Below, piece after piece: positions 1 to 64,000 of a stretch of DNA of 64,000 bases (the stretch's first letter is position 1; every line of letters starts with the position of its first letter). A program made the position numbers and the translations under genes. The DNA comes from Amycolatopsis orientalis DSM 40040 = KCTC 9412 (lineage in GTDB: Bacteria; Actinomycetota; Actinomycetes; Mycobacteriales; Pseudonocardiaceae): NCBI RefSeq assembly GCF_000478275.1, contig NZ_ASJB01000015.1, positions 93,615-157,614 of the forward strand, written 5' to 3'. Under the pieces are notes generated by a model. The model did not search any database, had not been told where the DNA came from, and worked only from the letters and a program-made list of their open reading frames with translations.

Positions 1-834
1 CAGCCCAGCCGGGATCCGGCCATGCCCCGCCAACTCCGCCGGATCATCCCTCAACCCGAGATAAGTGAACAAATCCACATACAGAAACACCTCGGCACGC
101 TCACCCGCACCGCCCCGCCCACCCAGCAGCAGATCAAGCGCGACATCCGCCCGCAACTGATCCAGAGTGCGGGTCTCCCCACCCGTCCGCAACGCACGAG
201 CCTCACGATCGATCCGCCGATACGCCGCGGTGACCTTCTCCACCGGGCCGTCCTCCACCTCGATCGACGCCACCCCCGTCTCCCCCTGCCGCAGACTCAG
301 ACGACGCCCCTCCCGATGATGCGCGGCACGCCTGTCCGCACCCTCCCGATCAACACTGATCGCCGCGTGATTCGCCGCCTTCCGGACCTGACCGGCATTC
401 CTGCCCGGCAACCGACCCTCCAGCAACACATCCGCCGCACGCGCGTCCTCATCCGACAACCACGCCGTCGCGGCCGCGACCTTCATCGCACCGAAACCAC
501 ACAACTTCCCCTGATCCATCAACCCCAAAGTCCGCGGCAACCGCGTCGTCAACGCCTCAGCCGCCGCCACCATCGCACCCGCATGACTGTCCACAAGAGA
601 CAACTCGAACGCCACCTCCTGCACCACACTCCGCGCACCCCCACGATGCCGGCTCAACTGCGCCAACGCCCGGAACCGCACCGCCTCCAACCGCGCGATC
701 CCCGCCGACGCCGCCCGCGCCACAGCCACGGAATCCTTGTCATCCAACGAAACTACCGAAGCATTGACCAACTCCAAAACGGAAGGATCAGTAAGTTCTT
801 CGAGAAGCGCCACCGGCGCCTTGAAAGTATCCAC
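1..834 (-). CDS. DUF222 / 13E12-repeat family protein, 3' end cut by window edge
   Basis: The first 278 codons of a DUF222-type protein are visible; the rest lies left of the window. The start chosen is GTG at 834, read as MDTFKAPVALLEELTD. Downstream is an Ala/Arg/Leu-rich helical region with segments such as ARLEAVRFRALAQLSRHRG and GKLCGFGAMKVAAATAWLS, followed by an Arg/Glu-rich stretch with REGRRLSLRQGETG, all typical of the DUF222 half. In this family a C-terminal HNH nuclease domain normally follows; it cannot be seen here. Many actinobacteria carry numerous paralogs (the 13E12 repeat family), and some copies are associated with mobile DNA. A nuclease role is inferred from the family only. 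The codon use is richer in G-ending codons than its neighbours, as is common for this family. Confidence 0.8.
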   Translation of the reverse strand, partial: MDTFKAPVALLEELTDPSVLELVNASVVSLDDKDSVAVARAASAGIARLEAVRFRALAQLSRHRGGARSVVQEVAFELSLVDSHAGAMVAAAEALTTRLPRTLGLMDQGKLCGFGAMKVAAATAWLSDEDARAADVLLEGRLPGRNAGQVRKAANHAAISVDREGADRRAAHHREGRRLSLRQGETGVASIEVEDGPVEKVTAAYRRIDREARALRTGGETRTLDQLRADVALDLLLGGRGGAGERAEVFLYVDLFTYLGLRDDPAELAGHGRIPAGL

Positions 835-919
835 CCCACGAACATACGACCGGCCACCGACAGTTTCCGATCACACGCACACCACGGCCGTTACCGTTTT
901 CCGGCAATGGGACAGGCCT

Positions 920-1351
920 TCAGGCAAGCGAATCCTTGACGACGGCCGGGGTGCCCCTGCGGCCGGATATCTGCTCCACCGCCCACGCCTGCCCGAACTC
1001 GGCCAACGCGGGCCCCGACCAGAAAGCGGAGATGCTGACCCCTTTCCACACCAGCATCTTCGGCCCGTTCAGGGTGCCGTGACTGACCTGTACCTGGACA
1101 GCGCCCTCGGCCCAGGCGAAGACGAAGTGGGCGTACATGAACATCCACGCCTGTCTGCCCAGCAGATCCCGGACGAGCACCGGCCCCTCGGAGACATAGG
1201 GCGCCGTGTAGATGATCTGCTTGCGGTCATTCCGGTAAGTGATTTCCTGCGCCGTTACTCCGAGCGGCAACATCGAAGGAAGATAGTCCACCTTGACACA
1301 GTCGACGAGCACCGGCACCCGGGCAAGCCGAACGAAGCCCGACCATTCCAA
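920..1351 (-). CDS. Hypothetical protein, 143 aa
   Basis: An open frame of 143 codons lies 18 bp downstream of the RNA methyltransferase gene on the same strand. The product has no recognised domain. It is rich in aromatic and hydrophobic residues (for example AWMFMYAHFVFAWAEGAVQV) and has no clear signal peptide or long membrane helix. The composition looks like a folded protein rather than a random frame, and the frames on the other strand are Arg/Pro-rich and look like shadows. It may be a lineage-specific gene read through from the methyltransferase operon. Function unknown, and existence only moderately supported. Confidence 0.45.
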   Translation of the reverse strand: MEWSGFVRLARVPVLVDCVKVDYLPSMLPLGVTAQEITYRNDRKQIIYTAPYVSEGPVLVRDLLGRQAWMFMYAHFVFAWAEGAVQVQVSHGTLNGPKMLVWKGVSISAFWSGPALAEFGQAWAVEQISGRRGTPAVVKDSLA

Positions 1352-1369
1352 CGATCGACAATTCCGCCG

Positions 1370-2575
1370 TTATTGCAGCAAGGCAACACATTCGACGTGC
1401 TGGGTCATCGGGAACGCGTCGAAGGCACGCAGATCACTGAGGCCGTAACCGTGCGCGGCGAACAGCGCGATGTCCCTCGCCAGCGCCGCCGGATCGCAGG
1501 CGACGTAGACGATCCGGTCCGGCAAACCCTCCACAATGGACTCGACGACCGCCTTGCCCGCACCCTTGCGGGGCGGGTCGAGGACCACGACGTCGACGGG
1601 TTTCGGGGCATCGGCCAGGAGATGTTCGACGCGTCCGGAGCGCCAGCGGACCTGCGGGAGGTCCGCCAGGTTCTCCTCACCGTCGGCGACGGCGCGGCGA
1701 CCGGATTCCACGGCCAGCACACGTCCGCCGGGACCGACCTGGTCGGCCAGCACCGAGGCGAACAGGCCGACGCCGGCGTACAGGTCCCAGGCCACGCCGT
1801 CGCGCGGGGCCTCGGCCCATTCGGCGACGACGGCGGCGAGCGTGTCCGCGGCGGCCGGGTGGACCTGCCAGAAACCGTGGGCGTCCAGCCGCCAGTCGCG
1901 ACCGGCCGCGTGCTGGACGGCGAGCCCGCCGGTCAGCTGCCGGGAACGGGTCTTGCCGTGGACCGTCGACAGGTCACGGAGGTGCACCTTGCCGTCGCCG
2001 TCCTTGGTGACCTCGATTTCTGAGCCGGGCCGCCAGTTCCGCGAAACCACGTCGTCGAGCGCGCCGGGGACGGTGATCGGGCAGTCGTCGATCGCGATCA
2101 CCCGGTGGCTGTGGTGCGCCCTGAAACCCGCACGGCCGTCCTTGCCCGCGACGAGCCGGACGCGGCTGCGCCAGTCCAGCGGACCGCCTTCGAGCGCTTC
2201 GACGACGACCTCGCGCTCGATCCCGGCCAGCCTCTTCAGCTGCTCCGCGACCACCGTGGCCTTGAGTTCACGCTGATAGGCGGGGTCGGCGTGCTGCCAG
2301 TCGCAGCCGCCGCACTCCCCCGGCGCCGCGAGCGGGCACGGCGGCTCCACGCGTTCCGGCGACGCCTCCAGGACCTCGATCGCGTCGGCACGGCAGAACG
2401 AGCCACCCTTGTCCTCGGTGACCGAGGCCAGTACCCGTTCGCCGGGCAGCGCGTGCCGCACGAACACGACCCGCCCCTCCGCCCGCGCGACGCAGTGCCC
2501 GCCGTGCGCGACCGCGCCGACCTCCAGCTCGATCGTCCGCCCGAGCCATGTACCGGTCGACGCGTCCACAGTCAT
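1370..2575 (-). CDS. TrmA/RumA-family class I SAM-dependent RNA methyltransferase (Rv2689c-type)
   Basis: A predicted tRNA or rRNA uridine-C5 methyltransferase of 401 aa. An N-terminal TRAM RNA-binding domain (about residues 8-66) is followed by an iron-sulfur motif with Cys80, Cys88 and Cys91 (CPLAAPGECGGC) and a further Cys in DDCP. The C-terminal Rossmann-type domain has the SAM loop DLYAGVGLFAS, the motif VVLDPPRKGAG, and the catalytic-cysteine region YVACDPAALARD. Length fits the family. The start ATG overlaps the stop of the upstream permease gene by 4 nt, so the two are probably translationally coupled. It matches the position of Rv2689c in M. tuberculosis. The RNA target (tRNA U54, or 23S rRNA U747/U1939-like) cannot be told from sequence. 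Confidence 0.9.
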   Translation of the reverse strand: MTVDASTGTWLGRTIELEVGAVAHGGHCVARAEGRVVFVRHALPGERVLASVTEDKGGSFCRADAIEVLEASPERVEPPCPLAAPGECGGCDWQHADPAYQRELKATVVAEQLKRLAGIEREVVVEALEGGPLDWRSRVRLVAGKDGRAGFRAHHSHRVIAIDDCPITVPGALDDVVSRNWRPGSEIEVTKDGDGKVHLRDLSTVHGKTRSRQLTGGLAVQHAAGRDWRLDAHGFWQVHPAAADTLAAVVAEWAEAPRDGVAWDLYAGVGLFASVLADQVGPGGRVLAVESGRRAVADGEENLADLPQVRWRSGRVEHLLADAPKPVDVVVLDPPRKGAGKAVVESIVEGLPDRIVYVACDPAALARDIALFAAHGYGLSDLRAFDAFPMTQHVECVALLQ

Positions 2576-4602
2576 TCTGTTTTGTCCTTAGTCTTTTCGG
2601 GCTGCTTGACCACCGGGGATAATCCGCGCCGCACGTCGCCCGCGGCGGGACGTGCCTTCCGGTCGCGGTCGATCGCCTTCGCCGAGGATTCCAGCTGCCA
2701 CGGCACGCTGGTCACCATGACGCCGGGTTGGAACAGGAGCCGCCCCTTGAGCCGCAGCGCGCTCTGGTTGTGCAGTACCTGCTCCCACCAGTGCCCGACC
2801 ACGTATTCGGGGATGAACACCGTCACCACGTTGCGCGGATTGTCGCCGCGCACGCGCTTCACGTAGTCCAGCACCGGTTTCGTGATCTCGCGATACGGCG
2901 ATTCGATCACCTTCAGCGGCACCTTGAAATTGTGGTCGTCCCAATCCTGGACGAGCTGGCGCGTTTCGCCGTCGTCGACATTCACCGTCACCGCTTCGAG
3001 GACGTCGGGACGGACTGCCTTGGCGTAGGAAAGCGCGCGCAGTGTCGGCAGGTGCAGTTTCGAAATCAGCACGATCGCGTGATTCCGGGACGGCAGAACG
3101 GCCGGTTTGCGCTCCATTTCGCGCAATTCTTCGGCGACCCGGTCGTAGTGTTTCCGGATCGCGGTCATCAGGATGTAGATGGCCACCATCGCCGCGATCG
3201 CGATCCAGGCGCCGAGCAGGAACTTCGTGATCAGCACGATGATCAGCACGGTGCCGGTCATGGTGAGGCCGACGCCGTTGACCGTCTGCGAACGCCGCAT
3301 CCGCCGTCGCACCGCCGGGTCGGATTCCCTGGCCAGCAGGCGGTTCCAGTGCCGGATCATGCCCGCCTGGCTGACCGTGAAGGAGACGAACACCCCCACG
3401 ATGTAGAGCTGGATGAGCTTCGTGACCTCGGCGTCGAACGCGATGATCAGCACCAGGGCGAAGGCGGAGAGGAACAGGATCCCGTTGGAGAACGCCAGCC
3501 TGTCGCCCCGGGTGTGCAGCTGGCGCGGCAGGTAGCGGTCCTGCGCGAGGATCGAGCCGAGCACCGGGAAGCCGTTGAACGCGGTGTTCGCCGCCAGCAG
3601 CAGGATGATGCCGGTGGAGAAGGAGATGTAGTAGAACGCCGGCGGGAAGTCGGGGAACACCGCCTGCGCGATCTGGGCGACGATGGTCTTCTGCTCGTAC
3701 CCCGCCGGGGTGCCGGAAAGCTGGGTCTCTGGATGCTCGGCGAACTTGACGTCGGTGATGATCGCCAGCGTGATGATGCCGACCAGCATCGTCACCGCGA
3801 GCACACCCATCAGCAGCAGCGTGGTCGCCGCGTTCTTCGACTTCGGTTTCCGGAACGCCGGGACGCCGTTGCTGATCGCCTCGACCCCGGTCAGCGCCGC
3901 GGCGCCGGAGGAGAACGTCCTCAGCAACAGGAAGAAGAACGCGAAACCGGTCAAAGAGGCTTCTTCATGCAATTCGAACCCGGCGCTCTCGGCCCGCATG
4001 TCGGCGCCGGAGGCCGCCTCGATCAGGCCCCAGACCACCATGCCGAGAATGCCGATGATGAACCCGTAGGTCGGGATGGCGAACGCTTTGCCCGATTCAC
4101 GAACTCCGCGAAGGTTCAGCGCCGTCAGGACGGTCACGATGATGATCGCGGCGGGCACCTTGTTCTGCGCCACCCACGGCACGGCCGAACCGATGTTCGC
4201 CACGCCGGACGAGGTCGACACGGCCACCGTGAGCACGTAGTCGACCAGCAGCGCGCTGGCCACGGTGAGCCCGAATTTGCCGCCGAGGTTGGTGTTGGCG
4301 ACTTCGTAGTCACCGCCGCCGCTCGGATAGGCGTGCACGTTCTGCCGGTAGGAGGCGACCACGACCAGCATGACGAGTGCGACGGCGACCCCGATCCAGG
4401 GTGCGAAGGCGTACGCGGACAGGCCGGCGACGCTGAGGGTCAGAAAGATCTCCTCAGGCGCGTAGGCGACGCTCGACAACGCGTCGGACGCGAAAATCGG
4501 CAGCGCGATGCGCTTCGGCAGCAGCGTATGCGAGAGGCGGTCACTCCGGAATGGACGTCCGAGGACGAGCCGCTTCACCACGGTCGGGAACTTCGACACC
4601 AC
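2572..4602 (-). CDS. APC-superfamily permease, KimA-like (putative K+ uptake)
   Basis: A 676 aa integral membrane protein. About 480 residues carry roughly 12 hydrophobic helices, beginning with the family-typical LPIFASDALSSVAYAPEE. A cytosolic C-terminal domain of about 180 residues follows, with a USP/Rossmann-like look (HAIVLISKLHLPTLRALSYA). This architecture is that of the Bacillus KimA/YdaO K+:H+ symporter group and of Rv2690c. It lies divergent from two TrkA-type regulatory proteins, which supports a potassium role. Two adjacent GTG codons are possible starts (4602, 4599). No clear Shine-Dalgarno precedes them, so a leaderless or very short leader is possible. The upstream gap contains a 56 bp tandem duplication. 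Substrate is inferred from homology and neighbours; amino acid transport is the alternative. Confidence 0.82.
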   Translation of the reverse strand: MVSKFPTVVKRLVLGRPFRSDRLSHTLLPKRIALPIFASDALSSVAYAPEEIFLTLSVAGLSAYAFAPWIGVAVALVMLVVVASYRQNVHAYPSGGGDYEVANTNLGGKFGLTVASALLVDYVLTVAVSTSSGVANIGSAVPWVAQNKVPAAIIIVTVLTALNLRGVRESGKAFAIPTYGFIIGILGMVVWGLIEAASGADMRAESAGFELHEEASLTGFAFFFLLLRTFSSGAAALTGVEAISNGVPAFRKPKSKNAATTLLLMGVLAVTMLVGIITLAIITDVKFAEHPETQLSGTPAGYEQKTIVAQIAQAVFPDFPPAFYYISFSTGIILLLAANTAFNGFPVLGSILAQDRYLPRQLHTRGDRLAFSNGILFLSAFALVLIIAFDAEVTKLIQLYIVGVFVSFTVSQAGMIRHWNRLLARESDPAVRRRMRRSQTVNGVGLTMTGTVLIIVLITKFLLGAWIAIAAMVAIYILMTAIRKHYDRVAEELREMERKPAVLPSRNHAIVLISKLHLPTLRALSYAKAVRPDVLEAVTVNVDDGETRQLVQDWDDHNFKVPLKVIESPYREITKPVLDYVKRVRGDNPRNVVTVFIPEYVVGHWWEQVLHNQSALRLKGRLLFQPGVMVTSVPWQLESSAKAIDRDRKARPAAGDVRRGLSPVVKQPEKTKDKTE

Positions 4603-4607
4603 AAGAG

Positions 4608-4720
4608 AGTAACGGCGACGCGCAGCGTCTCCGTTGAGGGTGGTGGCGGGGAGGACGGTGGGAAGTAACGGCGACGCGCGGCGTCTCCCTTGAGGGTCGC
4701 GGAGGGGAGGACGGTTGGAG
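4608..4720. repeat. Two tandem copies of a 56 bp unit between divergent potassium genes
   Basis: Copy 1 begins at 4608 and copy 2 at 4664, both with AGTAACGGCGACGCGC and both ending in a GGGGAGGACGGT block. They differ at only a few positions. Each unit contains the inverted repeat GACGC-gcN-GCGTC. The array begins 6 bp upstream of the permease start and lies about 90 bp upstream of ceoB, so it fills most of the divergent control region. On the minus strand each unit ends in CGTTACT, which could serve as a -10 element for a leaderless permease transcript. Whether it binds a regulator is unknown. Confidence 0.8.
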
Positions 4721-4807
4721 GCGACGGGCGACCCACACGGTAGGTTCGGCGCTGGTGTATCCGGGTACCTGCGGACGGGTGAAGTCCGAAACTAAAGGAG
4801 GCAGGGC

Positions 4808-5473
4808 GTGCACGTGGTGATCATGGGATGCGGCCGGGTCGGCGCATCCCTGGCCGCGGCGCTGGAGCGACTGGGGCACGACGTCGCCATCATCGACAAG
4901 ACCCAGCAGGCGTTCCGGCGGCTCGGCAGTGATTTCCACGGTCAGCAGGTGGTCGGCGTCGGATTCGACCGGCAGGTGCTGATCGAGGCCGGGATCGAAC
5001 GCGCGGGCGCCTTCGCGGCGGTCTCCAGCGGCGACAACTCCAACATCATCTCGGCGCGGGTGGCCAGGGAGAACTTCGGCGTCGACAAGGTCGTCGCCAG
5101 GATCTACGACCACAAGCGCGCGGCGGTCTACGAGCGGCTGGGCATCCCGACGGTGGCGACCGTCCCGTGGACGACCGACCGGTTCCTGCGCAGCCTGCTG
5201 CCCGACGGCGTCGCCTCGGCGTGGCGTGATCCCTCCGGCAGCGTGGCGCTCCTGCAGCTGCCGCTGCACGAGGGCTGGGTCGGGCGCAGCGTGCGCGACC
5301 TGCAGGACACCACCGGCGCGCGGGTCGCGTTCATCATGCGGTTCGGTACCGCCGTGTTGCCCGACACCAAGGCCGTGATCCAAGCCGACGACGTCGTGTA
5401 CGTCGCCGCGAAGTCGGGCACTGTCAGCGACGTGACCAGCGTCGCCCTTCGCGAACCGGAAGAGGAGAACTGA
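4808..5473 (+). CDS. ceoB: TrkA-family potassium uptake regulatory protein (CeoB)
   Basis: A 221 aa cytosolic RCK protein. The N-terminal NAD-binding Rossmann half has the glycine motif at residues 7-12 (MGCGRVGASL) and an acidic residue closing strand 2 (VAIIDK). The second half is a TrkA-C domain (about residues 135-215) expected to bind a nucleotide or similar ligand. A strong Shine-Dalgarno, AAAGGAGG at 4794-4801, sits 6 nt before the GTG start. The stop overlaps the ATG of the next trkA-type gene by one base. It corresponds to Rv2691. No TrkH/TrkG channel subunit lies nearby; the divergent KimA-like permease is the obvious candidate partner. Confidence 0.93.
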   Translation: MHVVIMGCGRVGASLAAALERLGHDVAIIDKTQQAFRRLGSDFHGQQVVGVGFDRQVLIEAGIERAGAFAAVSSGDNSNIISARVARENFGVDKVVARIYDHKRAAVYERLGIPTVATVPWTTDRFLRSLLPDGVASAWRDPSGSVALLQLPLHEGWVGRSVRDLQDTTGARVAFIMRFGTAVLPDTKAVIQADDVVYVAAKSGTVSDVTSVALREPEEEN

Positions 5474-6129
5474 TGCGGGTCGCGATTGCCGGGGCCGGCG
5501 CGGTGGGCCGGTCGATCGCCGCGGAGCTGATCGACGGACGCCACCAGGTGATGCTCATCGAGCGTGAGGCCGACCAGTTCGAGCCCCATACGGTCGAGCA
5601 GGCGGACTGGGTGCTGGGCGACGCGTGCGAGGTGTCGATCCTGGAGGAGTCCGGGATCGAGCAGTGCGACGTCGTGATCGCCGCGACCGGTGACGACAAG
5701 GCGAACCTGGTGGTGTCGCTGCTGGCGAAGACCGAGTTCGCGGTGCGCCGGGTGGTGGCGCGGGTGAACAACCCGGCCAACGAATGGCTGTTCAACGACG
5801 CCTGGGGCGTCGATGTCGCCGTGTCGACACCGCGGATGCTCGCGGCGATGGTCGAGGAGGCGGTGAGCGTCGGCGATCTGGTGCGGCTGATGACGTTCCG
5901 GCAGAGCCAGGCGAACCTGGTCGAACTCACCCTCCCGGAGGAGACGCCGCTGGCGGGCAAGGCGGTCAGCGAGATCAACCTGCCGCGGGACGCGGCGCTG
6001 GTGACGATCCTGCGCGGGGACCGGGTGATCGTGCCGCAGCCGGAGGACCCGCTGGAGCCGGGTGACGAGCTGCTGTTCGTGGCGACGTCGGATGTGGAAC
6101 CGGAGATCCGGACCGCGCTCGGCTACTGA
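5473..6129 (+). CDS. ceoC: TrkA-family potassium uptake regulatory protein (CeoC)
   Basis: The second RCK protein of the pair, 218 aa, with the same RCK_N plus TrkA-C layout. The glycine motif is GAGAVGRS at residues 7-14, with VMLIERE ending strand 2. The C-terminal half starts near residue 135 (LTLPEETPLAGKAVSEINL). The start overlaps the ceoB stop, so the two are co-translated and probably form a heteromeric gating ring. It corresponds to Rv2692. The gene ends 37 bp before a family C palindrome shared with the convergent DUF3159 gene. Confidence 0.93.
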   Translation: MRVAIAGAGAVGRSIAAELIDGRHQVMLIEREADQFEPHTVEQADWVLGDACEVSILEESGIEQCDVVIAATGDDKANLVVSLLAKTEFAVRRVVARVNNPANEWLFNDAWGVDVAVSTPRMLAAMVEEAVSVGDLVRLMTFRQSQANLVELTLPEETPLAGKAVSEINLPRDAALVTILRGDRVIVPQPEDPLEPGDELLFVATSDVEPEIRTALGY

Positions 6130-6166
6130 GCGACCCGGCCTACGGAGGGCCGACCTCCCGCATTTC

Positions 6167-6214
6167 GTCCTCTGGATGCGGTACTTGCGCGTGCATCTAC
6201 CGCATCGAGAGGAC
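6167..6214. repeat. Family C palindrome, probable bidirectional terminator
   Basis: A 17 nt inverted repeat with one mismatch, beginning GTCCTCTGGATGCGGTA and closing TACCGCATCGAGAGGAC, with a 14 nt loop. It lies between the convergent ceoC and DUF3159 genes, and the right arm reaches the DUF3159 stop codon. The same element occurs at 28765 and 58751. Confidence 0.85.
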
Positions 6215-6951
6215 TAAATGCGCGGGTTGTCGACGGCGGGCGCCTGGGCGTACTTCTCCCGCAGCCGCGCCTCGATCTCTTCGTCGGTCTCTTCCGGCGG
6301 GGCCTCTTCGGCCTGCGCCTTGAGGTGCTTCTCCGACCGCCGCACCGCCCAGACGACGGTGAGCAGGCCGAGCGCGTACAGCGGGTACCCCATCGCGATC
6401 TTCGCGAAGGCCAGCCAGCCGGTGTAGTCCTCGTCGTACAGCCAGCGCTGGACGACGAACCGGGCGCCGAAGATCAGGGCCATGGCGGCGGTCGCGATCG
6501 AGTAGGAGATCAGCGACTTCTTGTCCTTGCGCCAAGCGTGGCCGTTGCCGTTGAGCGCGTTCCACACCACCCCGGCGAGCGGCCAGCGAACGACGATCGA
6601 CAGCACGAAGACACCGCAGTAGACCAGGCTCGTCCAGATGCCGAACAGGAAGAAGCCCTTGGCCGATCCGGTCCGGTAGGCGATGAACGCCGCGATCGCC
6701 ACCCCGAAGAACCCCGAGATGGCGGGCTGCAGCGGCTCCTTGCGGACGATCCGCAGCACCGTGATGGCCACGGCGCTGCCGACGGCGGCCCAGATGCCGA
6801 CGGTCAGGCCGAAGATGGCGTTCGCGATCACGAACACGATGACCGGCAGCGAGGAATAGAACAGCCCCGACAGCCCGCCCATCTGTTCCAGCAGGGTGGG
6901 CTGCGGCTTCTTGTCGTCGGTCTTCTCTTCGCCGCCGGCGGGTTCAGTCAC
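6214..6951 (-). CDS. DUF3159 membrane protein
   Basis: A 245 aa membrane protein. A charged cytosolic N-terminus of about 25 residues precedes about six hydrophobic helices (for example LPVIVFVIANAIFGLTVGIW and SLVYCGVFVLSIVVRW). The tail is acidic and Lys/Glu-rich (EEAPPEETDEEIEARLREKY). This is the DUF3159 layout, and the position equals Rv2693c. The start is GTG at 6951, 9 bp after the stop of the OB-fold gene, so the two form an operon. Role unknown; permease-like folds have been suggested for such proteins, but nothing here shows a substrate. Confidence 0.88.
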   Translation of the reverse strand: MTEPAGGEEKTDDKKPQPTLLEQMGGLSGLFYSSLPVIVFVIANAIFGLTVGIWAAVGSAVAITVLRIVRKEPLQPAISGFFGVAIAAFIAYRTGSAKGFFLFGIWTSLVYCGVFVLSIVVRWPLAGVVWNALNGNGHAWRKDKKSLISYSIATAAMALIFGARFVVQRWLYDEDYTGWLAFAKIAMGYPLYALGLLTVVWAVRRSEKHLKAQAEEAPPEETDEEIEARLREKYAQAPAVDNPRI

Positions 6952-6960
6952 GATGCGGGA

Positions 6961-7341
6961 TCAACTCACAGGGCTCTGAAGTTCGTAATAGGGGTTGTAC
7001 AGCACCTTCTGACCATCACGTTCGGCCATCCGGCCGCGCACCTTGATGGTTCGCCCGGGTTCGATCCCGGGGATCCGGCGGCGTCCGAGCCAGATTAGCG
7101 TCACACCCTGTGTGCCGTCGAACAGCTCGGCCTGCAGTGTCGCGGCCTCGTTGGTCGGGCAGAGCTCCACGCTGCGGAGTCTGCCGAGCACCGTCACCTC
7201 TTCGCCCGACCGGCAGTCACAGGCTCGCTGAGCCCCGCCCGCTTCGGATTTTTCGGATAGGTCGTCGGCGTCGAGATCCTCGACGTCACTGGTCAGCTTG
7301 CGAACCAACCGGCTGAAGTAGCCGCCGTCTTTGGCGGGCAT
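6961..7341 (-). CDS. OB-fold nucleic-acid-binding domain protein
   Basis: A 126 aa protein. After a charged N-terminus (MPAKDGGYFSRLVRKLTSD) comes an OB fold of about 80 residues (EEVTVLGRLRSVELCPTNEA ... GVTLIWLGRRRIPGIEPG ... IKVRGRMAERDGQKVLYNP) that resembles the anticodon-binding OB domain of aminoacyl-tRNA synthetases and RecG wedge domains. It corresponds to Rv2694c. It is co-transcribed with DUF3159. A nucleic-acid role is inferred from the fold only. Confidence 0.87.
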   Translation of the reverse strand: MPAKDGGYFSRLVRKLTSDVEDLDADDLSEKSEAGGAQRACDCRSGEEVTVLGRLRSVELCPTNEAATLQAELFDGTQGVTLIWLGRRRIPGIEPGRTIKVRGRMAERDGQKVLYNPYYELQSPVS

Positions 7342-7443
7342 AACGGTGCTCCTGTGCTCCGGGGCCCCCGACTTGAACGGCCCGTGCGTAATCCAGCGTA
7401 ACTGTGTTCAGCCAGGGAAACCGGTTTGGGAGAAGATCGCAAC

Positions 7444-8154
7444 GTGACCTCCGCTATTCCGCCTACGACGGCAGTAGTGCTCCCCGGCACCGGGTCGGAC
7501 GAGGTGTTCGTCCGCAGCGTGTTCGCCGGCCCGCTGCGGGCGCTCGGCATCCGGTTGCTCGCCCCGCCACCACCTCCGGGAGACCGGCTCGCGGACGGCT
7601 GTCTCGAGGTGCTGGACCGGCTGTCCGCCGAACACGGTCCGCTGCTCGTCGGCGGTATCTCGTTCGGCGCGCACCTCTCCGCGGAGTGGGCGGCCCGCAA
7701 TCCGGGGCACTGCACCGGCCTGCTGGCCGCGCTCCCGGCCTGGAACGGCCCGGCCGGGCAAGCACCCGCGTCGCTCGCCGCGCGGCTGTCAGCGGATCTG
7801 GTGGCCGAAAACGGCGTCGACGGGGCGCTGGCGAAATCGTCCGACGGCGTGCCCGGCTGGCTTTCCGCGGAACTCGGCCGGGCCTGGCGGCGGCACGGCG
7901 ACGGACTGGCGGCGAGCCTGCGGACGGCGGCGTCCCATCCCGCCCCGGAACTCGAGACGCTGAAAGGACTCGACGTGCCCGCCGGGATCGGCGCGTGTTC
8001 GGACGACCCGATCCATCCGGTGGAGGTCGCGCGGGCCTGGGCGGAGGCCCTGCCGCGCGCCGAGGTCGGCGAGTCGACGCTCACCGCCCTCGGCGCGGAC
8101 CGGGAATCCCTGGGCCGGGCGACCGTGCTGGCCTGGCTGAAAGCCCGCCGCTAA
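7444..8154 (+). CDS. Alpha/beta-hydrolase-like protein (Rv2695-type)
   Basis: A 236 aa protein from GTG 7444, chosen because GGGAGAAG precedes it at good spacing; an in-frame TTG at 7426 is the alternative. The fold is alpha/beta hydrolase: an oxyanion-type segment (VVLPGTGSDEVF), then the nucleophile elbow GGISFGAHLSAEW with Ser in GxSxG context, then DVPAGIGACSDDPIHP and a final small domain. No clear catalytic His is obvious near the end, so activity is uncertain. It corresponds to the alanine-rich Rv2695. Its stop overlaps the DUF3710 stop region on the other strand by 4 bp, with no terminator between. Confidence 0.8.
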   Translation: MTSAIPPTTAVVLPGTGSDEVFVRSVFAGPLRALGIRLLAPPPPPGDRLADGCLEVLDRLSAEHGPLLVGGISFGAHLSAEWAARNPGHCTGLLAALPAWNGPAGQAPASLAARLSADLVAENGVDGALAKSSDGVPGWLSAELGRAWRRHGDGLAASLRTAASHPAPELETLKGLDVPAGIGACSDDPIHPVEVARAWAEALPRAEVGESTLTALGADRESLGRATVLAWLKARR

Positions 8155-8807
8155 CCCTGCTGTTCCGCGATGTGCTGGGCGACGGCGTCGGGCAGCGTGA
8201 TGGTCAGCGGGGTGCGGACCGGCATCGGCGCGTCGCCGCGGTCGACGATGGTGTGCCGCACGATCTCGCGCAGCACGGCAGGCGCCTGCGACGACTGCGA
8301 CTGCGGCCCGGCGATGACACCGCGGAGCATCCAGCGCGGCCCGTCGACCCCGACGAACCGCAGCGCGACGTCACCGACGATCGCGGACAGCTCGAGCCCC
8401 CACTCCCCCATGCCGACCGAGACCTTGGCGCCGTCGGCGCGCAGCTGCTCGGTGAGTTCGGTGCTGACGTCCTTCCACAGGCCGCCGGACCGGGGCGCCG
8501 CGTAGCCGCTGACGGTGATCTGGCCCTGTTCGGTGACGACGTGCACCGCGCGGACGCCGCCGCTTTCCGGGTCCATCTCGACCTGGACCTGGGAACCGTC
8601 GGGTACCGGCACCTTCACCGAGCCGAGGTCGATCCTCGGGATGCCGTCCTCGGGCGCGTCGGCGATGTCGAACGGGCCGTCGGCGGTCTCCGACAGCTGC
8701 GGCTCGAGCTCCTCGGCGTCGTCGACGTCGCCGGGGCGGTCCTCGACCTCGGGCGCGGCGTGCCGTCCGCCGGGCTTCGCCCCGCGCTTGCGACCGAAAA
8801 TCCCCAC
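8151..8807 (-). CDS. DUF3710 protein
   Basis: A 218 aa protein with a basic N-terminus (MGIFGRKRGAKPGGRHAAPE), an acidic linker, and a conserved DUF3710 core (GIPRIDLGSVKVPVPDGSQV, VHVVTEQGQITVSGYAAP, GPRWMLRGVIAG). No membrane helix. It is downstream of dut and shares one base with its stop (GTG start at 8807), so it is translated with dut. It corresponds to Rv2696c. Function unknown. Confidence 0.88.
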   Translation of the reverse strand: MGIFGRKRGAKPGGRHAAPEVEDRPGDVDDAEELEPQLSETADGPFDIADAPEDGIPRIDLGSVKVPVPDGSQVQVEMDPESGGVRAVHVVTEQGQITVSGYAAPRSGGLWKDVSTELTEQLRADGAKVSVGMGEWGLELSAIVGDVALRFVGVDGPRWMLRGVIAGPQSQSSQAPAVLREIVRHTIVDRGDAPMPVRTPLTITLPDAVAQHIAEQQG

Positions 8808-9289
8808 TAGTTCTCCGTTCCTTCCCTGGCTCCGGCTCCCAGTGTGGCGTGTCCGCCCGTGGAGCCATACCCTCCCTCGCCGCGCTCGGACGACGCGAGT
8901 TCGGCGACCTCGACGAACTCGGCCTGTTCGACCCGTTGCACGACCAGCTGCGCGATCCGGTCGCCGCGGGTGAGCACGACCTTCTCGGAGAGATCATGGT
9001 TGATCAGGCAGACGCGGATCTCACCGCGGTACCCGGAGTCGATCGTGCCGGGGGTGTTCACCACCGAGAGGCCGACGCGGGCCGCCAGGCCCGAGCGTGG
9101 GTGGACGAAGCCCGCGTACCCGGGCGGCAGGGCGATCGCGACGCCCGTCCCGACCACGCCGCGTTCGCCGGGCGCGAGCACGAGATCCGAGGTGGTGACG
9201 AGGTCGGCGCCCGCGTCGCCGGGGCGCGCGTAGGCGGGAAGAGGGACCGACGGATCGATCCGGGAAAGCAGTACCTGAACGGTGGACAC
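8807..9289 (-). CDS. dut: Deoxyuridine 5'-triphosphate nucleotidohydrolase (dUTPase)
   Basis: Hydrolyses dUTP to dUMP and diphosphate, keeping uracil out of DNA and feeding thymidylate synthesis. The 160 aa length fits a homotrimeric dUTPase. Family motifs appear in order: [51 protein letters not shown], and the C-terminal P-loop-like [13 protein letters not shown]. The GTG at 9289 ([12 protein letters not shown]) is preferred because upstream codons look like non-coding extension and run toward the divergent DUF3093 gene. It corresponds to Rv2697c. Confidence 0.95.
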
Positions 9290-9313
9290 GGGCGGCGAGA
9301 CTACCCTGAAGGC

Positions 9314-9808
9314 GTGGGTGAAAGCGTGAACACGGCCGAAGGCGGCGCCGTCAAGCATTCAGAGCGGCTCTACGTCCCGTGGTGGGGCTGGCCGTTGCCG
9401 CTGCTGGGCGGCGGGCTGCTGGCGGCGGAGATCGACATGGGCTATCCCGGGCTCCGCGGCTGGCTGCCGTACGTGGTGCTGCTCCCCGCGGTGATCGCGC
9501 TGATGATCTCGCTCGGCCGGTCGAAGGTGAAGGTCACCGGCGGCGACGAGCCGGAACTGTGGCTCCGCGACGCGCACCTCCCGCTGAAGTTCGCGGGCGA
9601 CGTCGAAGTCATCGGCAAGGAAGAGAAACGGAACGCCCTCGGCCGCGACGCCGATCCGGCGGCCTTCGTGCTGCACCGGGGCTGGGTCGGCCCGGTCGTG
9701 CGGGTCTGGCTGACCGATCCCGACGACCCGACGCCGTACTGGCTGTTCAGCACCCGCCAGCCGGAGAAGGTGGCCGCACTGCTGCGCCAGCCCGCCTCGA
9801 AGGCCTAG
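9314..9808 (+). CDS. DUF3093 membrane protein
   Basis: A 164 aa protein. The N-terminal part has two hydrophobic helices ([20 protein letters not shown] and [19 protein letters not shown]), followed by a soluble PH-like domain ([20 protein letters not shown] ... [19 protein letters not shown]). This is the DUF3093 layout and corresponds to Rv2698. GTG 9314 or GTG 9326 could be the start; neither has a strong ribosome-binding site. It is divergent from dut with only 24 bp between the starts, so the promoters must overlap the genes. Confidence 0.85.
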
Positions 9809-9831
9809 ACACAGGAGCCCCGGACACAGGA

Positions 9832-9861
9832 AAGGGGGCCGGCCACACGGCCGGCCCCCTT
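9832..9861. terminator. Bidirectional hairpin terminator
   Basis: A perfect 13 bp stem (AAGGGGGCCGGCC / GGCCGGCCCCCTT) with a 4 nt ACAC loop between the convergent DUF3093 and DUF4193 genes, followed by a T-rich stretch on the plus strand. Confidence 0.9.
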
Positions 9862-9915
9862 ATTCCTGTTTTGAACCCCGAAACCCCTGTCGCGCCGACC
9901 CCTGTGCCCGTAGGC

Positions 9916-10224
9916 TCAGGCGCAGTCGCGGCAGATGAGCCGTCCGCCACTCTCCTCCGCCAGCCTGCTGCGGTGATGCACCAGGAAGCAGACGGAGCAG
10001 GTGAACTCGTCGGCCTGCTTGGGCACGACCTTCACGGTCAGGTCCTCACCGGAAAGTCCGGAGAGGTCCGCGCCCGGCAGCTCGAAGTTTTCGGCGGTCG
10101 CGTCCTCGTCGACGTCCACGACGCCGGACTGGTTTTCGTTGCGCCGTGCCTTGAGCTCTTCCAACGAGTCTTCGGCCAGCTCGTCGGCTTCGCTGCGGCG
10201 CGGAGCGTCGTAGTCGGTCGCCAT
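9916..10224 (-). CDS. DUF4193 protein with zinc-ribbon-like cysteines
   Basis: A 102 aa acidic protein. The N-terminal half is Asp/Glu-rich. The C-terminal half has two CxxC pairs (CSVC and CRDC), which suggests a bound zinc. It matches the actinobacterial DUF4193 family and corresponds to Rv2699c. In many actinobacteria it sits next to cei and is thought to be conserved in growth-related regions, but its molecular role is not known. Convergent with DUF3093. Confidence 0.9.
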   Translation of the reverse strand: MATDYDAPRRSEADELAEDSLEELKARRNENQSGVVDVDEDATAENFELPGADLSGLSGEDLTVKVVPKQADEFTCSVCFLVHHRSRLAEESGGRLICRDCA

Positions 10225-10699
10225 TTGTCCCTCACCCCTGCGATCAGCTTCGATGTCAGATGGCCCGGACCCGCGAGCGCGTGGCTCGTGAGTCCTTCGT
10301 GCCGCTGGTTAACGTCCCAGCGCCCCTGTTTGTGCCCGGCTCGGCAGTGAGCGAGGTCTCTCTTTTGCGCCTCTTACTGCCGCCTGAGCCCGCGAAGGGT
10401 AGCTCACGCCGATACCGGCTCTGCAACGAGTCAGACATTGCCGCGAATACGTCACCCAACAGGGGGAACCTGCCCGAGGGCGGAGAAGCTGTCCTGAAGA
10501 CGCCCGTCGTCCGAATGGGTTGCCCCTGCGTCGGGAACCTCACCGACCGGGCCCGGTCGCTTGCCCGGAGTGGCCGTCGCGTGGTGCTATCCGGAGGCCC
10601 GCGCCGACGACCTTCGCCTCAACGCATAGGCTGATCGGACACGACGGTGTGACTGAACGCACCGTCCGGGGATCCGGGCTTTGGGGAAGGGACTGGCAG
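10225..10699. other. Intergenic region between divergent DUF4193 and cei
   Basis: These 475 bp contain no convincing gene. Several open frames exist, but they are Arg/Pro-rich and have no recognisable product. The stretch must hold the promoters of both divergent genes. It is less GC-rich than the flanks near 10360-10400, but no clear -10/-35 pair, riboswitch or repeat was recognised. Confidence 0.6.
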
Positions 10700-11383
10700 G
10701 TGGCGTCGGGGAACGGCATCGGGGACCGCGGGGCGAAGCCGTATCGCAAGCACAACCCGCTGCCCGCGCTCATCGTGATCGGGGTGCTGGCACTCGGCGC
10801 GGTGATCGTCTGGGTGAACGTCGTGGCGAGCGGCGCCGACGTCGACGCCAAGATCCGCTGCGATCCACCGCCCTCTCCGCAACCGGGCGTCACCTACACG
10901 TCGCTCGCGCACAACGGGTTGGACGATCGCGCGCCGGTGCCGCCGGACAAGGTCGCCCTCCAGGTGCTCAACGGCTCCCAGATCCGCGGCCAGGGCGGCA
11001 TCGCCACCAGCACGCTCAAGGAAATGGGCTTCTCCCAGGCACTCGAGCCGATCACCGACCCGGCCTACAAGAACGCCGAGGCCAAATGCCGCGGCCAGAT
11101 CCGCTTCGGCGAGAACGGCGCGGCGGCGGCCCGCACGGTGAGCCTGGTGGTCCCGTGCGCGGAACTGGTCAAGGACAACCGCAAGGACGCTTCGGTCACC
11201 CTCACCACCGGCACCCTGTTCGGCGACATCCGCCCGAAGGCGGAGGCCCGTCAGGTCCTCGAGCAGCTCACGCAGTGGTCGAAGGCGCAGCAGGGCACCG
11301 GCGGCGGCGAGCAGTCGGCGGGCGGCGGCGCCCCGGTGATCGACCAGGCACTGCTGAAGGCCGCCCGCGAAGTCCCCTGCTGA
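10700..11383 (+). CDS. cei: Cei-type envelope protein with LytR C-terminal domain
   Basis: A 227 aa membrane-anchored protein. A basic cytosolic N-terminus (residues 1-22) precedes one membrane helix (LPALIVIGVLALGAVIVWVN). The extracytoplasmic LytR_C domain follows (VALQVLNGSQIRGQGGIAT ... VVPCAELVKDNR) and contains paired cysteines. GTG 10700 is preferred because GGAAGGG lies 9 nt upstream. It corresponds to Rv2700 (cei, cell envelope integrity). Convergent with suhB across a family A repeat. Confidence 0.9.
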   Translation: MASGNGIGDRGAKPYRKHNPLPALIVIGVLALGAVIVWVNVVASGADVDAKIRCDPPPSPQPGVTYTSLAHNGLDDRAPVPPDKVALQVLNGSQIRGQGGIATSTLKEMGFSQALEPITDPAYKNAEAKCRGQIRFGENGAAAARTVSLVVPCAELVKDNRKDASVTLTTGTLFGDIRPKAEARQVLEQLTQWSKAQQGTGGGEQSAGGGAPVIDQALLKAAREVPC

Positions 11384-11397
11384 CCGATTCCCCAAGC

Positions 11398-11479
11398 GGG
11401 CTGAAAGGGCCCTTCCCCGCATCACATGCGGCGAAGGGCGCTTTCCTCGCATGCGATGCGGGGAAAGCGCCCTTCAGCC
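11398..11479. repeat. Family A compound palindrome, probable bidirectional terminator
   Basis: About 82 bp between convergent cei and suhB. The ends are inverted (GGGCTGAAAGGGCCC and GCGCCCTTCAGCCC), and inside are two overlapping hairpins built on the core CGCATSRSATGCG. The second hairpin, AAGGGCGCTTTCC...GGGAAAGCGCCCTT, is nearly perfect. Other copies lie at 19709 and 33905. Confidence 0.85.
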
Positions 11480-11491
11480 CCTGCCGGAACC

Positions 11492-12310
11492 TCAGATCGT
11501 GCCCGCACCGGACTCGATCAGCGCCTGGCGCAGCGGCGCGGCGATCGACGGCGCCACCGCGAAGGTCGCGTCCGGTCCCAGCCCGGCGTCCTCGCCCGGA
11601 ATCGACACCAGGGCGCCCGCCTCGGCGGCGATGAGCGCGCCGGCGGCCCAGTCCCAGTGCCCGAGCCCGTGTTCGACGTAGGCGTCCAGCCAGCCCGCCG
11701 CGACGGCGCACAGGTCGAGCGAGGCGGCGCCGTTGCGCCGGACGTCCCGCACCCGGGTCGCCAGTTCGGCGACGAACCGGGCCTGTTTCGTACGCCGTTC
11801 GACCTTGTAGGCGAATCCGGTGCCGACGAGGGTCAGGTCGAGCCGTTCCGGCGCGTTGACCCGCAGCCGCCGCCCGTCGAGGAACGCGCCCTGCCCGCGC
11901 GCGGCGCTCCAGCGGCGGCCGCTGACCGGTTCGGCGACGGCGCCCGCGACCGAGACCCCGCCGACCTGCGCGGCCACCGACACCGCGAACCACGGCAGCC
12001 CGTAGAGGAAGTTCACCGTCCCGTCGATCGGGTCGACCACCCAGGTCACGCCGTCGCCCGCGCTCCCGCCGCCCTCCTCGCCGAGCACGGCGTCGTCGGG
12101 GCGCAGTTCGGCCAGCCGCGCCCGCACCAGCCGTTCCGACTCGTGGTCCACGGCGGTCACCACGTCGGTGTCGGCGGACTTGGTGTCCACCCGCACCTCG
12201 CGGCCCGCGTTCATCCCGGTCCAGGCCTCGTGGACCAGCTCGGCGGCCTCGCCCGCGACACGCTCGGCGACACTCTTCAGCAACGTCTCGTCAACTCCCA
12301 CGTCCGCCAT
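11492..12310 (-). CDS. suhB: Inositol-1-monophosphatase family protein
   Basis: A 272 aa Mg2+-dependent phosphatase of the IMPase family. Metal and catalytic motifs are GEEGG near residue 80, VVDPIDGTVNF near 95, and HWDWAAGALIAAEAGA near 210. The substrate is probably inositol 1-phosphate, supplying myo-inositol for phosphatidylinositol and mycothiol. The start ATG at 12310 (MADVGVDETLL) fits the family; the frame stays open far upstream, but those codons overlap ppgK and look non-coding. It corresponds to Rv2701c and is divergent from ppgK. Confidence 0.93.
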   Translation of the reverse strand: MADVGVDETLLKSVAERVAGEAAELVHEAWTGMNAGREVRVDTKSADTDVVTAVDHESERLVRARLAELRPDDAVLGEEGGGSAGDGVTWVVDPIDGTVNFLYGLPWFAVSVAAQVGGVSVAGAVAEPVSGRRWSAARGQGAFLDGRRLRVNAPERLDLTLVGTGFAYKVERRTKQARFVAELATRVRDVRRNGAASLDLCAVAAGWLDAYVEHGLGHWDWAAGALIAAEAGALVSIPGEDAGLGPDATFAVAPSIAAPLRQALIESGAGTI

Positions 12311-12374
12311 GTCACCACATCCGGTTAAAGTCTCCGAGGCAGGCTTCTGAATCGTGCGAGAAGGGACCACGTCC

Positions 12375-13139
<765 letters not shown>

Positions 13140-13246
13140 CGCGCCCGTGCTGACATCCAGGTCATGGGTGTCACTTCGGCGGGTCGGACGGCGTGTCGCG
13201 CCCGCCGGGCGGTGATCCGCGCCGCGACGCTGTCACGTATCGTCGT

Positions 13247-13252
13247 TACAAT
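13247..13252 (+). promoter_or_regulatory. Candidate -10 element for sigA
   Basis: TACAAT in the 246 bp gap between ppgK and sigA is the best housekeeping-type -10 box here. The -35 side has no clear TTGACA match. The implied leader of about 130 nt is long and has no recognised structure. Confidence 0.4.
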
Positions 13253-13385
13253 GGAACACGGCCCACGGCGGCGGCACCCACGAGAACGAGGGAAACCGCA
13301 GGCCGAGGGGTGTTCCCCGAAGTTTGAGGCAGCCGAGACCATCACGCCTCGGCTCGTCATGATCGACCGCTGCGAAAGGGCGTAA

Positions 13386-14783
13386 GTGGCAGCCGCAAGA
13401 ACCGCAACCCGAAGCGGGACGAAGACAGCGACCGCAGCCGGCGAGCCGGCCGACGAGGCAGCCACCGGCGCGGCGAAGCCCGCGGCGCGCAAGACCGCCA
13501 CCAAGGCGGCAGGCGCGAAGAAGGCCCCGGCGAAGAAGGCTCCGGCCAAGAAACCCACCACCAAGGGTGCCAAGGTCGACGACGGCGATCCGGAAGACGG
13601 TCCGGTAGAGCTCGACGAAGCCGACCTCGAAACCCCGGATCTGTCCGACCTCGAAGAGGTCGAGGTGGACGTCGTCGACGCGACGGTCACCGAGGAGACG
13701 GAAGAGGACGCGGAGTCCGACGAGGACGCCGAAGAGACGCCGCCGCGCCGCCGCACGACGGCCGACAAGAACGCCGGCAAGACCTCCGACAACCCGGACT
13801 TCGTCTGGGACGAGGAGGAATCCGAGGCACTGCGCCAGGCCCGTAAGGACGCCGAGCTCACCGCTTCGGCCGACTCGGTCCGCGCGTACCTCAAGCAGAT
13901 CGGCAAGGTCGCCCTGCTGAACGCCGAGGAGGAGGTGGAGCTCGCCAAGCGCATCGAGGCCGGGCTCTACGCCGCCGAACGCGTCCGCAACGCCGAGGAG
14001 GAGGGCGAGAAGCTCGTCACCCAGATGCGGCGCGACCTCAAGTGGATCGTGCGCGACGGTGAACGGGCGAAGAACCACCTCCTGGAGGCGAACCTCCGGC
14101 TCGTGGTCTCGCTGGCCAAGCGCTACACCGGCCGCGGCATGGCGTTCCTGGACCTGATCCAGGAGGGCAACCTCGGCCTGATCCGCGCGGTCGAGAAGTT
14201 CGACTACACCAAGGGCTACAAGTTCTCCACGTACGCCACCTGGTGGATCCGTCAGGCGATCACCCGCGCGATGGCCGACCAGGCCCGCACCATCCGTATC
14301 CCGGTGCACATGGTCGAGGTCATCAACAAGCTCGGCCGTATACAGCGTGAACTGCTGCAGGACCTCGGTCGCGAGCCCACTCCCGAAGAGCTCGCGAAGG
14401 AAATGGACATCTCCCCGGAGAAGGTCCTCGAGATCCAGCAGTACGCCCGTGAGCCGATCTCGCTCGACCAGACCATCGGCGACGAGGGCGACTCGCAGCT
14501 CGGTGACTTCATCGAGGACTCCGAGGCCGTCGTCGCGGTCGACGCGGTGTCGTTCACGCTGCTGCAGGACCAGCTCCAGTCGGTGCTGCAGACGCTGTCC
14601 GAACGTGAAGCCGGGGTGGTGCGGCTGCGGTTCGGCCTCACCGACGGCCAGCCGCGCACGCTCGACGAGATCGGCCAGGTGTACGGGGTGACCCGTGAGC
14701 GCATCCGGCAGATCGAGTCGAAGACGATGTCGAAGCTGCGTCACCCGTCGCGTTCGCAGGTGCTACGCGACTACCTGGACTGA
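13386..14783 (+). CDS. sigA: Principal RNA polymerase sigma factor
   Basis: The essential vegetative sigma-70 factor, 465 aa. Residues 1-63 are Lys/Ala-rich with [13 protein letters not shown] repeats. Residues 65-125 are strongly acidic. Region 1.2 begins near residue 163 ([13 protein letters not shown]). Region 2 contains [18 protein letters not shown] and [14 protein letters not shown]. Region 4 has [20 protein letters not shown], and the protein ends with LRDYLD. The start is GTG 13386 after GAAAGGG. It corresponds to Rv2703 and HrdB. The low-complexity N-terminus is typical of actinobacterial primary sigma factors. Confidence 0.98.
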
Positions 14784-14801
14784 TTTTTTCTTTCACGGAC
14801 A

Positions 14802-14836
14802 CGAAGAACCCCGTCACCTGGTGGCGGGGTTCTTCG
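14802..14836 (+). terminator. Rho-independent terminator of sigA
   Basis: A 12 bp stem (CGAAGAACCCCG / CGGGGTTCTTCG) enclosing an inner CACC/GGTG pair, followed directly by TTTTCC. It lies 18 bp after the sigA stop. Confidence 0.93.
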
Positions 14837-14882
14837 TTTTCCGGGAGGTTGGAAGGACATCCTCTTCCTTCCAGGAGCCTCC

Positions 14883-15737
14883 ATGAAGATCGGCATCGGC
14901 CTCCCGAACCAGGTCCGTGACATGCGCCCGGCCGTCCTGCCCACCTGGGCCGCGCGGTCCGAGGAAGCCGGGTTCTCGACCCTCGGCACCGTCGGCCGGA
15001 TCGCCTACCCCGGCGTGATGGACACCGTCGCGCTCGCCGCCGCCGCGGGCGCCACCACCCGCATCGGGTTGATCTCCAACGTCCTGCTCGGCACCGTCTG
15101 GCCGCCCGTGCTGCTGGCGAAGGAACTCGCCGGGATCGACGGTGTCTCCGGCGGGCGGCTCACCCTCGGCGTCGGCATCGGCGGGCGGACGGACGACTTC
15201 GTCGCCGAAGGGCTCGGCCCGAAGGGACTCGGCAAGCGGATCGACGCCGACCTCGAGGTCTACCGCGACGTGTGGGCGGGCGAGCCCGTCGGCGGCGGGG
15301 ACAACGCCGCCGTGCCGCCCGGCACCCGGCAGGTTCCCTTGCTGTTCGGCGGTTTCGCGCCGAAAGCGCTGGCCAGGATGGCGAAGTGGGGCGAGGGCTA
15401 CGTCGGCGGCTCGATGCCGCCCGAGATGGTTTCCGGGGCGTTCGAGCAGGCCCGCGCCGCCTGGCGGGAAGCCGGTCGCGAAGGCGAGCCGCGGCTGGTG
15501 GCGATCGCCTACTTCGCCCTCGGCGAGCCCGACACCGGACGGGCGAAGGTCCGCGACTACTACGGCAACATGGGCGCCGAGCCGGCCGACTTCATCGCTT
15601 CCGGCGTGCGCACCACCCCGGAGGCGGTCCGCGACGCGGTGAAGGCCTTCGGCGACATCGGCGCGGACGAGCTGATCTTCAACCCGGCCACCGACGAGCT
15701 CGACGACATCGCCAGGCTCGCCGAGCTCGTCCTGTGA
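14883..15737 (+). CDS. LLM-class, probably F420-dependent, flavin/deazaflavin oxidoreductase
   Basis: A 284 aa luciferase-like monooxygenase-fold protein, a cytosolic TIM barrel. Family segments are MKIGIGLPNQVRD, RIGLISNVLLGTVWPPVLLA, GVSGGRLTLGVGIGGRTDDF and VPLLFGGFAPKALARMAKWG. The dialect resembles actinobacterial F420-using members more than FMN monooxygenases, but the cofactor is an inference. It stands alone after the sigA terminator, with CTTCCAGGAG near the start. Convergent with a secreted protein gene, 1 bp between stops. Substrate unknown. Confidence 0.85.
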   Translation: MKIGIGLPNQVRDMRPAVLPTWAARSEEAGFSTLGTVGRIAYPGVMDTVALAAAAGATTRIGLISNVLLGTVWPPVLLAKELAGIDGVSGGRLTLGVGIGGRTDDFVAEGLGPKGLGKRIDADLEVYRDVWAGEPVGGGDNAAVPPGTRQVPLLFGGFAPKALARMAKWGEGYVGGSMPPEMVSGAFEQARAAWREAGREGEPRLVAIAYFALGEPDTGRAKVRDYYGNMGAEPADFIASGVRTTPEAVRDAVKAFGDIGADELIFNPATDELDDIARLAELVL

Positions 15738-15738
15738 C

Positions 15739-16938
15739 TCAGGGCCTGCCGGTCAGTGTCGTCCACGGGACGTGCACGGTGACCCGTTCCCGGAGTTGCT
15801 CGTTCATCAGCCACAGTTCCCCGGTGGCGGGCCAGTAGGAGAGGTTCTGGCTGTTGACCGGCGCCTGCCCGGACAGTCTCGACGTCGTGGTGCCGCCGAC
15901 CCCGCCGTGCAGACAGGACGGATGGTCGCCCGCCACCCCGGCGTATTCCGGGCAGACGCCGGTCATCACGAAATATCCGTTGCGCGACACCGCTCCCTGC
16001 ATGCCCCACACCGGTGACACGAACCCTTCCTTCGCGTGCACGGTCCCGTCGGCCGACAGCTTGGGCAGCCCCGTCGCGCGGTCGAACGGCCAGCGCAGCA
16101 CCCGGCCACCGGCGGCGTTGGGCACGTGTTCCGCGGTCACGATCGAGCCGTCGCCGTGGTCGAAGGACATCGTCGCGAGACACGGCCGCACGCCGGGAGC
16201 CCCGGTGCAGGTCCCGCCGCCGGGGTACCAGTAGGCGCCGATCTGCGGCATCGCGTAGTCGTAGAACGCCGCGTGGTACTTGCCGTCCGTGCCCTTGCCG
16301 ACGACGCCGGAGCTGTCGTCGACCTTCCAGAAGTGCGTCGTGTCGAAGACCCGGACCACTCCCCCGGTGGTCGCGACGAACAGCCGGTTCCCGATCCAGG
16401 TCATCCCGTGCCCATGCCCCTGCACGACGGCGAAGTTGTCGTTCGACGTCGGTTCGACCAGCAGCACGTGGCGGTAGCCGAGCCCGGTCGCGTCCACAAA
16501 GGACAGCCGGACCATGGTGTCGCCCGGGGTGTGCCAGGAGGCGGCCACGACCCGCTTGCCGCCGACCTTCCCGGTCGCGGCGTCGGCGTCCCCGGAGCCG
16601 GTGAGGCCCTGCGGGATCCAGTCGTTGGTCTTGTCGTCGTTAGCGTCTTCCCAGCAGAATCCCGCCGGTTTCAGCGCCGCCGCGAGATGGGTGCCGTGGC
16701 ACAACGGCCGCGCCGACCGGTTGGCCGACGACAGGATCTCCGGCAGGCCGCGCGGCGGGAGCTTGGCCTCCAGCGCGGCGATCCGCGCGCCGTAGACGTC
16801 GAAGCTCGAACCCGGCGTCCAGCGGAAGCCGTCGACCGTGGCCGCGTCCAGCCGCGGGAAGGCGGCCGCGGCGGAGGCGACCCCGGGAGCGAACGCGAGC
16901 AGCAGCACCAGGGAAACGAGCAATCCCAGCCTCTTCAT
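15739..16938 (-). CDS. Secreted protein of unknown function, 399 aa
   Basis: Residues 1-24 form a clear signal peptide (MKRLGLLVSLVLLLAFAPG, cleavage near ASA-AAA). The mature part is Gly/Trp/Tyr-rich with Cys pairs (CHGTHLAAALKPAGFCWED; GTCTGAPGVRPC), repeated VVAAS/VLLVEPTS/FVATTGG beta-strand motifs and an invariant-looking GHGHGMTWIGNRLFVAT. It may be a beta-propeller or sandwich, but no family was recognised. Start ATG 16938 is chosen to give the signal peptide. Convergent with the LLM gene. Confidence 0.8.
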   Translation of the reverse strand: MKRLGLLVSLVLLLAFAPGVASAAAAFPRLDAATVDGFRWTPGSSFDVYGARIAALEAKLPPRGLPEILSSANRSARPLCHGTHLAAALKPAGFCWEDANDDKTNDWIPQGLTGSGDADAATGKVGGKRVVAASWHTPGDTMVRLSFVDATGLGYRHVLLVEPTSNDNFAVVQGHGHGMTWIGNRLFVATTGGVVRVFDTTHFWKVDDSSGVVGKGTDGKYHAAFYDYAMPQIGAYWYPGGGTCTGAPGVRPCLATMSFDHGDGSIVTAEHVPNAAGGRVLRWPFDRATGLPKLSADGTVHAKEGFVSPVWGMQGAVSRNGYFVMTGVCPEYAGVAGDHPSCLHGGVGGTTTSRLSGQAPVNSQNLSYWPATGELWLMNEQLRERVTVHVPWTTLTGRP

Positions 16939-16984
16939 GCCGCCGAGCCTGCCGGGCACGCGCATACGTTCGATACAAACCGCC

Positions 16985-17362
16985 TCAGGACACCGAAACC
17001 CCGCGCTCGGCGAGCGATTCCTCGACGCGCAGCCGTTCGATCCCGCGGTCGAACCCCTCGGGCAGGGTGTCCAGCCGGTGGTCGACCTCGACCTCCCGGC
17101 AGGCCTGGACGAGCAGCGCGTCGTACGCCTGCCTGGTGCCGTGCCGCCGGACGGCCGAAGCACCGGGAGGGAGTTCGGCCAGCAGCCGGTGCACCCGGCG
17201 GAGATCGGCGGCGAGCTTCTCGATGGGCGGGCCGGCCGGAGGCTCCGGTTCGCGGCGGCGTCGCCACCAGCGCACCAGCACGGGAACTTTCAGCGCGCAC
17301 CAGAAAAGGGCCGACGGCGCCACGGCGACGACGGAGTACAGCACGACAGGCACGGTGGCCAT
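16985..17362 (-). CDS. Small membrane-anchored protein, 125 aa
   Basis: One N-terminal membrane helix (VVLYSVVAVAPSALFWCALK) is followed by a basic RRRREPEP linker and a soluble helical domain rich in Arg/Leu/Glu (LAADLRRVHRLLAELPPG; RRHGTRQAYDALLVQACREV). It resembles small actinobacterial membrane proteins of unknown role. Divergent from the methyltransferase gene at 17425, with about 60 bp between. Function not recognised. Confidence 0.75.
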   Translation of the reverse strand: MATVPVVLYSVVAVAPSALFWCALKVPVLVRWWRRRREPEPPAGPPIEKLAADLRRVHRLLAELPPGASAVRRHGTRQAYDALLVQACREVEVDHRLDTLPEGFDRGIERLRVEESLAERGVSVS

Positions 17363-17411
17363 GACCCATGGTAATCCCGTGCGGGGAGCCGGAGAAGCCC
17401 GCGAATCCGGC

Positions 17412-17417
17412 TATATT
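17412..17417 (+). promoter_or_regulatory. Candidate -10 box for a leaderless transcript
   Basis: TATATT ends 7 nt before the GTG at 17425, which has no Shine-Dalgarno. That spacing fits transcription starting at or just before the start codon. No -35 was recognised. Confidence 0.45.
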
Positions 17418-17424
17418 CGCGACT

Positions 17425-18222
17425 GTGCTGACCGAGAGCTATCGCTATCCGGACACCGGCGACCACGTCACCGGCACGTTCATCCGACGGCACGAACCCT
17501 ACGACGGCTATTGGACGGCCAGCGAGGACCGCGCGCTCGGGAAGGTCGCCGGACGGCTCACCGCCACACTCGGTGCGCGGGCCGGGATCAAGGCACTCGA
17601 CGCGGGCTGCGGTGAGGGCCGCCTCCTGCCCTGGGTCGCCCGGTTCTCCGCCGAGGTCACCGCCGCGGACCCCGACCAGGACAGGCTGGCCAAGGCGCGC
17701 GAGACCGTCGTCGAAGACACCCGGTTCTCCTTCACCGCGTCGCCGATCACCGAACTGGACGGCGGCCCGTACGACCTCGTGGTCTGCAGTCACGTCATCC
17801 AGCACGTGCCGACCTCGGACGTCGCGCCCATCCTGCGGCGGCTGGCCGGGCTCACGGCGCCCGGTGGCGCGCTGGTGCTGGCCTACAGCCGGTCACCGAT
17901 CGGGCAGGGGGCCTTCAGCCTGGACAGCGTCGAAGGCGGCGAAGTCCGTTCACGCCGGATCGGCCGCGAAGAGTTCGACAAGGCCCTGCGCGAAGGCGAA
18001 GGACCGGCGCTCCCGGTCCGGTATCTCGATCCGGCGGAGGTCGCCGCCGAAGCCGCCGAAGCGGGCTGGCGCACCGAGTGGGAGTGGACCTATCACGTCC
18101 TCGACGACCTCGGCCCCGCCGACGAGCACGTCGACCGCGACGAACTGGTCAACGCCTCCGGTCCGCTGCGCCGCCACCTCGGCCGGGACCTGGTCACCCT
18201 GCTGCGCCGCGAACCCGCATGA
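17425..18222 (+). CDS. Class I SAM-dependent methyltransferase
   Basis: A 265 aa cytosolic methyltransferase. Motif I is ALDAGCGEGRLLPW (about residues 57-70), an acidic post-I loop is TAADPDQDRLAKARE, and the later motif is GPYDLVVCSHVIQHVP, followed by a C-terminal cap. GTG 17425 is taken as start because a TATATT box suggests a leaderless mRNA; ATG 17368 would add 19 residues. Its stop overlaps the ATG of the next gene (ATGA), so the two are co-translated. Substrate unknown. Confidence 0.85.
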   Translation: MLTESYRYPDTGDHVTGTFIRRHEPYDGYWTASEDRALGKVAGRLTATLGARAGIKALDAGCGEGRLLPWVARFSAEVTAADPDQDRLAKARETVVEDTRFSFTASPITELDGGPYDLVVCSHVIQHVPTSDVAPILRRLAGLTAPGGALVLAYSRSPIGQGAFSLDSVEGGEVRSRRIGREEFDKALREGEGPALPVRYLDPAEVAAEAAEAGWRTEWEWTYHVLDDLGPADEHVDRDELVNASGPLRRHLGRDLVTLLRREPA

Positions 18223-19451
18223 CCGCGGTCCTCCTCAGCTTCGCCTGGGCGGTCCCGCTGTCGGAGCGGGAGGCGGGGAAGGTCCTGGACGGCGGCCGGG
18301 ATCGCGGCCTGCTGACCCACCTCGACGGGAAACTCGGCGAGGAATGGACGGCCGCGGAGAACTTCCTCACCAGCTACACGACCCCGCCGCTACGGCGGGT
18401 GCTGCGCAAACGCACCGGGGGTTCCCGGCTGGCGATCCGCCTCGGCGCGCTCAGCCTGCCGTGCGAACTCGTCGTCACCTGGCATCCGAGCTATCACGCG
18501 ATGACGCTGATCCTCGCCACCACCGTCACCGCGCCGACGGCGGACCGTCCCGCCGCGGAATTCGATCTCGCCATCGCCGTCCTGCAGAGCCTCCAGGGCC
18601 GGGAGACGGCGAACGGGGCGGACGGACTGCACGGCGGCTACGGAGAGAAGACCTTCCCCTCGCTCCTCAAGGCCGTCACCCACATCTTCGAGGACCTGAC
18701 CAAGGGCTGCGGGCTGACCGAAGGGCTCAGCCGCAAGGGCTGGTGTGTCGAGCTGCGGTCCCACGACGGACATCCGCCCGCGCAGCGGGTCGCCGGCGAT
18801 CCCCGGCCGTTCTACGGGATGGCGACCAGTGACGAGGGCTGGCGGTTCGTGCCCCGCGAGGTCGCCAGGGACGCGCTCGGTCCGTCCTGGGGAACCCGGT
18901 CCTTCGTCGCCGCCTACACGATGGCGGGCGGGATCGTCTGCCTCAACAGCAAGGATTCCGAGTACGTCGAGCACCAGGACGAGCTGATGCGCGGCCCGTT
19001 CGGCGCGGCCGAACCGTACTTCGGCATCGACAGCGACGTCGGCGGGCTCGACCACGGGATGCTCTTCATCCTCGAACGGGTCCTGATCCGGATGGCGCTG
19101 GCCGACCAATGGCTGCGCACCGCCCAGCATGAGATGCGGACACTGGCGGGGAAGCAGAAGGCGGCGAGCCGCACCCGGCTGCTGCGCGGCTCGCTCGACG
19201 ACATCCTCGAGATGCTGCATTCGGTGCTCCCGCCCGAGATCGATTCGCTGGAGCGCCGACTGGTCACCAGCATGGGCGTGGAGCGGATCATCGCCCAGCT
19301 CGACCGCCAGGCCGAGGCGATGGACGAGGAGACCCGGTACACCTACGAGAACACGGTGAGCGCGCGGGTCACGCGGCTCACCGTGGTGACCGTCGTGCTG
19401 ACGATCGTCACCATCGTCCTCGGTGTCCTGCAGGTGCTCGTGTCACTCTGA
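18219..19451 (+). CDS. Unrecognised 410 aa protein with C-terminal membrane anchor
   Basis: Translation is coupled to the upstream methyltransferase by a 4 nt overlap. The long N-terminal part (residues 1-300) looks like a mixed alpha/beta soluble domain (LLSFAWAVPLSEREAGKVLD; LPCELVVTWHPSYHAMTLIL; SFVAAYTMAGGIVCLNSKDS). A helical, coiled-coil-like segment follows (residues about 310-380, Arg/Leu/Glu-rich with SMGVERIIAQLDRQAEAMDE). The last 24 residues are one hydrophobic helix (VVLTIVTIVLGVLQVLVSL). The helical arm plus terminal helix recalls CorA-like or bactofilin-type anchoring, but there is no GMN motif, so CorA is excluded. I recognise no family. The pairing suggests a membrane-tethered sensor or effector whose partner is methylated. 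Confidence 0.8.
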   Translation: MTAVLLSFAWAVPLSEREAGKVLDGGRDRGLLTHLDGKLGEEWTAAENFLTSYTTPPLRRVLRKRTGGSRLAIRLGALSLPCELVVTWHPSYHAMTLILATTVTAPTADRPAAEFDLAIAVLQSLQGRETANGADGLHGGYGEKTFPSLLKAVTHIFEDLTKGCGLTEGLSRKGWCVELRSHDGHPPAQRVAGDPRPFYGMATSDEGWRFVPREVARDALGPSWGTRSFVAAYTMAGGIVCLNSKDSEYVEHQDELMRGPFGAAEPYFGIDSDVGGLDHGMLFILERVLIRMALADQWLRTAQHEMRTLAGKQKAASRTRLLRGSLDDILEMLHSVLPPEIDSLERRLVTSMGVERIIAQLDRQAEAMDEETRYTYENTVSARVTRLTVVTVVLTIVTIVLGVLQVLVSL

Positions 19452-19658
19452 TCCGCCGCGGCGGCGCTGTTTGCGGGCGCGCTCGGCGAACAGGACCACC
19501 ACGCCCGCCGCCACCATCAGCGCGCTCGCCACGATGTGCGTCCCCGGCGGGAGCAGGTGGAGCTGGACGAACCAGCTCGGCCCGGAGCCGCCCAGCAGCC
19601 GGTTGATCAGCCCTCCCGCGCCCTGGACCAGCAGCAGGATCCCCACCACCTCGATCAT
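19443..19658 (-). CDS. Small two-helix membrane protein, 71 aa
   Basis: Two hydrophobic helices (VVGILLLVQGAGGLINRLLG and THIVASALMVAAGVVVLFAE) and a basic tail ARKQRRRGGSE. Its ATG overlaps the stop of the upstream membrane protein gene by 4 nt, so it is translationally coupled. Its 3' end overlaps the convergent gene at 19451 by 9 bp. Function unknown. Confidence 0.72.
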   Translation of the reverse strand: MIEVVGILLLVQGAGGLINRLLGGSGPSWFVQLHLLPPGTHIVASALMVAAGVVVLFAERARKQRRRGGSE

Positions 19659-20350
19659 CGCCGCGCTCCTTCCGGACGGTGGACGTCTTCCGGGTCACTT
19701 CCGGGGCCGGGCTGAAGGGGCCCTTCACCGCGTCGCACGCGGTGAAGGGCGCTTTCCTCGCGTCGCATGCGGTGATGGGCCCCTTCAGCCCGGTCGTGCC
19801 GGGGGGTGAGCTGCTGCCACAGCGGGCCGGTCGCGAACCAGATGGCCGTCACGACCCCCAGCCGCGGCAGCCACCCCCACAGCGGCGCGACCCGCTCGGT
19901 GTCGCCGACCAGGAAGATCAGCCCGAGCAGCACCACCGCGGCGAGCGCGCAGGCCGCCACGCATTTCCCCCAGTCACGCCATTCGGCGCGCAGCTTCTCC
20001 CGGCCGTCCGGCTTGTGCGGCGGCGGCCCGCCCGCGAACCGGTGGGCGAACCGCACGTCGGCCCACTTGATCATCGAGTGCCCGAACACCACGCTGAAGC
20101 CGAGGTAGACCGCGGCGAGGCCGTGCACGAAGTTCGCCTTGGCCCCGTCGCGCAGGTCGATCACCGTCCCGGCCAGCACGACGAGGTCGATCACCGGCGT
20201 GAGCAGCAGCAGGACGACGCTCGTCCGCCGCAGTTTGAGCAGATAGCGGGCCACCAGGCCCGCGGCGATGGCGACCCAGAAGGCGATCTCCCCGCCGGCG
20301 ACCACCGCCGCGATGGGGTTTTCCTCGATGAAGTCCCAGATCTTGTTCAC
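19655..20350 (-). CDS. Membrane protein whose C-terminus contains an in-frame family A repeat
   Basis: A 231 aa polytopic protein with about five helices (IAAVVAGGEIAFWVAIAAGL; TSVVLLLLTPVIDLVVLAG; NFVHGLAAVYLGFSVVFG; KCVAACALAAVVLLGLIF; VTAIWFATGPLWQQL). GTG 20350 is chosen as start. After QQLTPRHD the frame runs through the palindrome at 19709-19791 and reads RAEGAHHRMRREES and VRRGEGPLQP, then ends PEGARR with a stop that overlaps the next start by 4 nt. The basic repeat-encoded stretch is unlike anything upstream, so the element probably replaced or extended the original C-terminus. Function unknown. Confidence 0.7.
   Translation of the reverse strand: MNKIWDFIEENPIAAVVAGGEIAFWVAIAAGLVARYLLKLRRTSVVLLLLTPVIDLVVLAGTVIDLRDGAKANFVHGLAAVYLGFSVVFGHSMIKWADVRFAHRFAGGPPPHKPDGREKLRAEWRDWGKCVAACALAAVVLLGLIFLVGDTERVAPLWGWLPRLGVVTAIWFATGPLWQQLTPRHDRAEGAHHRMRREESALHRVRRGEGPLQPGPGSDPEDVHRPEGARR
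19709..19791. repeat. Family A compound palindrome inside a coding sequence
   Basis: About 83 bp with inverted ends (GGGCTGAAGGGGCCC / GGGCCCCTTCAGCCC) and inner arms around CGCGTCGCAYGCGGTGA. It is closely similar to the copies at 11398 and 33905. It is open in the frame of the host gene and contributes about 28 codons. Confidence 0.88.
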
Positions 20351-20459
20351 GATCCGAGTCTTGCCCGCGCGGCGACGCGGCCGCGTCGGTGATCGGCACG
20401 ACAGCACCGTCATCACTTCGTAGGACCCGGCGCGCGCCGGGGTGTGCTGGGATGGACGG

Positions 20460-21659
20460 GTGTCCTCGTTGGTCCCGCGCCTGACCCATCTTCCCGAGTG
20501 GAAGCAGGACGCCGTCATCGCCGTCGGTACCTGGGTACTGGGCCTGCTGGTCTACCTCAGCGGGATGCAGGTCCTGCTCAACGGCCGCGACGACACCCCG
20601 CTCTGGATCCGGCTGACCGAGCTGACCGTGTTGTGCGGCCTGGGAATGCTGCGCCGCAAGGTCCCCTTGGGACTGTTGTGCGCGCTGGTCGTGGTCGGCG
20701 TGGACGTCGCGCTGGGCACCTCGCTGCCGATCATCCTCGTCTTCACCGACTTCCTCTACGCGACGACGCTCTACGGTTCCCGGCGCGTCAGCCGGGTGAT
20801 GATCGGGGTCGCCGCGCTCGGGACCCTCGCGGTGGTGGGCCTGGCCCTGCTGATGTCCTCGCAGTGGCGGACGGCGATCCTCGCCGCGTTCTCGCTGCTG
20901 CCGTTCCTGATCACGCCGGTGTGGTGGGCGGCGACCGTGCGGCAGCAGCGGGACATCGCCGACACCGAACGGGCGAACGCGGTGCAGCTGGCCACGATCG
21001 GCGAGCTGGACCGGCGGGCCTCCGTGGCGGGGGAACGCTCGAAGATGGCGCGGGATCTGCACGACGTCATCGCCGGGCACCTCTCCGCGATCGCCATCCA
21101 GTCCGAAGCGGCGTTGTCGATGGCGGAGGCCGACCCGAAACTGTCCAGGACGGTCCTGGAATCGGTGCGGGAGAACAGCGTGAGCGCGCTGGAGGAGATG
21201 CGCGCGATGATCGGGCTGCTGCGCGCCGATCCGTCCACAGGGGACCCGGAGATCGAGCCGACGGCGCCGCCCCGGCTGGCCGAACTGTCCAAACTGGTCG
21301 AATCGGCGCGGGCGAGCGGGCTGGCGGTCGAGGTGGTCTCCACAGTGGACGACACGCCCCCGTTGCCCGCCGCGGTCGACCTGACCGCGTACCGGATCGC
21401 GCAGGAGGCGCTCACCAACGCGGCGAAGCACGCCGCGGGCGGACGCGCCGTGCTGGGCATCCGCGCGCACGGCGGCATCCTCACCGTCGAAGTACGCAAC
21501 GATCTTCGTCCCGGCTCCGGTTCGGGCGACGACGGCGGGACCGGACTCGGCCTGCTGACCATGCGGGAGCGCGCCGCCGCGGTGGGCGGCGCCCTCGCCG
21601 CCGGGCCGTCCGGTGGTGGCTGGCTCGTCCGCGCCGAACTGCCTCTGGAGGGGTCTTGA
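20460..21659 (+). CDS. Sensor histidine kinase (HisKA_3 / LuxR-type two-component system)
   Basis: A 399 aa sensor. The N-terminal part has about four hydrophobic helices (residues 20-160). The HisKA_3 dimerisation segment ERSKMARDLHDVIAGHLSAI carries the phospho-acceptor His201. The HATPase domain has AAVDLTAYRIAQEALTNAAK and GGTGLGLLTMRERAAAVGGA. GTG 20460 is preferred as start. It is followed by a coupled response regulator. No extracytoplasmic sensing domain is obvious, so the signal is unknown, perhaps membrane or envelope stress. Confidence 0.9.
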   Translation: MSSLVPRLTHLPEWKQDAVIAVGTWVLGLLVYLSGMQVLLNGRDDTPLWIRLTELTVLCGLGMLRRKVPLGLLCALVVVGVDVALGTSLPIILVFTDFLYATTLYGSRRVSRVMIGVAALGTLAVVGLALLMSSQWRTAILAAFSLLPFLITPVWWAATVRQQRDIADTERANAVQLATIGELDRRASVAGERSKMARDLHDVIAGHLSAIAIQSEAALSMAEADPKLSRTVLESVRENSVSALEEMRAMIGLLRADPSTGDPEIEPTAPPRLAELSKLVESARASGLAVEVVSTVDDTPPLPAAVDLTAYRIAQEALTNAAKHAAGGRAVLGIRAHGGILTVEVRNDLRPGSGSGDDGGTGLGLLTMRERAAAVGGALAAGPSGGGWLVRAELPLEGS

Positions 21660-22309
21660 CCATCAAGGTGCTCGTCGCCGACGACCACGGCGCGATCCGG
21701 GCGGGGCTGATGATGATCCTCGGCAACGCCGAAGGCATCGAGGTCGTCGGCGAGGCCGCCGACGGCGCCACCGCCGTCCGCCAGGCGAAGGCGCTGAAAC
21801 CGGACGTCGTGCTGATGGACGTCCGGATGCCCGGCGTCGACGGCATCGCGGCCACCCGGGAACTGACCACGGCGGGGCTGTGCGAGGTCCTCGTGCTGAC
21901 CACCTTCGACCTCGACGAGTACGTCCACGCCGCGCTGCGGGCGGGCGCGGCCGGGTTCCTGCTGAAATCGGTGGAGGCGTCGCGGCTGGTCGAAGCGGTG
22001 AAGCTGGTGGCGGCGGGCGAAGGGGTGCTCGCCCCGCAGGTCACGCGGAAGCTGATCACCGCTTTCGCCGCGGGGACGCGGGAACCTTCCCCTGTCCCCG
22101 ACGGGCTCGGCGAGCTGACCGACCGCGAGCGCGAGGTGCTGGCGTGCCTGGGCGGTGGCCTGTCCAACGCGCAGATCGGCACCCGGCTGCACATCGGCGA
22201 GACGACGGTGAAGACCCACGTGTCGCGGGTGCTGACGAAGCTGGACCTGCGGTCGCGGGTACAGGCGGCGATCCTCGCCCAGGAGAACGGGATCACCCTC
22301 GAAGACTGA
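21656..22309 (+). CDS. LuxR-family response regulator
   Basis: A 217 aa regulator paired with the kinase. The receiver domain has the acidic pair ADDHG (residues 8-12) and the phospho-acceptor Asp55 in VVLMDVRMPG. The C-terminal LuxR helix-turn-helix begins near residue 150 (LTDREREVLACLGGGLSNAQ) with GTRLHIGETTVKTHVSRVL. The TTG start overlaps the kinase stop by 4 nt and follows GGAGGGG. Targets unknown; the adjacent APC permease is one possibility. Confidence 0.93.
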   Translation: MTIKVLVADDHGAIRAGLMMILGNAEGIEVVGEAADGATAVRQAKALKPDVVLMDVRMPGVDGIAATRELTTAGLCEVLVLTTFDLDEYVHAALRAGAAGFLLKSVEASRLVEAVKLVAAGEGVLAPQVTRKLITAFAAGTREPSPVPDGLGELTDREREVLACLGGGLSNAQIGTRLHIGETTVKTHVSRVLTKLDLRSRVQAAILAQENGITLED

Positions 22310-22362
22310 GGCGGTTCCCACCGATCTGCGGGCCGGGCGGCGATCTTCTAGCGTGACCCTCC

Positions 22363-23826
22363 ATGCGGCGAACTCTGGACGTGGACGAAGTCCTGAAGCG
22401 ACAGGACTCGGGTGAGCTGAAACGCCGCCTGCACGGGCGCGACCTGATCGGTTTCGGGGTCGGCATCATCATCGGCACCGGGATCTTCACCCTCGCCGGT
22501 GTCGAAGCCAAGACCCACGCGGGCCCGTCGGTGACGCTGTCGTTCGTGCTCGGCGCCGTCGTCGCCGGGATGGCCGCGCTCTGCTACGCCGAACTCGCCT
22601 CCAGCGTGCCCACGGCCGGAAGTGCCTACACCTACGCGTTCGCCACCCTCGGCGAGACGTTCGCCTGGATCATCGGCTGGGATCTCCTGCTGGAGTTCGC
22701 ACTCGGCGCGGCCGTCGTGTCACGGGGCTGGTCCGGCTACCTCGCGAACCTGATGGGGCTCTCCCCCGAGTGGTTCGGTGAAGACGCGAAGGTGAACATC
22801 GGGGCGGTCGTGATCATCGCCGTGCTGACCGTGATCGCCGTCATCGGGATCAAGGAGTCGGCGCGGGTGACGAATCTGCTCGTGCTGGTGAAGGTCGCGG
22901 TCTGCGTGCTGATCCTCGCGGTCGGCGTGTTCTACATCCGCGGTGAGAACCTCACCCCGTTCATCCCGCCGGCCCAGCCGCCGACGGAGACCGCCGGCGC
23001 CCTGCATCAGCCGATCGTGCAAGCCGCGCTCGGCCTCGAACAGTCCGTCTACGGCATCGCCGGGATGGTCACCGCCGCCGCGGTCGTCTTCTTCGCCTAC
23101 ACCGGGTTCGAGGCGCTCGCCAACCTCGGCGAGGAGACCGTGAATCCCAAGCGGGACCTGCGGGTCGGCATCCTCGGCGCGCTCGGGGTCTGCGCCCTGC
23201 TCTACATCGGTGTCTCGCTGGTGCTGACCGGGATGGTGCCGTTCGCCGAGATCGACGCGGGCGCCCCGCTCGCCGACGCCTTCGACCGGGTCGGGCAGCA
23301 TTGGGTGGGCGCGCTGATCTCGCTGGGCGCGGTCACCGGGCTGACGTCGGTGATGATGGTGGAGCTGGTGACGATCGGCCGGATCGGGTTCGCGATGGGC
23401 CGCGACGGGCTGCTGCCGAAGAAGTTCGGCACGGCGCATCCGCGGTGGGGCACGCCGCACCGGATGACCATCGCCGGTGCCGTGCTGATCGCGACGCTGG
23501 CCGCGTTCATCCCGATCTCCGAACTCGCCGACATGGTCAGCATCGGCGCGCTGTCGGCGATGATCATCGTCGCGGTGGCCGTCCCGGTGCTGCGGAAGCG
23601 CCGTCCGGACCTGGAGCGCCCGTTCACCGTGCCGTTCTCGCCGTACCTGCCGATCGCGGCGGCGCTGGCGTGCTTCTACCTGATGCTCAACCTCGACGTG
23701 ATGACCTGGCTGCGGTTCGCCGCGTGGCTGCTGCTCGGCCTGCTGATCTACGTCTTCTACGGGCGCAAGCACTCACGCTTCGCCGAACCGGCCGGAGACG
23801 TCAGCTCCACAGGCCGGCCGACGTGA
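22363..23826 (+). CDS. APC-family amino acid permease (cationic amino acid transporter type)
   Basis: A 487 aa permease with about 12-14 helices. The N-terminus has the CAT-type motif LIGFGVGIIIGTGIFTLAG and LCYAELASSVPTAGSAYTYA. Later come FFAYTGFEALANLGEETVNP and RIGFAMGRDGLLPKKFG, both typical of YfnA/CAT-like transporters. Probable basic or neutral amino acid uptake in the cytoplasmic membrane. It follows the two-component pair and overlaps the 3' end of the convergent DUF gene by 26 bp. Confidence 0.92.
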   Translation: MRRTLDVDEVLKRQDSGELKRRLHGRDLIGFGVGIIIGTGIFTLAGVEAKTHAGPSVTLSFVLGAVVAGMAALCYAELASSVPTAGSAYTYAFATLGETFAWIIGWDLLLEFALGAAVVSRGWSGYLANLMGLSPEWFGEDAKVNIGAVVIIAVLTVIAVIGIKESARVTNLLVLVKVAVCVLILAVGVFYIRGENLTPFIPPAQPPTETAGALHQPIVQAALGLEQSVYGIAGMVTAAAVVFFAYTGFEALANLGEETVNPKRDLRVGILGALGVCALLYIGVSLVLTGMVPFAEIDAGAPLADAFDRVGQHWVGALISLGAVTGLTSVMMVELVTIGRIGFAMGRDGLLPKKFGTAHPRWGTPHRMTIAGAVLIATLAAFIPISELADMVSIGALSAMIIVAVAVPVLRKRRPDLERPFTVPFSPYLPIAAALACFYLMLNLDVMTWLRFAAWLLLGLLIYVFYGRKHSRFAEPAGDVSSTGRPT

Positions 23827-24436
23827 TCGCGGCGGCGACGGTCCCGGCGTCGCCGTCGTCGACCACGATCAGCATCCGGCTCAGCGCCGCGGCCACCCAT
23901 TCGACCGGCTGGTCGTGCGATCCGTTGTCCCCCAAGGACGGGTAACCGTCCATAATGGACAGCAGGGTTCCTTCGGTGCCGATCCGCAGCCCGGTCACCA
24001 GGACGAAATGCGCGGCCGCCGGACGCCAGCGCGACGACCACAGCGGCGGGATCCCGGTGTCGAGATAGTCGAGCAGCGCCCGCTCCGGGGTGTCGTGCGC
24101 GCCGAATTCGGCCGGATCGACCTCCGCGATCACCGCGACCCGCGGGAGCCGCCACAGCGCGGTCAGGAGCATGAACAACGTCCGCGGCGTCCAGTCCCCG
24201 GTGGCGGGTACCGCGGCGAGCCGTCCGCCCGACAGCGTCCCGATCGCCCGGGCGAGCCCCTCCATCGTGGTGCCCGCCAGCGCGGCGACCTCTTCCTGGC
24301 CCGCGACGTCGAACCCCGCCGCGCGCAGGGCGGCCAGCGCGGTGAACGGCCCGGCGAGCCCGTCCCGCTGCGGCAGTTCGGCTCGGGCGACGGCGACGAG
24401 GTGCTCGCCGCCGGGCAGCCGGCGCGGCCCGGACAC
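23801..24436 (-). CDS. DUF6885-like protein, resembles a cysteine-less C39-type fold
   Basis: A 211 aa soluble protein 15 bp downstream of the glutamine-synthetase-like gene. The N-terminal segment LPQRDGLAGPFTALAALRAA has the spacing of the C39 peptidase start (Q...CGP.AL..L), but Ala replaces the nucleophilic Cys. A later segment, HFVLVTGLRIGTEG then SIMDGYPSLGDNG, resembles the C39 His and Asp/Asn region. This is my inference from motif shape. It could be an inactive papain-like binding protein acting with its neighbour. Assignment to DUF6885 is from memory and uncertain. Confidence 0.7.
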   Translation of the reverse strand: MSGPRRLPGGEHLVAVARAELPQRDGLAGPFTALAALRAAGFDVAGQEEVAALAGTTMEGLARAIGTLSGGRLAAVPATGDWTPRTLFMLLTALWRLPRVAVIAEVDPAEFGAHDTPERALLDYLDTGIPPLWSSRWRPAAAHFVLVTGLRIGTEGTLLSIMDGYPSLGDNGSHDQPVEWVAAALSRMLIVVDDGDAGTVAAAITSAGLWS

Positions 24437-24451
24437 GGTCTGGTCCGTGTC

Positions 24452-25804
24452 CTAGTAGCGCCACAGATGCGCGGCGATGATCTCTTCGGTGCTGCGGTCG
24501 GCGGCCCACGCGGCGTCCGAGGCCCGGACGGCGCGGAAGGCACCGAGAAGTTCGTTCCCCAGCACGCCCGCGACCCTGGGCGAGGCGAGGAGCGCCGCGT
24601 CCTGCGCCGCCGGGTTCTCCGGCAGGCGGACCACCCCCCGGCTCTCCCGTTCGCCCTCGGTCCAGCCACCCGGATCGGTGCCGATCGGTTCCGGGGCCAC
24701 CAGGGCGTCCTCGATCCCGGCCATCCCGGCGGCGAGGACGACGGCGAGCGCGAGATACGGGTTGGCCGAGGCGTCGGAGGTCTTGAGTTCGACGTTCGCG
24801 TGCGCGTCGCCGAGCAGGTCGGAGCCCGGCACGTAGCGAAGCGGGGCCTCGCGGTTCTCCACACCCCAGAAGGTGTACGCCCCGGCGAAGTAGCCGGGCC
24901 GCATCCGCAGCGTGGACGGGACGCTGGGCGCGGTGACGGCGGTCAGCGCGGGCAGGTCCCGCAGCAGGCCAGCCAGGTACGCGGCGCCGTCGCCGCCCGG
25001 AACGCCGTCGCCCGCGAGCAGGTTGCGGCCCTTGCGGCGGACGGAGGTGTGCAGATGCCAGCCGTTGCCCGCCGTGCCGAGGCCGACCATCGGCGCGAAA
25101 CTCACGGCGAGCCCATGGGCGTGCGCGGCGGCGTGGATGGTCTGGCGGGCCAGCAGCTGGTCGTCGGCGGCGGACACCGGATCGGTGGCGGGCAGCGAGA
25201 GTTCGAGCTGCGCCAGGCCGTACTCGGCGTGCAGCTGGCCGAGGTCGAGGCCGTTGGCGGCGAAGTCGTGCAGCAGCGACGCGATGAACCCGTCCAGCGG
25301 GACCAGCGCGTGCGGGCTGTAGGCCGGGCCCGGATGTCCTGGCGAGCCGACGATGCCGGGGCTCCCGGCCGGCGCGACGGCGAATTCCAATTCGTAGCCA
25401 GCCCGGAACTCCAGGCCCCGCTCCGCGGCGATGGCGACCTGACGTTCCAGGACGCCGCGCTGGCAGTACGGCCAGGGCGCGCCGCCCGCGGTGATCTGCC
25501 GTCCGGGCGCCCAGGCGAGCGCGGGCTGCCCCGCCAGCCGCCGGAGGCGTTCGAGCACCGGGACGAGCCGGACGTCGCCCGAAGGCGTCGCCAGGCCCGT
25601 ATGCGCGAAGGTGATCGCGTCGTGGCTGTCGAAGACCGCGAACAGCGACGTCACGCCGACACCCCGGGTCGCCGCGTTCGCCAGCCCGGCGACGGGGACG
25701 ATCCGCGACCGTGGGATGCCGTTGTTGTCCGCCCAGGCCAGGTGGACACCGCTCACCCCGGCCGCGGCGAGGTCCTTCGCCGCCGCCGATGCCGCCTTCG
25801 TCAT
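24452..25804 (-). CDS. Glutamine-synthetase-family ligase (GlnA3/gamma-glutamyl type)
   Basis: A 450 aa GS-fold ligase. Metal and nucleotide motifs are FRAGYELEFAVAP (Glu ligands), YGLAQLELSL, GLGTAGNGWHLHTSV (the GxGxHxH metal His), and SDASANPYLALAVV. The region before ASANPYL reads NVELKTSD where typical GS has an Arg-rich NVEVRxPD, so ammonia or ADP handling may differ. It is more likely a gamma-glutamylpolyamine- or amine-ligase relative than true GlnA. The RBS AGGAAGG precedes ATG 25804. It faces an amino acid permease on the other strand. Confidence 0.88.
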   Translation of the reverse strand: MTKAASAAAKDLAAAGVSGVHLAWADNNGIPRSRIVPVAGLANAATRGVGVTSLFAVFDSHDAITFAHTGLATPSGDVRLVPVLERLRRLAGQPALAWAPGRQITAGGAPWPYCQRGVLERQVAIAAERGLEFRAGYELEFAVAPAGSPGIVGSPGHPGPAYSPHALVPLDGFIASLLHDFAANGLDLGQLHAEYGLAQLELSLPATDPVSAADDQLLARQTIHAAAHAHGLAVSFAPMVGLGTAGNGWHLHTSVRRKGRNLLAGDGVPGGDGAAYLAGLLRDLPALTAVTAPSVPSTLRMRPGYFAGAYTFWGVENREAPLRYVPGSDLLGDAHANVELKTSDASANPYLALAVVLAAGMAGIEDALVAPEPIGTDPGGWTEGERESRGVVRLPENPAAQDAALLASPRVAGVLGNELLGAFRAVRASDAAWAADRSTEEIIAAHLWRY

Positions 25805-25822
25805 GGCCCGGCCTTCCTGCTC

Positions 25823-25853
25823 GCCCTGATCGGGTCAGTATCCCGGTCAGGGC
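25823..25853 (-). terminator. Hairpin between EamA gene and GS-like gene
   Basis: Inverted repeat GCCCTGATCGGG / CCCGGTCAGGGC with one mismatch and a 7 nt loop. It lies 19 bp upstream of the GS-like start and 18 bp after the EamA stop. It may be a terminator, or an operator for the GS-like gene. Confidence 0.55.
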
Positions 25854-25870
25854 GGCGGCGGGCCATCGGG

Positions 25871-26797
25871 TCACGCGGGCGGTTCGGCCACGGTCCGGTC
25901 GCGTTTCTCCGGCGAGCGCAGCGCCACCCCGGCGACGACGGCCAGCGTGCCGAGCGCCTCGGGCAGTGTCGGGACCTGCTTCAGCCAGAGGAAGCCGACC
26001 ACCCCCGCCGTGACCGGCAGCAACGCCAGCAGCAGCGCGAACCGCGCCTGCCCGGCCCGGCGCAGCACCACCTGGTCGAGCGCGTACGGCACGACGGTCG
26101 ACAGCACGCCCACGCCGATGCCCAGCAGCAGCAGACGTGGCGAACCCCACACCGCGCCGGTGCCGAAGGCCAGCGGGGACAGCACCACGGTGCCGACGGC
26201 GAACCCGACGGCCAGCCCGTCGATCCCGGTCCCGCCGACCGCGACCCGCTTCCCGAGCAGGATGTACCCGGCCCAGGCGGCCGCCGCGCCCAGCGCGAAG
26301 AGCACGCCGAGCAGGCTGCCTTCGAGCCGGACGTCCGCGATGGCCACCACACCGGCCACCACCAGCAGCAGCGCGAAGACGTCACGGCGGGTACGCGAGC
26401 CGAACGCCGCCACCAGCACCGGCCCGGCGAACTCCAGCGCGACCGCCGTGCCCAGCGGCAACCGCGCGATCGCCTCGTAGAACAGCACGTTCATCCCGGC
26501 GGTGACGATGCCGAAGGCGCCGGAGAGCAGGAACACGCGCCCGGTCCAGGCCGACCGGGGTGGCCGCCGCCACGCCAGGAGCACGACCGCGGCGCCGAGA
26601 CAGCGGAGCCAGGCCACCCCCGCGGGGGAGGCGACCGAAAAGAGACCTACGGCGACGGCCGCACCGGCGTACATGGAAATTCCGCTGAGAACGAACAAGA
26701 TCGGGGCCGGCACGCTCGAAAGGCGGTTCCGGACGACTGCGATACCCACCCCCGCATGGTGCCTGACATGGGAAAAGGCCCGGGAACGGGGAGTCAT
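25871..26797 (-). CDS. EamA/DMT-superfamily exporter (RhtA-like)
   Basis: A 308 aa, ten-helix drug/metabolite transporter with two EamA repeats. The first repeat contains FVLSGISMYAGAAVAVGLFS and VAWLRCLGAAVVLLAWRRPP. The second contains AAAAWAGYILLGKRVAVGGT and VVPYALDQVVLRRAGQARFA. This resembles threonine/homoserine exporters RhtA. A later GTG could be the true start, since the first 13 residues are basic and not typical. It is upstream of, and on the same strand as, the GS-like gene and separated by a hairpin. Confidence 0.88.
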   Translation of the reverse strand: MTPRSRAFSHVRHHAGVGIAVVRNRLSSVPAPILFVLSGISMYAGAAVAVGLFSVASPAGVAWLRCLGAAVVLLAWRRPPRSAWTGRVFLLSGAFGIVTAGMNVLFYEAIARLPLGTAVALEFAGPVLVAAFGSRTRRDVFALLLVVAGVVAIADVRLEGSLLGVLFALGAAAAWAGYILLGKRVAVGGTGIDGLAVGFAVGTVVLSPLAFGTGAVWGSPRLLLLGIGVGVLSTVVPYALDQVVLRRAGQARFALLLALLPVTAGVVGFLWLKQVPTLPEALGTLAVVAGVALRSPEKRDRTVAEPPA

Positions 26798-26974
26798 CTC
26801 CTACGTTGCGTGATTACGCTACGGCATCCGAGGTAATTACCAGTGACAAATGAGACACCCGCCCGGGAACACTTGCGGGCCGCCAAACGTCTGGAAGAGT
26901 GGAAGCACGAACACGGCGGGGCCGGGAACGAACGTTTCCGGTATCAGTGCCGAAGTGGTCGTAGCTGGATCGAT

Positions 26975-26994
26975 GGCACCGGGTCACCGGTGCC
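26975..26994 (+). promoter_or_regulatory. Short leader hairpin before DUF7455 gene
   Basis: GGCACCGG-GTCA-CCGGTGCC, a perfect 8 bp stem and 4 nt loop, ends 6 nt before the GGAGGGAG ribosome-binding region of the small gene at 27014. No T-run follows, so it is more likely a translation or stability element than a terminator. Confidence 0.5.
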
Positions 26995-27013
26995 GGGACG
27001 GAGGGAGACTCCA

Positions 27014-27193
27014 ATGACTTCACCGACGCTCACCCGCCCCGAACTGACCGCTGCCGACCGATGCGACCGGTGTGGAGCTGCAGCCCAGGTTCGAGCCATT
27101 CTCAGCACCGGTGGCGAGTTGCTCTTCTGTGGTCACCACGCCCGCGCACACGAAACCAAGCTCAAGGAAATGTCCGCGGACATTCAGCGGTAG
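27014..27193 (+). CDS. DUF7455 small zinc-finger-like protein
   Basis: A 59 aa protein. CDRCGAAAQ followed by LLFCGHHARAHE gives four likely zinc ligands (CxxC ... CxxH). It is well conserved across actinobacteria and often near sigma-factor or DNA-repair genes. ATG 27014 is the start, behind GGAGGGAGACTCC. The open frame extends upstream, but the family length supports this start. Role unknown, possibly nucleic-acid or RNA polymerase binding. Confidence 0.85.
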   Translation: MTSPTLTRPELTAADRCDRCGAAAQVRAILSTGGELLFCGHHARAHETKLKEMSADIQR

Positions 27194-27213
27194 CCACCAG
27201 TCCACGACCACCC

Positions 27214-27257
27214 GGCGGCCGGACGCTCCCCCATGGAGCGGCCGGCCGCCCTGTTTT
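27214..27257 (+). terminator. Rho-independent terminator of DUF7455 gene
   Basis: Stem GGCGGCCGG / CCGGCCGCC with a nested GCTCC/GGAGC hairpin, followed by CTGTTTTT. Confidence 0.9.
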
Positions 27258-27285
27258 TGGCGGCACTCTCTCACGCGCCTACCGA

Positions 27286-27310
27286 AAACATACATACAGC
27301 GTGTATGTTT
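27286..27310. promoter_or_regulatory. Probable TetR operator over the hydrolase promoter
   Basis: A perfect 9 bp inverted repeat, AAACATACA / TGTATGTTT, with a 7 nt spacer. It ends 5 nt before the ATG of the alpha/beta hydrolase and overlaps AT-rich promoter-like sequence. The TetR gene lies downstream in the same transcript, which suggests autoregulation. Confidence 0.8.
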
Positions 27311-27315
27311 CTGGC

Positions 27316-28179
27316 ATGACGACCAGCGACCTCCTGGGCGAGACGCATGAGGTGGACCTCGGCGGCGCCCGTATCCGCTACCGCGACCGCGGCGAAGGGC
27401 CTCCCGTGGTCTTCGTGCACGGCCTGCTGACCAACGGGCTGCTCTGGCGCAAGGTGGCCCCCGCGGTCGCCGACGCCGGTTTCCGCTGCCTGACCCCGGA
27501 CTGGCCGCTGGGCTCGCACGAGATCCCGGTCCCCGGCGCCGACCTGAGCCCGCCCGGCGTCGCCGCGCTCATCGCCCGGTTCCTCGAAGTGCTCGGCCTG
27601 ACCGACGTCACGGTGGTCGCCAACGACACCGGCGGCGCGCTCACACAGCTGCTCATGACCACCTCCCCCGAGCGGATCGGACGGGTCGTGCTGACGCCGT
27701 CGGACTCCTTCGAGCGGTTCCTGCCGCCGATGTTCGCCCCGCTGAGCACACTGGCGCGGATCCCCGGCGGCTTCCGGCCGGTGATCCAGGCGCTGCGCTC
27801 GCGCTCGCTGCTGAAGGCGACGAAGTTCGTGTGGCTGGCCAAGCATCCGGTCCCGGACCACGTCCTCGACGCCTACCTGCTCCCCAGCAGGCGGAATCCC
27901 GCGATCCGCGAGGACGTCGTCCGGTTCACCGCCGCGATCGACAAGCGCTACACACTGACCGCCGCCGAGCGCCTGCCCCTGTTCGGCAAGCCCGTCCTGC
28001 TGGTCTGGGCGCCCGAGGACCGGCATTTCCCGCTGTGGCTGGGCCGGAAACTCGCCGGTGTCCTGCCGAACGCCGAACTGAAGACGATCGAGGACTCCTA
28101 CGCCTTCGTGCCGGAGGACCAGCCGGAGCGGCTGAGCGGCATGGTGGTGGAATTCCTGCGTGCCCACGCCACGACGTAG
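27316..28179 (+). CDS. Alpha/beta hydrolase, haloalkane-dehalogenase/epoxide-hydrolase-like
   Basis: A 287 aa alpha/beta hydrolase. The oxyanion region is VVFVHGLLTNGLLW. The nucleophile position reads VVANDTGGALTQL, with Asp rather than Ser, as in haloalkane dehalogenases and epoxide hydrolases. A cap domain and the acid-His region follow (VLLVWAPEDRHFPL; the catalytic His is uncertain). ATG 27316 lies just after a palindromic operator, and the leader is very short or absent. Its 3' end overlaps the TetR gene by 20 nt. The substrate is unknown; the inducer is probably also the substrate. Confidence 0.85.
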   Translation: MTTSDLLGETHEVDLGGARIRYRDRGEGPPVVFVHGLLTNGLLWRKVAPAVADAGFRCLTPDWPLGSHEIPVPGADLSPPGVAALIARFLEVLGLTDVTVVANDTGGALTQLLMTTSPERIGRVVLTPSDSFERFLPPMFAPLSTLARIPGGFRPVIQALRSRSLLKATKFVWLAKHPVPDHVLDAYLLPSRRNPAIREDVVRFTAAIDKRYTLTAAERLPLFGKPVLLVWAPEDRHFPLWLGRKLAGVLPNAELKTIEDSYAFVPEDQPERLSGMVVEFLRAHATT

Positions 28180-28765
28180 CCAGACCGAACGCTCGCAGTC
28201 GACGCAGACCGCCCTGATCACGGCGGCGCGGAGACTGTTCGCCGAACAGGGCTACGCCGCCGTGCCCGCCGACGAGATCGTCCGGGCGGCGGGGGTCACC
28301 CGTGGCGCGCTGTACCACCACTTCGGGGACAAGCAAGGACTGTTCCGTGCCGTGGTCGAGCAGGTCGAAACGGAGATCACCGCGGAACTCCAGGCGGTCC
28401 TGCGGGCGGCGGACGATCCCTGGACGGCGGCGCTCGGCGCGCTGAGCCGCTTCCTGGACCTGTGCCTGCGGCCCGAGGTGGTGCGGATCTCGCTCACCGA
28501 CGCCATCACCGTCCTCGGCTGGCAGGAATGGCGCGAGCTGGAGAACCGGTACGGGCTGGGCCTGATCACGGAGCTCCTGGAGGCCGTCGCCGCGGACGGG
28601 CGGCTGATCGAGGGGCCCATCCCGGAGCTGGCCCAGCTGGTGCTGAGCGCCTGCGCGGAGGCGGCGTTGATGATCGCGCACGCCGAGGACCCCGACGCGG
28701 CGAAGGCCAAGGCCCTGCAAGCCCTGGTGGCCCTGCTCTCTGGCCTCGTGAAGGACCGCGTTTAG
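28160..28765 (+). CDS. TetR-family repressor of the hydrolase operon
   Basis: A 201 aa regulator. The N-terminal helix-turn-helix (residues about 15-60: AARRLFAEQGYAAVPADEIV then GVTRGALYHHFGDKQGLFRA) is textbook TetR. The C-terminal half is a variable ligand-binding helical domain. It starts inside the hydrolase gene and is co-transcribed with it. The palindrome at 27286 is its likely operator. The TAG stop shares one base with a family C repeat. Confidence 0.93.
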   Translation: MPTPRRSQTERSQSTQTALITAARRLFAEQGYAAVPADEIVRAAGVTRGALYHHFGDKQGLFRAVVEQVETEITAELQAVLRAADDPWTAALGALSRFLDLCLRPEVVRISLTDAITVLGWQEWRELENRYGLGLITELLEAVAADGRLIEGPIPELAQLVLSACAEAALMIAHAEDPDAAKAKALQALVALLSGLVKDRV

Positions 28766-28813
28766 TCCTCTGGATGCGGTCCTTGCGTCGCGCAAGCACC
28801 GCATCCAGAGGAC
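28765..28813. repeat. Family C palindrome, probable bidirectional terminator
   Basis: A perfect 16 bp arm pair, GTCCTCTGGATGCGGT / ACCGCATCCAGAGGAC, with an inner TTGCG/CGCAA stem. It lies between convergent TetR and ROK genes. Confidence 0.9.
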
Positions 28814-28823
28814 TGAACGCGTG

Positions 28824-30005
28824 TCAGACGGTGTCCAGGATCATCTCGAACGCCGCTTCGGCCGCGCCCAGGAGTTTCACGTCCGCGCCGAGCGCCGAAC
28901 TCACGATCTGCGTCCCGCCGACCGCCCGGCTGACCAGGCTTCGCCGCCGGACCTCGTCCGCGACCGACCCCACCACCGAATCCGGCAGCGCGGTGAGCAG
29001 ATCCCCCAGGACGACCAGCTGCGGGCCGAGCAGGTTGACCACGTTCACCAGGCCCACCGTCAGCCACTCGGCGAACTCCGACAGCCGTTCCGCGGCCGCC
29101 CGCGGATCACTGCCCAGTGCGCGCAGTTCGACCAGGATCGCCCCGCGCGGGGTGTCCTCGGGCAGGTCGAGCGCGCGGCACAGCGCCGCCTCGCCGACCT
29201 CGGTCTCCCAGCAGCCGCGGGAGCCGCAGTAGCAGGGACGGCCGCCCGGCCGGACCGCCATATGCCCGATCTCGCCGACGTAGCCGGCGCCGCCGCGCAG
29301 CGACGAGCCGTCCGCGATGATCCCGCCCCCGACGCCGACGTCCGCGGAGACGTACACGGCGTCGGACGAGCCCCGCGCGGCTCCGCGCAGGTGTTCGGCG
29401 ACGGCGCCGAGTTCGGCGTCGTTGCCGACGAGGACGGGGACGCGCAGCACACCGCCGAGCCGTTCCCCGAGCGACACGTCGGTCCAGCGCAGGTTGGGCG
29501 CCTCGTGCACGTGCCCGTCGACCCGGCGGACGACGCCGGGCACGGAGACCCCCGCGGCGATCGGCTGCACGCCGAGGTCGCCCGCCAGCATGGTGGTCGA
29601 CTCGATCACGTGCGTGATCACCTCGTCGGCCTCCCGCATCCGGCCGCGGAGGTTCCAGCTGTTGCGCCCGAGGATCTGGCCGCCGAACCCGACCAGCGCG
29701 ATCGCCACGTGTTCGACCTGGAGGTCGACCGCGAGCACCACCGCCGCCTGAGGCTGCGGCAGGACCAGGAGCGAGGGGCGGCCCGCCCCTCGTCCCGGCC
29801 TCGGGACCCTCTCCTCGACGACGCCCGCTTCCGCGAGCCCGTCGACGAGGGTCTTGATGGTGCTGCGGTTGAGCCCCAGCTCGGTGGCCAGGGTCGCCCG
29901 GGTGCTCGGGCCGCTGACGTGCAGCAACCTGAGCAAGGTCGTGCGGTTGTGCCTGCGCACCTCGTCTGGTCGTGCAACGGGTGTGCTGGTCACGGACTTC
30001 ATCAT
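28824..30005 (-). CDS. ROK-family transcriptional repressor of the xylose-type operon
   Basis: A 393 aa ROK regulator. Residues 13-75 form a winged helix-turn-helix (HNRTTLLRLLHVSGPSTRAT; LNRSTIKTLVDGLAEAGVVE). The ROK domain has VSVPGVVRRVDG, GVGGGIIADGSSLRGGAGYV, GEIGHMAVRPGG and a zinc site CYCGSRGCWE. It is the last gene of xylF-xylG-xylH-ROK, 11 bp after xylH, so repressor and transporter share a transcript. The palindrome at 33558 is its probable operator. Xylose or a xylo-oligosaccharide is the likely inducer. Confidence 0.9.
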   Translation of the reverse strand: MMKSVTSTPVARPDEVRRHNRTTLLRLLHVSGPSTRATLATELGLNRSTIKTLVDGLAEAGVVEERVPRPGRGAGRPSLLVLPQPQAAVVLAVDLQVEHVAIALVGFGGQILGRNSWNLRGRMREADEVITHVIESTTMLAGDLGVQPIAAGVSVPGVVRRVDGHVHEAPNLRWTDVSLGERLGGVLRVPVLVGNDAELGAVAEHLRGAARGSSDAVYVSADVGVGGGIIADGSSLRGGAGYVGEIGHMAVRPGGRPCYCGSRGCWETEVGEAALCRALDLPEDTPRGAILVELRALGSDPRAAAERLSEFAEWLTVGLVNVVNLLGPQLVVLGDLLTALPDSVVGSVADEVRRRSLVSRAVGGTQIVSSALGADVKLLGAAEAAFEMILDTV

Positions 30006-30016
30006 TCCATGCGGAC

Positions 30017-31477
30017 TCAGCGCGGTGACGCAGCCGCGCGGCGCCGGGACAGCGCGTCCACCGTGGCCGCGAGCAGCAGCACCAGACCGGTGACGATGTT
30101 GACCACCGCCGCCGACTGCTTCAGCAGGCCGAGCGCGTTCTCCACGACCGCCAGGACCAGGCCACCGATCACCGCGTCGACCACCCGGCCCTTGCCGCCG
30201 AACAGCGACGTGCCACCGATGACCGCGGCGCCGACCGCGAACAGCAGCGTGTTGAGGCCACCCGCCTGCGGGTCGACCGAGCCGACCTTCGACGAGTAGA
30301 CGATCGCGCCGATCGCCGCCACCGCCGAGCAGATGACGAACACCGACGCCCGGATCTTCTCGACGTTGATACCCGCGCGGCGAGCCGCCTCGCGGTTGCC
30401 GCCGACGGCGTAGATGTGGCGGCCGTACTGCGTGCGGTTGAGCACGTAGGTACCGAGCACCAGCAGGCCGAGCACGATCGGCACGACGTACGGGACGCCG
30501 GAGATCACGATGTTCGGGTTGGGCGCGCGGTTCAGCGTCAGGAGGTAGGTCGCCACCGCGGCCACCACGGCGATCGCGCCGACCTTGAACAGCACCATCG
30601 GCGTCGGCTGGGTGACCAGGCCGCGTTTGAGCCGCGAGAAGTGCTGGCCCAGCGTCACCGCGGCGAATCCGCCCGCCGCGATCAGGAAGAGGACCCAGCT
30701 GCCCACAATGGACAGATTGCCGTTGGCGACCTTGAACAGCACGTCCGAGGTGCTGATGCCGAGCGTGCCGCCCTCACCGATGAACTGCAGGATGACACCC
30801 TGCCAGGCGAGGAAGAGCGCCAGCGTCACGACGAACGAGGGCATGCCGATCTTCGAGACCAGGAACCCGGTGAGGACACCGATCGCGCCACCGACGCTGA
30901 TCGCGAGCAGGATCTCGATCCACGGGTTGGCCGCCGTTCCGGACAGCACGAGCGCGATGGCGAGCACCGCGAACCCGACACCGGCCCAGATCCGCAGGAT
31001 CACGCCGAGCAGACCGGCGATCGCGAGTACGACGAGGAACGCGATGAAGACGCCGTTCCCCATCCCGCCCAGCAGGTTTCCGTTGCGCACGTAGTGCATC
31101 GCGAGTACGGCGGCGGTGACACCGGACGCGGTACCCGCGGACAGGTCGATCTCGCCGAGCAGCAGCACGAACACGATGCCCATCGCGATGATCGCCTTGC
31201 CGGCGCCCTGCGCCAGCAGGTTCGCGATGTTGTTCATCGTCAGGAACGTGTCCGACAGCGACGCGAACACGATCACCAGCACGAGCAGGCCGAGCAGCGC
31301 CGGGAGCGAACCCAGCTGGCCCGCCTTGATCCGGGAGAAGTAGTCGCCGATCGCCTCCGACGTCGACATCGATGTCGTGTCGATGCCGAAGTCCGTGATG
31401 GCCGCCGACGGGTTGAGCGCGGCGGCCGCCGACTTGCCCCCCTCCGGCGAGGCGGGCTTTGCAGGTGTCTCAGTCAT
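30017..31477 (-). CDS. xylH: Sugar ABC transporter permease (XylH-like)
   Basis: A 486 aa membrane protein with about 12 helices, longer than E. coli XylH. The N-terminus is a cytosolic extension of about 55 residues. Typical BPD_transp_2 segments follow: LLGEIDLSAGTASGVTAAVL and GMPSFVVTLALFLAWQGVIL. The later NREAARRAGINVEKIRASVF and GGTSLFGGKGRVVDAVIGG are the EAA-like cytosolic loop. It imports the sugar delivered by XylF together with XylG. Confidence 0.9.
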   Translation of the reverse strand: MTETPAKPASPEGGKSAAAALNPSAAITDFGIDTTSMSTSEAIGDYFSRIKAGQLGSLPALLGLLVLVIVFASLSDTFLTMNNIANLLAQGAGKAIIAMGIVFVLLLGEIDLSAGTASGVTAAVLAMHYVRNGNLLGGMGNGVFIAFLVVLAIAGLLGVILRIWAGVGFAVLAIALVLSGTAANPWIEILLAISVGGAIGVLTGFLVSKIGMPSFVVTLALFLAWQGVILQFIGEGGTLGISTSDVLFKVANGNLSIVGSWVLFLIAAGGFAAVTLGQHFSRLKRGLVTQPTPMVLFKVGAIAVVAAVATYLLTLNRAPNPNIVISGVPYVVPIVLGLLVLGTYVLNRTQYGRHIYAVGGNREAARRAGINVEKIRASVFVICSAVAAIGAIVYSSKVGSVDPQAGGLNTLLFAVGAAVIGGTSLFGGKGRVVDAVIGGLVLAVVENALGLLKQSAAVVNIVTGLVLLLAATVDALSRRRAAASPR

Positions 31478-31498
31478 TTCCGGTTCTTTCTCGCCCGT

Positions 31499-32272
31499 TT
31501 ACAGGACGGCGGCTTCGGGGCGGGCAAGGCCGAGATCGCCGGAGCGGCCGGCGGTGATCAGTTCCACGACCTGGCCGTGGGTGACGTCCTTGGTGTGCAC
31601 GTTGGCGACGAGGCGGCCCAGGTAGAGCACCGCGATGCGGTCGGCGACCTCGAACACGTCGGCCATGTTGTGGCTGATCAGCACCACACCGAGGCCCTGT
31701 TCGGCGAGGCGGCGGACCAGGTCGAGCACCTGCCGGGTCTGCGCGACACCGAGCGCGGCGGTCGGCTCGTCGAGCAGGACCACCTTGGAGTCCCACAGCA
31801 CGGACTTGGCGATCGCGACGGTCTGCCGCTGTCCGCCCGAGAGCGCCGAAACCGGGGTGCGGACGGACTTCACGGTGCGGACGGAAAGCGACGCGAGCGT
31901 CTCGCGGGCCGCCTTCTCCATGCTGGCCTCGTCGAGCAGCCATTTGCTGCCGCGTTCCCGGCCGAGGAACATGTTCTGCACGATGTCGAGGTTCTCGGCC
32001 AGGGCGAGGTCCTGGTAGACGACCTCGATCCCGAGATCGGCGGCGTCGCGCGGGCCGTGGATGTGCACGGGCTCACCCTGGAACTTCACCGTGCCGGAGT
32101 CGTAGCCGTGGATCCCGGCGATCGACTTGACCAGGGTGGACTTGCCTGCCCCGTTGTCGCCGACCAGCGCGGTGACCTCACCGGCCCGCACGTCGAAGTC
32201 CACGTCGTGGAGGACGTGGACCGGTCCGAAGCTCTTGTTGATCTGCCTCAGTTCGAGGATCGGTTCACTCAT
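31499..32272 (-). CDS. xylG: Sugar ABC transporter ATP-binding protein (XylG-like)
   Basis: A 257 aa single-domain ATPase; E. coli XylG is a fused pair of domains. Walker A is VGDNGAGKSTLVKSI, the signature is SALSGGQRQTVAIAK, Walker B is VVLLDEPTAALG, and the switch is VVLISHNMADVF. ATG 32272 is preferred. Downstream of xylF and separated from it by a strong hairpin. Confidence 0.92.
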   Translation of the reverse strand: MSEPILELRQINKSFGPVHVLHDVDFDVRAGEVTALVGDNGAGKSTLVKSIAGIHGYDSGTVKFQGEPVHIHGPRDAADLGIEVVYQDLALAENLDIVQNMFLGRERGSKWLLDEASMEKAARETLASLSVRTVKSVRTPVSALSGGQRQTVAIAKSVLWDSKVVLLDEPTAALGVAQTRQVLDLVRRLAEQGLGVVLISHNMADVFEVADRIAVLYLGRLVANVHTKDVTHGQVVELITAGRSGDLGLARPEAAVL

Positions 32273-32300
32273 GGGGGTTCTCGAATTCTCCCGGCTGGAT

Positions 32301-32345
32301 ACCGGGCCGGGGCGCACTGTCCCACGGGAAGCGCCCCGGCCCGGT
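32301..32345 (-). promoter_or_regulatory. Processing/attenuation hairpin between xylF and xylG
   Basis: A perfect 15 bp stem (ACCGGGCCGGGGCGC / GCGCCCCGGCCCGGT) with a 15 nt loop and no T-run. In the transcript it directly follows xylF. Such hairpins usually stabilise the binding-protein mRNA or end part of the transcription, giving more XylF than XylG/XylH. Confidence 0.8.
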
Positions 32346-32362
32346 TGTCTGGATTTAACGGG

Positions 32363-33496
32363 TCAGGAGATACCGAGCTGCGCGCAAGCCGCGGCCAGTT
32401 CGCCGCCGCAGATCTCGGCCGCCTTGACGTAGCCCTGCGACACGACCTCCTTGACGCCGTCCTTGGTGGTCAGCTTCGGCTCGAGCAGCACGGACTTGAC
32501 GTCGCGGTTGCCCTTCGGGTCCTTCGCCTTGCCGGTGGCCAGCGCGTCGGCACCCGCCTTGTCGCCCTTCGCCAGCAGGACGGCGAGCTTCGCCGCGGCT
32601 TCCGCCTCTTCCTTGATCGGCTTGAAGACCGTCATGTACTGGTCGCCGCGCAGGATGGCCATGAGGCCGTCCGCGGTGGCGTCCTGACCGGTGACCGGGA
32701 CCTTGCCGTTGAGGCCGTTCTTCTTCAGCACGGTGATGACCGCGCCGGCGAGACCGTCGTTCGCGGCGACGACGCCGTCGACCTTGCCCTTGTTGTCGGT
32801 CAGGATCTGCTCGAAGGTCTGGCCGCCCTTCTGGTTGTCCCAGTTGTCGATGGCCTGTTCGCGCACGAGCTTCAGGTCACCGCTGGCGAACTTCGGCTGC
32901 AGGACCGACTTCTGGCCGTTGGCGAACAGCGTCGCGTTGTTGTCGGTCGGGGCACCCTCGATCATGACGACCTCGGCGCCCTTCTTGTCCTTCAGCGCGT
33001 CGGCGAGACCCTGGCCCTGCAGCTGGCCGACCTTCTCGTTGTCGAACGAGACGTAGTAGTCGGAGCTGCCGCCGAGGTTCAGGCGGTCGTAGTCGATCGT
33101 CGGGATGCCCGCGGCCTGCGCCTTGCGGGCCACCGCCGCGCCGACCTCGCTGTTGATCGAGGCGATGATCAGGACCTTGACGCTCTGCCCGATCATGCCG
33201 TCGGCCAGCGTGGTGAACTTCTGGACGTCGCCCTGGGCGTTCTGGACGTCGGCGTCGAAGCCCGCGTCCTTGAGCGCCTTGGTCAGGAACGGCTTGTCGA
33301 AGGCCTCCCAGCGGGCGGAGGACGCCGTCTCCGGAAGGATGACGCCGACCTTCCCGCCGGTGGCGGCACCGCCCGGGGCGGGGGCGGACTGCGAGGAGTT
33401 GCTGCTGCCCGAGTCGGCGGTGTTGGCGCCACAGGCGGAGAGCACCAGGCCGGCGCCCACCGTCGCGGCGAGGAGGGTAAGGGTTCTGCTGCGCAT
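32363..33496 (-). CDS. xylF: Sugar ABC transporter substrate-binding lipoprotein (XylF-like)
   Basis: A 377 aa periplasmic-binding-protein-type lipoprotein. The signal ends in LSAC-Cys22. The mature domain has the D-xylose-binding signatures VGVILPETASSARWEAFD, TIDYDRLNLGGSSDYYVS and FDNEKVGQLQGQGLAD, closely like E. coli XylF. GGAAGGAACGAGG precedes ATG 33496. It is the first gene of the operon, with a palindromic operator about 60 bp upstream. Xylose is the most likely ligand, though ribose-family relatives are possible. Confidence 0.93.
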   Translation of the reverse strand: MRSRTLTLLAATVGAGLVLSACGANTADSGSSNSSQSAPAPGGAATGGKVGVILPETASSARWEAFDKPFLTKALKDAGFDADVQNAQGDVQKFTTLADGMIGQSVKVLIIASINSEVGAAVARKAQAAGIPTIDYDRLNLGGSSDYYVSFDNEKVGQLQGQGLADALKDKKGAEVVMIEGAPTDNNATLFANGQKSVLQPKFASGDLKLVREQAIDNWDNQKGGQTFEQILTDNKGKVDGVVAANDGLAGAVITVLKKNGLNGKVPVTGQDATADGLMAILRGDQYMTVFKPIKEEAEAAAKLAVLLAKGDKAGADALATGKAKDPKGNRDVKSVLLEPKLTTKDGVKEVVSQGYVKAAEICGGELAAACAQLGIS

Positions 33497-33557
33497 CCTC
33501 GTTCCTTCCGGATCTTGCTCGCGGGCGGCGATCCTGGCGGACCGGTCGCACCATCGC

Positions 33558-33584
33558 GCATATGTTGTGGGCGACAACATATGC
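33558..33584. promoter_or_regulatory. Palindromic operator upstream of xylF
   Basis: GCATATGTTGT / ACAACATATGC, perfect 11 bp arms with a 5 nt spacer, about 62 bp upstream of the xylF start. It is AT-rich against the surrounding GC, as operators of ROK repressors often are. Candidate site for the ROK protein encoded at the end of the operon. The rest of the 566 bp gap up to the helicase gene holds three family palindromes at 33759, 33905 and 33995, and no gene. Confidence 0.85.
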
Positions 33585-33758
33585 CGCCGAACGGGGTCCA
33601 CGGAAGACGGCTGGATCGATTAAGCCTCATCAAATGGACACGGTTTGGCAACGTGGCCGTAGCAAGGCGTACGAAGTCTAGGTGCGCTGACGGTGTGACC
33701 GCCACCACTCACGGAGTGTGACCGCGGCTGCCGCGGTGTCTGGGTCCCTAACGCTAGG

Positions 33759-33799
33759 AAAGGTCCTTTCCTGGCAAATTTTGCCAGGAAAGGACCTTT
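33759..33799. repeat. Family B palindrome
   Basis: A perfect 20 bp palindrome, AAAGGTCCTTTCCTGGCAAA and its complement, with a 1 nt centre. It is nearly identical to the copies at 45034 and 51981. It is one of three stacked elements in this gap. Confidence 0.88.
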
Positions 33800-33904
33800 C
33801 ATGGCACGTCTTCGCCCTGGCCCGCGGATGCTTGGTCGCTTCCCGGCCTGGGCACATGGCAACGCACCGTGAAGGGTGGCGATGAGGCGCGGGCCGGGGT
33901 GGGC

Positions 33905-33986
33905 GGGCTGAAGGGGCCCTTCACCGCATCGCATGCGGCGAAGGGCGCTTTCCTCGCATCGCATGCGGGGAAAGCGCCCTTCAGCC
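33905..33986. repeat. Family A compound palindrome
   Basis: About 82 bp with the same GGGCTGAAGGGGCCC start and CGCCCTTCAGCC end and two inner hairpins on CGCATCGCATGCGG. It lies between the helicase 3' end and the xylF promoter. Confidence 0.88.
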
Positions 33987-33994
33987 ACGCGTAT

Positions 33995-34047
33995 GTCATG
34001 AGGGGTCCCCATCAGACGAAATTCGTCCTATGGGGACCCTTCATGAC
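33995..34047. repeat. Family D palindrome
   Basis: GTCATGAGGGGTCCCCAT with a complementary right arm (ATGGGGACCCTTCATGAC) and a few mismatches. It is the same family as 61868. It lies 16 bp after the helicase stop and is probably its terminator. Confidence 0.85.
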
Positions 34048-34062
34048 GTTTGTACGGAGCGG

Positions 34063-35817
34063 CTACCAGGAACGCAGGGTGACGATGCGCTCTTCGAGCT
34101 GTTCCACCGTCGCCATCGCGGTCGGCGGCCCGCCGCAGATCCGGCGCAGCTCGTTGTGGATCGCGCCGTGCGGCTTCTTGGTCCGGTGGTGGTGCACGCC
34201 GACGAGGGCGTTCAGCTCCTTGCGGAGGCTGCCGAGCCGTTCACTGACCGACTGCGGCCGCGCGACCGGCGCGGCCTCCTCGGCCTTCGGCTTGCGCCGC
34301 TTCTCGTCGGCGATCTGCTCTTCCTGCCGCTTCCGCAGCAGGGCGCGCACCTGGTCCGGTTCGAGCAGCCCGGGCAGCCCGAGGTACTCCTGTTCCTCGT
34401 CGGAACCGGAGAACACCGCGGTGCCGAAGGAGTTGCCGTCGTAGATGACCTGGTCGAGTTCGGCGGAGGCGCCCAGCGAGGTGAACGCCTTCTCCTCTTC
34501 GCCCGGCTCGTCCTCGGTGCGGTTGGCCTGGGCGAGGAGTTCGTCCTCCCAGCCTTCCTTCTCCCGGTGCGGCTTGCCGAGGACGTGGTCGCGCTGGGCC
34601 TCCAGCTCACTGGCGAGTTCCAGCAGCACCGGCACGCTCGGCAGGAAGACCGAGGCCGTCTCGCCGGGTTTGCGCGAACGCACGTACCGGCCGATGGCCT
34701 GCGCGAAGAACAGCGGGGTCGACGCGCTCGTGGCGTAGACGCCGACGGCCAGGCGCGGGACGTCGACGCCTTCGGACACCATCCGGACCGCGACGAGCCA
34801 GCGGTCGGTCGAGTCGGAGAACTCCTTGATCCGCCCGGACGCCTTGGGGTCGTCGGAGAGGACGACCGTCGGGTTCTGGCCGGAGATGCGCTGCAGGATC
34901 TTGGCGTAGGCGCGCGCGGACTCCTGGTCGGTGGCGATCACCAGGCCACCGGCGTCCGGGATGCCGTTGGCGCGCAACTGCGCGAGGCGGGTGTCGGCGG
35001 CCTGCAGGACCGCGGGGATCCATTCGCCCGCCGGGTCGAGCGCGGTCCGCCAGGCCCGCGCGTTCTGCTCGGCGGTCAGCGGCTCGCCGAGCCGCGCGGT
35101 GAACTCCTCCCCCGCGCTCGTGCGCCAGGAGGCTTCACCGGAGTAGGCGAGGAAGACGACCGGCCGGACGACGCCGTCGGCGAGCGCGTCGGCGTAACCG
35201 TAGGCGTGGTCGGCCTTGCTGCGCTGGAACCCGGAGCCGTCGGGCTCGTAGGTGACGAACGGGATCTGCGAGTCGTCGCTGCGGAACGGCGTCCCGGTCA
35301 GCGCGAGACGGCGGACGGCGGGCGTGAACGCCTCGCGGACCGCGTCGCCCCAGGACTTCGCGTCACCGCCGTGGTGGATCTCGTCCAGGATGACCAGGGT
35401 CTTGCGGTTCTCGGTGCGCACGCGGTGCAGCGTCGGATGCGCCGCGACCTGCGCGTAGGTGACCGCGACACCCTGGTAGTCCCGCGAGGTGGCACCGGCG
35501 CCGTTGCGGAAGTTCGAGTCGATCGCGATCCCCGCGGCCGCCGCCGAGGCGGCCCACTGGTGCTTCAGGTGCTCCGTCGGCGCGACGATGGTGATCGCTT
35601 CGACGGTCCGGTCGCTCAGCAGCTCGGCGGCGATCCGGAGACCGAACACCGTCTTGCCCGCGCCCGGCGTCGCGACCGCCAGGAAGTCCTTGGGCTTCTT
35701 CGTCAGGTACTTCGTCAGCGCGCGGCGCTGCCAGGCACGCAGCGGCCTCGCGGTGCTGTCCTTCGCCGCGGGAGGCGCGCCCAACGTGCCACGATCACGT
35801 TCCACTGTTTCCGACAT
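34063..35817 (-). CDS. DEAD/DEAH-box superfamily 2 helicase
   Basis: A 584 aa ATP-dependent helicase. Motif I is VATPGAGKTVFGLR, motif Ia IVAPTEHLKHQW, motif II ILDEIHHGGD, motif III LTGTPFRSDD, and motif VI FFAQAIGRYVRSRKPG. The C-terminal region contains the charged linker RKRQEEQIADEKRRKPKAEE and a short helical domain. It resembles actinobacterial XPB/RadD-like helicases, and a DNA-repair or RNA role is plausible. ATG 35817 (MSETVERDRG) is chosen behind GGGAGAGG. Transcribed alone. Confidence 0.92.
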   Translation of the reverse strand: MSETVERDRGTLGAPPAAKDSTARPLRAWQRRALTKYLTKKPKDFLAVATPGAGKTVFGLRIAAELLSDRTVEAITIVAPTEHLKHQWAASAAAAGIAIDSNFRNGAGATSRDYQGVAVTYAQVAAHPTLHRVRTENRKTLVILDEIHHGGDAKSWGDAVREAFTPAVRRLALTGTPFRSDDSQIPFVTYEPDGSGFQRSKADHAYGYADALADGVVRPVVFLAYSGEASWRTSAGEEFTARLGEPLTAEQNARAWRTALDPAGEWIPAVLQAADTRLAQLRANGIPDAGGLVIATDQESARAYAKILQRISGQNPTVVLSDDPKASGRIKEFSDSTDRWLVAVRMVSEGVDVPRLAVGVYATSASTPLFFAQAIGRYVRSRKPGETASVFLPSVPVLLELASELEAQRDHVLGKPHREKEGWEDELLAQANRTEDEPGEEEKAFTSLGASAELDQVIYDGNSFGTAVFSGSDEEQEYLGLPGLLEPDQVRALLRKRQEEQIADEKRRKPKAEEAAPVARPQSVSERLGSLRKELNALVGVHHHRTKKPHGAIHNELRRICGGPPTAMATVEQLEERIVTLRSW

Positions 35818-36078
35818 GCCGGTCACCTCCCTCTCCCTCACAAGCGCTGTTCACCGCTGTCCGACAAGCAAAAGCCCCCACTTTGGTATCCGGCCGCGAC
35901 GCCGGCGCCTGAGGTGAGGGCACTGGAGTGAGCCTACCCGCCGGGCCCGTGGAACGCCGGAAGCGCCACCCCCGTTGTCGGGTTACTCACCCGAAAACCC
36001 AGGGGTGACGAGCCGAATGCCCGGGCATGCACCATGCTGGACATCGTCAAGGGCGCTCGGCGCTGGCGGAGGAGCTGC

Positions 36079-37182
36079 ATGAGCGAGGAGAACGGCCGGG
36101 AAGAGACGGCCGCCGGGGTCGCGAAGGTCCGCAGAGGTCCGTTGCGCCTGCTCAGCCGCACGCTCAACAAGGCATGGGAAGGCAACATCTTCTCCGAGGC
36201 CGCCGAGGCCGCCTTCTGGCAGACGCTGTCGCTGCCGCCGCTGCTGCTCGGTCTCCTCGGCTGTCTCGGCTTCGTCGGCGACTGGTTCGGCCAGGAGGTC
36301 GTGACCGCGGTCCACGACCGGATCATCACCTTCAGCAAGACGATCTTCAGCGACAACGCCGTCCACGACATCATCGAGCCGACGGTCAACAGCATCCTGT
36401 TCGTCGGCAAGGGCGAGATCGTCTCGATCGGCTTCCTGATCTCCCTGTGGGCGGGCTCGTCGGCGATGTCGTCGTTCGTCGACGCGATCACCGTGGCGCA
36501 CGACCAGTACGGCGTCCGCAACGACGTCTGGCAGCGGATCTTCGCGCTGCTGCTGTACCTGGCCGGGCTGGTCATCCTGGTGGTCGGGCTGCCGCTGCTG
36601 GCGATCGGGCCCGACCTGCTTCCCCAGTTCTTCCCGAACGCGTGGCGGGACACGGTCTCGTACTGGGTCGGCACGCTGTACTACCCCGTACTCGGCGGGA
36701 TGATCGTGCTGGCGCTCACCACGCTCTACAAGCTCTCGCTGCCGCGCCGCCTGCCGTGGCACCGCGGGCTGCCGGGCGCGATGCTCGCCATGATCGTCTT
36801 CCTGCTCTCCAGTGTCGGTCTGCGCATCTACCTCAACTGGATCACCAAGACCGGCTACACCTACGGCGCCCTCGCCGCGCCGATCGCGTTCCTGCTGCTG
36901 ATGTTCTTCATCGGGCTCGCGGTGGTCGGCGGCGCCTACTTCAACAGCGCGATCCAGGAACTGTGGCCCGCCAAGGCGACCAAGCGGCAGCGCCGGAAAT
37001 GGCGACGGCTGGAGATGGAACGGGCCAGCGAGCGGATCCGCGCCGAGGAGGGCCGCAAACTGTGGGAACGGACCACCGTCCCGCTGCGGCGTCCCCGTCA
37101 GGACGACGAAACCGAATCAGAACAGTCAGTGAACGAAGAGGCGCAGAGCGAAGCCGAACAGGTGACAGAACGGCGAAGCTGA
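36079..37182 (+). CDS. YihY/BrkB-family membrane protein (Rv2707-type)
   Basis: A 367 aa membrane protein with about six helices. Family features are FSEAAEAAFWQTLSLPPLLL, FLISLWAGSSAMSSFVDAI and YGALAAPIAFLLLMFFIGLA, and a long basic then acidic C-terminal tail. ATG 36079 is chosen because of the strong GGAGGAG before it; an upstream ATG at 36034 lacks one. The family is sometimes called virulence factor BrkB or mislabelled RNase BN. It corresponds to Rv2707, in the sigA-sigB neighbourhood of mycobacteria. Confidence 0.9.
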   Translation: MSEENGREETAAGVAKVRRGPLRLLSRTLNKAWEGNIFSEAAEAAFWQTLSLPPLLLGLLGCLGFVGDWFGQEVVTAVHDRIITFSKTIFSDNAVHDIIEPTVNSILFVGKGEIVSIGFLISLWAGSSAMSSFVDAITVAHDQYGVRNDVWQRIFALLLYLAGLVILVVGLPLLAIGPDLLPQFFPNAWRDTVSYWVGTLYYPVLGGMIVLALTTLYKLSLPRRLPWHRGLPGAMLAMIVFLLSSVGLRIYLNWITKTGYTYGALAAPIAFLLLMFFIGLAVVGGAYFNSAIQELWPAKATKRQRRKWRRLEMERASERIRAEEGRKLWERTTVPLRRPRQDDETESEQSVNEEAQSEAEQVTERRS

Positions 37183-37316
37183 CCCCGAATGGGGGATAGC
37201 CTCATCCCGAAGTCGTACTTCGGTTCCACCCGTGGTGTGAATCCAGTCCGCCCTCCGCCATGAAAAGCTCGCGGTATCCCGCACGTTCCCGAACACCTTT
37301 CCTGGGGGATCCCGCC

Positions 37317-40300
37317 ATGTCCACGCTGGCCAGACTGAGCCTGCGCAACCGAAGTCTCATCGGGCTGCTCGCCCTGGTGGTGATCGGCTTCGGCGCCTTC
37401 GCCCTCCCGCAGCTGAAGCAGCAGCTGTTCCCGTCGCTGCAGTTCCCGCAGGCGCAGATCATCACGCCCTACTCGGGAGCGTCCCCGGACGCGGTGGACC
37501 GGCAGGTCACCGAACCGCTCGAAGGGGGGCTCCAGGGCCTGAAAGGGCTCGAAGAGCTGAGCTCGACGTCGTCGGAGGGCCTGTCGCGGATCACCGCGCG
37601 CTTCGAGTTCGGCACGGACATCGACGCCGCCGTCGGGCAGATCCAGCGTGTCGTCGACGGGGTCAAGACCAGGCTGCCGCAGAACACCGAACCGTCGGTG
37701 TCGGCGGGGTCCACCGACGATCTGCCGGTCGTGCTGCTCGCCGCCGGGACCACCGGCGACCCGCAGGCGCTCGCGCCCGCGCTGACCGGGGAGGTCGCGC
37801 CGGAACTGCGCAAGATCGACGGCGTCCGCGAGGTCGAGGTGACCGGGGCGCGGCAGCCGCGGGTCACCATCGCGCTGGACTACGCGAAACTGGCCGCTGC
37901 GGGCGTCGACCCGTCGTCGATCGCCACCACGCTGCAGACGGCCGGTGCCGCGGTCCCGGCCGGGACGCTGACCGAAGGCGACAAGACGCTCACCGTCCAG
38001 GTCGGCGGCGGGCCGACCACGGTCGACACGATCCGCGACCTCTACCTGACGCCGTCGCCGCGCCCCGGCGCCCCGGCGGGCAAGCCGGTGCCGGTCAAAT
38101 TGGGTGACGTCGCGGACGTCCAGGCGGGCTTCGCGCCGCCGACGTCGATCACGCGCACCAACGGCAAGCCGAGCCTCGGGCTCTCGATCACCATGGTGGA
38201 GAACGGGAACGCGGTCGCGATCTCGGATTCCGTCCGGGACAAGCTGCCCGGCCTGTCGAAGAAGACCGGCGCCGAGATGAACGTCGTGTTCGACCAGGGC
38301 ACCCCGGTCAAGGACGCGATCAGCGGGCTGACCACCGAAGGACTGCTGGGGCTGGCGTTCGCGGTCGTGGTGATCCTGCTGTTCCTGATGTCGCTGCGGT
38401 CCACGCTCGTGACGGCGGTGTCGATCCCGCTTTCGGTGGTGGTGGCGCTGCTCGCGCTGTGGACCGGCGATCTGTCGCTGAACCTGCTCACCCTCGGCGC
38501 GCTCACCATCGCGATCGGCCGGGTCGTCGACGACTCGATCGTGGTGCTGGAGAACATCAAACGACATCTGGCCTACGGCGAGGAGAAACAGCGCGCGGTG
38601 CTCGACGGCGTGCGCGAGGTGGCCGGCGCGGTGACGTCGTCCACTCTCACCACCGTCGCGGTGTTCCTGCCGATCGCCTTCGTCGGCGGATTCGTCGGCG
38701 AGCTGTTCTCGCCGTTCGCGATCACCGTCACCGTGGCGCTGCTGGCGTCGCTGCTGGTCTCGCTGACGATCGTGCCGGTGCTCGCGTACTGGTTCCTCAA
38801 GCCGCCCAAGACCCCGGCGAACGAGCACGAGGCCGAGCTCACGCGGCAGGCGGCCGAGGACAAGGAACGCCGGGGACTGCTGCAGCGCGGGTACGTGCCG
38901 GTGATCCGGTTCGCGACCAAGCGCCGTGTCACCGTGGTCCTGCTCGCGCTGATCATCTTCGGCGGCACGGTCGGGCTGGCGTCGCGACTGAACACGAACT
39001 TCCTCGACCAGTCCGGCGGGACGACGCTGAACCTGTCGCAGAAACTGCCGCCCGGCACCAGCCCCGAGGCCAAGGAGAAGGCCGCAGGCGCGGTGGAGCA
39101 GGCGCTTGCCGCCGAACCGGCGGTGAAGACCTACCAGGTCAGCATCGGCGGGGCCGGGTTCTTCGGCATGGGCGGGACGTCGACCAGCATCTCGGTCACC
39201 GTCGCCAAGGACACCGACCTCGACGCGCTGTCGAACCGGTTGCGGGACAAGCTGGAGCGGCCGGAACTCGGCGAGGTCAAGGTCGGCGCGGACGCGTCCG
39301 GCTTCAACTCCGACGGGATCTCGATCACCGTCACGGCGCCCGACGAGGCCGCGCTGAAACCCGCCGCCGAACAGGTCCGGCAGGCGCTGGCCGGGGTGCC
39401 GGACCTGACCGAGGTGACCAGTGACCTCGCGCAGGGCTCGCCGCGCGTGCAGGTCGAGGTCGACGCCGCCGCGGCCGCCGCGAGCGGGCTTTCGGCGACG
39501 TCGATCGGCCAGATCGCGAACCAGGCCATCGCCGGCCGCACGGTGACCCAGCTGCCGGTGGACGGGCAGCGCACGGACATCGTGCTGCGCGCGGGCACGG
39601 CGGCCCCGGTGTCGGTGGACGCGATCAAGGCGCTGCCGATCCCGTCGGCCACCGGCGTCGTCCGGCTGGACTCGGTCGCGAAGGTGTCCACTGTGGACGG
39701 CCCGGCCGCGGTGCACCGCACCTCGGGCGAGCTGAGCACCACGGTCACCGCCAAGAACACCGGCGCGGACCTGGCCGCCACCACGCGGGCCATCCAGTCC
39801 AAACTGGACGGTCTGACCTTCACCGGTGGCGCGGCGTACAAGCTCGGCGGAGTCAGCGAGGATCAGCAGGAGGCGTTCGGGAACCTGTTCCTCGCGCTGC
39901 TGGCCGCGATCGCGATCGTGTACCTGATCATGGTGGCGACCTTCCGCAGCCTGATCCAGCCGTTGATCCTGCTGGTGTCGATCCCGTTCGCGGCGACCGG
40001 CGCGATCGGGCTGCTGCTGGCCACCGGGACGGCGCTCGGCCTGCCCGCGCTGATCGGCATGCTGATGCTCGTCGGCATCGTGGTGACCAACGCGATCGTG
40101 CTGATCGACCTGATCAACCAGTACCGGGCTTCGGGGATGAGCATCACCGACGCGGTGACCGAGGGCGGCAGGCGGCGGCTGCGGCCGATCCTGATGACCG
40201 CGGCGGCGACCATCTTCGCGCTGGTCCCGATGGCGCTGGGGCTCACCGGCCAGGGCGGGTTCATCGGGCAGCCGCTCGCGATCGTGGTCATCGGCGGGCT

Positions 40301-40451
40301 GGTCAGCTCGACCCTGCTCACGCTGATCCTGGTGCCGACGCTGTACACGATGGTCGAGACGCGGAAAGAGAAGCGCCGCGCGAAGAAGGACGCGAAGCGT
40401 TCCCCGGCGGCCCCGGCCGCCGAGACGCTGACCCCGGAACCGGCTTCGTAG
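37317..40451 (+). CDS. RND (HAE1/AcrB-like) efflux transporter
   Basis: A 1044 aa inner-membrane exporter with the AcrB layout: two sets of six helices with large periplasmic-type loops. Key segments are GLLALVVIGFGAFALPQLK, the proton-relay region IGRVVDDSIVVLENIKRH with two Asp, and the second-half GMLMLVGIVVTNAIVLIDL. No membrane-fusion protein or outer-membrane partner lies nearby, as usual in actinobacteria. ATG 37317 fits RND N-termini. Substrate unknown; it may export lipids, siderophores or drugs. Confidence 0.93.
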   Translation: MSTLARLSLRNRSLIGLLALVVIGFGAFALPQLKQQLFPSLQFPQAQIITPYSGASPDAVDRQVTEPLEGGLQGLKGLEELSSTSSEGLSRITARFEFGTDIDAAVGQIQRVVDGVKTRLPQNTEPSVSAGSTDDLPVVLLAAGTTGDPQALAPALTGEVAPELRKIDGVREVEVTGARQPRVTIALDYAKLAAAGVDPSSIATTLQTAGAAVPAGTLTEGDKTLTVQVGGGPTTVDTIRDLYLTPSPRPGAPAGKPVPVKLGDVADVQAGFAPPTSITRTNGKPSLGLSITMVENGNAVAISDSVRDKLPGLSKKTGAEMNVVFDQGTPVKDAISGLTTEGLLGLAFAVVVILLFLMSLRSTLVTAVSIPLSVVVALLALWTGDLSLNLLTLGALTIAIGRVVDDSIVVLENIKRHLAYGEEKQRAVLDGVREVAGAVTSSTLTTVAVFLPIAFVGGFVGELFSPFAITVTVALLASLLVSLTIVPVLAYWFLKPPKTPANEHEAELTRQAAEDKERRGLLQRGYVPVIRFATKRRVTVVLLALIIFGGTVGLASRLNTNFLDQSGGTTLNLSQKLPPGTSPEAKEKAAGAVEQALAAEPAVKTYQVSIGGAGFFGMGGTSTSISVTVAKDTDLDALSNRLRDKLERPELGEVKVGADASGFNSDGISITVTAPDEAALKPAAEQVRQALAGVPDLTEVTSDLAQGSPRVQVEVDAAAAAASGLSATSIGQIANQAIAGRTVTQLPVDGQRTDIVLRAGTAAPVSVDAIKALPIPSATGVVRLDSVAKVSTVDGPAAVHRTSGELSTTVTAKNTGADLAATTRAIQSKLDGLTFTGGAAYKLGGVSEDQQEAFGNLFLALLAAIAIVYLIMVATFRSLIQPLILLVSIPFAATGAIGLLLATGTALGLPALIGMLMLVGIVVTNAIVLIDLINQYRASGMSITDAVTEGGRRRLRPILMTAAATIFALVPMALGLTGQGGFIGQPLAIVVIGGLVSSTLLTLILVPTLYTMVETRKEKRRAKKDAKRSPAAPAAETLTPEPAS

Positions 40452-40455
40452 GTGG

Positions 40456-40501
40456 CTCGTGAGTGGTAATGACGGTTAGAACCGTCATTACCACTCACGA
40501 G
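40456..40501. repeat. Family E palindrome, probable bidirectional terminator
   Basis: A 22 bp perfect arm pair around a 2 nt centre (left arm starts CTCGTGAGTGGTAATGACGG). It lies between the convergent RND gene and a secreted-protein gene. Only one copy is in this window. Confidence 0.9.
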
Positions 40502-40509
40502 ACGCGCTC

Positions 40510-41346
40510 CTACGCCTTCCGGAACCGCCAAGTCTTGCTGTCGAAGGCGACACACCAGCTCGGCGACAGCACGATCACGCGCAGGGTCCCGTCGGCGGCC
40601 ACGTCGACGCCCTCGGTCTCGAAGTTCCCGCTGCACATGCTCTTCAAGGGCAGCTGGCCCAGCGAGGTCACCCGCCCGGTCACGTCCGCACCGGACAGCG
40701 CCCCGGAGAGATCGACCTGCAGCAGCGGTTTGGTCGTGCCGAACAGCGAGCCCTCGGGATCGTCGGACGCGCACAGCAGCCGCGTCGCGGTGAGGAAGTC
40801 GCAGCCCTGGATGTCCCGCACCGGCCGGTCGAGCCGGATCGCGGACGCGTACGGCAGGTTCGCCGACGGGTCCGTATGCGCGACGCCGGGCATCGGATGC
40901 ACGAGGAGCCGGTCCATCGTGCCCCATTCACCCGCCACCATCCAGCGCGCGTCGGGGGTCACGGCGGCGAACGAGTTGTTGTTCGCCTCCCACGATTCCA
41001 GCGTGTGCGTGTAGTTCGCCCACGTCCCCGTGGGTGACTCGACGCGGAAGAGCTTCGCGCCCCTGTCGTCGCGCTGGTACGGCTCGACGTACCAGCCCTG
41101 CGCCGAACCCGGGTCGCCGACGTGGTTCCAGCCCTGCGACGACAGGCTCACCGGGACGGTCGCGATCCCGGTGTAGCGGTAGAGGGTCCCGGACGGCCGT
41201 TCGATGGTGGCCAGGCCCTGCCCCTCGTCGAGGGGGCGGGCGTTGTCCGAGCCGACCGTGGTCCAGCCGGTGACCGCCTGAGCGGCGGCCGGTGAGAACA
41301 CCGCGACCAACGCGGCGATGGCGAGCACGATCCCGGTTCTACGCAT
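40510..41346 (-). CDS. Secreted protein of unknown function, 278 aa
   Basis: A signal peptide (MRRTGIVLAIAALVAVFSPA, cleavage near AQA) and a mature domain with strand-like motifs (WTTVGSDNARPLDEGQGLAT; IRLDRPVRDIQGCDFLTAT; TLRVIVLSPSWCVAFDSKT). Three Cys, of which CGNFE- and SWC-type residues may pair. It may be a beta-propeller or lectin-like domain. No family recognised. It is downstream of DUF3039 on the same strand, separated by a hairpin. Confidence 0.78.
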   Translation of the reverse strand: MRRTGIVLAIAALVAVFSPAAAQAVTGWTTVGSDNARPLDEGQGLATIERPSGTLYRYTGIATVPVSLSSQGWNHVGDPGSAQGWYVEPYQRDDRGAKLFRVESPTGTWANYTHTLESWEANNNSFAAVTPDARWMVAGEWGTMDRLLVHPMPGVAHTDPSANLPYASAIRLDRPVRDIQGCDFLTATRLLCASDDPEGSLFGTTKPLLQVDLSGALSGADVTGRVTSLGQLPLKSMCSGNFETEGVDVAADGTLRVIVLSPSWCVAFDSKTWRFRKA

Positions 41347-41355
41347 GAAGGCTCC

Positions 41356-41407
41356 GTCCCGGCGGTTTTTCGCTGGCGGGTAATGAATTACCAGCGAAAA
41401 CCGGGAC
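41356..41407 (-). terminator. Hairpin between DUF3039 and the secreted-protein gene
   Basis: Inverted repeat with outer GTCCCGG / CCGGGAC arms and TTTTCGCTGG / CCAGCGAAAA inner arms, with a 4 nt bulge on the left. It is 10 bp upstream of the secreted-protein start, so it could also be a regulatory leader. Confidence 0.6.
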
Positions 41408-41470
41408 GGGCAGCCGCCATGTGAAGGATTTTCAGATTTTGTCCGGAATCAGACACCGGACGGTCATGCG

Positions 41471-41713
41471 TCAGTCGCCGGGCTTGAGACCGTCGTAGAT
41501 CTTCTTGCAGTCCGGGCAGACCGGCGAACCGGGCTTCGCCGACTTCGTCACCGGGAAGACCTCACCGCACAGCGCCACCACGTGCGTGCCCATGACCGCG
41601 CTTTCGGCGATCTTGTTCTTGCGCACGTAGTGGAACATCTTCGGCGAATCGTCGTCGGTGCCGTCGGTGCCCTCGGGACGGGTATCCGGCTTCGGAAGGG
41701 TCTGTGTGCTCAC
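41471..41713 (-). CDS. DUF3039 protein
   Basis: An 80 aa protein (family signature DDDSPKMFHYVRKNKIAES and VVALCGEVFPVTKSAKPG, then CPDCKKIYDGL) with three Cys that may bind zinc. It corresponds to Rv2708c. GTG 41713 lies directly after GGAGGG, too close for a normal ribosome-binding site; the CATTAT 6 nt upstream fits a leaderless start. Divergent from the Spo0M-like gene. Confidence 0.88.
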   Translation of the reverse strand: MSTQTLPKPDTRPEGTDGTDDDSPKMFHYVRKNKIAESAVMGTHVVALCGEVFPVTKSAKPGSPVCPDCKKIYDGLKPGD

Positions 41714-41771
41714 CCCTCCATAATGCCCCAAATCCTCCTGCGCACACCGGCGACCTGGCAGGATCTCGCCC

Positions 41772-42578
41772 ATGTTCCAGAAGGTGCTCGCGACATTCGG
41801 TTCGGGCGGAGCGAAGATCGACGCCCGGCTGCTAGACCGTACGGTCTCCCCCGGCCGTCCCCTGCGCGGCGAGGTCCTGCTGCTCGGCGGCGAAGTCGAT
41901 CAAGAGATCAACGGTCTCTCGGTCAAGCTGCTCGCCCGGGTCCAGACGCCGGACGAGCGCGCTCCCGGTGTCGAGGATCTCGAGTTCGGCACCCAGCAGC
42001 TGGTGGGCCGCGAACGCGTCGCGGCGGGCCAGCAGGTCCGCATCCCGTTCGAGGTCGCCCTCCCCTGGGAGACGCCGATCTCCAGCGTCTTCGGCAAGCC
42101 GCTGCCCGGTATGGCCGTCGGCCTGCAGACCAGCCTCGACATCGCGAACTCCGTCACCGACCCGATGGACGTCGACGGTGCCGCGATCGAGCCGCTGCCC
42201 GCGCAGAAGCGGATCCTGGACGCCTTCAGCCGGACCGGCTTCGTCTTCCGCGAGGCCGTACTGGAGCGGGGCCGGATCAACGGCGCGGTCCAGCAGCTCC
42301 CGTTCTTCCAGGAGATCCGCTTCACCCCGTCGCCGCGGTTCGCGAGCGTCTTCACCTCCGTGGCGGTGACCTTCCTGTCCTCGGCGGCGGAGACGCAGGT
42401 CGTCCTCGAAGTGACCAAGCGGGTCCGGGTGTCCAAGAGCGGCGGGTTCGGCGGGCGCGGGCAGGAGTTCCTGGGCCTGTTCAAGGTCGACCACGCCGCG
42501 CTGGAGCGGGTCAAGTGGGAGCCGCAGCTGGAAGGCTGGCTGCACGAGGTGGCCAAGTCGCGCGGGATCTTCGACTGA
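41772..42578 (+). CDS. Spo0M-like sporulation-control/arrestin-fold protein
   Basis: A 268 aa protein of the Spo0M family, with an arrestin-like beta-sandwich. Family segments are MFQKVLATFGSGGAKIDARL, VSPGRPLRGEVLLLGGEVDQ and RIPFEVALPWETPIS. Despite the name, the role outside Bacillus is not known; protein-protein scaffolding is likely. Its stop overlaps the next ATG by one base. Confidence 0.88.
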   Translation: MFQKVLATFGSGGAKIDARLLDRTVSPGRPLRGEVLLLGGEVDQEINGLSVKLLARVQTPDERAPGVEDLEFGTQQLVGRERVAAGQQVRIPFEVALPWETPISSVFGKPLPGMAVGLQTSLDIANSVTDPMDVDGAAIEPLPAQKRILDAFSRTGFVFREAVLERGRINGAVQQLPFFQEIRFTPSPRFASVFTSVAVTFLSSAAETQVVLEVTKRVRVSKSGGFGGRGQEFLGLFKVDHAALERVKWEPQLEGWLHEVAKSRGIFD

Positions 42579-43222
42579 TGGACTGGCCGACCGCGATCAC
42601 CCGGCTCGGCGGCGACCACCAGGTCGCCGCCGTCGCGTGGAACGACCTCGAAACCCGGTACGCCGAACCGCACCGCCGCTACCACGATCTCCGGCACGCC
42701 ACGGCCGTCGCGCGGGACAGCGGCGACCTGGCCGTCGCGTTCGGCCTGGGCTCCCGCGAACGGGCGGTCGTCGCCATCGCCGCCTGGACGCACGACGTCG
42801 TCTACGACGCCCGTCCCGGCGAAGACGAACGGGCCAGCGCGGCCTGGACCCGCGCCGAACTCGCCAACGCCGGCGTCCCCGAAGACGGCATCGCCCGCGC
42901 CGAGCGGCTGGTCCTCGCCACGATCGACCACGCCGCCCCGGCCGACGACCTCCTCGCGACCGCGCTGCTCGACGCCGATCTCGCCGTCCTCGGCGCCGCG
43001 CCCGAGGTCTACGAGGAGTACGCGAGCGGCGTCCGGGCGGAGTACTCGATCTACTCCGACGAGGACTGGCGAGCGGGACGCGTGGCCGTGCTGGAGAAAC
43101 TGCTGGCCCGGCCGCGGTTGTACCGCAGTGACATCGCGCGGGCACGCTGGGAGAGCAAGGCCCGGGAGAATCTCGCCACCGAACTGACCCACTGGAGTGA
43201 CGCGGACCCCCATCACCGATGA
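42578..43222 (+). CDS. HD-domain phosphohydrolase-like protein
   Basis: A 214 aa predicted metal-dependent hydrolase. The metal-binding HD signature appears as RYHDLRHATAVARD and AAWTHDVVYDARPGEDE. ATG 42578 begins inside the TGA of the Spo0M-like gene. It is related to small actinobacterial HD proteins that sit next to nucleotide or tRNA genes. The substrate (nucleotide, ppGpp-like or cyclic) cannot be told. Confidence 0.87.
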   Translation: MDWPTAITRLGGDHQVAAVAWNDLETRYAEPHRRYHDLRHATAVARDSGDLAVAFGLGSRERAVVAIAAWTHDVVYDARPGEDERASAAWTRAELANAGVPEDGIARAERLVLATIDHAAPADDLLATALLDADLAVLGAAPEVYEEYASGVRAEYSIYSDEDWRAGRVAVLEKLLARPRLYRSDIARARWESKARENLATELTHWSDADPHHR

Positions 43223-43231
43223 TGTTCGTTC

Positions 43232-44149
43232 GTGACTCCGCAACTGTCCCTTCACGAAGAGGTCGCCTCCGCCCTCGCCGACGGTGATCCCGTCGTCGCG
43301 CTGGAGAGCACCATCCTCTCCCACGGTCTCCCGCCCGGTCGCAACCTCGACGTCGCCCGGCGGCTGGAGCAGGTGGTGCGGGACGGCGGCGCCGTACCCG
43401 CGACGATCGCCGTCCTCGACGGCGTCCCCCTGGTCGGTCTCACCGGCGAGCAGCTGGAGCGGGTCTGCGCGCCCGGCGCGGACCTGGACAAGCTCTCCCT
43501 GCGCGACATCGGCCCGGCCGTCGGCCTCGGCCGCTCCGGGGCGACGACCGTCGCCAGCACCGCGGCGCTGGCCGCCGCGGCCGGGATCGGCATGTTCGCC
43601 ACCGGCGGGCTGGGCGGCGTGCACATGGGCGCGGCACAGAGCTGGGACGTCTCGGCGGATTTGGGTGTCCTCGCGAAGGTGCCGACCACGGTCGTGTGCT
43701 CCGGGGTGAAGTCGGTGCTCGACATCGCCGCGACCCTGGAGGTCCTGGAGACCAACTCGGTCCCCGTGCTGGGTTACCGCACCGGCGACTTCCCGGCGTT
43801 CTACCTCCGCTCGTCCGGTTTCGAGGTGCCGTGGCGGGTCGACGACGCCGCGCAGGCGGCCGCGATCATCGCCGCGCACCGGGTGCACGCGAATTCCGGG
43901 GTACTGCTGGCGAATCCCATTCCCGAAGCGTCCGAAATGGACAAAGAACTGCACGACCGGCTGCTCACCGAAGGGCTCGAACTCCTGCGCACGCGGGGAG
44001 TCCACGGCAGCGACGTGACCCCGGTCCTGCTGGAGCATTTCCACACCGCCAGCGGCGGCGTGAGCCTCGACGCGAACGAGGCACTGGTGCTGTCCAACGC
44101 GGAACTGGCCACCGAGGTCGCCGTCGCGCTCGCCGGGACCGCGGCATGA
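43232..44149 (+). CDS. psuG: Pseudouridine-5'-phosphate glycosidase
   Basis: A 305 aa cytosolic enzyme that splits pseudouridine 5'-phosphate into uracil and ribose 5-phosphate. Family motifs are VVALESTILSHGLPPGRN (N-terminal), GGLGGVHMGAAQSWDVSADL and TVVCSGVKSVLDIAATLE. The GTG start follows the HD gene stop by 9 bp. It overlaps a PfkB kinase by 4 nt, as in the PsuG-PsuK pathway of pseudouridine breakdown. Confidence 0.94.
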   Translation: MTPQLSLHEEVASALADGDPVVALESTILSHGLPPGRNLDVARRLEQVVRDGGAVPATIAVLDGVPLVGLTGEQLERVCAPGADLDKLSLRDIGPAVGLGRSGATTVASTAALAAAAGIGMFATGGLGGVHMGAAQSWDVSADLGVLAKVPTTVVCSGVKSVLDIAATLEVLETNSVPVLGYRTGDFPAFYLRSSGFEVPWRVDDAAQAAAIIAAHRVHANSGVLLANPIPEASEMDKELHDRLLTEGLELLRTRGVHGSDVTPVLLEHFHTASGGVSLDANEALVLSNAELATEVAVALAGTAA

Positions 44150-45018
44150 GCGGCATCGTGGTCGTCGGCGACGTCGGCCTCGACGTCGTCGCCCGGCACG
44201 AGGGCCCGATCCCGCACGGCGGCGACATCCGCGCGAAGGTCCACTTCACCAGCGGCGGCGCGGGCGCGAACACCGCGCTCTGGCTGCGCGCCGAGGACGC
44301 GGAGACCACGCTGATCGCGCGGATCGGCGACGATTCCGGTGGCCGCATGGTGAAGAGCGAACTGGAGGCGGCCGGGGTCCGCTGTGCCTTCGCCGTCGAC
44401 CCCGACGAACCGACGTTCTGCGTCGTGGTCCTCGTCGACGGCGACGGCGAGCGGAGCATGCTCGCCGACCGCGGCGCGAACTCGAAGTTCAGCCCCGCCG
44501 ACATCACCCCGGAGGCGCTGACCGGCGCGAGTCACCTGCACCTTTCGGGTTACGTCCTGCTGCAGCCGTCGTCACGGCCCGCCGCGCTCGCCGCGCTGGC
44601 CGCGGCGAAGAAGGCCGGGCTGACGACGTCGGTCGACCCGCAGGCGGCGACGCTGATCACCGATCCGGCGGCCTTCCTCGACGACGTGCGCGGCGTCGAC
44701 CTGCTGATGCCGAACACCAGTGAACTGGTCGCGCTGACCGGGTCGAGCGATCCGGTGGCGGCGAAGGAACTGCTGGACTACGTCGGCGAGGTCGTGGTCA
44801 CCGCCGGTCTCGACGGCGCCAGCTGGGTCGACGCGGGCGGCACGGTCACCTCGGTCCCGTCGCGGCCCGCGGAGTGCGTCGACTCCACCGGTGCCGGGGA
44901 CGCCTTCGACGCCGGTGTACTGGCGGCGTGGCTGCGCGGCGAGTCGACGGTGGAGGTTCTCCGGGCCGGTACGCGGCTGGGTGCGCGGGCGGTCGCGAAG
45001 GTCGGTCCGCAGCCGTAG
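44146..45018 (+). CDS. psuK: PfkB-family kinase, probable pseudouridine kinase
   Basis: A 290 aa ribokinase-fold sugar/nucleoside kinase. It has GDVGLDVVARHEG at the N-terminus, SGGAGANTALWLRAE, and the catalytic DSTGAGDAFDAGVLAAWL anion hole near residue 245. It is translated with psuG (ATGA overlap), so phosphorylation of pseudouridine is the likely role. Ribokinase or adenosine kinase activity is possible. The family cannot be settled from sequence alone. Confidence 0.85.
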   Translation: MSGIVVVGDVGLDVVARHEGPIPHGGDIRAKVHFTSGGAGANTALWLRAEDAETTLIARIGDDSGGRMVKSELEAAGVRCAFAVDPDEPTFCVVVLVDGDGERSMLADRGANSKFSPADITPEALTGASHLHLSGYVLLQPSSRPAALAALAAAKKAGLTTSVDPQAATLITDPAAFLDDVRGVDLLMPNTSELVALTGSSDPVAAKELLDYVGEVVVTAGLDGASWVDAGGTVTSVPSRPAECVDSTGAGDAFDAGVLAAWLRGESTVEVLRAGTRLGARAVAKVGPQP

Positions 45019-45033
45019 CCGCCCCTGTCACAC

Positions 45034-45086
45034 GCCATGAAAGGTCCTTTCCTTGCAAATTTTGCAAGGAAAGGACCTTTCATGGC
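45034..45086. repeat. Family B palindrome, probable bidirectional terminator
   Basis: A perfect 26 bp palindrome with a single central T (left arm GCCATGAAAGGTCCTTTCC...). It lies between the convergent psuK and DUF3099 genes and is the longest copy of this family in the window. Confidence 0.93.
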
Positions 45087-45100
45087 ATGCGCGAAACGCG

Positions 45101-45475
45101 TCAGCCGCCGTCGATGACCTGGTGCCCGCCGCTTTCGATGCGGGTCGGCTCGGGCCGGTACCGGTTCACCGGCTCGCTCTTGCGCGGCGGCCGGTCGTTG
45201 GCCACCAGGACGGCGATCCACGGCAGCGGGATCGAGATCGCGATCAGCGCCAGCGCGAGCCACCAGGTCTGGTAGAAGATCCCGGCGAGGATGAGACACG
45301 GGAAGCGGAACGACATCATGATGATGTACTTCCGCTTCCGCCTGGCGAGCTGGTCTTCGTAGGACGGGGCGGCTTCGGTGATCAGCACCGGAGCGGGTTC
45401 CCTCGGTTCGGGACCGTGGGCGGGCGCGTTCACAGCACCACCTCCGGCTTCCATGCTCCCACTCGCCGGGCTCAT
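45101..45475 (-). CDS. DUF3099 membrane protein
   Basis: A 124 aa protein. A 50-residue proline-rich N-terminus precedes a KRKYIIMMSFRFPCLILAG region and two hydrophobic helices (WWLALALIAISIPLPWIAVL). The tail is soluble. This is DUF3099; it corresponds to Rv2709. ATG 45475 overlaps the M20 peptidase stop. Function unknown. Confidence 0.86.
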   Translation of the reverse strand: MSPASGSMEAGGGAVNAPAHGPEPREPAPVLITEAAPSYEDQLARRKRKYIIMMSFRFPCLILAGIFYQTWWLALALIAISIPLPWIAVLVANDRPPRKSEPVNRYRPEPTRIESGGHQVIDGG

Positions 45476-46737
45476 CCGACACCCGGGTGGGTGAGCCGGT
45501 GCCAGGCAGCGACCACGAGTGCTTCGACACCGGTCGAAAGCGTCGGATGCGGGACGGGCGCGAACAGCGGCGAATGGTTCGACGGGATGTCCTGTTCGAA
45601 CCGGCCGGCGGCCATCGCGGAGATGACCTGCTGCTCGTCCAGCCCGCCGACCAGCCAGAACACCGAAGGTACCCCGGCGGCGCGGCCGAACTCGCTGAAG
45701 TCCTCGCTGCCGGTGATCAGCGGCGCGGGCATGACCCGGCCCTCGCCGAAGTGGTCGAGGAAGGCCGCGGTGAGCTTCTCGGTGGCCGCCTCGTCGTTCT
45801 CGGTGACCGGGAACGACCCGATCCGTTCGATGTCCGGCGGCTTCGGCGCGCCCGCGGTGGCCGCCTCGCCGTGCACGATCCGCTCGACCGCCGCGACGAC
45901 CTTCTCCCGCACGGCCTGGTCGAACGACCGGACGTTGACCTCGAGGACGGCGTGGTCGGCGATGATGTTGTGCGCGGTACCGACGTGCAACGACCCGACG
46001 GTCACCACCGCCGAGTCGGTCGCCGCGATCTCCCGCGAGACGATCGTCTGCAGTTTGAGCACCACGGACGCGGCGAGCACCGCGGGGTCCACGGTCGTCT
46101 CGGGGCGCGAGCCGTGCCCGCCCCGGCCGTGCAGGGTGATGCGCAGCGCGTCGGTGGCCGCCATGAGCACGCCGGGCCTGGTCAGCACCCAGCCCGCCGG
46201 GCCGGGGACGACGTGCTGGCCGAGGACGACGTCGGGCTTGCCCGCGGGTTCGAAGACCCCGTCGCGGACCATGCCGACAGCGCCGTCGCCTGCTTCCTCG
46301 CCCGGCTGGAAGACGACCATCAGCGTGCCGGACCAGTGCGCCCGCCCGGCGGCCAGCAGCGAGGCGGCGCCGGAGAGCCAGGTGGCGTGCATGTCGTGGC
46401 CGCAGGCGTGCATCACCGGCACGTCGCGGCCGTCCGCGTCCACCCCGCGGGCGGTGCTGGCGTAGGGCAGGCCGGTCTTCTCCTCGACCGGCAGCGCGTC
46501 GATGTCGGCTCGCAGCATCACCTTCGGGCCCGGCCCGTTGCGCAGCACACCCAGGACGCCGGTGCGGCCGATGCCGGTGTGCACCTCGTAGCCGTCGGCT
46601 TCGAGCCGCTTGGCCAGCTCGGCGGCGGTGCGGGTTTCGGCGAACGACAGCTCCGGATGCCGGTGGAGGTCGGTGTACAGGTCTTCCAGTCCGGGCAGCG
46701 CCGCCTTCAGCGGTGCCAGGACACTTTCTAGGCTCAC
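45472..46737 (-). CDS. M20-family amidohydrolase/peptidase (HipO/AmiA-like)
   Basis: A 421 aa metallopeptidase. Metal ligands appear in MHACGHDMHATWLSGA, FQPGEEAGDGAVGM and the C-terminal VVAAWHRL region. The dimerisation domain lies in the middle (LRITLHGRGGHGSRPETTVD). It is close to aminoacylases, hippurate hydrolases and IAA-amino acid hydrolases, and acts on N-acylated amino acids in the cytosol. GTG 46737 is used; its substrate is unknown. Confidence 0.9.
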   Translation of the reverse strand: MSLESVLAPLKAALPGLEDLYTDLHRHPELSFAETRTAAELAKRLEADGYEVHTGIGRTGVLGVLRNGPGPKVMLRADIDALPVEEKTGLPYASTARGVDADGRDVPVMHACGHDMHATWLSGAASLLAAGRAHWSGTLMVVFQPGEEAGDGAVGMVRDGVFEPAGKPDVVLGQHVVPGPAGWVLTRPGVLMAATDALRITLHGRGGHGSRPETTVDPAVLAASVVLKLQTIVSREIAATDSAVVTVGSLHVGTAHNIIADHAVLEVNVRSFDQAVREKVVAAVERIVHGEAATAGAPKPPDIERIGSFPVTENDEAATEKLTAAFLDHFGEGRVMPAPLITGSEDFSEFGRAAGVPSVFWLVGGLDEQQVISAMAAGRFEQDIPSNHSPLFAPVPHPTLSTGVEALVVAAWHRLTHPGVG

Positions 46738-46754
46738 GACCTCATCCTGGCAGT

Positions 46755-46815
46755 ATTACCGACCGTGAGCAGAAGCCCCGGCGCACCTTATCCGTCGCAA
46801 TTACCGACCGTGAGC
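46755..46815. repeat. Two direct repeats at the methyltransferase start
   Basis: ATTACCGACCGTGAGC occurs at 46755-46770 and again at 46800-46815, 45 bp apart. Each copy contains a GTG that could start the same frame (46765 and 46810). The first copy is preceded by CAGT, the second by CGCA. Confidence 0.8.
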
Positions 46816-48306
46816 ACACGAGCGGCCCTCCCCGACCTGTCCGACGACGTCTGCGCGAGGCTGCGGGACGCCTTCCGCCGGACGGGGTACGACGCCGACG
46901 GCGTGGTCGACGTCCTCGGCTCCGCGCACGCCGCCCTCGGCCGCGGCGAGCCCGAACTCGCCTACCGCGCCACGCGCGACGCGGGGGACCTCGGGACGCT
47001 GATCCGGCTGTTCCTCCTGGGTTCGACAGAGCCGGAGAAGGACGTCGAGGCCGCTTTCGCGCCACTGGCCCTCGATGACGCGGTCACCGCCACCCTGCTC
47101 GTCCCCGCGGCCGACGGCTACCGGGCCGGTCTCGACGTCCGGCCGCACGGCGACGACGAAGGCTCCTGGTGGGTCGTTTCGGATCTCGACGCCGACATCC
47201 TGGGCCAGACCGTGCCCGAGGACCACGTGCTCGGCGTCGGGCACGCCTCGCTGAGCCTGATCCGCGCCACCAGCCGCCGCGAGGTCGGCAGCCTGCTCGA
47301 CCTCGGCACCGGCAACGGCGTCCAGGCCCTGCACGCCACCCGCCACGCGAAGAAGGTCACCGCCACCGATCTCTCGGCCCGCGCGCTGGCGCTCGCCGCG
47401 GCCACCTTCCGGCTCAACGAACTGGACGTCGAACTCGTGCGGGGCGAATGGTTCGCGCCGGTCGCGCGGCGCCGGTTCGACCAGATCGTCTGCAATCCCC
47501 CGTTCGTGGTCGGCCCGCCGCGGGTCGACTACACCTACCGTGACTCCGGCCTCGCCGGCGACGACGCCAGCGCGCTCGTGGTGCGGCAGCTGCCCGGGTT
47601 TCTCAACGACGGCGGCACCGGGCAGCTCCTCGCGTCCTGGCTGCACGTCGAGGGCGAGGACTGGGGCGACCGGGTGACCCGCTGGCTGCCCGCAGAGACC
47701 GACGCGTGGTTCGTCCAGCGCGACATCGCGGATCCGGGGCTGTACGTCGGCACGTGGCTGCGCGACGCGGGTATCGACCCCCGCTCCCCCGAAGGCAGGG
47801 CGAAATCCGGCGACTGGCTCGACTGGTTCGCCGAAAACAACGTCCAGGGCATCGGTTTCGGCTTCGTCACCCTCCGCCGCGCGGCGGGCGGCACGCCGAC
47901 GATCGTGTGCGAAGACCTCCGCCAGGCCTACGACGACCCGCTGGGCGCCGAGGCGGCGAACTGGCTGGACCGGGTGGAATGGCTGCGCGCCAACGGGGAT
48001 TCGCTCCTCGATGTCCGGTTCCGCGTCCCGGAGAGCGTTCTTCTGGAGAGCGTCGCCGAGCCGGGCGAGGAGGGCTGGGCCACCACCGTCCAGCGCCTGC
48101 ACCGCACCGACGGCCCCGGGTGGTCGCATGAAGTCGACGAACTGGCGACCCGGCTGCTCGCCGGCTGCCAGGGCGCTCTTCCGCTGGAGGACCTGATCGT
48201 GCTCCTGGCGGCCGCACAGGGCCTCGAACCGGAGGAACTGGCCGCCGCCGCGCTGCCTGTCGTCCGCGAACTGGTCCGGCACGGCATGCTCCTCCCGGCG
48301 GTCTGA
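46810..48306 (+). CDS. Class I methyltransferase, RsmC/HemK-like
   Basis: A 498 aa protein. The SAM domain carries [20 protein letters not shown] and the NPPF motif [20 protein letters not shown], typical of amino-group methyltransferases acting on RNA, DNA or protein. An N-terminal helical domain of about 150 residues and a C-terminal domain of about 170 residues flank it. GTG 46810 is taken as start; the longer GTG 46765 start is possible because of the repeated sequence. The stop shares a base with dtd (TGATG). Confidence 0.87.
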
Positions 48307-48731
48307 TGCGGGCGGTGGTGGCGCGGGTCACGGAAGCGAGCGTGACCGTCGGCGACGAGGTGACCGGCGCCATCGACGAGCCGGGTTTGCTGGTGCTGCT
48401 GGGAATCCACGTCGACGACGACGTGACGAAAGCGGCGACGATGGCACGCAAACTTCACGAAGCTCGCATACTTCGCGACGAGGAATCCTGTGCCACCACC
48501 GGCGCTCCCCTACTTGTCGTAAGCCAGTTCACCCTTTATGGCGATACCCGCAAAGGCCGCCGTCCGTCGTGGACGGCGGCCGCCCGGCCCGAGACCGCCG
48601 AGCCGCTCGTGACGGCCGTCGTCGACGCCCTGCGCGAACGCGGCGCACGGGTCGAAACGGGCCGGTTCGGGGCCATGATGGCGGTCCGCAGCGTGAACGA
48701 CGGTCCTTTCACGCTCCTCCTAGAGGTCTAG
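48306..48731 (+). CDS. dtd: D-aminoacyl-tRNA deacylase
   Basis: A 141 aa enzyme that removes D-amino acids from mischarged tRNA. Diagnostic motifs are [20 protein letters not shown] and the C-terminal [10 protein letters not shown] Gly-Pro motif. Full length. Coupled to the methyltransferase upstream. Confidence 0.95.
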
Positions 48732-48829
48732 ACCACGTTTCCCGCTCCCCCGCGCGGGCATTCTCAGGAAAAGCTCAGGGTTGGTCGAGCAACGTCCCAG
48801 GTCAGCCGCCCGTCTCCTGTATAGCGGCC

Positions 48830-48856
48830 GGGAACGTTTTCGGACCTCCCGGCGTT
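48830..48856 (+). promoter_or_regulatory. Candidate ECF-sigma promoter for sigB
   Basis: GGGAAC at 48830 and CGTT at 48853-48856, separated by 17 nt after GGAAC, match the GGAAY-N16-18-CGTT consensus used by SigE/SigH-type sigma factors. In M. tuberculosis sigB is transcribed by such sigma factors. The leader to ATG 48978 is about 115 nt. Confidence 0.65.
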
Positions 48857-48977
48857 GAGCCAAGTGTCCAGCCAAGCTGGGCCGACGAGGAGTAGCGGGT
48901 TTCCACAGGGCTCGCTACGCCGAGGCGGATCCGGCGGACACATCGCAGCACGTTCAGCCCGTGACCGGGGAGGCAGA

Positions 48978-50009
48978 ATGTCAGTCCAGACTCTCGAACG
49001 CGAAGCGCGCGGGATTCGCGAGCGCCGTATCCCGGCGCAATCCACCCAGGAGCCGGTGAGCGCGGGGGCACTCACCGACGCCGACCTCGACGCCCAGAGC
49101 CCGGCCGCGGACCTCGTTCGCGTGTACCTCAACGGAATCGGCAAGACGGCGCTGCTGTCCGCCGCCGACGAGGTCGAGCTGGCCAAGCGCATCGAAGCCG
49201 GGGTTTTCGCCCAGCACGTGCTGGACACCGCCGAGAACCTCACGCCGAAGCGGCGCTCCGAGATGAGGGCCCTCGTGCGTGACGGCCACGTCGCGAAGAA
49301 CCACCTGCTGGAGGCCAACCTCCGCCTCGTGGTCTCGCTCGCGAAGCGCTACACCGGCCGGGGGATGCCGCTGCTCGACCTGATCCAGGAGGGGAACCTG
49401 GGTCTGATCCGCGCGGTGGAGAAGTTCGACTACTCCAAGGGGTTCAAGTTCTCGACCTACGCCACCTGGTGGATCCGCCAGGCCATCACCAGGGGGATGG
49501 CCGACCAGGGACGCACCATCCGGCTGCCGGTCCACCTGGTGGAGCAGGTCAACAAGCTGGCCCGCATCAAGCGCGACCTGCACCAGCAGCTCGGGCGCGA
49601 CGCCACCCACGAGGAACTGGCCGCGGAATCGGGCATTCCGGCGCACAAGATCTCCGATCTGCTCGACCACTCGCGTGACCCGGTGAGCCTCGACATGCCG
49701 GTCGGCACCGAAGAGGACGCCCCGCTCGGTGACTTCATCGAGGACTCCGAGGCGACCGACGCCGAGAGCGCCGTGATCTCCGGTCTGCTCCAGGACGACC
49801 TGCGCCGCGTGCTCGCGACGCTGGACGACCGGGAGTCGCAGGTGATCCGCCTGCGCTACGGCCTCGACGACGGCCAGCCGCGCACGCTCGACCAGATCGG
49901 CAAGCACTTCGGGCTGTCCCGTGAGCGCGTTCGCCAGATCGAGCGAGAGGTCATGTCGAAGCTTCGTCAGGGTGAGCGGGCCGACCGCTTGCGCGCCTAC
50001 GCTTCGTAA
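48978..50009 (+). CDS. sigB: Group 2 sigma factor SigB
   Basis: A 343 aa sigma-70 protein lacking the long N-terminus of SigA. Conserved regions are [38 protein letters not shown] and region 4 [27 protein letters not shown] precedes ATG 48978. It corresponds to Rv2710. It governs stress and stationary-phase genes in mycobacteria; its role here is expected to be similar. Confidence 0.96.
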
Positions 50010-50060
50010 TCCTCACTGCGCCTTTAGGCGCTCGAAAAGCGACACCCGTTCGGCAGCGTT

Positions 50061-50104
50061 GACTTATGACCTGCGTCACGAGACCGTCGAGCAGGTAATA
50101 AGTC
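50061..50104. promoter_or_regulatory. Inverted repeat downstream of sigB
   Basis: GACTTATGACCTGC / GCAGGTAATAAGTC, 14 bp with one mismatch and a 16 nt loop. It is the only structure recognised in the 308 bp between sigB and the fumarase gene. The arms are less GC-rich than the flanks. It may be a sigB terminator or an operator for the fumarase promoter. Confidence 0.6.
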
Positions 50105-50317
50105 TTCGCGGTCGGGTGTTCGCGCCCGGATCGCTTTCCCCGGGAGGTCGGGTCCGTCGGGGTGGGCCCGGCCTCCCGAACTAATTTGTGCGGCCCCGCG
50201 ACAAATTGCGGAGTGCGAATTGCATTCCCGCCGCCTTCACCTGGACGTGACGCCGGTCACGGGAGGACCGCCTAGTACCGTGGGCGGGTTCCCGATGCCG
50301 GCAAAGGAGCCCGCGCA

Positions 50318-51976
50318 GTGGCGCCCACCACGTTCCAGCACACCGAAGTCCTTCCGCTCGCGAAGGACACCCACACCGAGTACCGGCTGCTCAGCACCGA
50401 AGGTGTCGAGGTCGTCGAGGCCGCGGGCCGGAAGTTCCTCAAGGTCGAGCCCGAGGCGCTGACCAAGCTCGCCAAGACCGCGATCACCGACATCCAGCAC
50501 CTGCTGCGCTCGTCGCACCTGGCGCAGCTGCGCGCGATCGTCGACGACCCGGAGGCGAGCGGCAACGACCGGTTCGTCGCGATGGACCTGCTGCGCAACG
50601 CGGCGATCTCCGCCGGCGGCGTCCTCCCGATGTGCCAGGACACCGGCACCGCCATCGTGATCGGCAAGCGCGGCGAAGGCGTGCTCACCGGCGCGGACGA
50701 CGAACGCGCGCTGTCGCGAGGCATTTTCGACGCCTATCAGGAGTTGAATCTGCGCTATTCGCAGATGGCGCCGGTGAATTTCTGGGATGAGCGTAATACG
50801 GGTACCAACTTGCCCGCGCAGATCGAGCTCTACCACAAAGACGGTCAAGGCGACCCGAGCTATGAATTCCTGTTCATGGCCAAGGGCGGCGGCAGCGCGA
50901 ACAAGACGTTCCTCTATCAGGAAACGAAAGCCGTCCTGAACCCGAAGCGGCTCGCGAAGTTCCTCGACGAGAAACTGCGCAGCCTCGGCACCGCCGCCTG
51001 CCCGCCGTACCACCTCGCGATCGTCGTCGGCGGCACGTCGGCGGAGTTCAACCTGAAGGTCGCGAAGCTGGCCTCCGCCCGCTACCTCGACGACCTCCCC
51101 ACCGAGGGTTCGGAGCTGGGCCACGGTTTCCGCGACGTCGATCTCGAACAGCAGGTGCTGGAGATGACGCGCCAGTTCGGCATCGGCGCGCAGTTCGGCG
51201 GCAAGTACTTCTGCCACGACGTCCGCGTGATCCGGCTGCCGCGCCACGGCGCGTCCTGCCCGGTCGGTGTCGCCGTCTCGTGTTCGGCCGACCGTCAGGC
51301 CAAGGCGAAGATCACCGCCGAGGGTGTCTTCCTGGAGCAGCTCGAACGCGACCCGGCGCGGTTCCTGCCCGACGTCACCGAGGACGACCTGTCCGACGAG
51401 GTGGTGACCGTCGACCTCAACCGCCCGATGGCGGAGATCCGCGCCCAGCTCTCGCAGCTGCCGGTGAAGACGCGCCTGTCACTGACCGGTCCGCTCGTCG
51501 TCGCCCGCGACATCGCGCACGCGAAGATCGCCGAGCGGCTCGACGCGGGCGAAGAGATGCCTCAGTACCTTCGCGACCACCCCGTCTACTACGCGGGCCC
51601 GGCGAAGACGCCCGAGGGCTACGCGTCGGGTTCGTTCGGGCCGACCACCGCGGGCCGCATGGACTCCTACGTCGAGCAGTTCCAGGCGGCGGGCGGTTCG
51701 CTGGTGATGCTGGCGAAGGGCAACCGGTCCAAGAAGGTGACCGCCGCGTGCAACGAGCACGGCGGGTTCTACCTCGGCTCGATCGGCGGCCCGGCCGCGC
51801 GGCTCGCGCAGGACTGCATCAAGAAGGTCGACGTCCTCGAGTACGCCGAGCTGGGGATGGAGGCGGTCTGGAAGATCGAGGTCGAGGACTTCCCCGCGTT
51901 CATCGTCATCGACGACAAGGGCAACGACTTCTTCGAGGCCACCTCGGAACCGGTGCTGCAGATCAGCTTCCGGTGA
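50318..51976 (+). CDS. fumA: Class I iron-sulfur fumarate hydratase
   Basis: A 552 aa two-domain fumarase that interconverts fumarate and L-malate in the TCA cycle. The 4Fe-4S ligands Cys106 ([12 protein letters not shown]), Cys228 ([16 protein letters not shown]) and Cys322 ([10 protein letters not shown]) have the spacing of E. coli FumA. The C-terminal half carries [18 protein letters not shown] and [23 protein letters not shown] 50318 is the start. Oxygen-sensitive class I enzymes often supplement class II FumC, which is not seen here. Confidence 0.95.
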
Positions 51977-51980
51977 GAGG

Positions 51981-52021
51981 AAAGGTCCTTTCCTTGCAAA
52001 TTTCGCAAGGAAAGGACCTTT
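51981..52021. repeat. Family B palindrome, probable bidirectional terminator
   Basis: A 17 bp perfect arm pair (AAAGGTCCTTTCCTTGC / GCAAGGAAAGGACCTTT) around AAATTTC. It lies between the convergent fumarase and lipoprotein genes. Confidence 0.9.
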
Positions 52022-52040
52022 CATGGCGCGCGCGAGCGCG

Positions 52041-52559
52041 TTACCGCATCTGCTTCAGCACCACGGTCCGCTCACCCAGCGGCGCCGCCAGCGCCACCGA
52101 GATCACCGGGTACCGGATGTCCATGGTGCACATCTGGCCGGTCTGGCCCTTCAGTTCGGTCAGGTTGACGGTGACCCGGGTCCCGTCCTGCTGCGCGGCC
52201 TCGGCCGTCGCGTGCCCGCAGCCGCCTTCCTGGCCGCGGATGTTCAGGATCGTCCCGCCGTTGCTGGTGTACACCTCACGCGGATAGTCCGCGGGGAGCG
52301 CCGACGCGTCGAGCTGTTTGTCCGGCACCTTGGTGCTGCCTTCCGGGACCTCCTGGCGCGGCGCGCCCGGGACACCGGGCTGGCTCCCCGGCGCGGGCGC
52401 CGGTGACGAGGACGGCGGCGCGGTCGGCGACGGCGGGACGGTACTCAGGTTGCCGCTCGCGGGTCCGGCCGCGGGTTCCACCGCCTGGTTCTGCGCCCCG
52501 CAGGCGGATACCGCAACGACGATCAGGCCCAGGCCGATGACATTCGTTAAGTACCTCAT
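52041..52559 (-). CDS. Secreted lipoprotein, 172 aa, paralog of the next gene
   Basis: The lipobox is VVAVSAC-Cys20 after a hydrophobic signal (MRYLTNVIGLGLI). A Pro/Ser-rich linker (PPSPTAPPSSSPAPAPGSQP) leads to a small domain with CGHATAEAAQQDGTRV and GQTGQMCTMDIRYPVISVAL, ending RTVVL. The C-terminal half closely matches the gene at 52603. Two conserved Cys probably form a disulfide. Role unknown, extracytoplasmic. Confidence 0.82.
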   Translation of the reverse strand: MRYLTNVIGLGLIVVAVSACGAQNQAVEPAAGPASGNLSTVPPSPTAPPSSSPAPAPGSQPGVPGAPRQEVPEGSTKVPDKQLDASALPADYPREVYTSNGGTILNIRGQEGGCGHATAEAAQQDGTRVTVNLTELKGQTGQMCTMDIRYPVISVALAAPLGERTVVLKQMR

Positions 52560-52602
52560 GTGACTGGGACGGAACGAGGCCGTCGTGGGGTTGCACATGG
52601 TC

Positions 52603-53079
52603 TCACCCCGCTTCCAGGACGACGGTCCGCGGACCGAGCGGGGCGGCGAGTTTCACCGGCAGGACGGCGTAGCGGATGACCTGCGGGCACATCTGCCCGG
52701 GCTTGCCGTGGTCGATCTTCACCTTGACCACGACCCGCTGCGCGTTCTCCTCGGCGAGGCTCGCCTTCGCCTCGTCGCAGCCGCTCAGTTCGAGGTACAC
52801 GTTCAGGCCGCCGTTCTCGGCGCTGACCTGGGCGGGCACCTTGGCGTCGACCTGAGACGGCGGCAGCATCTTGTCCGAGGGCGGCGGGCCGACGGTCGGC
52901 CGCGACATCGGTGGTTTCGCGACCGGCGGGCTGGCCGGGAGCGAGGTGGGCAGATCCGAGGGTGTGGTGACGACTGGCGGGACATTCGTGTTCGCCGGTG
53001 CTCCCGGGCCGCCCGCGCCGCAGGCCGCCGTCGCGGCGAGCACGAGCCCCGCGCCTAGCGTCTTCGCTGCGTTCTTCAT
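52603..53079 (-). CDS. Secreted lipoprotein, 158 aa, paralog of the previous gene
   Basis: Lipobox LAATAAC after MKNAAKTLGAGLV. A Pro/Thr-rich linker is followed by a domain with CDEAKASLAEENAQRV, GKPGQMCPQVIRYAVLP and LAAPLGPRTVVLEAG, which parallels the neighbour. Tandem duplication. It is upstream of the neighbour with a 43 bp gap, so one operon. It begins 51 bp after the phosphonate permease gene. Role unknown. Confidence 0.83.
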   Translation of the reverse strand: MKNAAKTLGAGLVLAATAACGAGGPGAPANTNVPPVVTTPSDLPTSLPASPPVAKPPMSRPTVGPPPSDKMLPPSQVDAKVPAQVSAENGGLNVYLELSGCDEAKASLAEENAQRVVVKVKIDHGKPGQMCPQVIRYAVLPVKLAAPLGPRTVVLEAG

Positions 53080-53130
53080 GGCTTCAGGACGGTGGGAACA
53101 CCGTCCGGGGTTGCATCACCCGCCTGTCCT

Positions 53131-53928
53131 TCACCGCTGAGCCGCGCGGCCGCGGACCAGGCCGAGGAGCACCACCCCGGCGAGCGTGACGGCCAGCAGC
53201 AGCACCGTGCTCGCCGACGCCAGGAACACCTGTCCCCGGTCGGTGAGCGCGAAGATGCTCGCGGGCAGCGTGCGCCAGTCCGGCGGGTACAGCATCGTCG
53301 TCGCGCCCAGTTCGCCCATCGACATCGCCAGCGCGAGACTCGCCGACGCCGAGATCGACGGCAACAGGACCGGCAGCCGCACCCGCAGCAGCACACGGGC
53401 CGGTGAAGCGCCGAGGCTCGCCGCCGCCTGCGCCAGCAGCGGGTCCATCCGCGCGATCGCGGCGGAGACCGTGCTGTAGGAGAACGGGAGCAGGATCATC
53501 AGATGCCCGAGCAGCACGATCCAGCGTGTCCCGTTGAAGGCCAGCGGCGGACGGCTGAACGCCACCAGCAGCGCCAGTCCCAGTACCACCGACGGCACCG
53601 CGATCGGCAGATGGAACAGGGTGTCGACGGCCTTCCGGAGCCGTCGCGGCGCGGACGGCGCCGCGAGCGCCGCCCACGTCCCCAGCAGCACCGAGACCGC
53701 CGACGTGATGACGCCGGTCTGGATGCTCACCGAGAGGCTCGCGAACGTCTCACCGGACAGCGCCTGCGCGAAATGCGAGCCGGTGAGCGCACCGGGCAGC
53801 AGGCCCGTCCAGGTCCCGGCGACCGACGCCAGCACGATCATCAGCAGCGGCGCCAGCACGATCACGGTGAACAGCACCGCGAACACCGCCCACAGCAGGA
53901 TCCGGCTACGCCTGGTCCACAGCAGCAC
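53131..53928 (-). CDS. phnV: Phosphonate ABC transporter permease (PhnV-like)
   Basis: A 265 aa permease with about six helices and the EAA loop AAASLGASPARVLLRVRLPV. GTG 53928 overlaps the upstream permease gene by 23 nt. Second permease of the AEP importer, last gene of the operon before the lipoproteins. Confidence 0.88.
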   Translation of the reverse strand: MLLWTRRSRILLWAVFAVLFTVIVLAPLLMIVLASVAGTWTGLLPGALTGSHFAQALSGETFASLSVSIQTGVITSAVSVLLGTWAALAAPSAPRRLRKAVDTLFHLPIAVPSVVLGLALLVAFSRPPLAFNGTRWIVLLGHLMILLPFSYSTVSAAIARMDPLLAQAAASLGASPARVLLRVRLPVLLPSISASASLALAMSMGELGATTMLYPPDWRTLPASIFALTDRGQVFLASASTVLLLAVTLAGVVLLGLVRGRAAQR

Positions 53929-54760
53929 GGCCGCCTCCCTTCGTCAGTCGCCGGTAGGTTCCGTACAGGGCAAGGGAGAACACGACGTTGACCACCGCGA
54001 TGACACACGCCTGCGGGAAGTCGAAGGTGACGATCCCCTTGCCGTAGACCAGCATCGGCAGCGTGGTGACGTCCTTGGCGCCGAGGAACAGCACGATGCC
54101 GAACTCGTTCATCGCCAGCAGCATGGTCAGGCAGGCGCCGGACGCCAGCGACACCCACGCTTCGGGCAGGATCACCTGACGCAGCACCCGCCCGGGTTTC
54201 GCGCCGAGGCTGGCCGCGACCTCCATCTGCGCCGACGAGACCTGGCCGAAAGCGGCGAGCGCCGGCCGCATCACGAACGGCGTGTAGAAGGTGATCTCCG
54301 CCAGCAGGATCCCGGCCGGTGAGTACAGGAACCCGCCCGCGCCCAGGATCCCCGCGCCGCCGTAGAGGAAGGTGAACGCGAGCGCGATGAGGAACGAGGG
54401 GAACGCGAGCACGGTGTCCACCAGCCGCGAGAGCGTCCGCGCGCCGGGGAACGGCACGAACGCGATCACCAGCGCGAGGAACGTCCCGAGCACCACACAG
54501 CCGGCGGTGGCGCCGAGCGCGAGCGCGACGGTCTTCCAGGCGGCGTCCCGGAATTCCGCCGAGCCCAGCACGTCCAGCCACACCGAAAGCCCGAACTCAC
54601 CGGTCTTCGATTCCAGGGACTGCAGGACGACCAGCACCAGCGGGTAGCCGAAGAAGCCGAGCAGGACGAGCACCGGTGGCAGCAGGAGCCAGCCGCGGCC
54701 GGGCCGTTCCTCCCGCCGCCGCGCCGGTGCCGCCGTGGCGGCGAGGGCGAGACCGGTCAT
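53906..54760 (-). CDS. phnU: Phosphonate ABC transporter permease (PhnU-like)
   Basis: A 284 aa permease with about six helices (LLLPPVLVLLGFFGYPLVLV; FLALVIAFVPFPGARTLSRL) and the EAA motif VAASLGAKPGRVLRQVILPE. ATG 54760 overlaps the ATPase stop by 4 nt. Paired with PhnV; together they form the membrane channel. Confidence 0.89.
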   Translation of the reverse strand: MTGLALAATAAPARRREERPGRGWLLLPPVLVLLGFFGYPLVLVVLQSLESKTGEFGLSVWLDVLGSAEFRDAAWKTVALALGATAGCVVLGTFLALVIAFVPFPGARTLSRLVDTVLAFPSFLIALAFTFLYGGAGILGAGGFLYSPAGILLAEITFYTPFVMRPALAAFGQVSSAQMEVAASLGAKPGRVLRQVILPEAWVSLASGACLTMLLAMNEFGIVLFLGAKDVTTLPMLVYGKGIVTFDFPQACVIAVVNVVFSLALYGTYRRLTKGGGRAAVDQA

Positions 54761-55818
54761 CCGACGCTCACCAGCGGGCAACCGTCCGGAATGGACACTC
54801 CGACCTTCTCCCCCACGACGGGCAGCCCTTCGACGTCCGGCACCTCGGCCCGGACCTCGCCACCGTCGTGCGCGAGTTCGAGGTCGAGCCGGAAACCCGT
54901 GCCGCGCCACTGGACACCGCGCAGGATCGCGGGTACCGCGCCGGGAGCGTCCACCGCGGTGATCCCGACCCGGTGGGGCCGGACGCCGAGCGCGACCGGC
55001 CGCCCCGCCCGGATCGCGCCGGCGGGGTCCGCCGCCAGTTCGCGGCCGGCGAGCCGGACGCGGGTACCGTCGTTGTGCATGAGTTCCACGGGGATGAGGT
55101 TGGACGCGCCGAGGAAGCTCGCGGTGAACTCCGTCGACGGACGCTGGTACAGCTCGCGGCTCGGCCCGAGTTCGACCAGTTTCGACTCGCGCATGACCGC
55201 GATCCGGTCGGCCAGCGCCAGCGCCTCACCCTGGTCGTGGGTGACGTAGATCAGCGTGGTGTCGGGCAGTTCGGCACGCAGCCGCAGCAGTTCCGCGACC
55301 ATGTCCTCGCGCAGGGCGGCGTCCAAAGCGGACAGTGGCTCGTCGAGCAGCAGCACCCGCGGCCGGATGGCCAAGGCCCTGGCGAGGGCGACCCGCTGCT
55401 GCTGCCCGCCGGAAAGCTCCCGCGGGTAACGCCGCGCGTACTTCCCCATGCCGACCAGTTCCAGCGCCTCGGTCACCCGGCTCGCCGTCTCGGCGCGCGG
55501 GGTCTTCCTCGCCTTGAGCCCGAATGCGACGTTGGCCTCGACCCGCATGTGCGGGAACAGCGCGTAGCTCTGGACGACCACGCCGAGGCCGCGCCGGTGC
55601 GGCGGCAGCGCGGTGACGTCCTCACCGTCCAGCAGGACGCGGCCGGTGCTCGGCACCACGAAGCCCGCGAGCGCCTTCAAGGCCGTCGACTTGCCGGAGC
55701 CGGACGGCCCGAGCATCGCCAGCGTCTCCCCTCTGGCCACGGTGAGGTCCAGCGGGGAGAGCGCCGTCGTCTGTCCGAAGCGGACGGACACGCCGCGGAA
55801 CTCGACCGCCGGGGTCAC
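54757..55818 (-). CDS. phnT: Phosphonate ABC transporter ATP-binding protein (PhnT-like)
   Basis: A 353 aa ATPase. Walker A MLGPSGSGKSTALKALAG, signature ELSGGQQQRVALARALAI, Walker B VLLLDEPLSALDAAL, H-loop IYVTHDQGEALALA, and a C-terminal TOBE-like domain. It overlaps the binding-protein stop by 4 nt. It energises the importer. Confidence 0.91.
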   Translation of the reverse strand: MTPAVEFRGVSVRFGQTTALSPLDLTVARGETLAMLGPSGSGKSTALKALAGFVVPSTGRVLLDGEDVTALPPHRRGLGVVVQSYALFPHMRVEANVAFGLKARKTPRAETASRVTEALELVGMGKYARRYPRELSGGQQQRVALARALAIRPRVLLLDEPLSALDAALREDMVAELLRLRAELPDTTLIYVTHDQGEALALADRIAVMRESKLVELGPSRELYQRPSTEFTASFLGASNLIPVELMHNDGTRVRLAGRELAADPAGAIRAGRPVALGVRPHRVGITAVDAPGAVPAILRGVQWRGTGFRLDLELAHDGGEVRAEVPDVEGLPVVGEKVGVSIPDGCPLVSVG

Positions 55819-56834
55819 CGGCCCACGGCCTTCTTGTACGCGGCGAGGTCGGCGTCGAGCTTCGCGAGCACGGCGTCCCAGTCGGGCTGCCAGATCTCGA
55901 CGCCGTCGAGTGCGGCCTTCACCTTGTCCGCCCGCGGCCCGGACGGCGTGACGTCGGTCCGCGCCGGGGCGCCGAAGGCGTCGACGGCCTTGCCCTGGAC
56001 CTCGGGCGAGAGCAGGAACTCCAGGAACTTCTTGGCGTTCTCGGCGTGCGGCGCGTTGTTCACCAGGCCCGCGTAGTACGGGAGGGCGAAGGTGGACCGC
56101 TTGCCCTGGGCGTCGGCCGGGAAGAAGACCTCGAAACCGCCGCTCTTCTCGATCGATGCGAGGTTCATCTGGACGTCGCCGTTGGCCACCAGGATCTCGG
56201 CCTTGGCCACCTTCGGCTGCAGCTTGCCGGTGGAGGACGACGGGCCCGCGTTGTTGGCTTCGAGCTTCGCGAGGTACTCGAGCGCGCCCTGTTCGCCGAG
56301 GGCGTGCTGGAGTTGCAGCAGCACCGCGGTGCCGTCGCCCGCCTCGCCGGGCGTCGAGTACTGGATCTTGCCCTTGAGCGCGGGCGCGAGCAGATCGTCC
56401 CAGGTTTTGGGCGAAACCTGCGGATTGCGGATGAAGCTGAGGTAGTTGTTCATGATCGCGAAGTACCGGCCCTGGCCGTCCTTCTGCCCGGCGGGGACCT
56501 GGTCGATCCCGGACGGCGCCGTGGCCGCGAGCAGCCCCTGCGAGGCGGCGCGCTGGATGAACGGCGGGAGGGTGACGAGGATGTCGGCCTGGGTGTTGGC
56601 CTTCTCCTTCTCCACCCGCGAGGCGACCTCGCCCGATCCGGCGGTCACCGCCTGCACGGTGATGCCGGTCTTGGCCTTGAACTCCTCGACGCGCTGGGCG
56701 TACCAGTCTTCGAGACCGTCCACTGTGTACAGGGTGACGGTCTGGTCGCCGGACGCGCCGCCGGCGGTGCCACCACAGGCGGCCAGGGTGATCGTGAGCA
56801 GCCCGGTGAGGGCGGCGGCCGCGAGTTTCTTCAT
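55815..56834 (-). CDS. phnS: 2-Aminoethylphosphonate-type substrate-binding lipoprotein (PhnS-like)
   Basis: A 339 aa lipoprotein. Signal ends TITLAAC-Cys20. The mature part is a periplasmic-binding fold of the iron/AEP class (VTLYTVDGLEDWYAQRVEEF; PKTWDDLLAPALKGKIQYST; VFFPADAQGKRSTFALPYYA). AEP is assigned mainly because of the neighbours; Fe(III) or thiamine binding proteins are the alternative. ATG 56834. Confidence 0.85.
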   Translation of the reverse strand: MKKLAAAALTGLLTITLAACGGTAGGASGDQTVTLYTVDGLEDWYAQRVEEFKAKTGITVQAVTAGSGEVASRVEKEKANTQADILVTLPPFIQRAASQGLLAATAPSGIDQVPAGQKDGQGRYFAIMNNYLSFIRNPQVSPKTWDDLLAPALKGKIQYSTPGEAGDGTAVLLQLQHALGEQGALEYLAKLEANNAGPSSSTGKLQPKVAKAEILVANGDVQMNLASIEKSGGFEVFFPADAQGKRSTFALPYYAGLVNNAPHAENAKKFLEFLLSPEVQGKAVDAFGAPARTDVTPSGPRADKVKAALDGVEIWQPDWDAVLAKLDADLAAYKKAVGR

Positions 56835-56850
56835 GTCGTCAAAACTCCTT

Positions 56851-57525
56851 TTAGGACAGCAGGTCGGGGAGATCGCGGACGGATTCGAGGACGTGGGTGG
56901 CACCGGCGGCTTCCAGTTCCGGCCTCTTCGCCGATCCCGTGAGCACTCCGGCGACGAGCGAGGCGCCGGAGCGCAAGCCGGTCTGGACGTCCGACGGGGT
57001 GTCACCGGCGACGGCGATCCGGCGGACGTCGGTGATCTCGAGCCGCAGGGCGGCGGCGAGGACGAGGTCGGGGAACGGGCGGCCCCGGACGCCCTCCTCC
57101 GGCGCCAGCACGGCGTCGGCGAGACCGTGCCAGCCCAGTGCGTCCAGGATCGCGTTCTGCGTGGCCGCGGCGAAACCGGTGGTGAGCGCGACCTTCACCC
57201 CGCGAGCGCGCAGCTCCTGGATCGTCGCCTCGGCGCCGGGGACCGGCTCGCAATGGCCGTCGGCGACGAGTTTCCCGTAGGAGTCCTGGAAGGCGGTGTT
57301 CGCCAGCCGGGCGCGTTCCTCGTCTCCGTCGAGCAGGGCGCGGAAGACGACGATCTTGGACTGGCCCATGGTTTCGACCACGTAGTCGAGCATGCCGGGG
57401 AAGCGACTGTCCTCTTCGGACACACCGGCGGTGGCGATCGCCTCGGTGAAGGCGCGGATCACCAGGCCGTCGTCGGCGACGGTGGTACCCGCCATGTCCA
57501 GGACGACGAGTTCGGTCTTCACCAT
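56851..57525 (-). CDS. PhnX-like phosphonatase-type HAD hydrolase
   Basis: A 224 aa HAD-superfamily protein. The N-terminal motif is LVVLDMAGTTVADDG with nucleophile Asp10 (DxAGT, as in phosphonatases). A cap with ETMGQSKIVVFRALLDGDEE follows, then IAVAGDTPSDVQTGLRSGA. It belongs to the phosphonatase-like group distinct from true PhnX. Predicted to hydrolyse phosphonoacetaldehyde or a relative to acetaldehyde plus phosphate. It overlaps the oxidoreductase by 7 nt. Confidence 0.88.
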   Translation of the reverse strand: MVKTELVVLDMAGTTVADDGLVIRAFTEAIATAGVSEEDSRFPGMLDYVVETMGQSKIVVFRALLDGDEERARLANTAFQDSYGKLVADGHCEPVPGAEATIQELRARGVKVALTTGFAAATQNAILDALGWHGLADAVLAPEEGVRGRPFPDLVLAAALRLEITDVRRIAVAGDTPSDVQTGLRSGASLVAGVLTGSAKRPELEAAGATHVLESVRDLPDLLS

Positions 57526-58631
57526 GACAGCTCCTCCGCGGTGTCTTCGGCGATGGCGGGGGAACAGGTCATCCCCCGGCCGCCCGGTCCGGTGACGAGC
57601 CACGCGTTGTCCGCGACGCGGGCGCGGTGGACGATCCGGGAGGTGTCGGTGGTCTGGGCGTAGACCCCGGCCCAGCGGCGGACGATCCGCGGGAGCGGCC
57701 GTCCGAGCAGTGCCCCGGCGACTTCGGCCAGGTGGTCGTAGGGGTCTTCGGTGGTGTCGAAGGAGAACGGCTCGTCGTACTCGTGGGTGTCGCCGATGGT
57801 GAGCGAGCCGTCGAGGCGCTGGACCATGAGGAGCTGCATGGCGTTGGCCGCGGCGATCTCGCCCTGCGGCTGGCGGGCGTTGAGGCCGTCGAGCGCCTCG
57901 CCGCGATACGCCGGGTAGTAGCGGAAGCTGTCGGCGTCGGCGACTGTGGTGGTGAGGGTCTCCCCGAGCGGTTCGGTCTGCGCCATCTGCAGCCGGACCC
58001 GGCGGATCGGGGTCGGCCCGGCGAGTTCCTTGACCAGCCCACCCGTCCGGGCGCCGGTGCACAGGACGACGACGTCGCCTTCGTGGGTCTCACCGGTGTC
58101 GTCGACGACGCCGCGGGTGGTCAGGTCGCGGATCTCGCGGCCGGGCAGCCAGGTGTAGCGGCCGGATTTCGCCAGCTCGGCACGCAGGGCGGGCTGGGCG
58201 ACGCGCGGTTCGACGGCGGCGTCACGGTCGCACCAGAGCGCGCCGAAAATGTCGCCGCGCAGGGCCGGATTCAGCTCGCGGGTCTCGGCCGCGTCGAGCA
58301 GTTTGAAGCCGCGGTCCTCCGTGGTCGCGGCGGCGGCGCGGGCGACGGCGAGTTCGGCGTCCGTGCGGACGACGGTGAGCGAGCCGTTCGGCCGGAAGCC
58401 GATCCCGGGGACACGTTCGCCGATGCGCTCCCACAGCACCCTGGCCCGCGCGGCGGTCTCCAGTTCGGGGCCGGTGGCGCGGCCGCCGACCCAGACCAGC
58501 CCGAAGTTGCGCACGGAGGCGCCCCGGGCTTCGGGCTCGCGTTCGATCTGGACGACGTCGTGGCCGCGTTCGACGGCCTGCCAGGCGTGCTGAGTGCCGA
58601 GCACTCCGCCGCCGATGATGAGGATTCGCAC
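57519..58631 (-). CDS. FAD-dependent oxidoreductase of phosphonate operons (TIGR03364 type)
   Basis: A 370 aa DAO-fold amine oxidase-like enzyme. The dinucleotide motif MRILIIGGGVLGTQHAWQAV is at the N-terminus. Further segments are VEIEREPEAR-like loop (VVQIEREPEARGASVRNFGL) and the C-terminal VTGPGGRGMTCSPAIAEDTA. This family is usually found next to PhnX-like genes and probably oxidises AEP or N-methyl-AEP to phosphonoacetaldehyde, replacing PhnW. ATG 58631 starts the operon. Confidence 0.88.
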   Translation of the reverse strand: MRILIIGGGVLGTQHAWQAVERGHDVVQIEREPEARGASVRNFGLVWVGGRATGPELETAARARVLWERIGERVPGIGFRPNGSLTVVRTDAELAVARAAAATTEDRGFKLLDAAETRELNPALRGDIFGALWCDRDAAVEPRVAQPALRAELAKSGRYTWLPGREIRDLTTRGVVDDTGETHEGDVVVLCTGARTGGLVKELAGPTPIRRVRLQMAQTEPLGETLTTTVADADSFRYYPAYRGEALDGLNARQPQGEIAAANAMQLLMVQRLDGSLTIGDTHEYDEPFSFDTTEDPYDHLAEVAGALLGRPLPRIVRRWAGVYAQTTDTSRIVHRARVADNAWLVTGPGGRGMTCSPAIAEDTAEELSW

Positions 58632-58703
58632 CCCGCAGACGCTCGCTGGCCCGCACCAACGCCTCGTGACCCTGACCCTAACCCCAGGTGAAGTACCCCC
58701 GAA

Positions 58704-58740
58704 ATGTGGACCAGACCTGTTATCTTTGCGTTATATTACC
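58704..58740 (-). promoter_or_regulatory. AT-rich promoter region with GntR-like operator
   Basis: GGACCAGACC at 58708-58717 differs at two positions from the HutC/GntR consensus GGTCTAGACC. It is next to the least GC-rich stretch in this region (TTGCGTTATATTACC), a plausible promoter for the phosphonate operon on the minus strand. Confidence 0.35.
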
Positions 58741-58750
58741 CCTGCGTTTC

Positions 58751-58798
58751 GTCCTCTGAATGCGGTCGTTGAATGCGCAAATACCGCATCGAGAGGAC
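58751..58798. repeat. Family C palindrome
   Basis: GTCCTCTGAATGCGGT / ACCGCATCGAGAGGAC with two mismatches and an inner loop. It lies 19 bp after the GntR stop and upstream of the phosphonate operon promoter. Unlike other copies, its flanking genes are tandem, not convergent. Confidence 0.85.
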
Positions 58799-58817
58799 TG
58801 AACGCGTGGAGGTCGGG

Positions 58818-59594
58818 TTACTCCACGCGGCCGAGGCGGGTCTCGAAGGACAGCCGGTCACCGCGGAAGAGCGACCGGACGCGTTCGAAGGGGATCCCGT
58901 CGGGCCCCCACGACGTCCGGTGCATCAACAGCATCGGCAGTGCCGGATTCGTCCCGATCAACAGCGCCTCGCGGGGCGTGGCGAGCACGGTCTCGACTCG
59001 CTCCTCGGCGCCGTCGAAGACCACGCCGAGCCTTTCCCGCAAACACGCGTAGAGCGACTGTGTGGGATCGAACACATCCATGAGGGTCGGGAAACGCGCG
59101 GCGGTGAGATACGTCGATTCCAGTCCGACCCGCTCATCGTCGGCCAGGAGCACCCGCTCGATGTGGATGACGTCGTCGTCGGGATCGATTTCCAGTTCCG
59201 AACCCAGCGACGGACCGGCTTCCCGGCGTTCCAATGAGATCAAATTCCGGCCGGGCTCAATCCCCTGCCTCCTGAGTCCTTCGGTGTAACTCACCAAGGC
59301 GAGCGGCTGGACGAGCTTGGGGCCCGCGACATAGGTGCCGCTTCCCTGCCGCCTGCTGAGACGGCCTTCGAGCACGAGTTCACCGACGGCCTGGCGGACC
59401 GTCGCGCGAGAAACCTCAAAACGTTCGGAAAGTTCCCTCTCGGTGGGAAGTACGGCACCTTCACCCAATTCCGAGATCACATCGAGCAGTTCGACTTTGA
59501 CCGCGTAATAGCGGGGAACGCGACCGTGTTCGGGAATACCGTCCCGAACCGGGCCGTCTGAGGACGGATGGACTCTCGGTGAACGTGTACGCAC
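58818..59594 (-). CDS. GntR/HutC-family regulator, probable phosphonate operon regulator
   Basis: A 258 aa regulator. The N-terminal winged helix has YAVKVELLDVISELGEGAVL, PTERELSERFEVSRATVRQ and GRLSRRQGSGTYVAGP. The UTRA ligand domain follows (about residues 105-255: GSELEIDPDDDVIHIERVLL; LMHRTSWGPDGIPFERVRSL). GTG 59594. It lies directly upstream of the phosphonate operon on the same strand; control of that operon, with AEP or a relative as effector, is likely. Confidence 0.9.
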   Translation of the reverse strand: MRTRSPRVHPSSDGPVRDGIPEHGRVPRYYAVKVELLDVISELGEGAVLPTERELSERFEVSRATVRQAVGELVLEGRLSRRQGSGTYVAGPKLVQPLALVSYTEGLRRQGIEPGRNLISLERREAGPSLGSELEIDPDDDVIHIERVLLADDERVGLESTYLTAARFPTLMDVFDPTQSLYACLRERLGVVFDGAEERVETVLATPREALLIGTNPALPMLLMHRTSWGPDGIPFERVRSLFRGDRLSFETRLGRVE

Positions 59595-59666
59595 TGTCCA
59601 GATCCTAGGCCGAATTCACCTGGCCTGTACTGACCCGAACGAAGTGTTCATGCCACGCTCACACTC

Positions 59667-61851
<2,185 letters not shown>

Positions 61852-61867
61852 CTTCCTCGCACGGCAT

Positions 61868-61920
61868 GTCATAAGGGGTCCCCATAGGACAATTCTCGTC
61901 CTATGGGGACCCCTTATGAC
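61868..61920. repeat. Family D palindrome, probable bidirectional terminator
   Basis: A perfect 23 bp arm pair (left starts GTCATAAGGGGTCCCCATAG) with a 7 nt loop. It lies between the convergent protease and nitronate monooxygenase genes and ends 4 bp before the latter's stop. Confidence 0.92.
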
Positions 61921-61923
61921 ACT

Positions 61924-63030
61924 TCAGCGGGTTTTGTCCAAACGCGACAGTGTTTCCTCGTACCCCGAAACGAGTTCCGCGATCACGTCGGCGACCGGCC
62001 GCACCCGGTCCATCCGCCCGACGATCTGTCCCACCGGCATCGACACCACGCTCGGATCCGCCGCGTGATGGATCCGGTTGTGCGCGTGGGAAACCAGCAG
62101 GTTCTGCAGTGGCATCGGCAGCGGTTCGGGCGCGTCGGGCGAGGCCCACGCCTCGGTCCACCGCGTCTTGAGCAGCCGCGCCGGTTTGCCGGTGTAGATC
62201 CGCGTCCGGACGGTGTCGGACGAACCCGCCGCGACCAGTGCCCGTTGCATCGCCTCGGAGTCCCCCATGGTCTGGAGGTATTCCTCGGTGGCGAGCCAGA
62301 ACGAGCCCATCCACACCCCGGACGCGCCCAGCGCGAGCGCGGCCGCGACCTGCCGCCCAGAGCCGATCCCGCCCGCGGCGAGCACCGGCACCCGGTCACC
62401 GACCGCGTCGACGACCTCGGGCAGCAGGACCATCGACGCGATCTCGCCGGTGTGCCCGCCCGCCTCATAGCCTTGCGCCACAACGATGTCCACGCCGTTG
62501 TCGACGTGCCGGACGGCGTGTTCGGCCTTGCCCGCCAGCGCGGCGACCGGCACACCCTTCGCGTGGCACTGCTCGATGACGTCCACCGGCGGTGAACCGA
62601 GGGCGTTGGCGATCAGGCGGATCGGGTGTTTCAGCGCGACCTCGACATGCGACCGCGCGACCGAATGCAGCCAGCCCAGCACCCCGGCGCGTTCGTCGGT
62701 GTCGTCCGGCAACGGCGGCACGGCGAGGTCACGCAGGGTCCGCTCCACGAAGTCGCGATGCTCCTGCGGGATGAGCTTCGCGAGGTCGACCGACGTTCCC
62801 TCGGCCGGGATCTTGGCGGGCATCACGATGTCGACGCCGTACGGTTTGCCGCCGGTGTTCTCGTCCATCCAGGACAGGACGGCGTCGAGTTCGGCGGCGT
62901 CGTTGAACCGCACACAGCCCAGCACGCCCAGCCCGCCCGCCCGGCTGATCGCCGCGGCGACGTGTTCGGACGGGGTGAACCCGACGATCGGCAGGTCGAT
63001 CCCGAGCCGGTCACACAGAGACGTGCGCAT
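61924..63030 (-). CDS. Nitronate monooxygenase / 2-nitropropane dioxygenase family flavoprotein
   Basis: A 368 aa FMN TIM-barrel enzyme. N-terminal MRTSLCDRLGIDLPIVGFTP, the glycine-rich ISRAGGLGVLGCVRF, HVDNGVDIVVAQGYEAGGHT and VLAAGGIGSGRQVAAALALG (FMN phosphate site). Some family members act on nitronates, others on enoyl substrates. ATG 63030. Alone, with no nitro-related neighbours. Confidence 0.88.
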   Translation of the reverse strand: MRTSLCDRLGIDLPIVGFTPSEHVAAAISRAGGLGVLGCVRFNDAAELDAVLSWMDENTGGKPYGVDIVMPAKIPAEGTSVDLAKLIPQEHRDFVERTLRDLAVPPLPDDTDERAGVLGWLHSVARSHVEVALKHPIRLIANALGSPPVDVIEQCHAKGVPVAALAGKAEHAVRHVDNGVDIVVAQGYEAGGHTGEIASMVLLPEVVDAVGDRVPVLAAGGIGSGRQVAAALALGASGVWMGSFWLATEEYLQTMGDSEAMQRALVAAGSSDTVRTRIYTGKPARLLKTRWTEAWASPDAPEPLPMPLQNLLVSHAHNRIHHAADPSVVSMPVGQIVGRMDRVRPVADVIAELVSGYEETLSRLDKTR

Positions 63031-63051
63031 GAAACTCCTTAGTGCCTGTTG

Positions 63052-63166
63052 GTGAACCCGCGTCCGCGATCGACGTCGGCAGGGCGCGGCCCGCCATGCA
63101 CCTCACCGAGATGAGGAGGGCGCCCTGCCACCGCGATAGCGGGGCCTTCGGCCGAGGCGGGTTCAC
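63052..63166. repeat. Nested three-level inverted repeat
   Basis: Outer arms GTGAACCCGC / GCGGGTTCAC (63052 and 63157), middle arms GGCAGGGCGC / GCGCCCTGCC (63078 and 63120), inner arms CCTCA / TGAGG. The element of 115 bp fills most of the 184 bp between the AMP-binding gene stop and the nitronate monooxygenase start. It does not match families A-E and does not look like a plain terminator. Confidence 0.75.
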
Positions 63167-63214
63167 GCTTTCGGTCGCTTTTCGAGTTACGTCTTCAGCT
63201 CCGCCCACTGGCTC

Positions 63215-64000
63215 TTACGCGGGCTGGATGCTGATGGGCTCGTGCTCTGAGGCGTAGCGCTGAGCCCAGGGGTAGTCCGGTTTCCCGCTGGGGGAACGCC
63301 CGATCTCTTCGGCGAGCCAGAGGGTGCGCGGCACCTTGTACCCGGCGATCTCGGTCCGCACATGGGCTTCGAGCGCGGCGAAGTCCAGTTCCCGGCCGGA
63401 CCTCGGCTGGATCACCGCGGCCACCCGCTGGCCGAGCCGGTCGTCGGGGATGCCGATGACGAGCGCGTCGAAGACGTCCGGATGTGACTTCAGGGCACCC
63501 TCGACTTCCTCCGGGTACACCTTTTCGCCGCCGGTGTTCACACACTGCGAGCCCCGGCCGAGCAGGGTCACCGTGCCGTCTTCCTCGTAGCGCGCGTAGT
63601 CACCCGGAACGACGTACCGCTTGCCGTCGACCTCGATGAAGATCTTCTCGGTCTTGGCGGGATCCTTGTAGTAGCCGAGGGGGACGTGACCGCGGCGCGC
63701 GATCAACCCGATCGCGCCGGGCTTCGGGTCGACGAGCCCGCCGTCGTCGTCCACCAGGATCGCGTCCTTGCCGAAGCTGACCCGGGGACCGGCGGAATGA
63801 TCGGAATCCTTGCTGACCATGCCGATACCGGTGAACCCGCTTTCGGAGGAGCCGATCGCGTCGGTGATCACCACGTTCGGGAGCATCGCCAGGAATTCCT
63901 GCTTCACCGACTGGGAGAACAGGGCGGCGTGGCTCGACACCGCGACGATCGACGACGCGTCGTAGTCGCCCTCGCGGTAGGCGTCGATCAGCGGCCGCGC
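63215..64000 (-). CDS. AMP-binding (acyl-CoA ligase-type) enzyme, 5' end cut by window edge
   Basis: The last 262 codons of an ANL-superfamily adenylating enzyme; the N-terminal part with the ATP P-loop lies to the right. Visible motifs are ITDAIGSSESGFTGIGMVS (A5-like), PGDYARYEEDGTVTLLGRGS (A7-A8) with CVNTGGEKVYPEEVEGALK (hinge), and the A10 lysine in IGRSPSGKPDYPW. Resembles fatty-acyl-CoA ligases (FadD). Substrate unknown. Confidence 0.9.
   Translation of the reverse strand, partial: ARPLIDAYREGDYDASSIVAVSSHAALFSQSVKQEFLAMLPNVVITDAIGSSESGFTGIGMVSKDSDHSAGPRVSFGKDAILVDDDGGLVDPKPGAIGLIARRGHVPLGYYKDPAKTEKIFIEVDGKRYVVPGDYARYEEDGTVTLLGRGSQCVNTGGEKVYPEEVEGALKSHPDVFDALVIGIPDDRLGQRVAAVIQPRSGRELDFAALEAHVRTEIAGYKVPRTLWLAEEIGRSPSGKPDYPWAQRYASEHEPISIQPA

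Follow-up and report, generated by a model that had tools for sequence, protein, structure and literature searches.

The window analysed here, i.e. the whole 64,000-nt stretch of a draft Amycolatopsis orientalis genome (9.06 Mb, 98 contigs; nearest named relatives Amycolatopsis species including A. regifaucium, A. azurea, A. thailandensis, A. decaplanina and A. keratiniphila), carries a membrane-protein gene whose reading frame passes through one copy of a dispersed palindromic repeat, hereafter family A (Table 1). This gene starts with GTG according to our own gene caller, which was trained on this genome (the window and 18 stretches of 20 kb), and no Pfam or NCBIfam family matched it. The frame enters the element as GCT GAA, reads ...RAEGAHHRMRREESALHRVRRGEGPLQPG... 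and meets no stop ahead of 19655; together with the gene call this bears out an earlier note on this DNA, which had the frame running straight through the repeat and the stop overlapping the next gene start by 4 nt. The Shine-Dalgarno-like sequence of the downstream gene, GGAAGGAG, is placed after the insert and is intact.

Table 1. Features of the locus and related repeats in the window
Feature	Position	Strand	Basis
Family A palindromic element, in frame inside the membrane-protein gene	19709..19791	.	direct repeat and inverted repeat
Conserved membrane-protein gene, family unassigned, 231 aa	19655..20350	-	gene call; match in 65 of 80 genus genomes
Extra sequence between element and native gene end, about 24-30 nt	19679..19708	-	alignment with 18 orthologous tails, all of which lack it
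ATGA overlap of stop with next start	19655..19658	-	gene calls; shared by the 18 nearest orthologues
Downstream small gene, 71 aa, hydrophobic	19443..19658	-	gene call
Family A copy between convergent genes	11398..11480	.	gene calls
Family A copy between two same-strand genes	33905..33987	.	gene calls
Second hairpin family, three copies	33758-33813, 45039-45094, 51980-52035		GAAAGGTCCTTTC, loop with TTGCAAATTTTGCAA or close to it, GAAAGGACCTTTC

The 3' ends of 29 orthologues of the membrane-protein gene were compared, and a 28-sequence alignment was also used. The element is absent from all 18 of the closest orthologues, whose genomes together with this one (19 genomes) we take to form an "orientalis group"; all 18 keep the ATGA overlap and end in ...PLWQELSPKDDRVKEGARR before the stop or in something alike (GMRR, GTRR, GVRR, RAGR; mostly EGARR), and no palindrome was found in these short tails. 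Since the window gene ends in ...PLWQQLTPRHDRAEGAHHRMRREESALHRVRRGEGPLQPGPGSDPEDVHRPEGARR before its stop, i.e. in matching final residues, the native end persists behind the insert. Relative to its orthologues the gene has a net gain of 36 codons (108 nt), with residues about 187-226 of the protein as the extra segment; the gain of about 28 codons given in the earlier note thus holds for the share contributed by the element and falls short of the total. For approximately 24 nt of the insert, located within 19679-19708, the alignment offers no equivalent in any relative, so that the event was not a clean insertion, and several relatives carry CGGGTCAAGG where the element starts CGGGCTGAAGG, a short resemblance that might have guided it. 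The per-codon coding statistic falls sharply at the junction, from +0.28 in the gene body to -0.53 in the element (28-codon windows of the training genes have a mean of 0.285 and a standard deviation of 0.105), and structure prediction for the whole protein (mean pLDDT 59.2, pTM 0.32) was too poor to judge the tail. The copy at 19709 is a derived in-frame insertion near the C-terminus of a real, conserved gene, as the comparison of 3' ends suggested by the earlier note supports, with nothing among the orthologues speaking against it. Because no alternative stop exists, the element-encoded tail is probably translated into extra protein.

A repeat search of the window recovered one direct-repeat family with three copies (11396-11479, 19707-19790 and 33903-33986), of which the other two are 81% and 93% identical to the reference copy; the 19709 copy forms a palindrome with arms at 19707-19746 and 19754-19793 that are 83% complementary. 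Searching the genome itself with this copy gave 83 matches (both strands counted, 40 of 243 candidates scored), and a strict family A pattern gave 84 forward and 79 reverse matches, against none in either direction for the reversed control, which excludes chance as the origin of the repeat. The 83-bp repeat with copies at 11398 and 33905, both of them intergenic, was therefore correctly described in the earlier note, as was the open frame of the 33905 copy. The latter carries no weight as a sign of coding, being at background level: of 182 copy-orientations, 116 are open in one usable frame of family A and 114 in the other (91 copies remained once 15 of the 106 hits, whose ends did not fit the search expression, had been dropped), compared with 62% of frames in random intergenic 79-mers.

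In 89 copies of exactly 79 nt the layout is unit-loop-unit-loop-unit, with units of the kind GAAGGGCGCTTTC, i.e. three alike 13-nt palindromes with palindromic loops between them, any two of which are largely able to pair; overall length is nearly constant at 79-83 nt, and the ends are GGCTGAAGG/CCTTCAGCC (aligned ends of 30 copies, consensus of 89). Each of the outermost eight pairs is the same Watson-Crick pair in 80-89 of the 89 copies. Counted directly, standard pairs reach 88.5% between units 1 and 2, 77.9% between units 2 and 3 and 81.9% in the outer fold, against 42-58% in slid-register controls. The 89 copies are predicted to fold very stably as RNA (mean MFE -53 kcal/mol). The RNAalifold consensus is weak (-12 kcal/mol), probably because the three units can pair in three ways. 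An Rfam search returned seven matches with E up to 1, all to microRNA hairpin families and all under the gathering scores (best match E 1.1e-6, 45.7 bits against a gathering score of 90), which we rejected as generic hairpin resemblance.

Across the genus, the strict pattern is present in 26 of 80 genomes and absent from 54. Forward/reverse matches reach 55/50 in G060, 54/47 in G049, 54/53 in G031 and 35/28 in G007, and fall to 0/1 in the sister species G042 (two-gene tree, support 98); such unequal copy number among near relatives fits a mobile family. G031 and G069 (15/12) lie outside the orientalis group as taken here, the former on account of its more distant orthologues, and for G031 the high count makes horizontal spread of family A possible. 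As a separate observation, one locus of about 530 bp (L006:1501-2030) holds one full and two partial family A copies, the partial ones belonging to a tandem repeat of about 223 nt.

The placement of family A copies in this genome was examined in a non-random sample of surveyed loci made up of the 30 closest matches to the window copy, pattern hits taken in the order listed as far as contig C63, a few extra hits, two long-open-frame stretches, the window and 18 fixed-coordinate 20-kb stretches. From a raw census of 106 hits (102 intergenic, 61 convergent), nine shorter than 70 nt were set aside (five cross-hits to the second hairpin family and four partial family A copies), leaving 97 full-length hits, the lowest scoring 20 bits, such that a few may be doubtful. 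Ninety-three of the 97 are intergenic and four lie in genes. The intergenic copies divide into 53 convergent, 34 same-strand and five divergent, and one with an unknown neighbour; where both neighbours are known the convergent share is 53/92, compared with 33/183 for background gaps of at least 60 nt (Fisher p 7e-11). Within 360 kb at fixed coordinates, 85% of it coding, one of nine full-length copies is in a gene. Copies lie close to stop codons: overlaps of 1-25 nt with a copy occur at 27 gene ends, and at 20 gene ends the whole stop is inside the copy, in 18 cases at gcTGAagg. Proximity to stops, together with stops inside copies, indicates that family A ordinarily occupies gene 3' ends as a hairpin and on occasion gives a gene a new end.

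The share of copies inside genes is a lower bound, as insertions that break a gene would score as intergenic with this caller, which also missed a known NRPS copy at L197, a locus of 3 kb; a check for others overlooked in the same way was negative. A long open frame around a copy was rejected as an indicator of in-gene position, since 53 of 54 hits in 49 loci (29 of a set of 30, plus 20 chosen for long open frames) were not scored as lying in a called gene, L197 being among the 53. The sole scored in-gene hit of the 54 is in L281, whose gene stops inside the element; L193 and L278 have 26-27 nt of gene over the copy. The other NRPS locus, L170, was left out of this count and was called as one gene in a separate check. 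The 20 stretches with the element peptide in a long open frame (two from this genome, 18 from relatives) include one, L281, with at least 40 nt of called gene over the copy.

The four in-gene copies are those in the window gene, in the tail of an MFS transporter (L162, PF07690; copy at L162:8446-8524) and in two adenylation domains of giant NRPS genes, with GCT as the entry frame in the first and CTG in the MFS and NRPS genes. In the transporter, the C-terminal tail is element-encoded up to two residues ahead of the stop. By eye, six of 19 species have family A in frame at this tail (G000, G024, G034, G007, G060, G049), eight a different palindrome in frame (G037, G076, G014, G015, G042, G020, G052, G002) encoding PKSVKASF...KEAFTERV or variants, four truncated or remnant forms (G044, G074, G063, G026) and one, G013, no recognised palindrome; in G002 the second palindrome is followed by what appear to be the last codons of family A (FSPRR before the stop). 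Several of 11 further orthologues have short tails (such as ...RRELVxS before the stop) and others long ones. The two tail types are interleaved on a tree in which several nodes are weakly supported. Relative to G000, the other family A tails differ at 5-8 of 72 nt and the gene bodies at 86-105 of 1,125 nt, and this like divergence is more readily explained if the element has long been part of the gene than if it was recently inserted six times. Among 15 pairs, the pN/pS of the tail lies at 0.35-0.7 in 11, at 1.4 in two and at 0 in the other two (body 0.07-0.17), and with 0-8 changes per pair these values do not show a function of the tail.

The NRPS copies lie in adenylation domains (L112 and L113, PF00501 spanning the element) of adjacent giant genes with open frames of 8,726 and 7,223 codons. 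Here the element is internal and in frame, in a linker ahead of the YTSGSTG core motif that we take to be the one between core motifs A2 and A3, and it occurs in two of the 16 adenylation domains read in three ORFs of the NRPS stretch. In alignment, two element-free domains from the same genes and one from G008 are 18 codons shorter at this point, which indicates that part of the native linker was replaced. The element-carrying modules are 91% identical to each other; the pair probably reflects, as this identity suggests, one insertion followed by copying between modules.

Several known systems invite comparison. REPs of the GTAG and CGTC superfamilies are described in a 2013 survey as mostly intergenic short palindromes near the 3' ends of convergent or same-strand genes; some donate stop codons, some lie in ORFs, which they lengthen by 20-30 residues or more, and two Xanthomonas species have different REPs at about one place in recB (PMC3733652). 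Family A resembles them in its location at gene 3' ends, mainly in convergent or same-strand gaps, and differs in lacking the GTAG/CGTC tag (its ends are given above), in its 79-83 nt with three palindromic units, and in donating mostly TGA rather than TAG. The Y1 transposase (RAYT, PF01797) had no match in the G000 draft, whilst five of 14 control genomes were positive; this search, which covered the Y1 family, yielded no parent transposase for family A. Terms for actinobact, streptomyces and amycolatopsis had no hits in the available text of PMC3733652. MITEs (ERIC, BOX, SPRITE), small non-autonomous inverted repeats beside genes with terminator-like forms and in-frame fusions on record (PMC10969869), share terminal inverted repeats with family A; by eye, no clear target duplication is present at the window or 11398 site.

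Rickettsia elements are about 150 bp long; each of them codes for a conserved peptide, and close to half are situated in ORFs (PMC10969869). Coding palindromes of Wolbachia and Methanocaldococcus have, by the description cited in PMC2996958, likewise entered various genes in frame. Two Rickettsia families (RPE-4, RPE-6) are counted among REPs (PMC3733652), such that the line separating these classes is blurred. The earlier note had likened the window copy to the Rickettsia elements, and the likeness stands insofar as a palindrome lies in frame in conserved genes of which the orthologues, or other NRPS modules, are free; membership or close similarity is not supported, as family A uses two frames at background openness instead of a conserved peptide in one, and its share in ORFs is small (4/97, or 1/9 at fixed coordinates). 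Family A is better likened to the REP elements of gene 3' ends than to the Rickettsia coding palindromes.

Accordingly, we consider it highly likely that family A is a REP-like dispersed 3'-end hairpin of an Amycolatopsis species group, one copy of which was captured in frame by the window gene. Such a hairpin normally follows directly on a stop codon, most of all in gaps between convergent genes, and its transcript would be a very stable structure with a putative role in 3'-end structure or as a two-way barrier to transcription. When a copy lands in the last codons of a gene, the entry frame sets the outcome, in that one frame offers the element's own gcTGAagg as a new stop and the other two allow translation to run through. 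In the window gene the copy landed in a hydrophilic C-terminal tail; thanks to entry as GCT GAA and a gain of 108 nt, the last native codons survived, as did the ATGA overlap and the ribosome site of the downstream gene, the predicted protein gaining 36 residues, many of them Arg and Glu. The tail is probably made and, as the site is hydrophilic, tolerated, probably as a near-neutral passenger without a function of its own. As counterpoints, a strong mRNA hairpin might make readthrough as far as the gene's end less efficient, and there are only four gene-internal copies, the NRPS pair probably being one event.

It is unlikely, in our assessment, that the tail was instead selected, with hairpin or peptide serving the gene pair through e.g. 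adjusted translational coupling to the overlapping small gene or mRNA stabilisation. Preservation of the overlap and the downstream ribosome site, the stability of the predicted RNA folds (over the 89 copies) and the position of the element about 50 nt upstream of the next start are all compatible with such a role; however, relatives without the element share the overlap, and a site that is empty in the 18 closest of them gives no sign of retention by selection. Somewhat less probable still is a true Rickettsia-type coding element, with its own frame under selection and spreading through genes as a peptide module. Four in-frame copies in three kinds of gene, an MFS tail that is open in six species and sites that look permissive (two tails and a linker) might suggest this, but it is already largely refuted by the two entry frames (GCT and CTG), by frames no more open than random intergenic DNA, by the intergenic position of 93 of 97 full-length copies and by the long-open-frame stretches, of which one in 20 has a gene over the copy, stopping inside it. 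That the gene ends earlier, or that a repeat was mis-assembled into it, is very improbable even for a draft of 98 contigs with many similar repeats, given that the copy is distinct from all others scored (best matches 87-88%), that no in-frame stop precedes 19655, that the native last residues resume behind the insert and that sequencing reads are usually longer than an 83-bp repeat.

The site behind the gene at 10649-11383, which holds the 11398 copy in the window, was compared across 19 species. Family A is found there in this genome alone (1/19), whereas 11 of the 18 relatives (11/19 species: G034, G037, G020, G052, G074, G014, G024, G049, G063, G042, G013) carry the second hairpin family, which has the architecture of family A but one hairpin, its loop mostly TTGCAAATTTTGCAA or close to it and its stems varied but self-complementary. 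G052 has two such copies, G014 an N stretch and G013 a more different loop. The remaining seven species (G015, G060, G044, G007, G076, G026, G002) have no element, with only a few bases separating their convergent stops. Over the 10-15 nt per side that were read by eye, the flanks of the 11398 copy resemble those of the second-family copies in G034, G074 and the sister species G042. From this site and the MFS tail we suggest, only tentatively and as something that may well prove otherwise, that in these bacteria hairpins of several families, all with alike ends (TGAAGG...CCTTCA), take one another's place at a site.

The window also contains further repeats. A third palindromic family, ATGTCATGAGGGGTCCCCAT...ATGGGGACCCCTTATGAC, has copies at 33993-34047 and 61866-61920 (84% identical), the first directly adjoining the family A copy at 33905; a fourth, with inverted repeats CCGCATTTCGTCCTCTGGATGCGG...CCGCATCGAGAGGACT, lies at 6157-6225, 28756-28823 and 58741-58809; and a tandem pair of 56-nt direct repeats (4608-4719, 89% identical) is located just past the gene start at 4599.

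Entry into ORFs, donation of stops and different palindromes at one site are already known from REPs, as the available text of PMC3733652 describes, and the titles and abstract openings of the literature searched held nothing on such Amycolatopsis repeats or on actinobacterial coding palindromes. Specialists may be surprised by the position of the element within NRPS genes and by the one site at which coding palindromes are swapped. The window gene is a clear example, from a free-living actinobacterium, of a "non-coding" repeat getting into a protein, and many close relatives still have the empty site. Most striking are the NRPS copies, which present repeat insertion as a source of linker diversity in natural-product enzymes. 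Hairpin replacement at orthologous sites makes the movement of repeats directly testable in cultivable type strains and, if the hairpins are indeed swapped as cassettes, the C-terminal tails of proteins would be exchanged by a non-coding repeat system.
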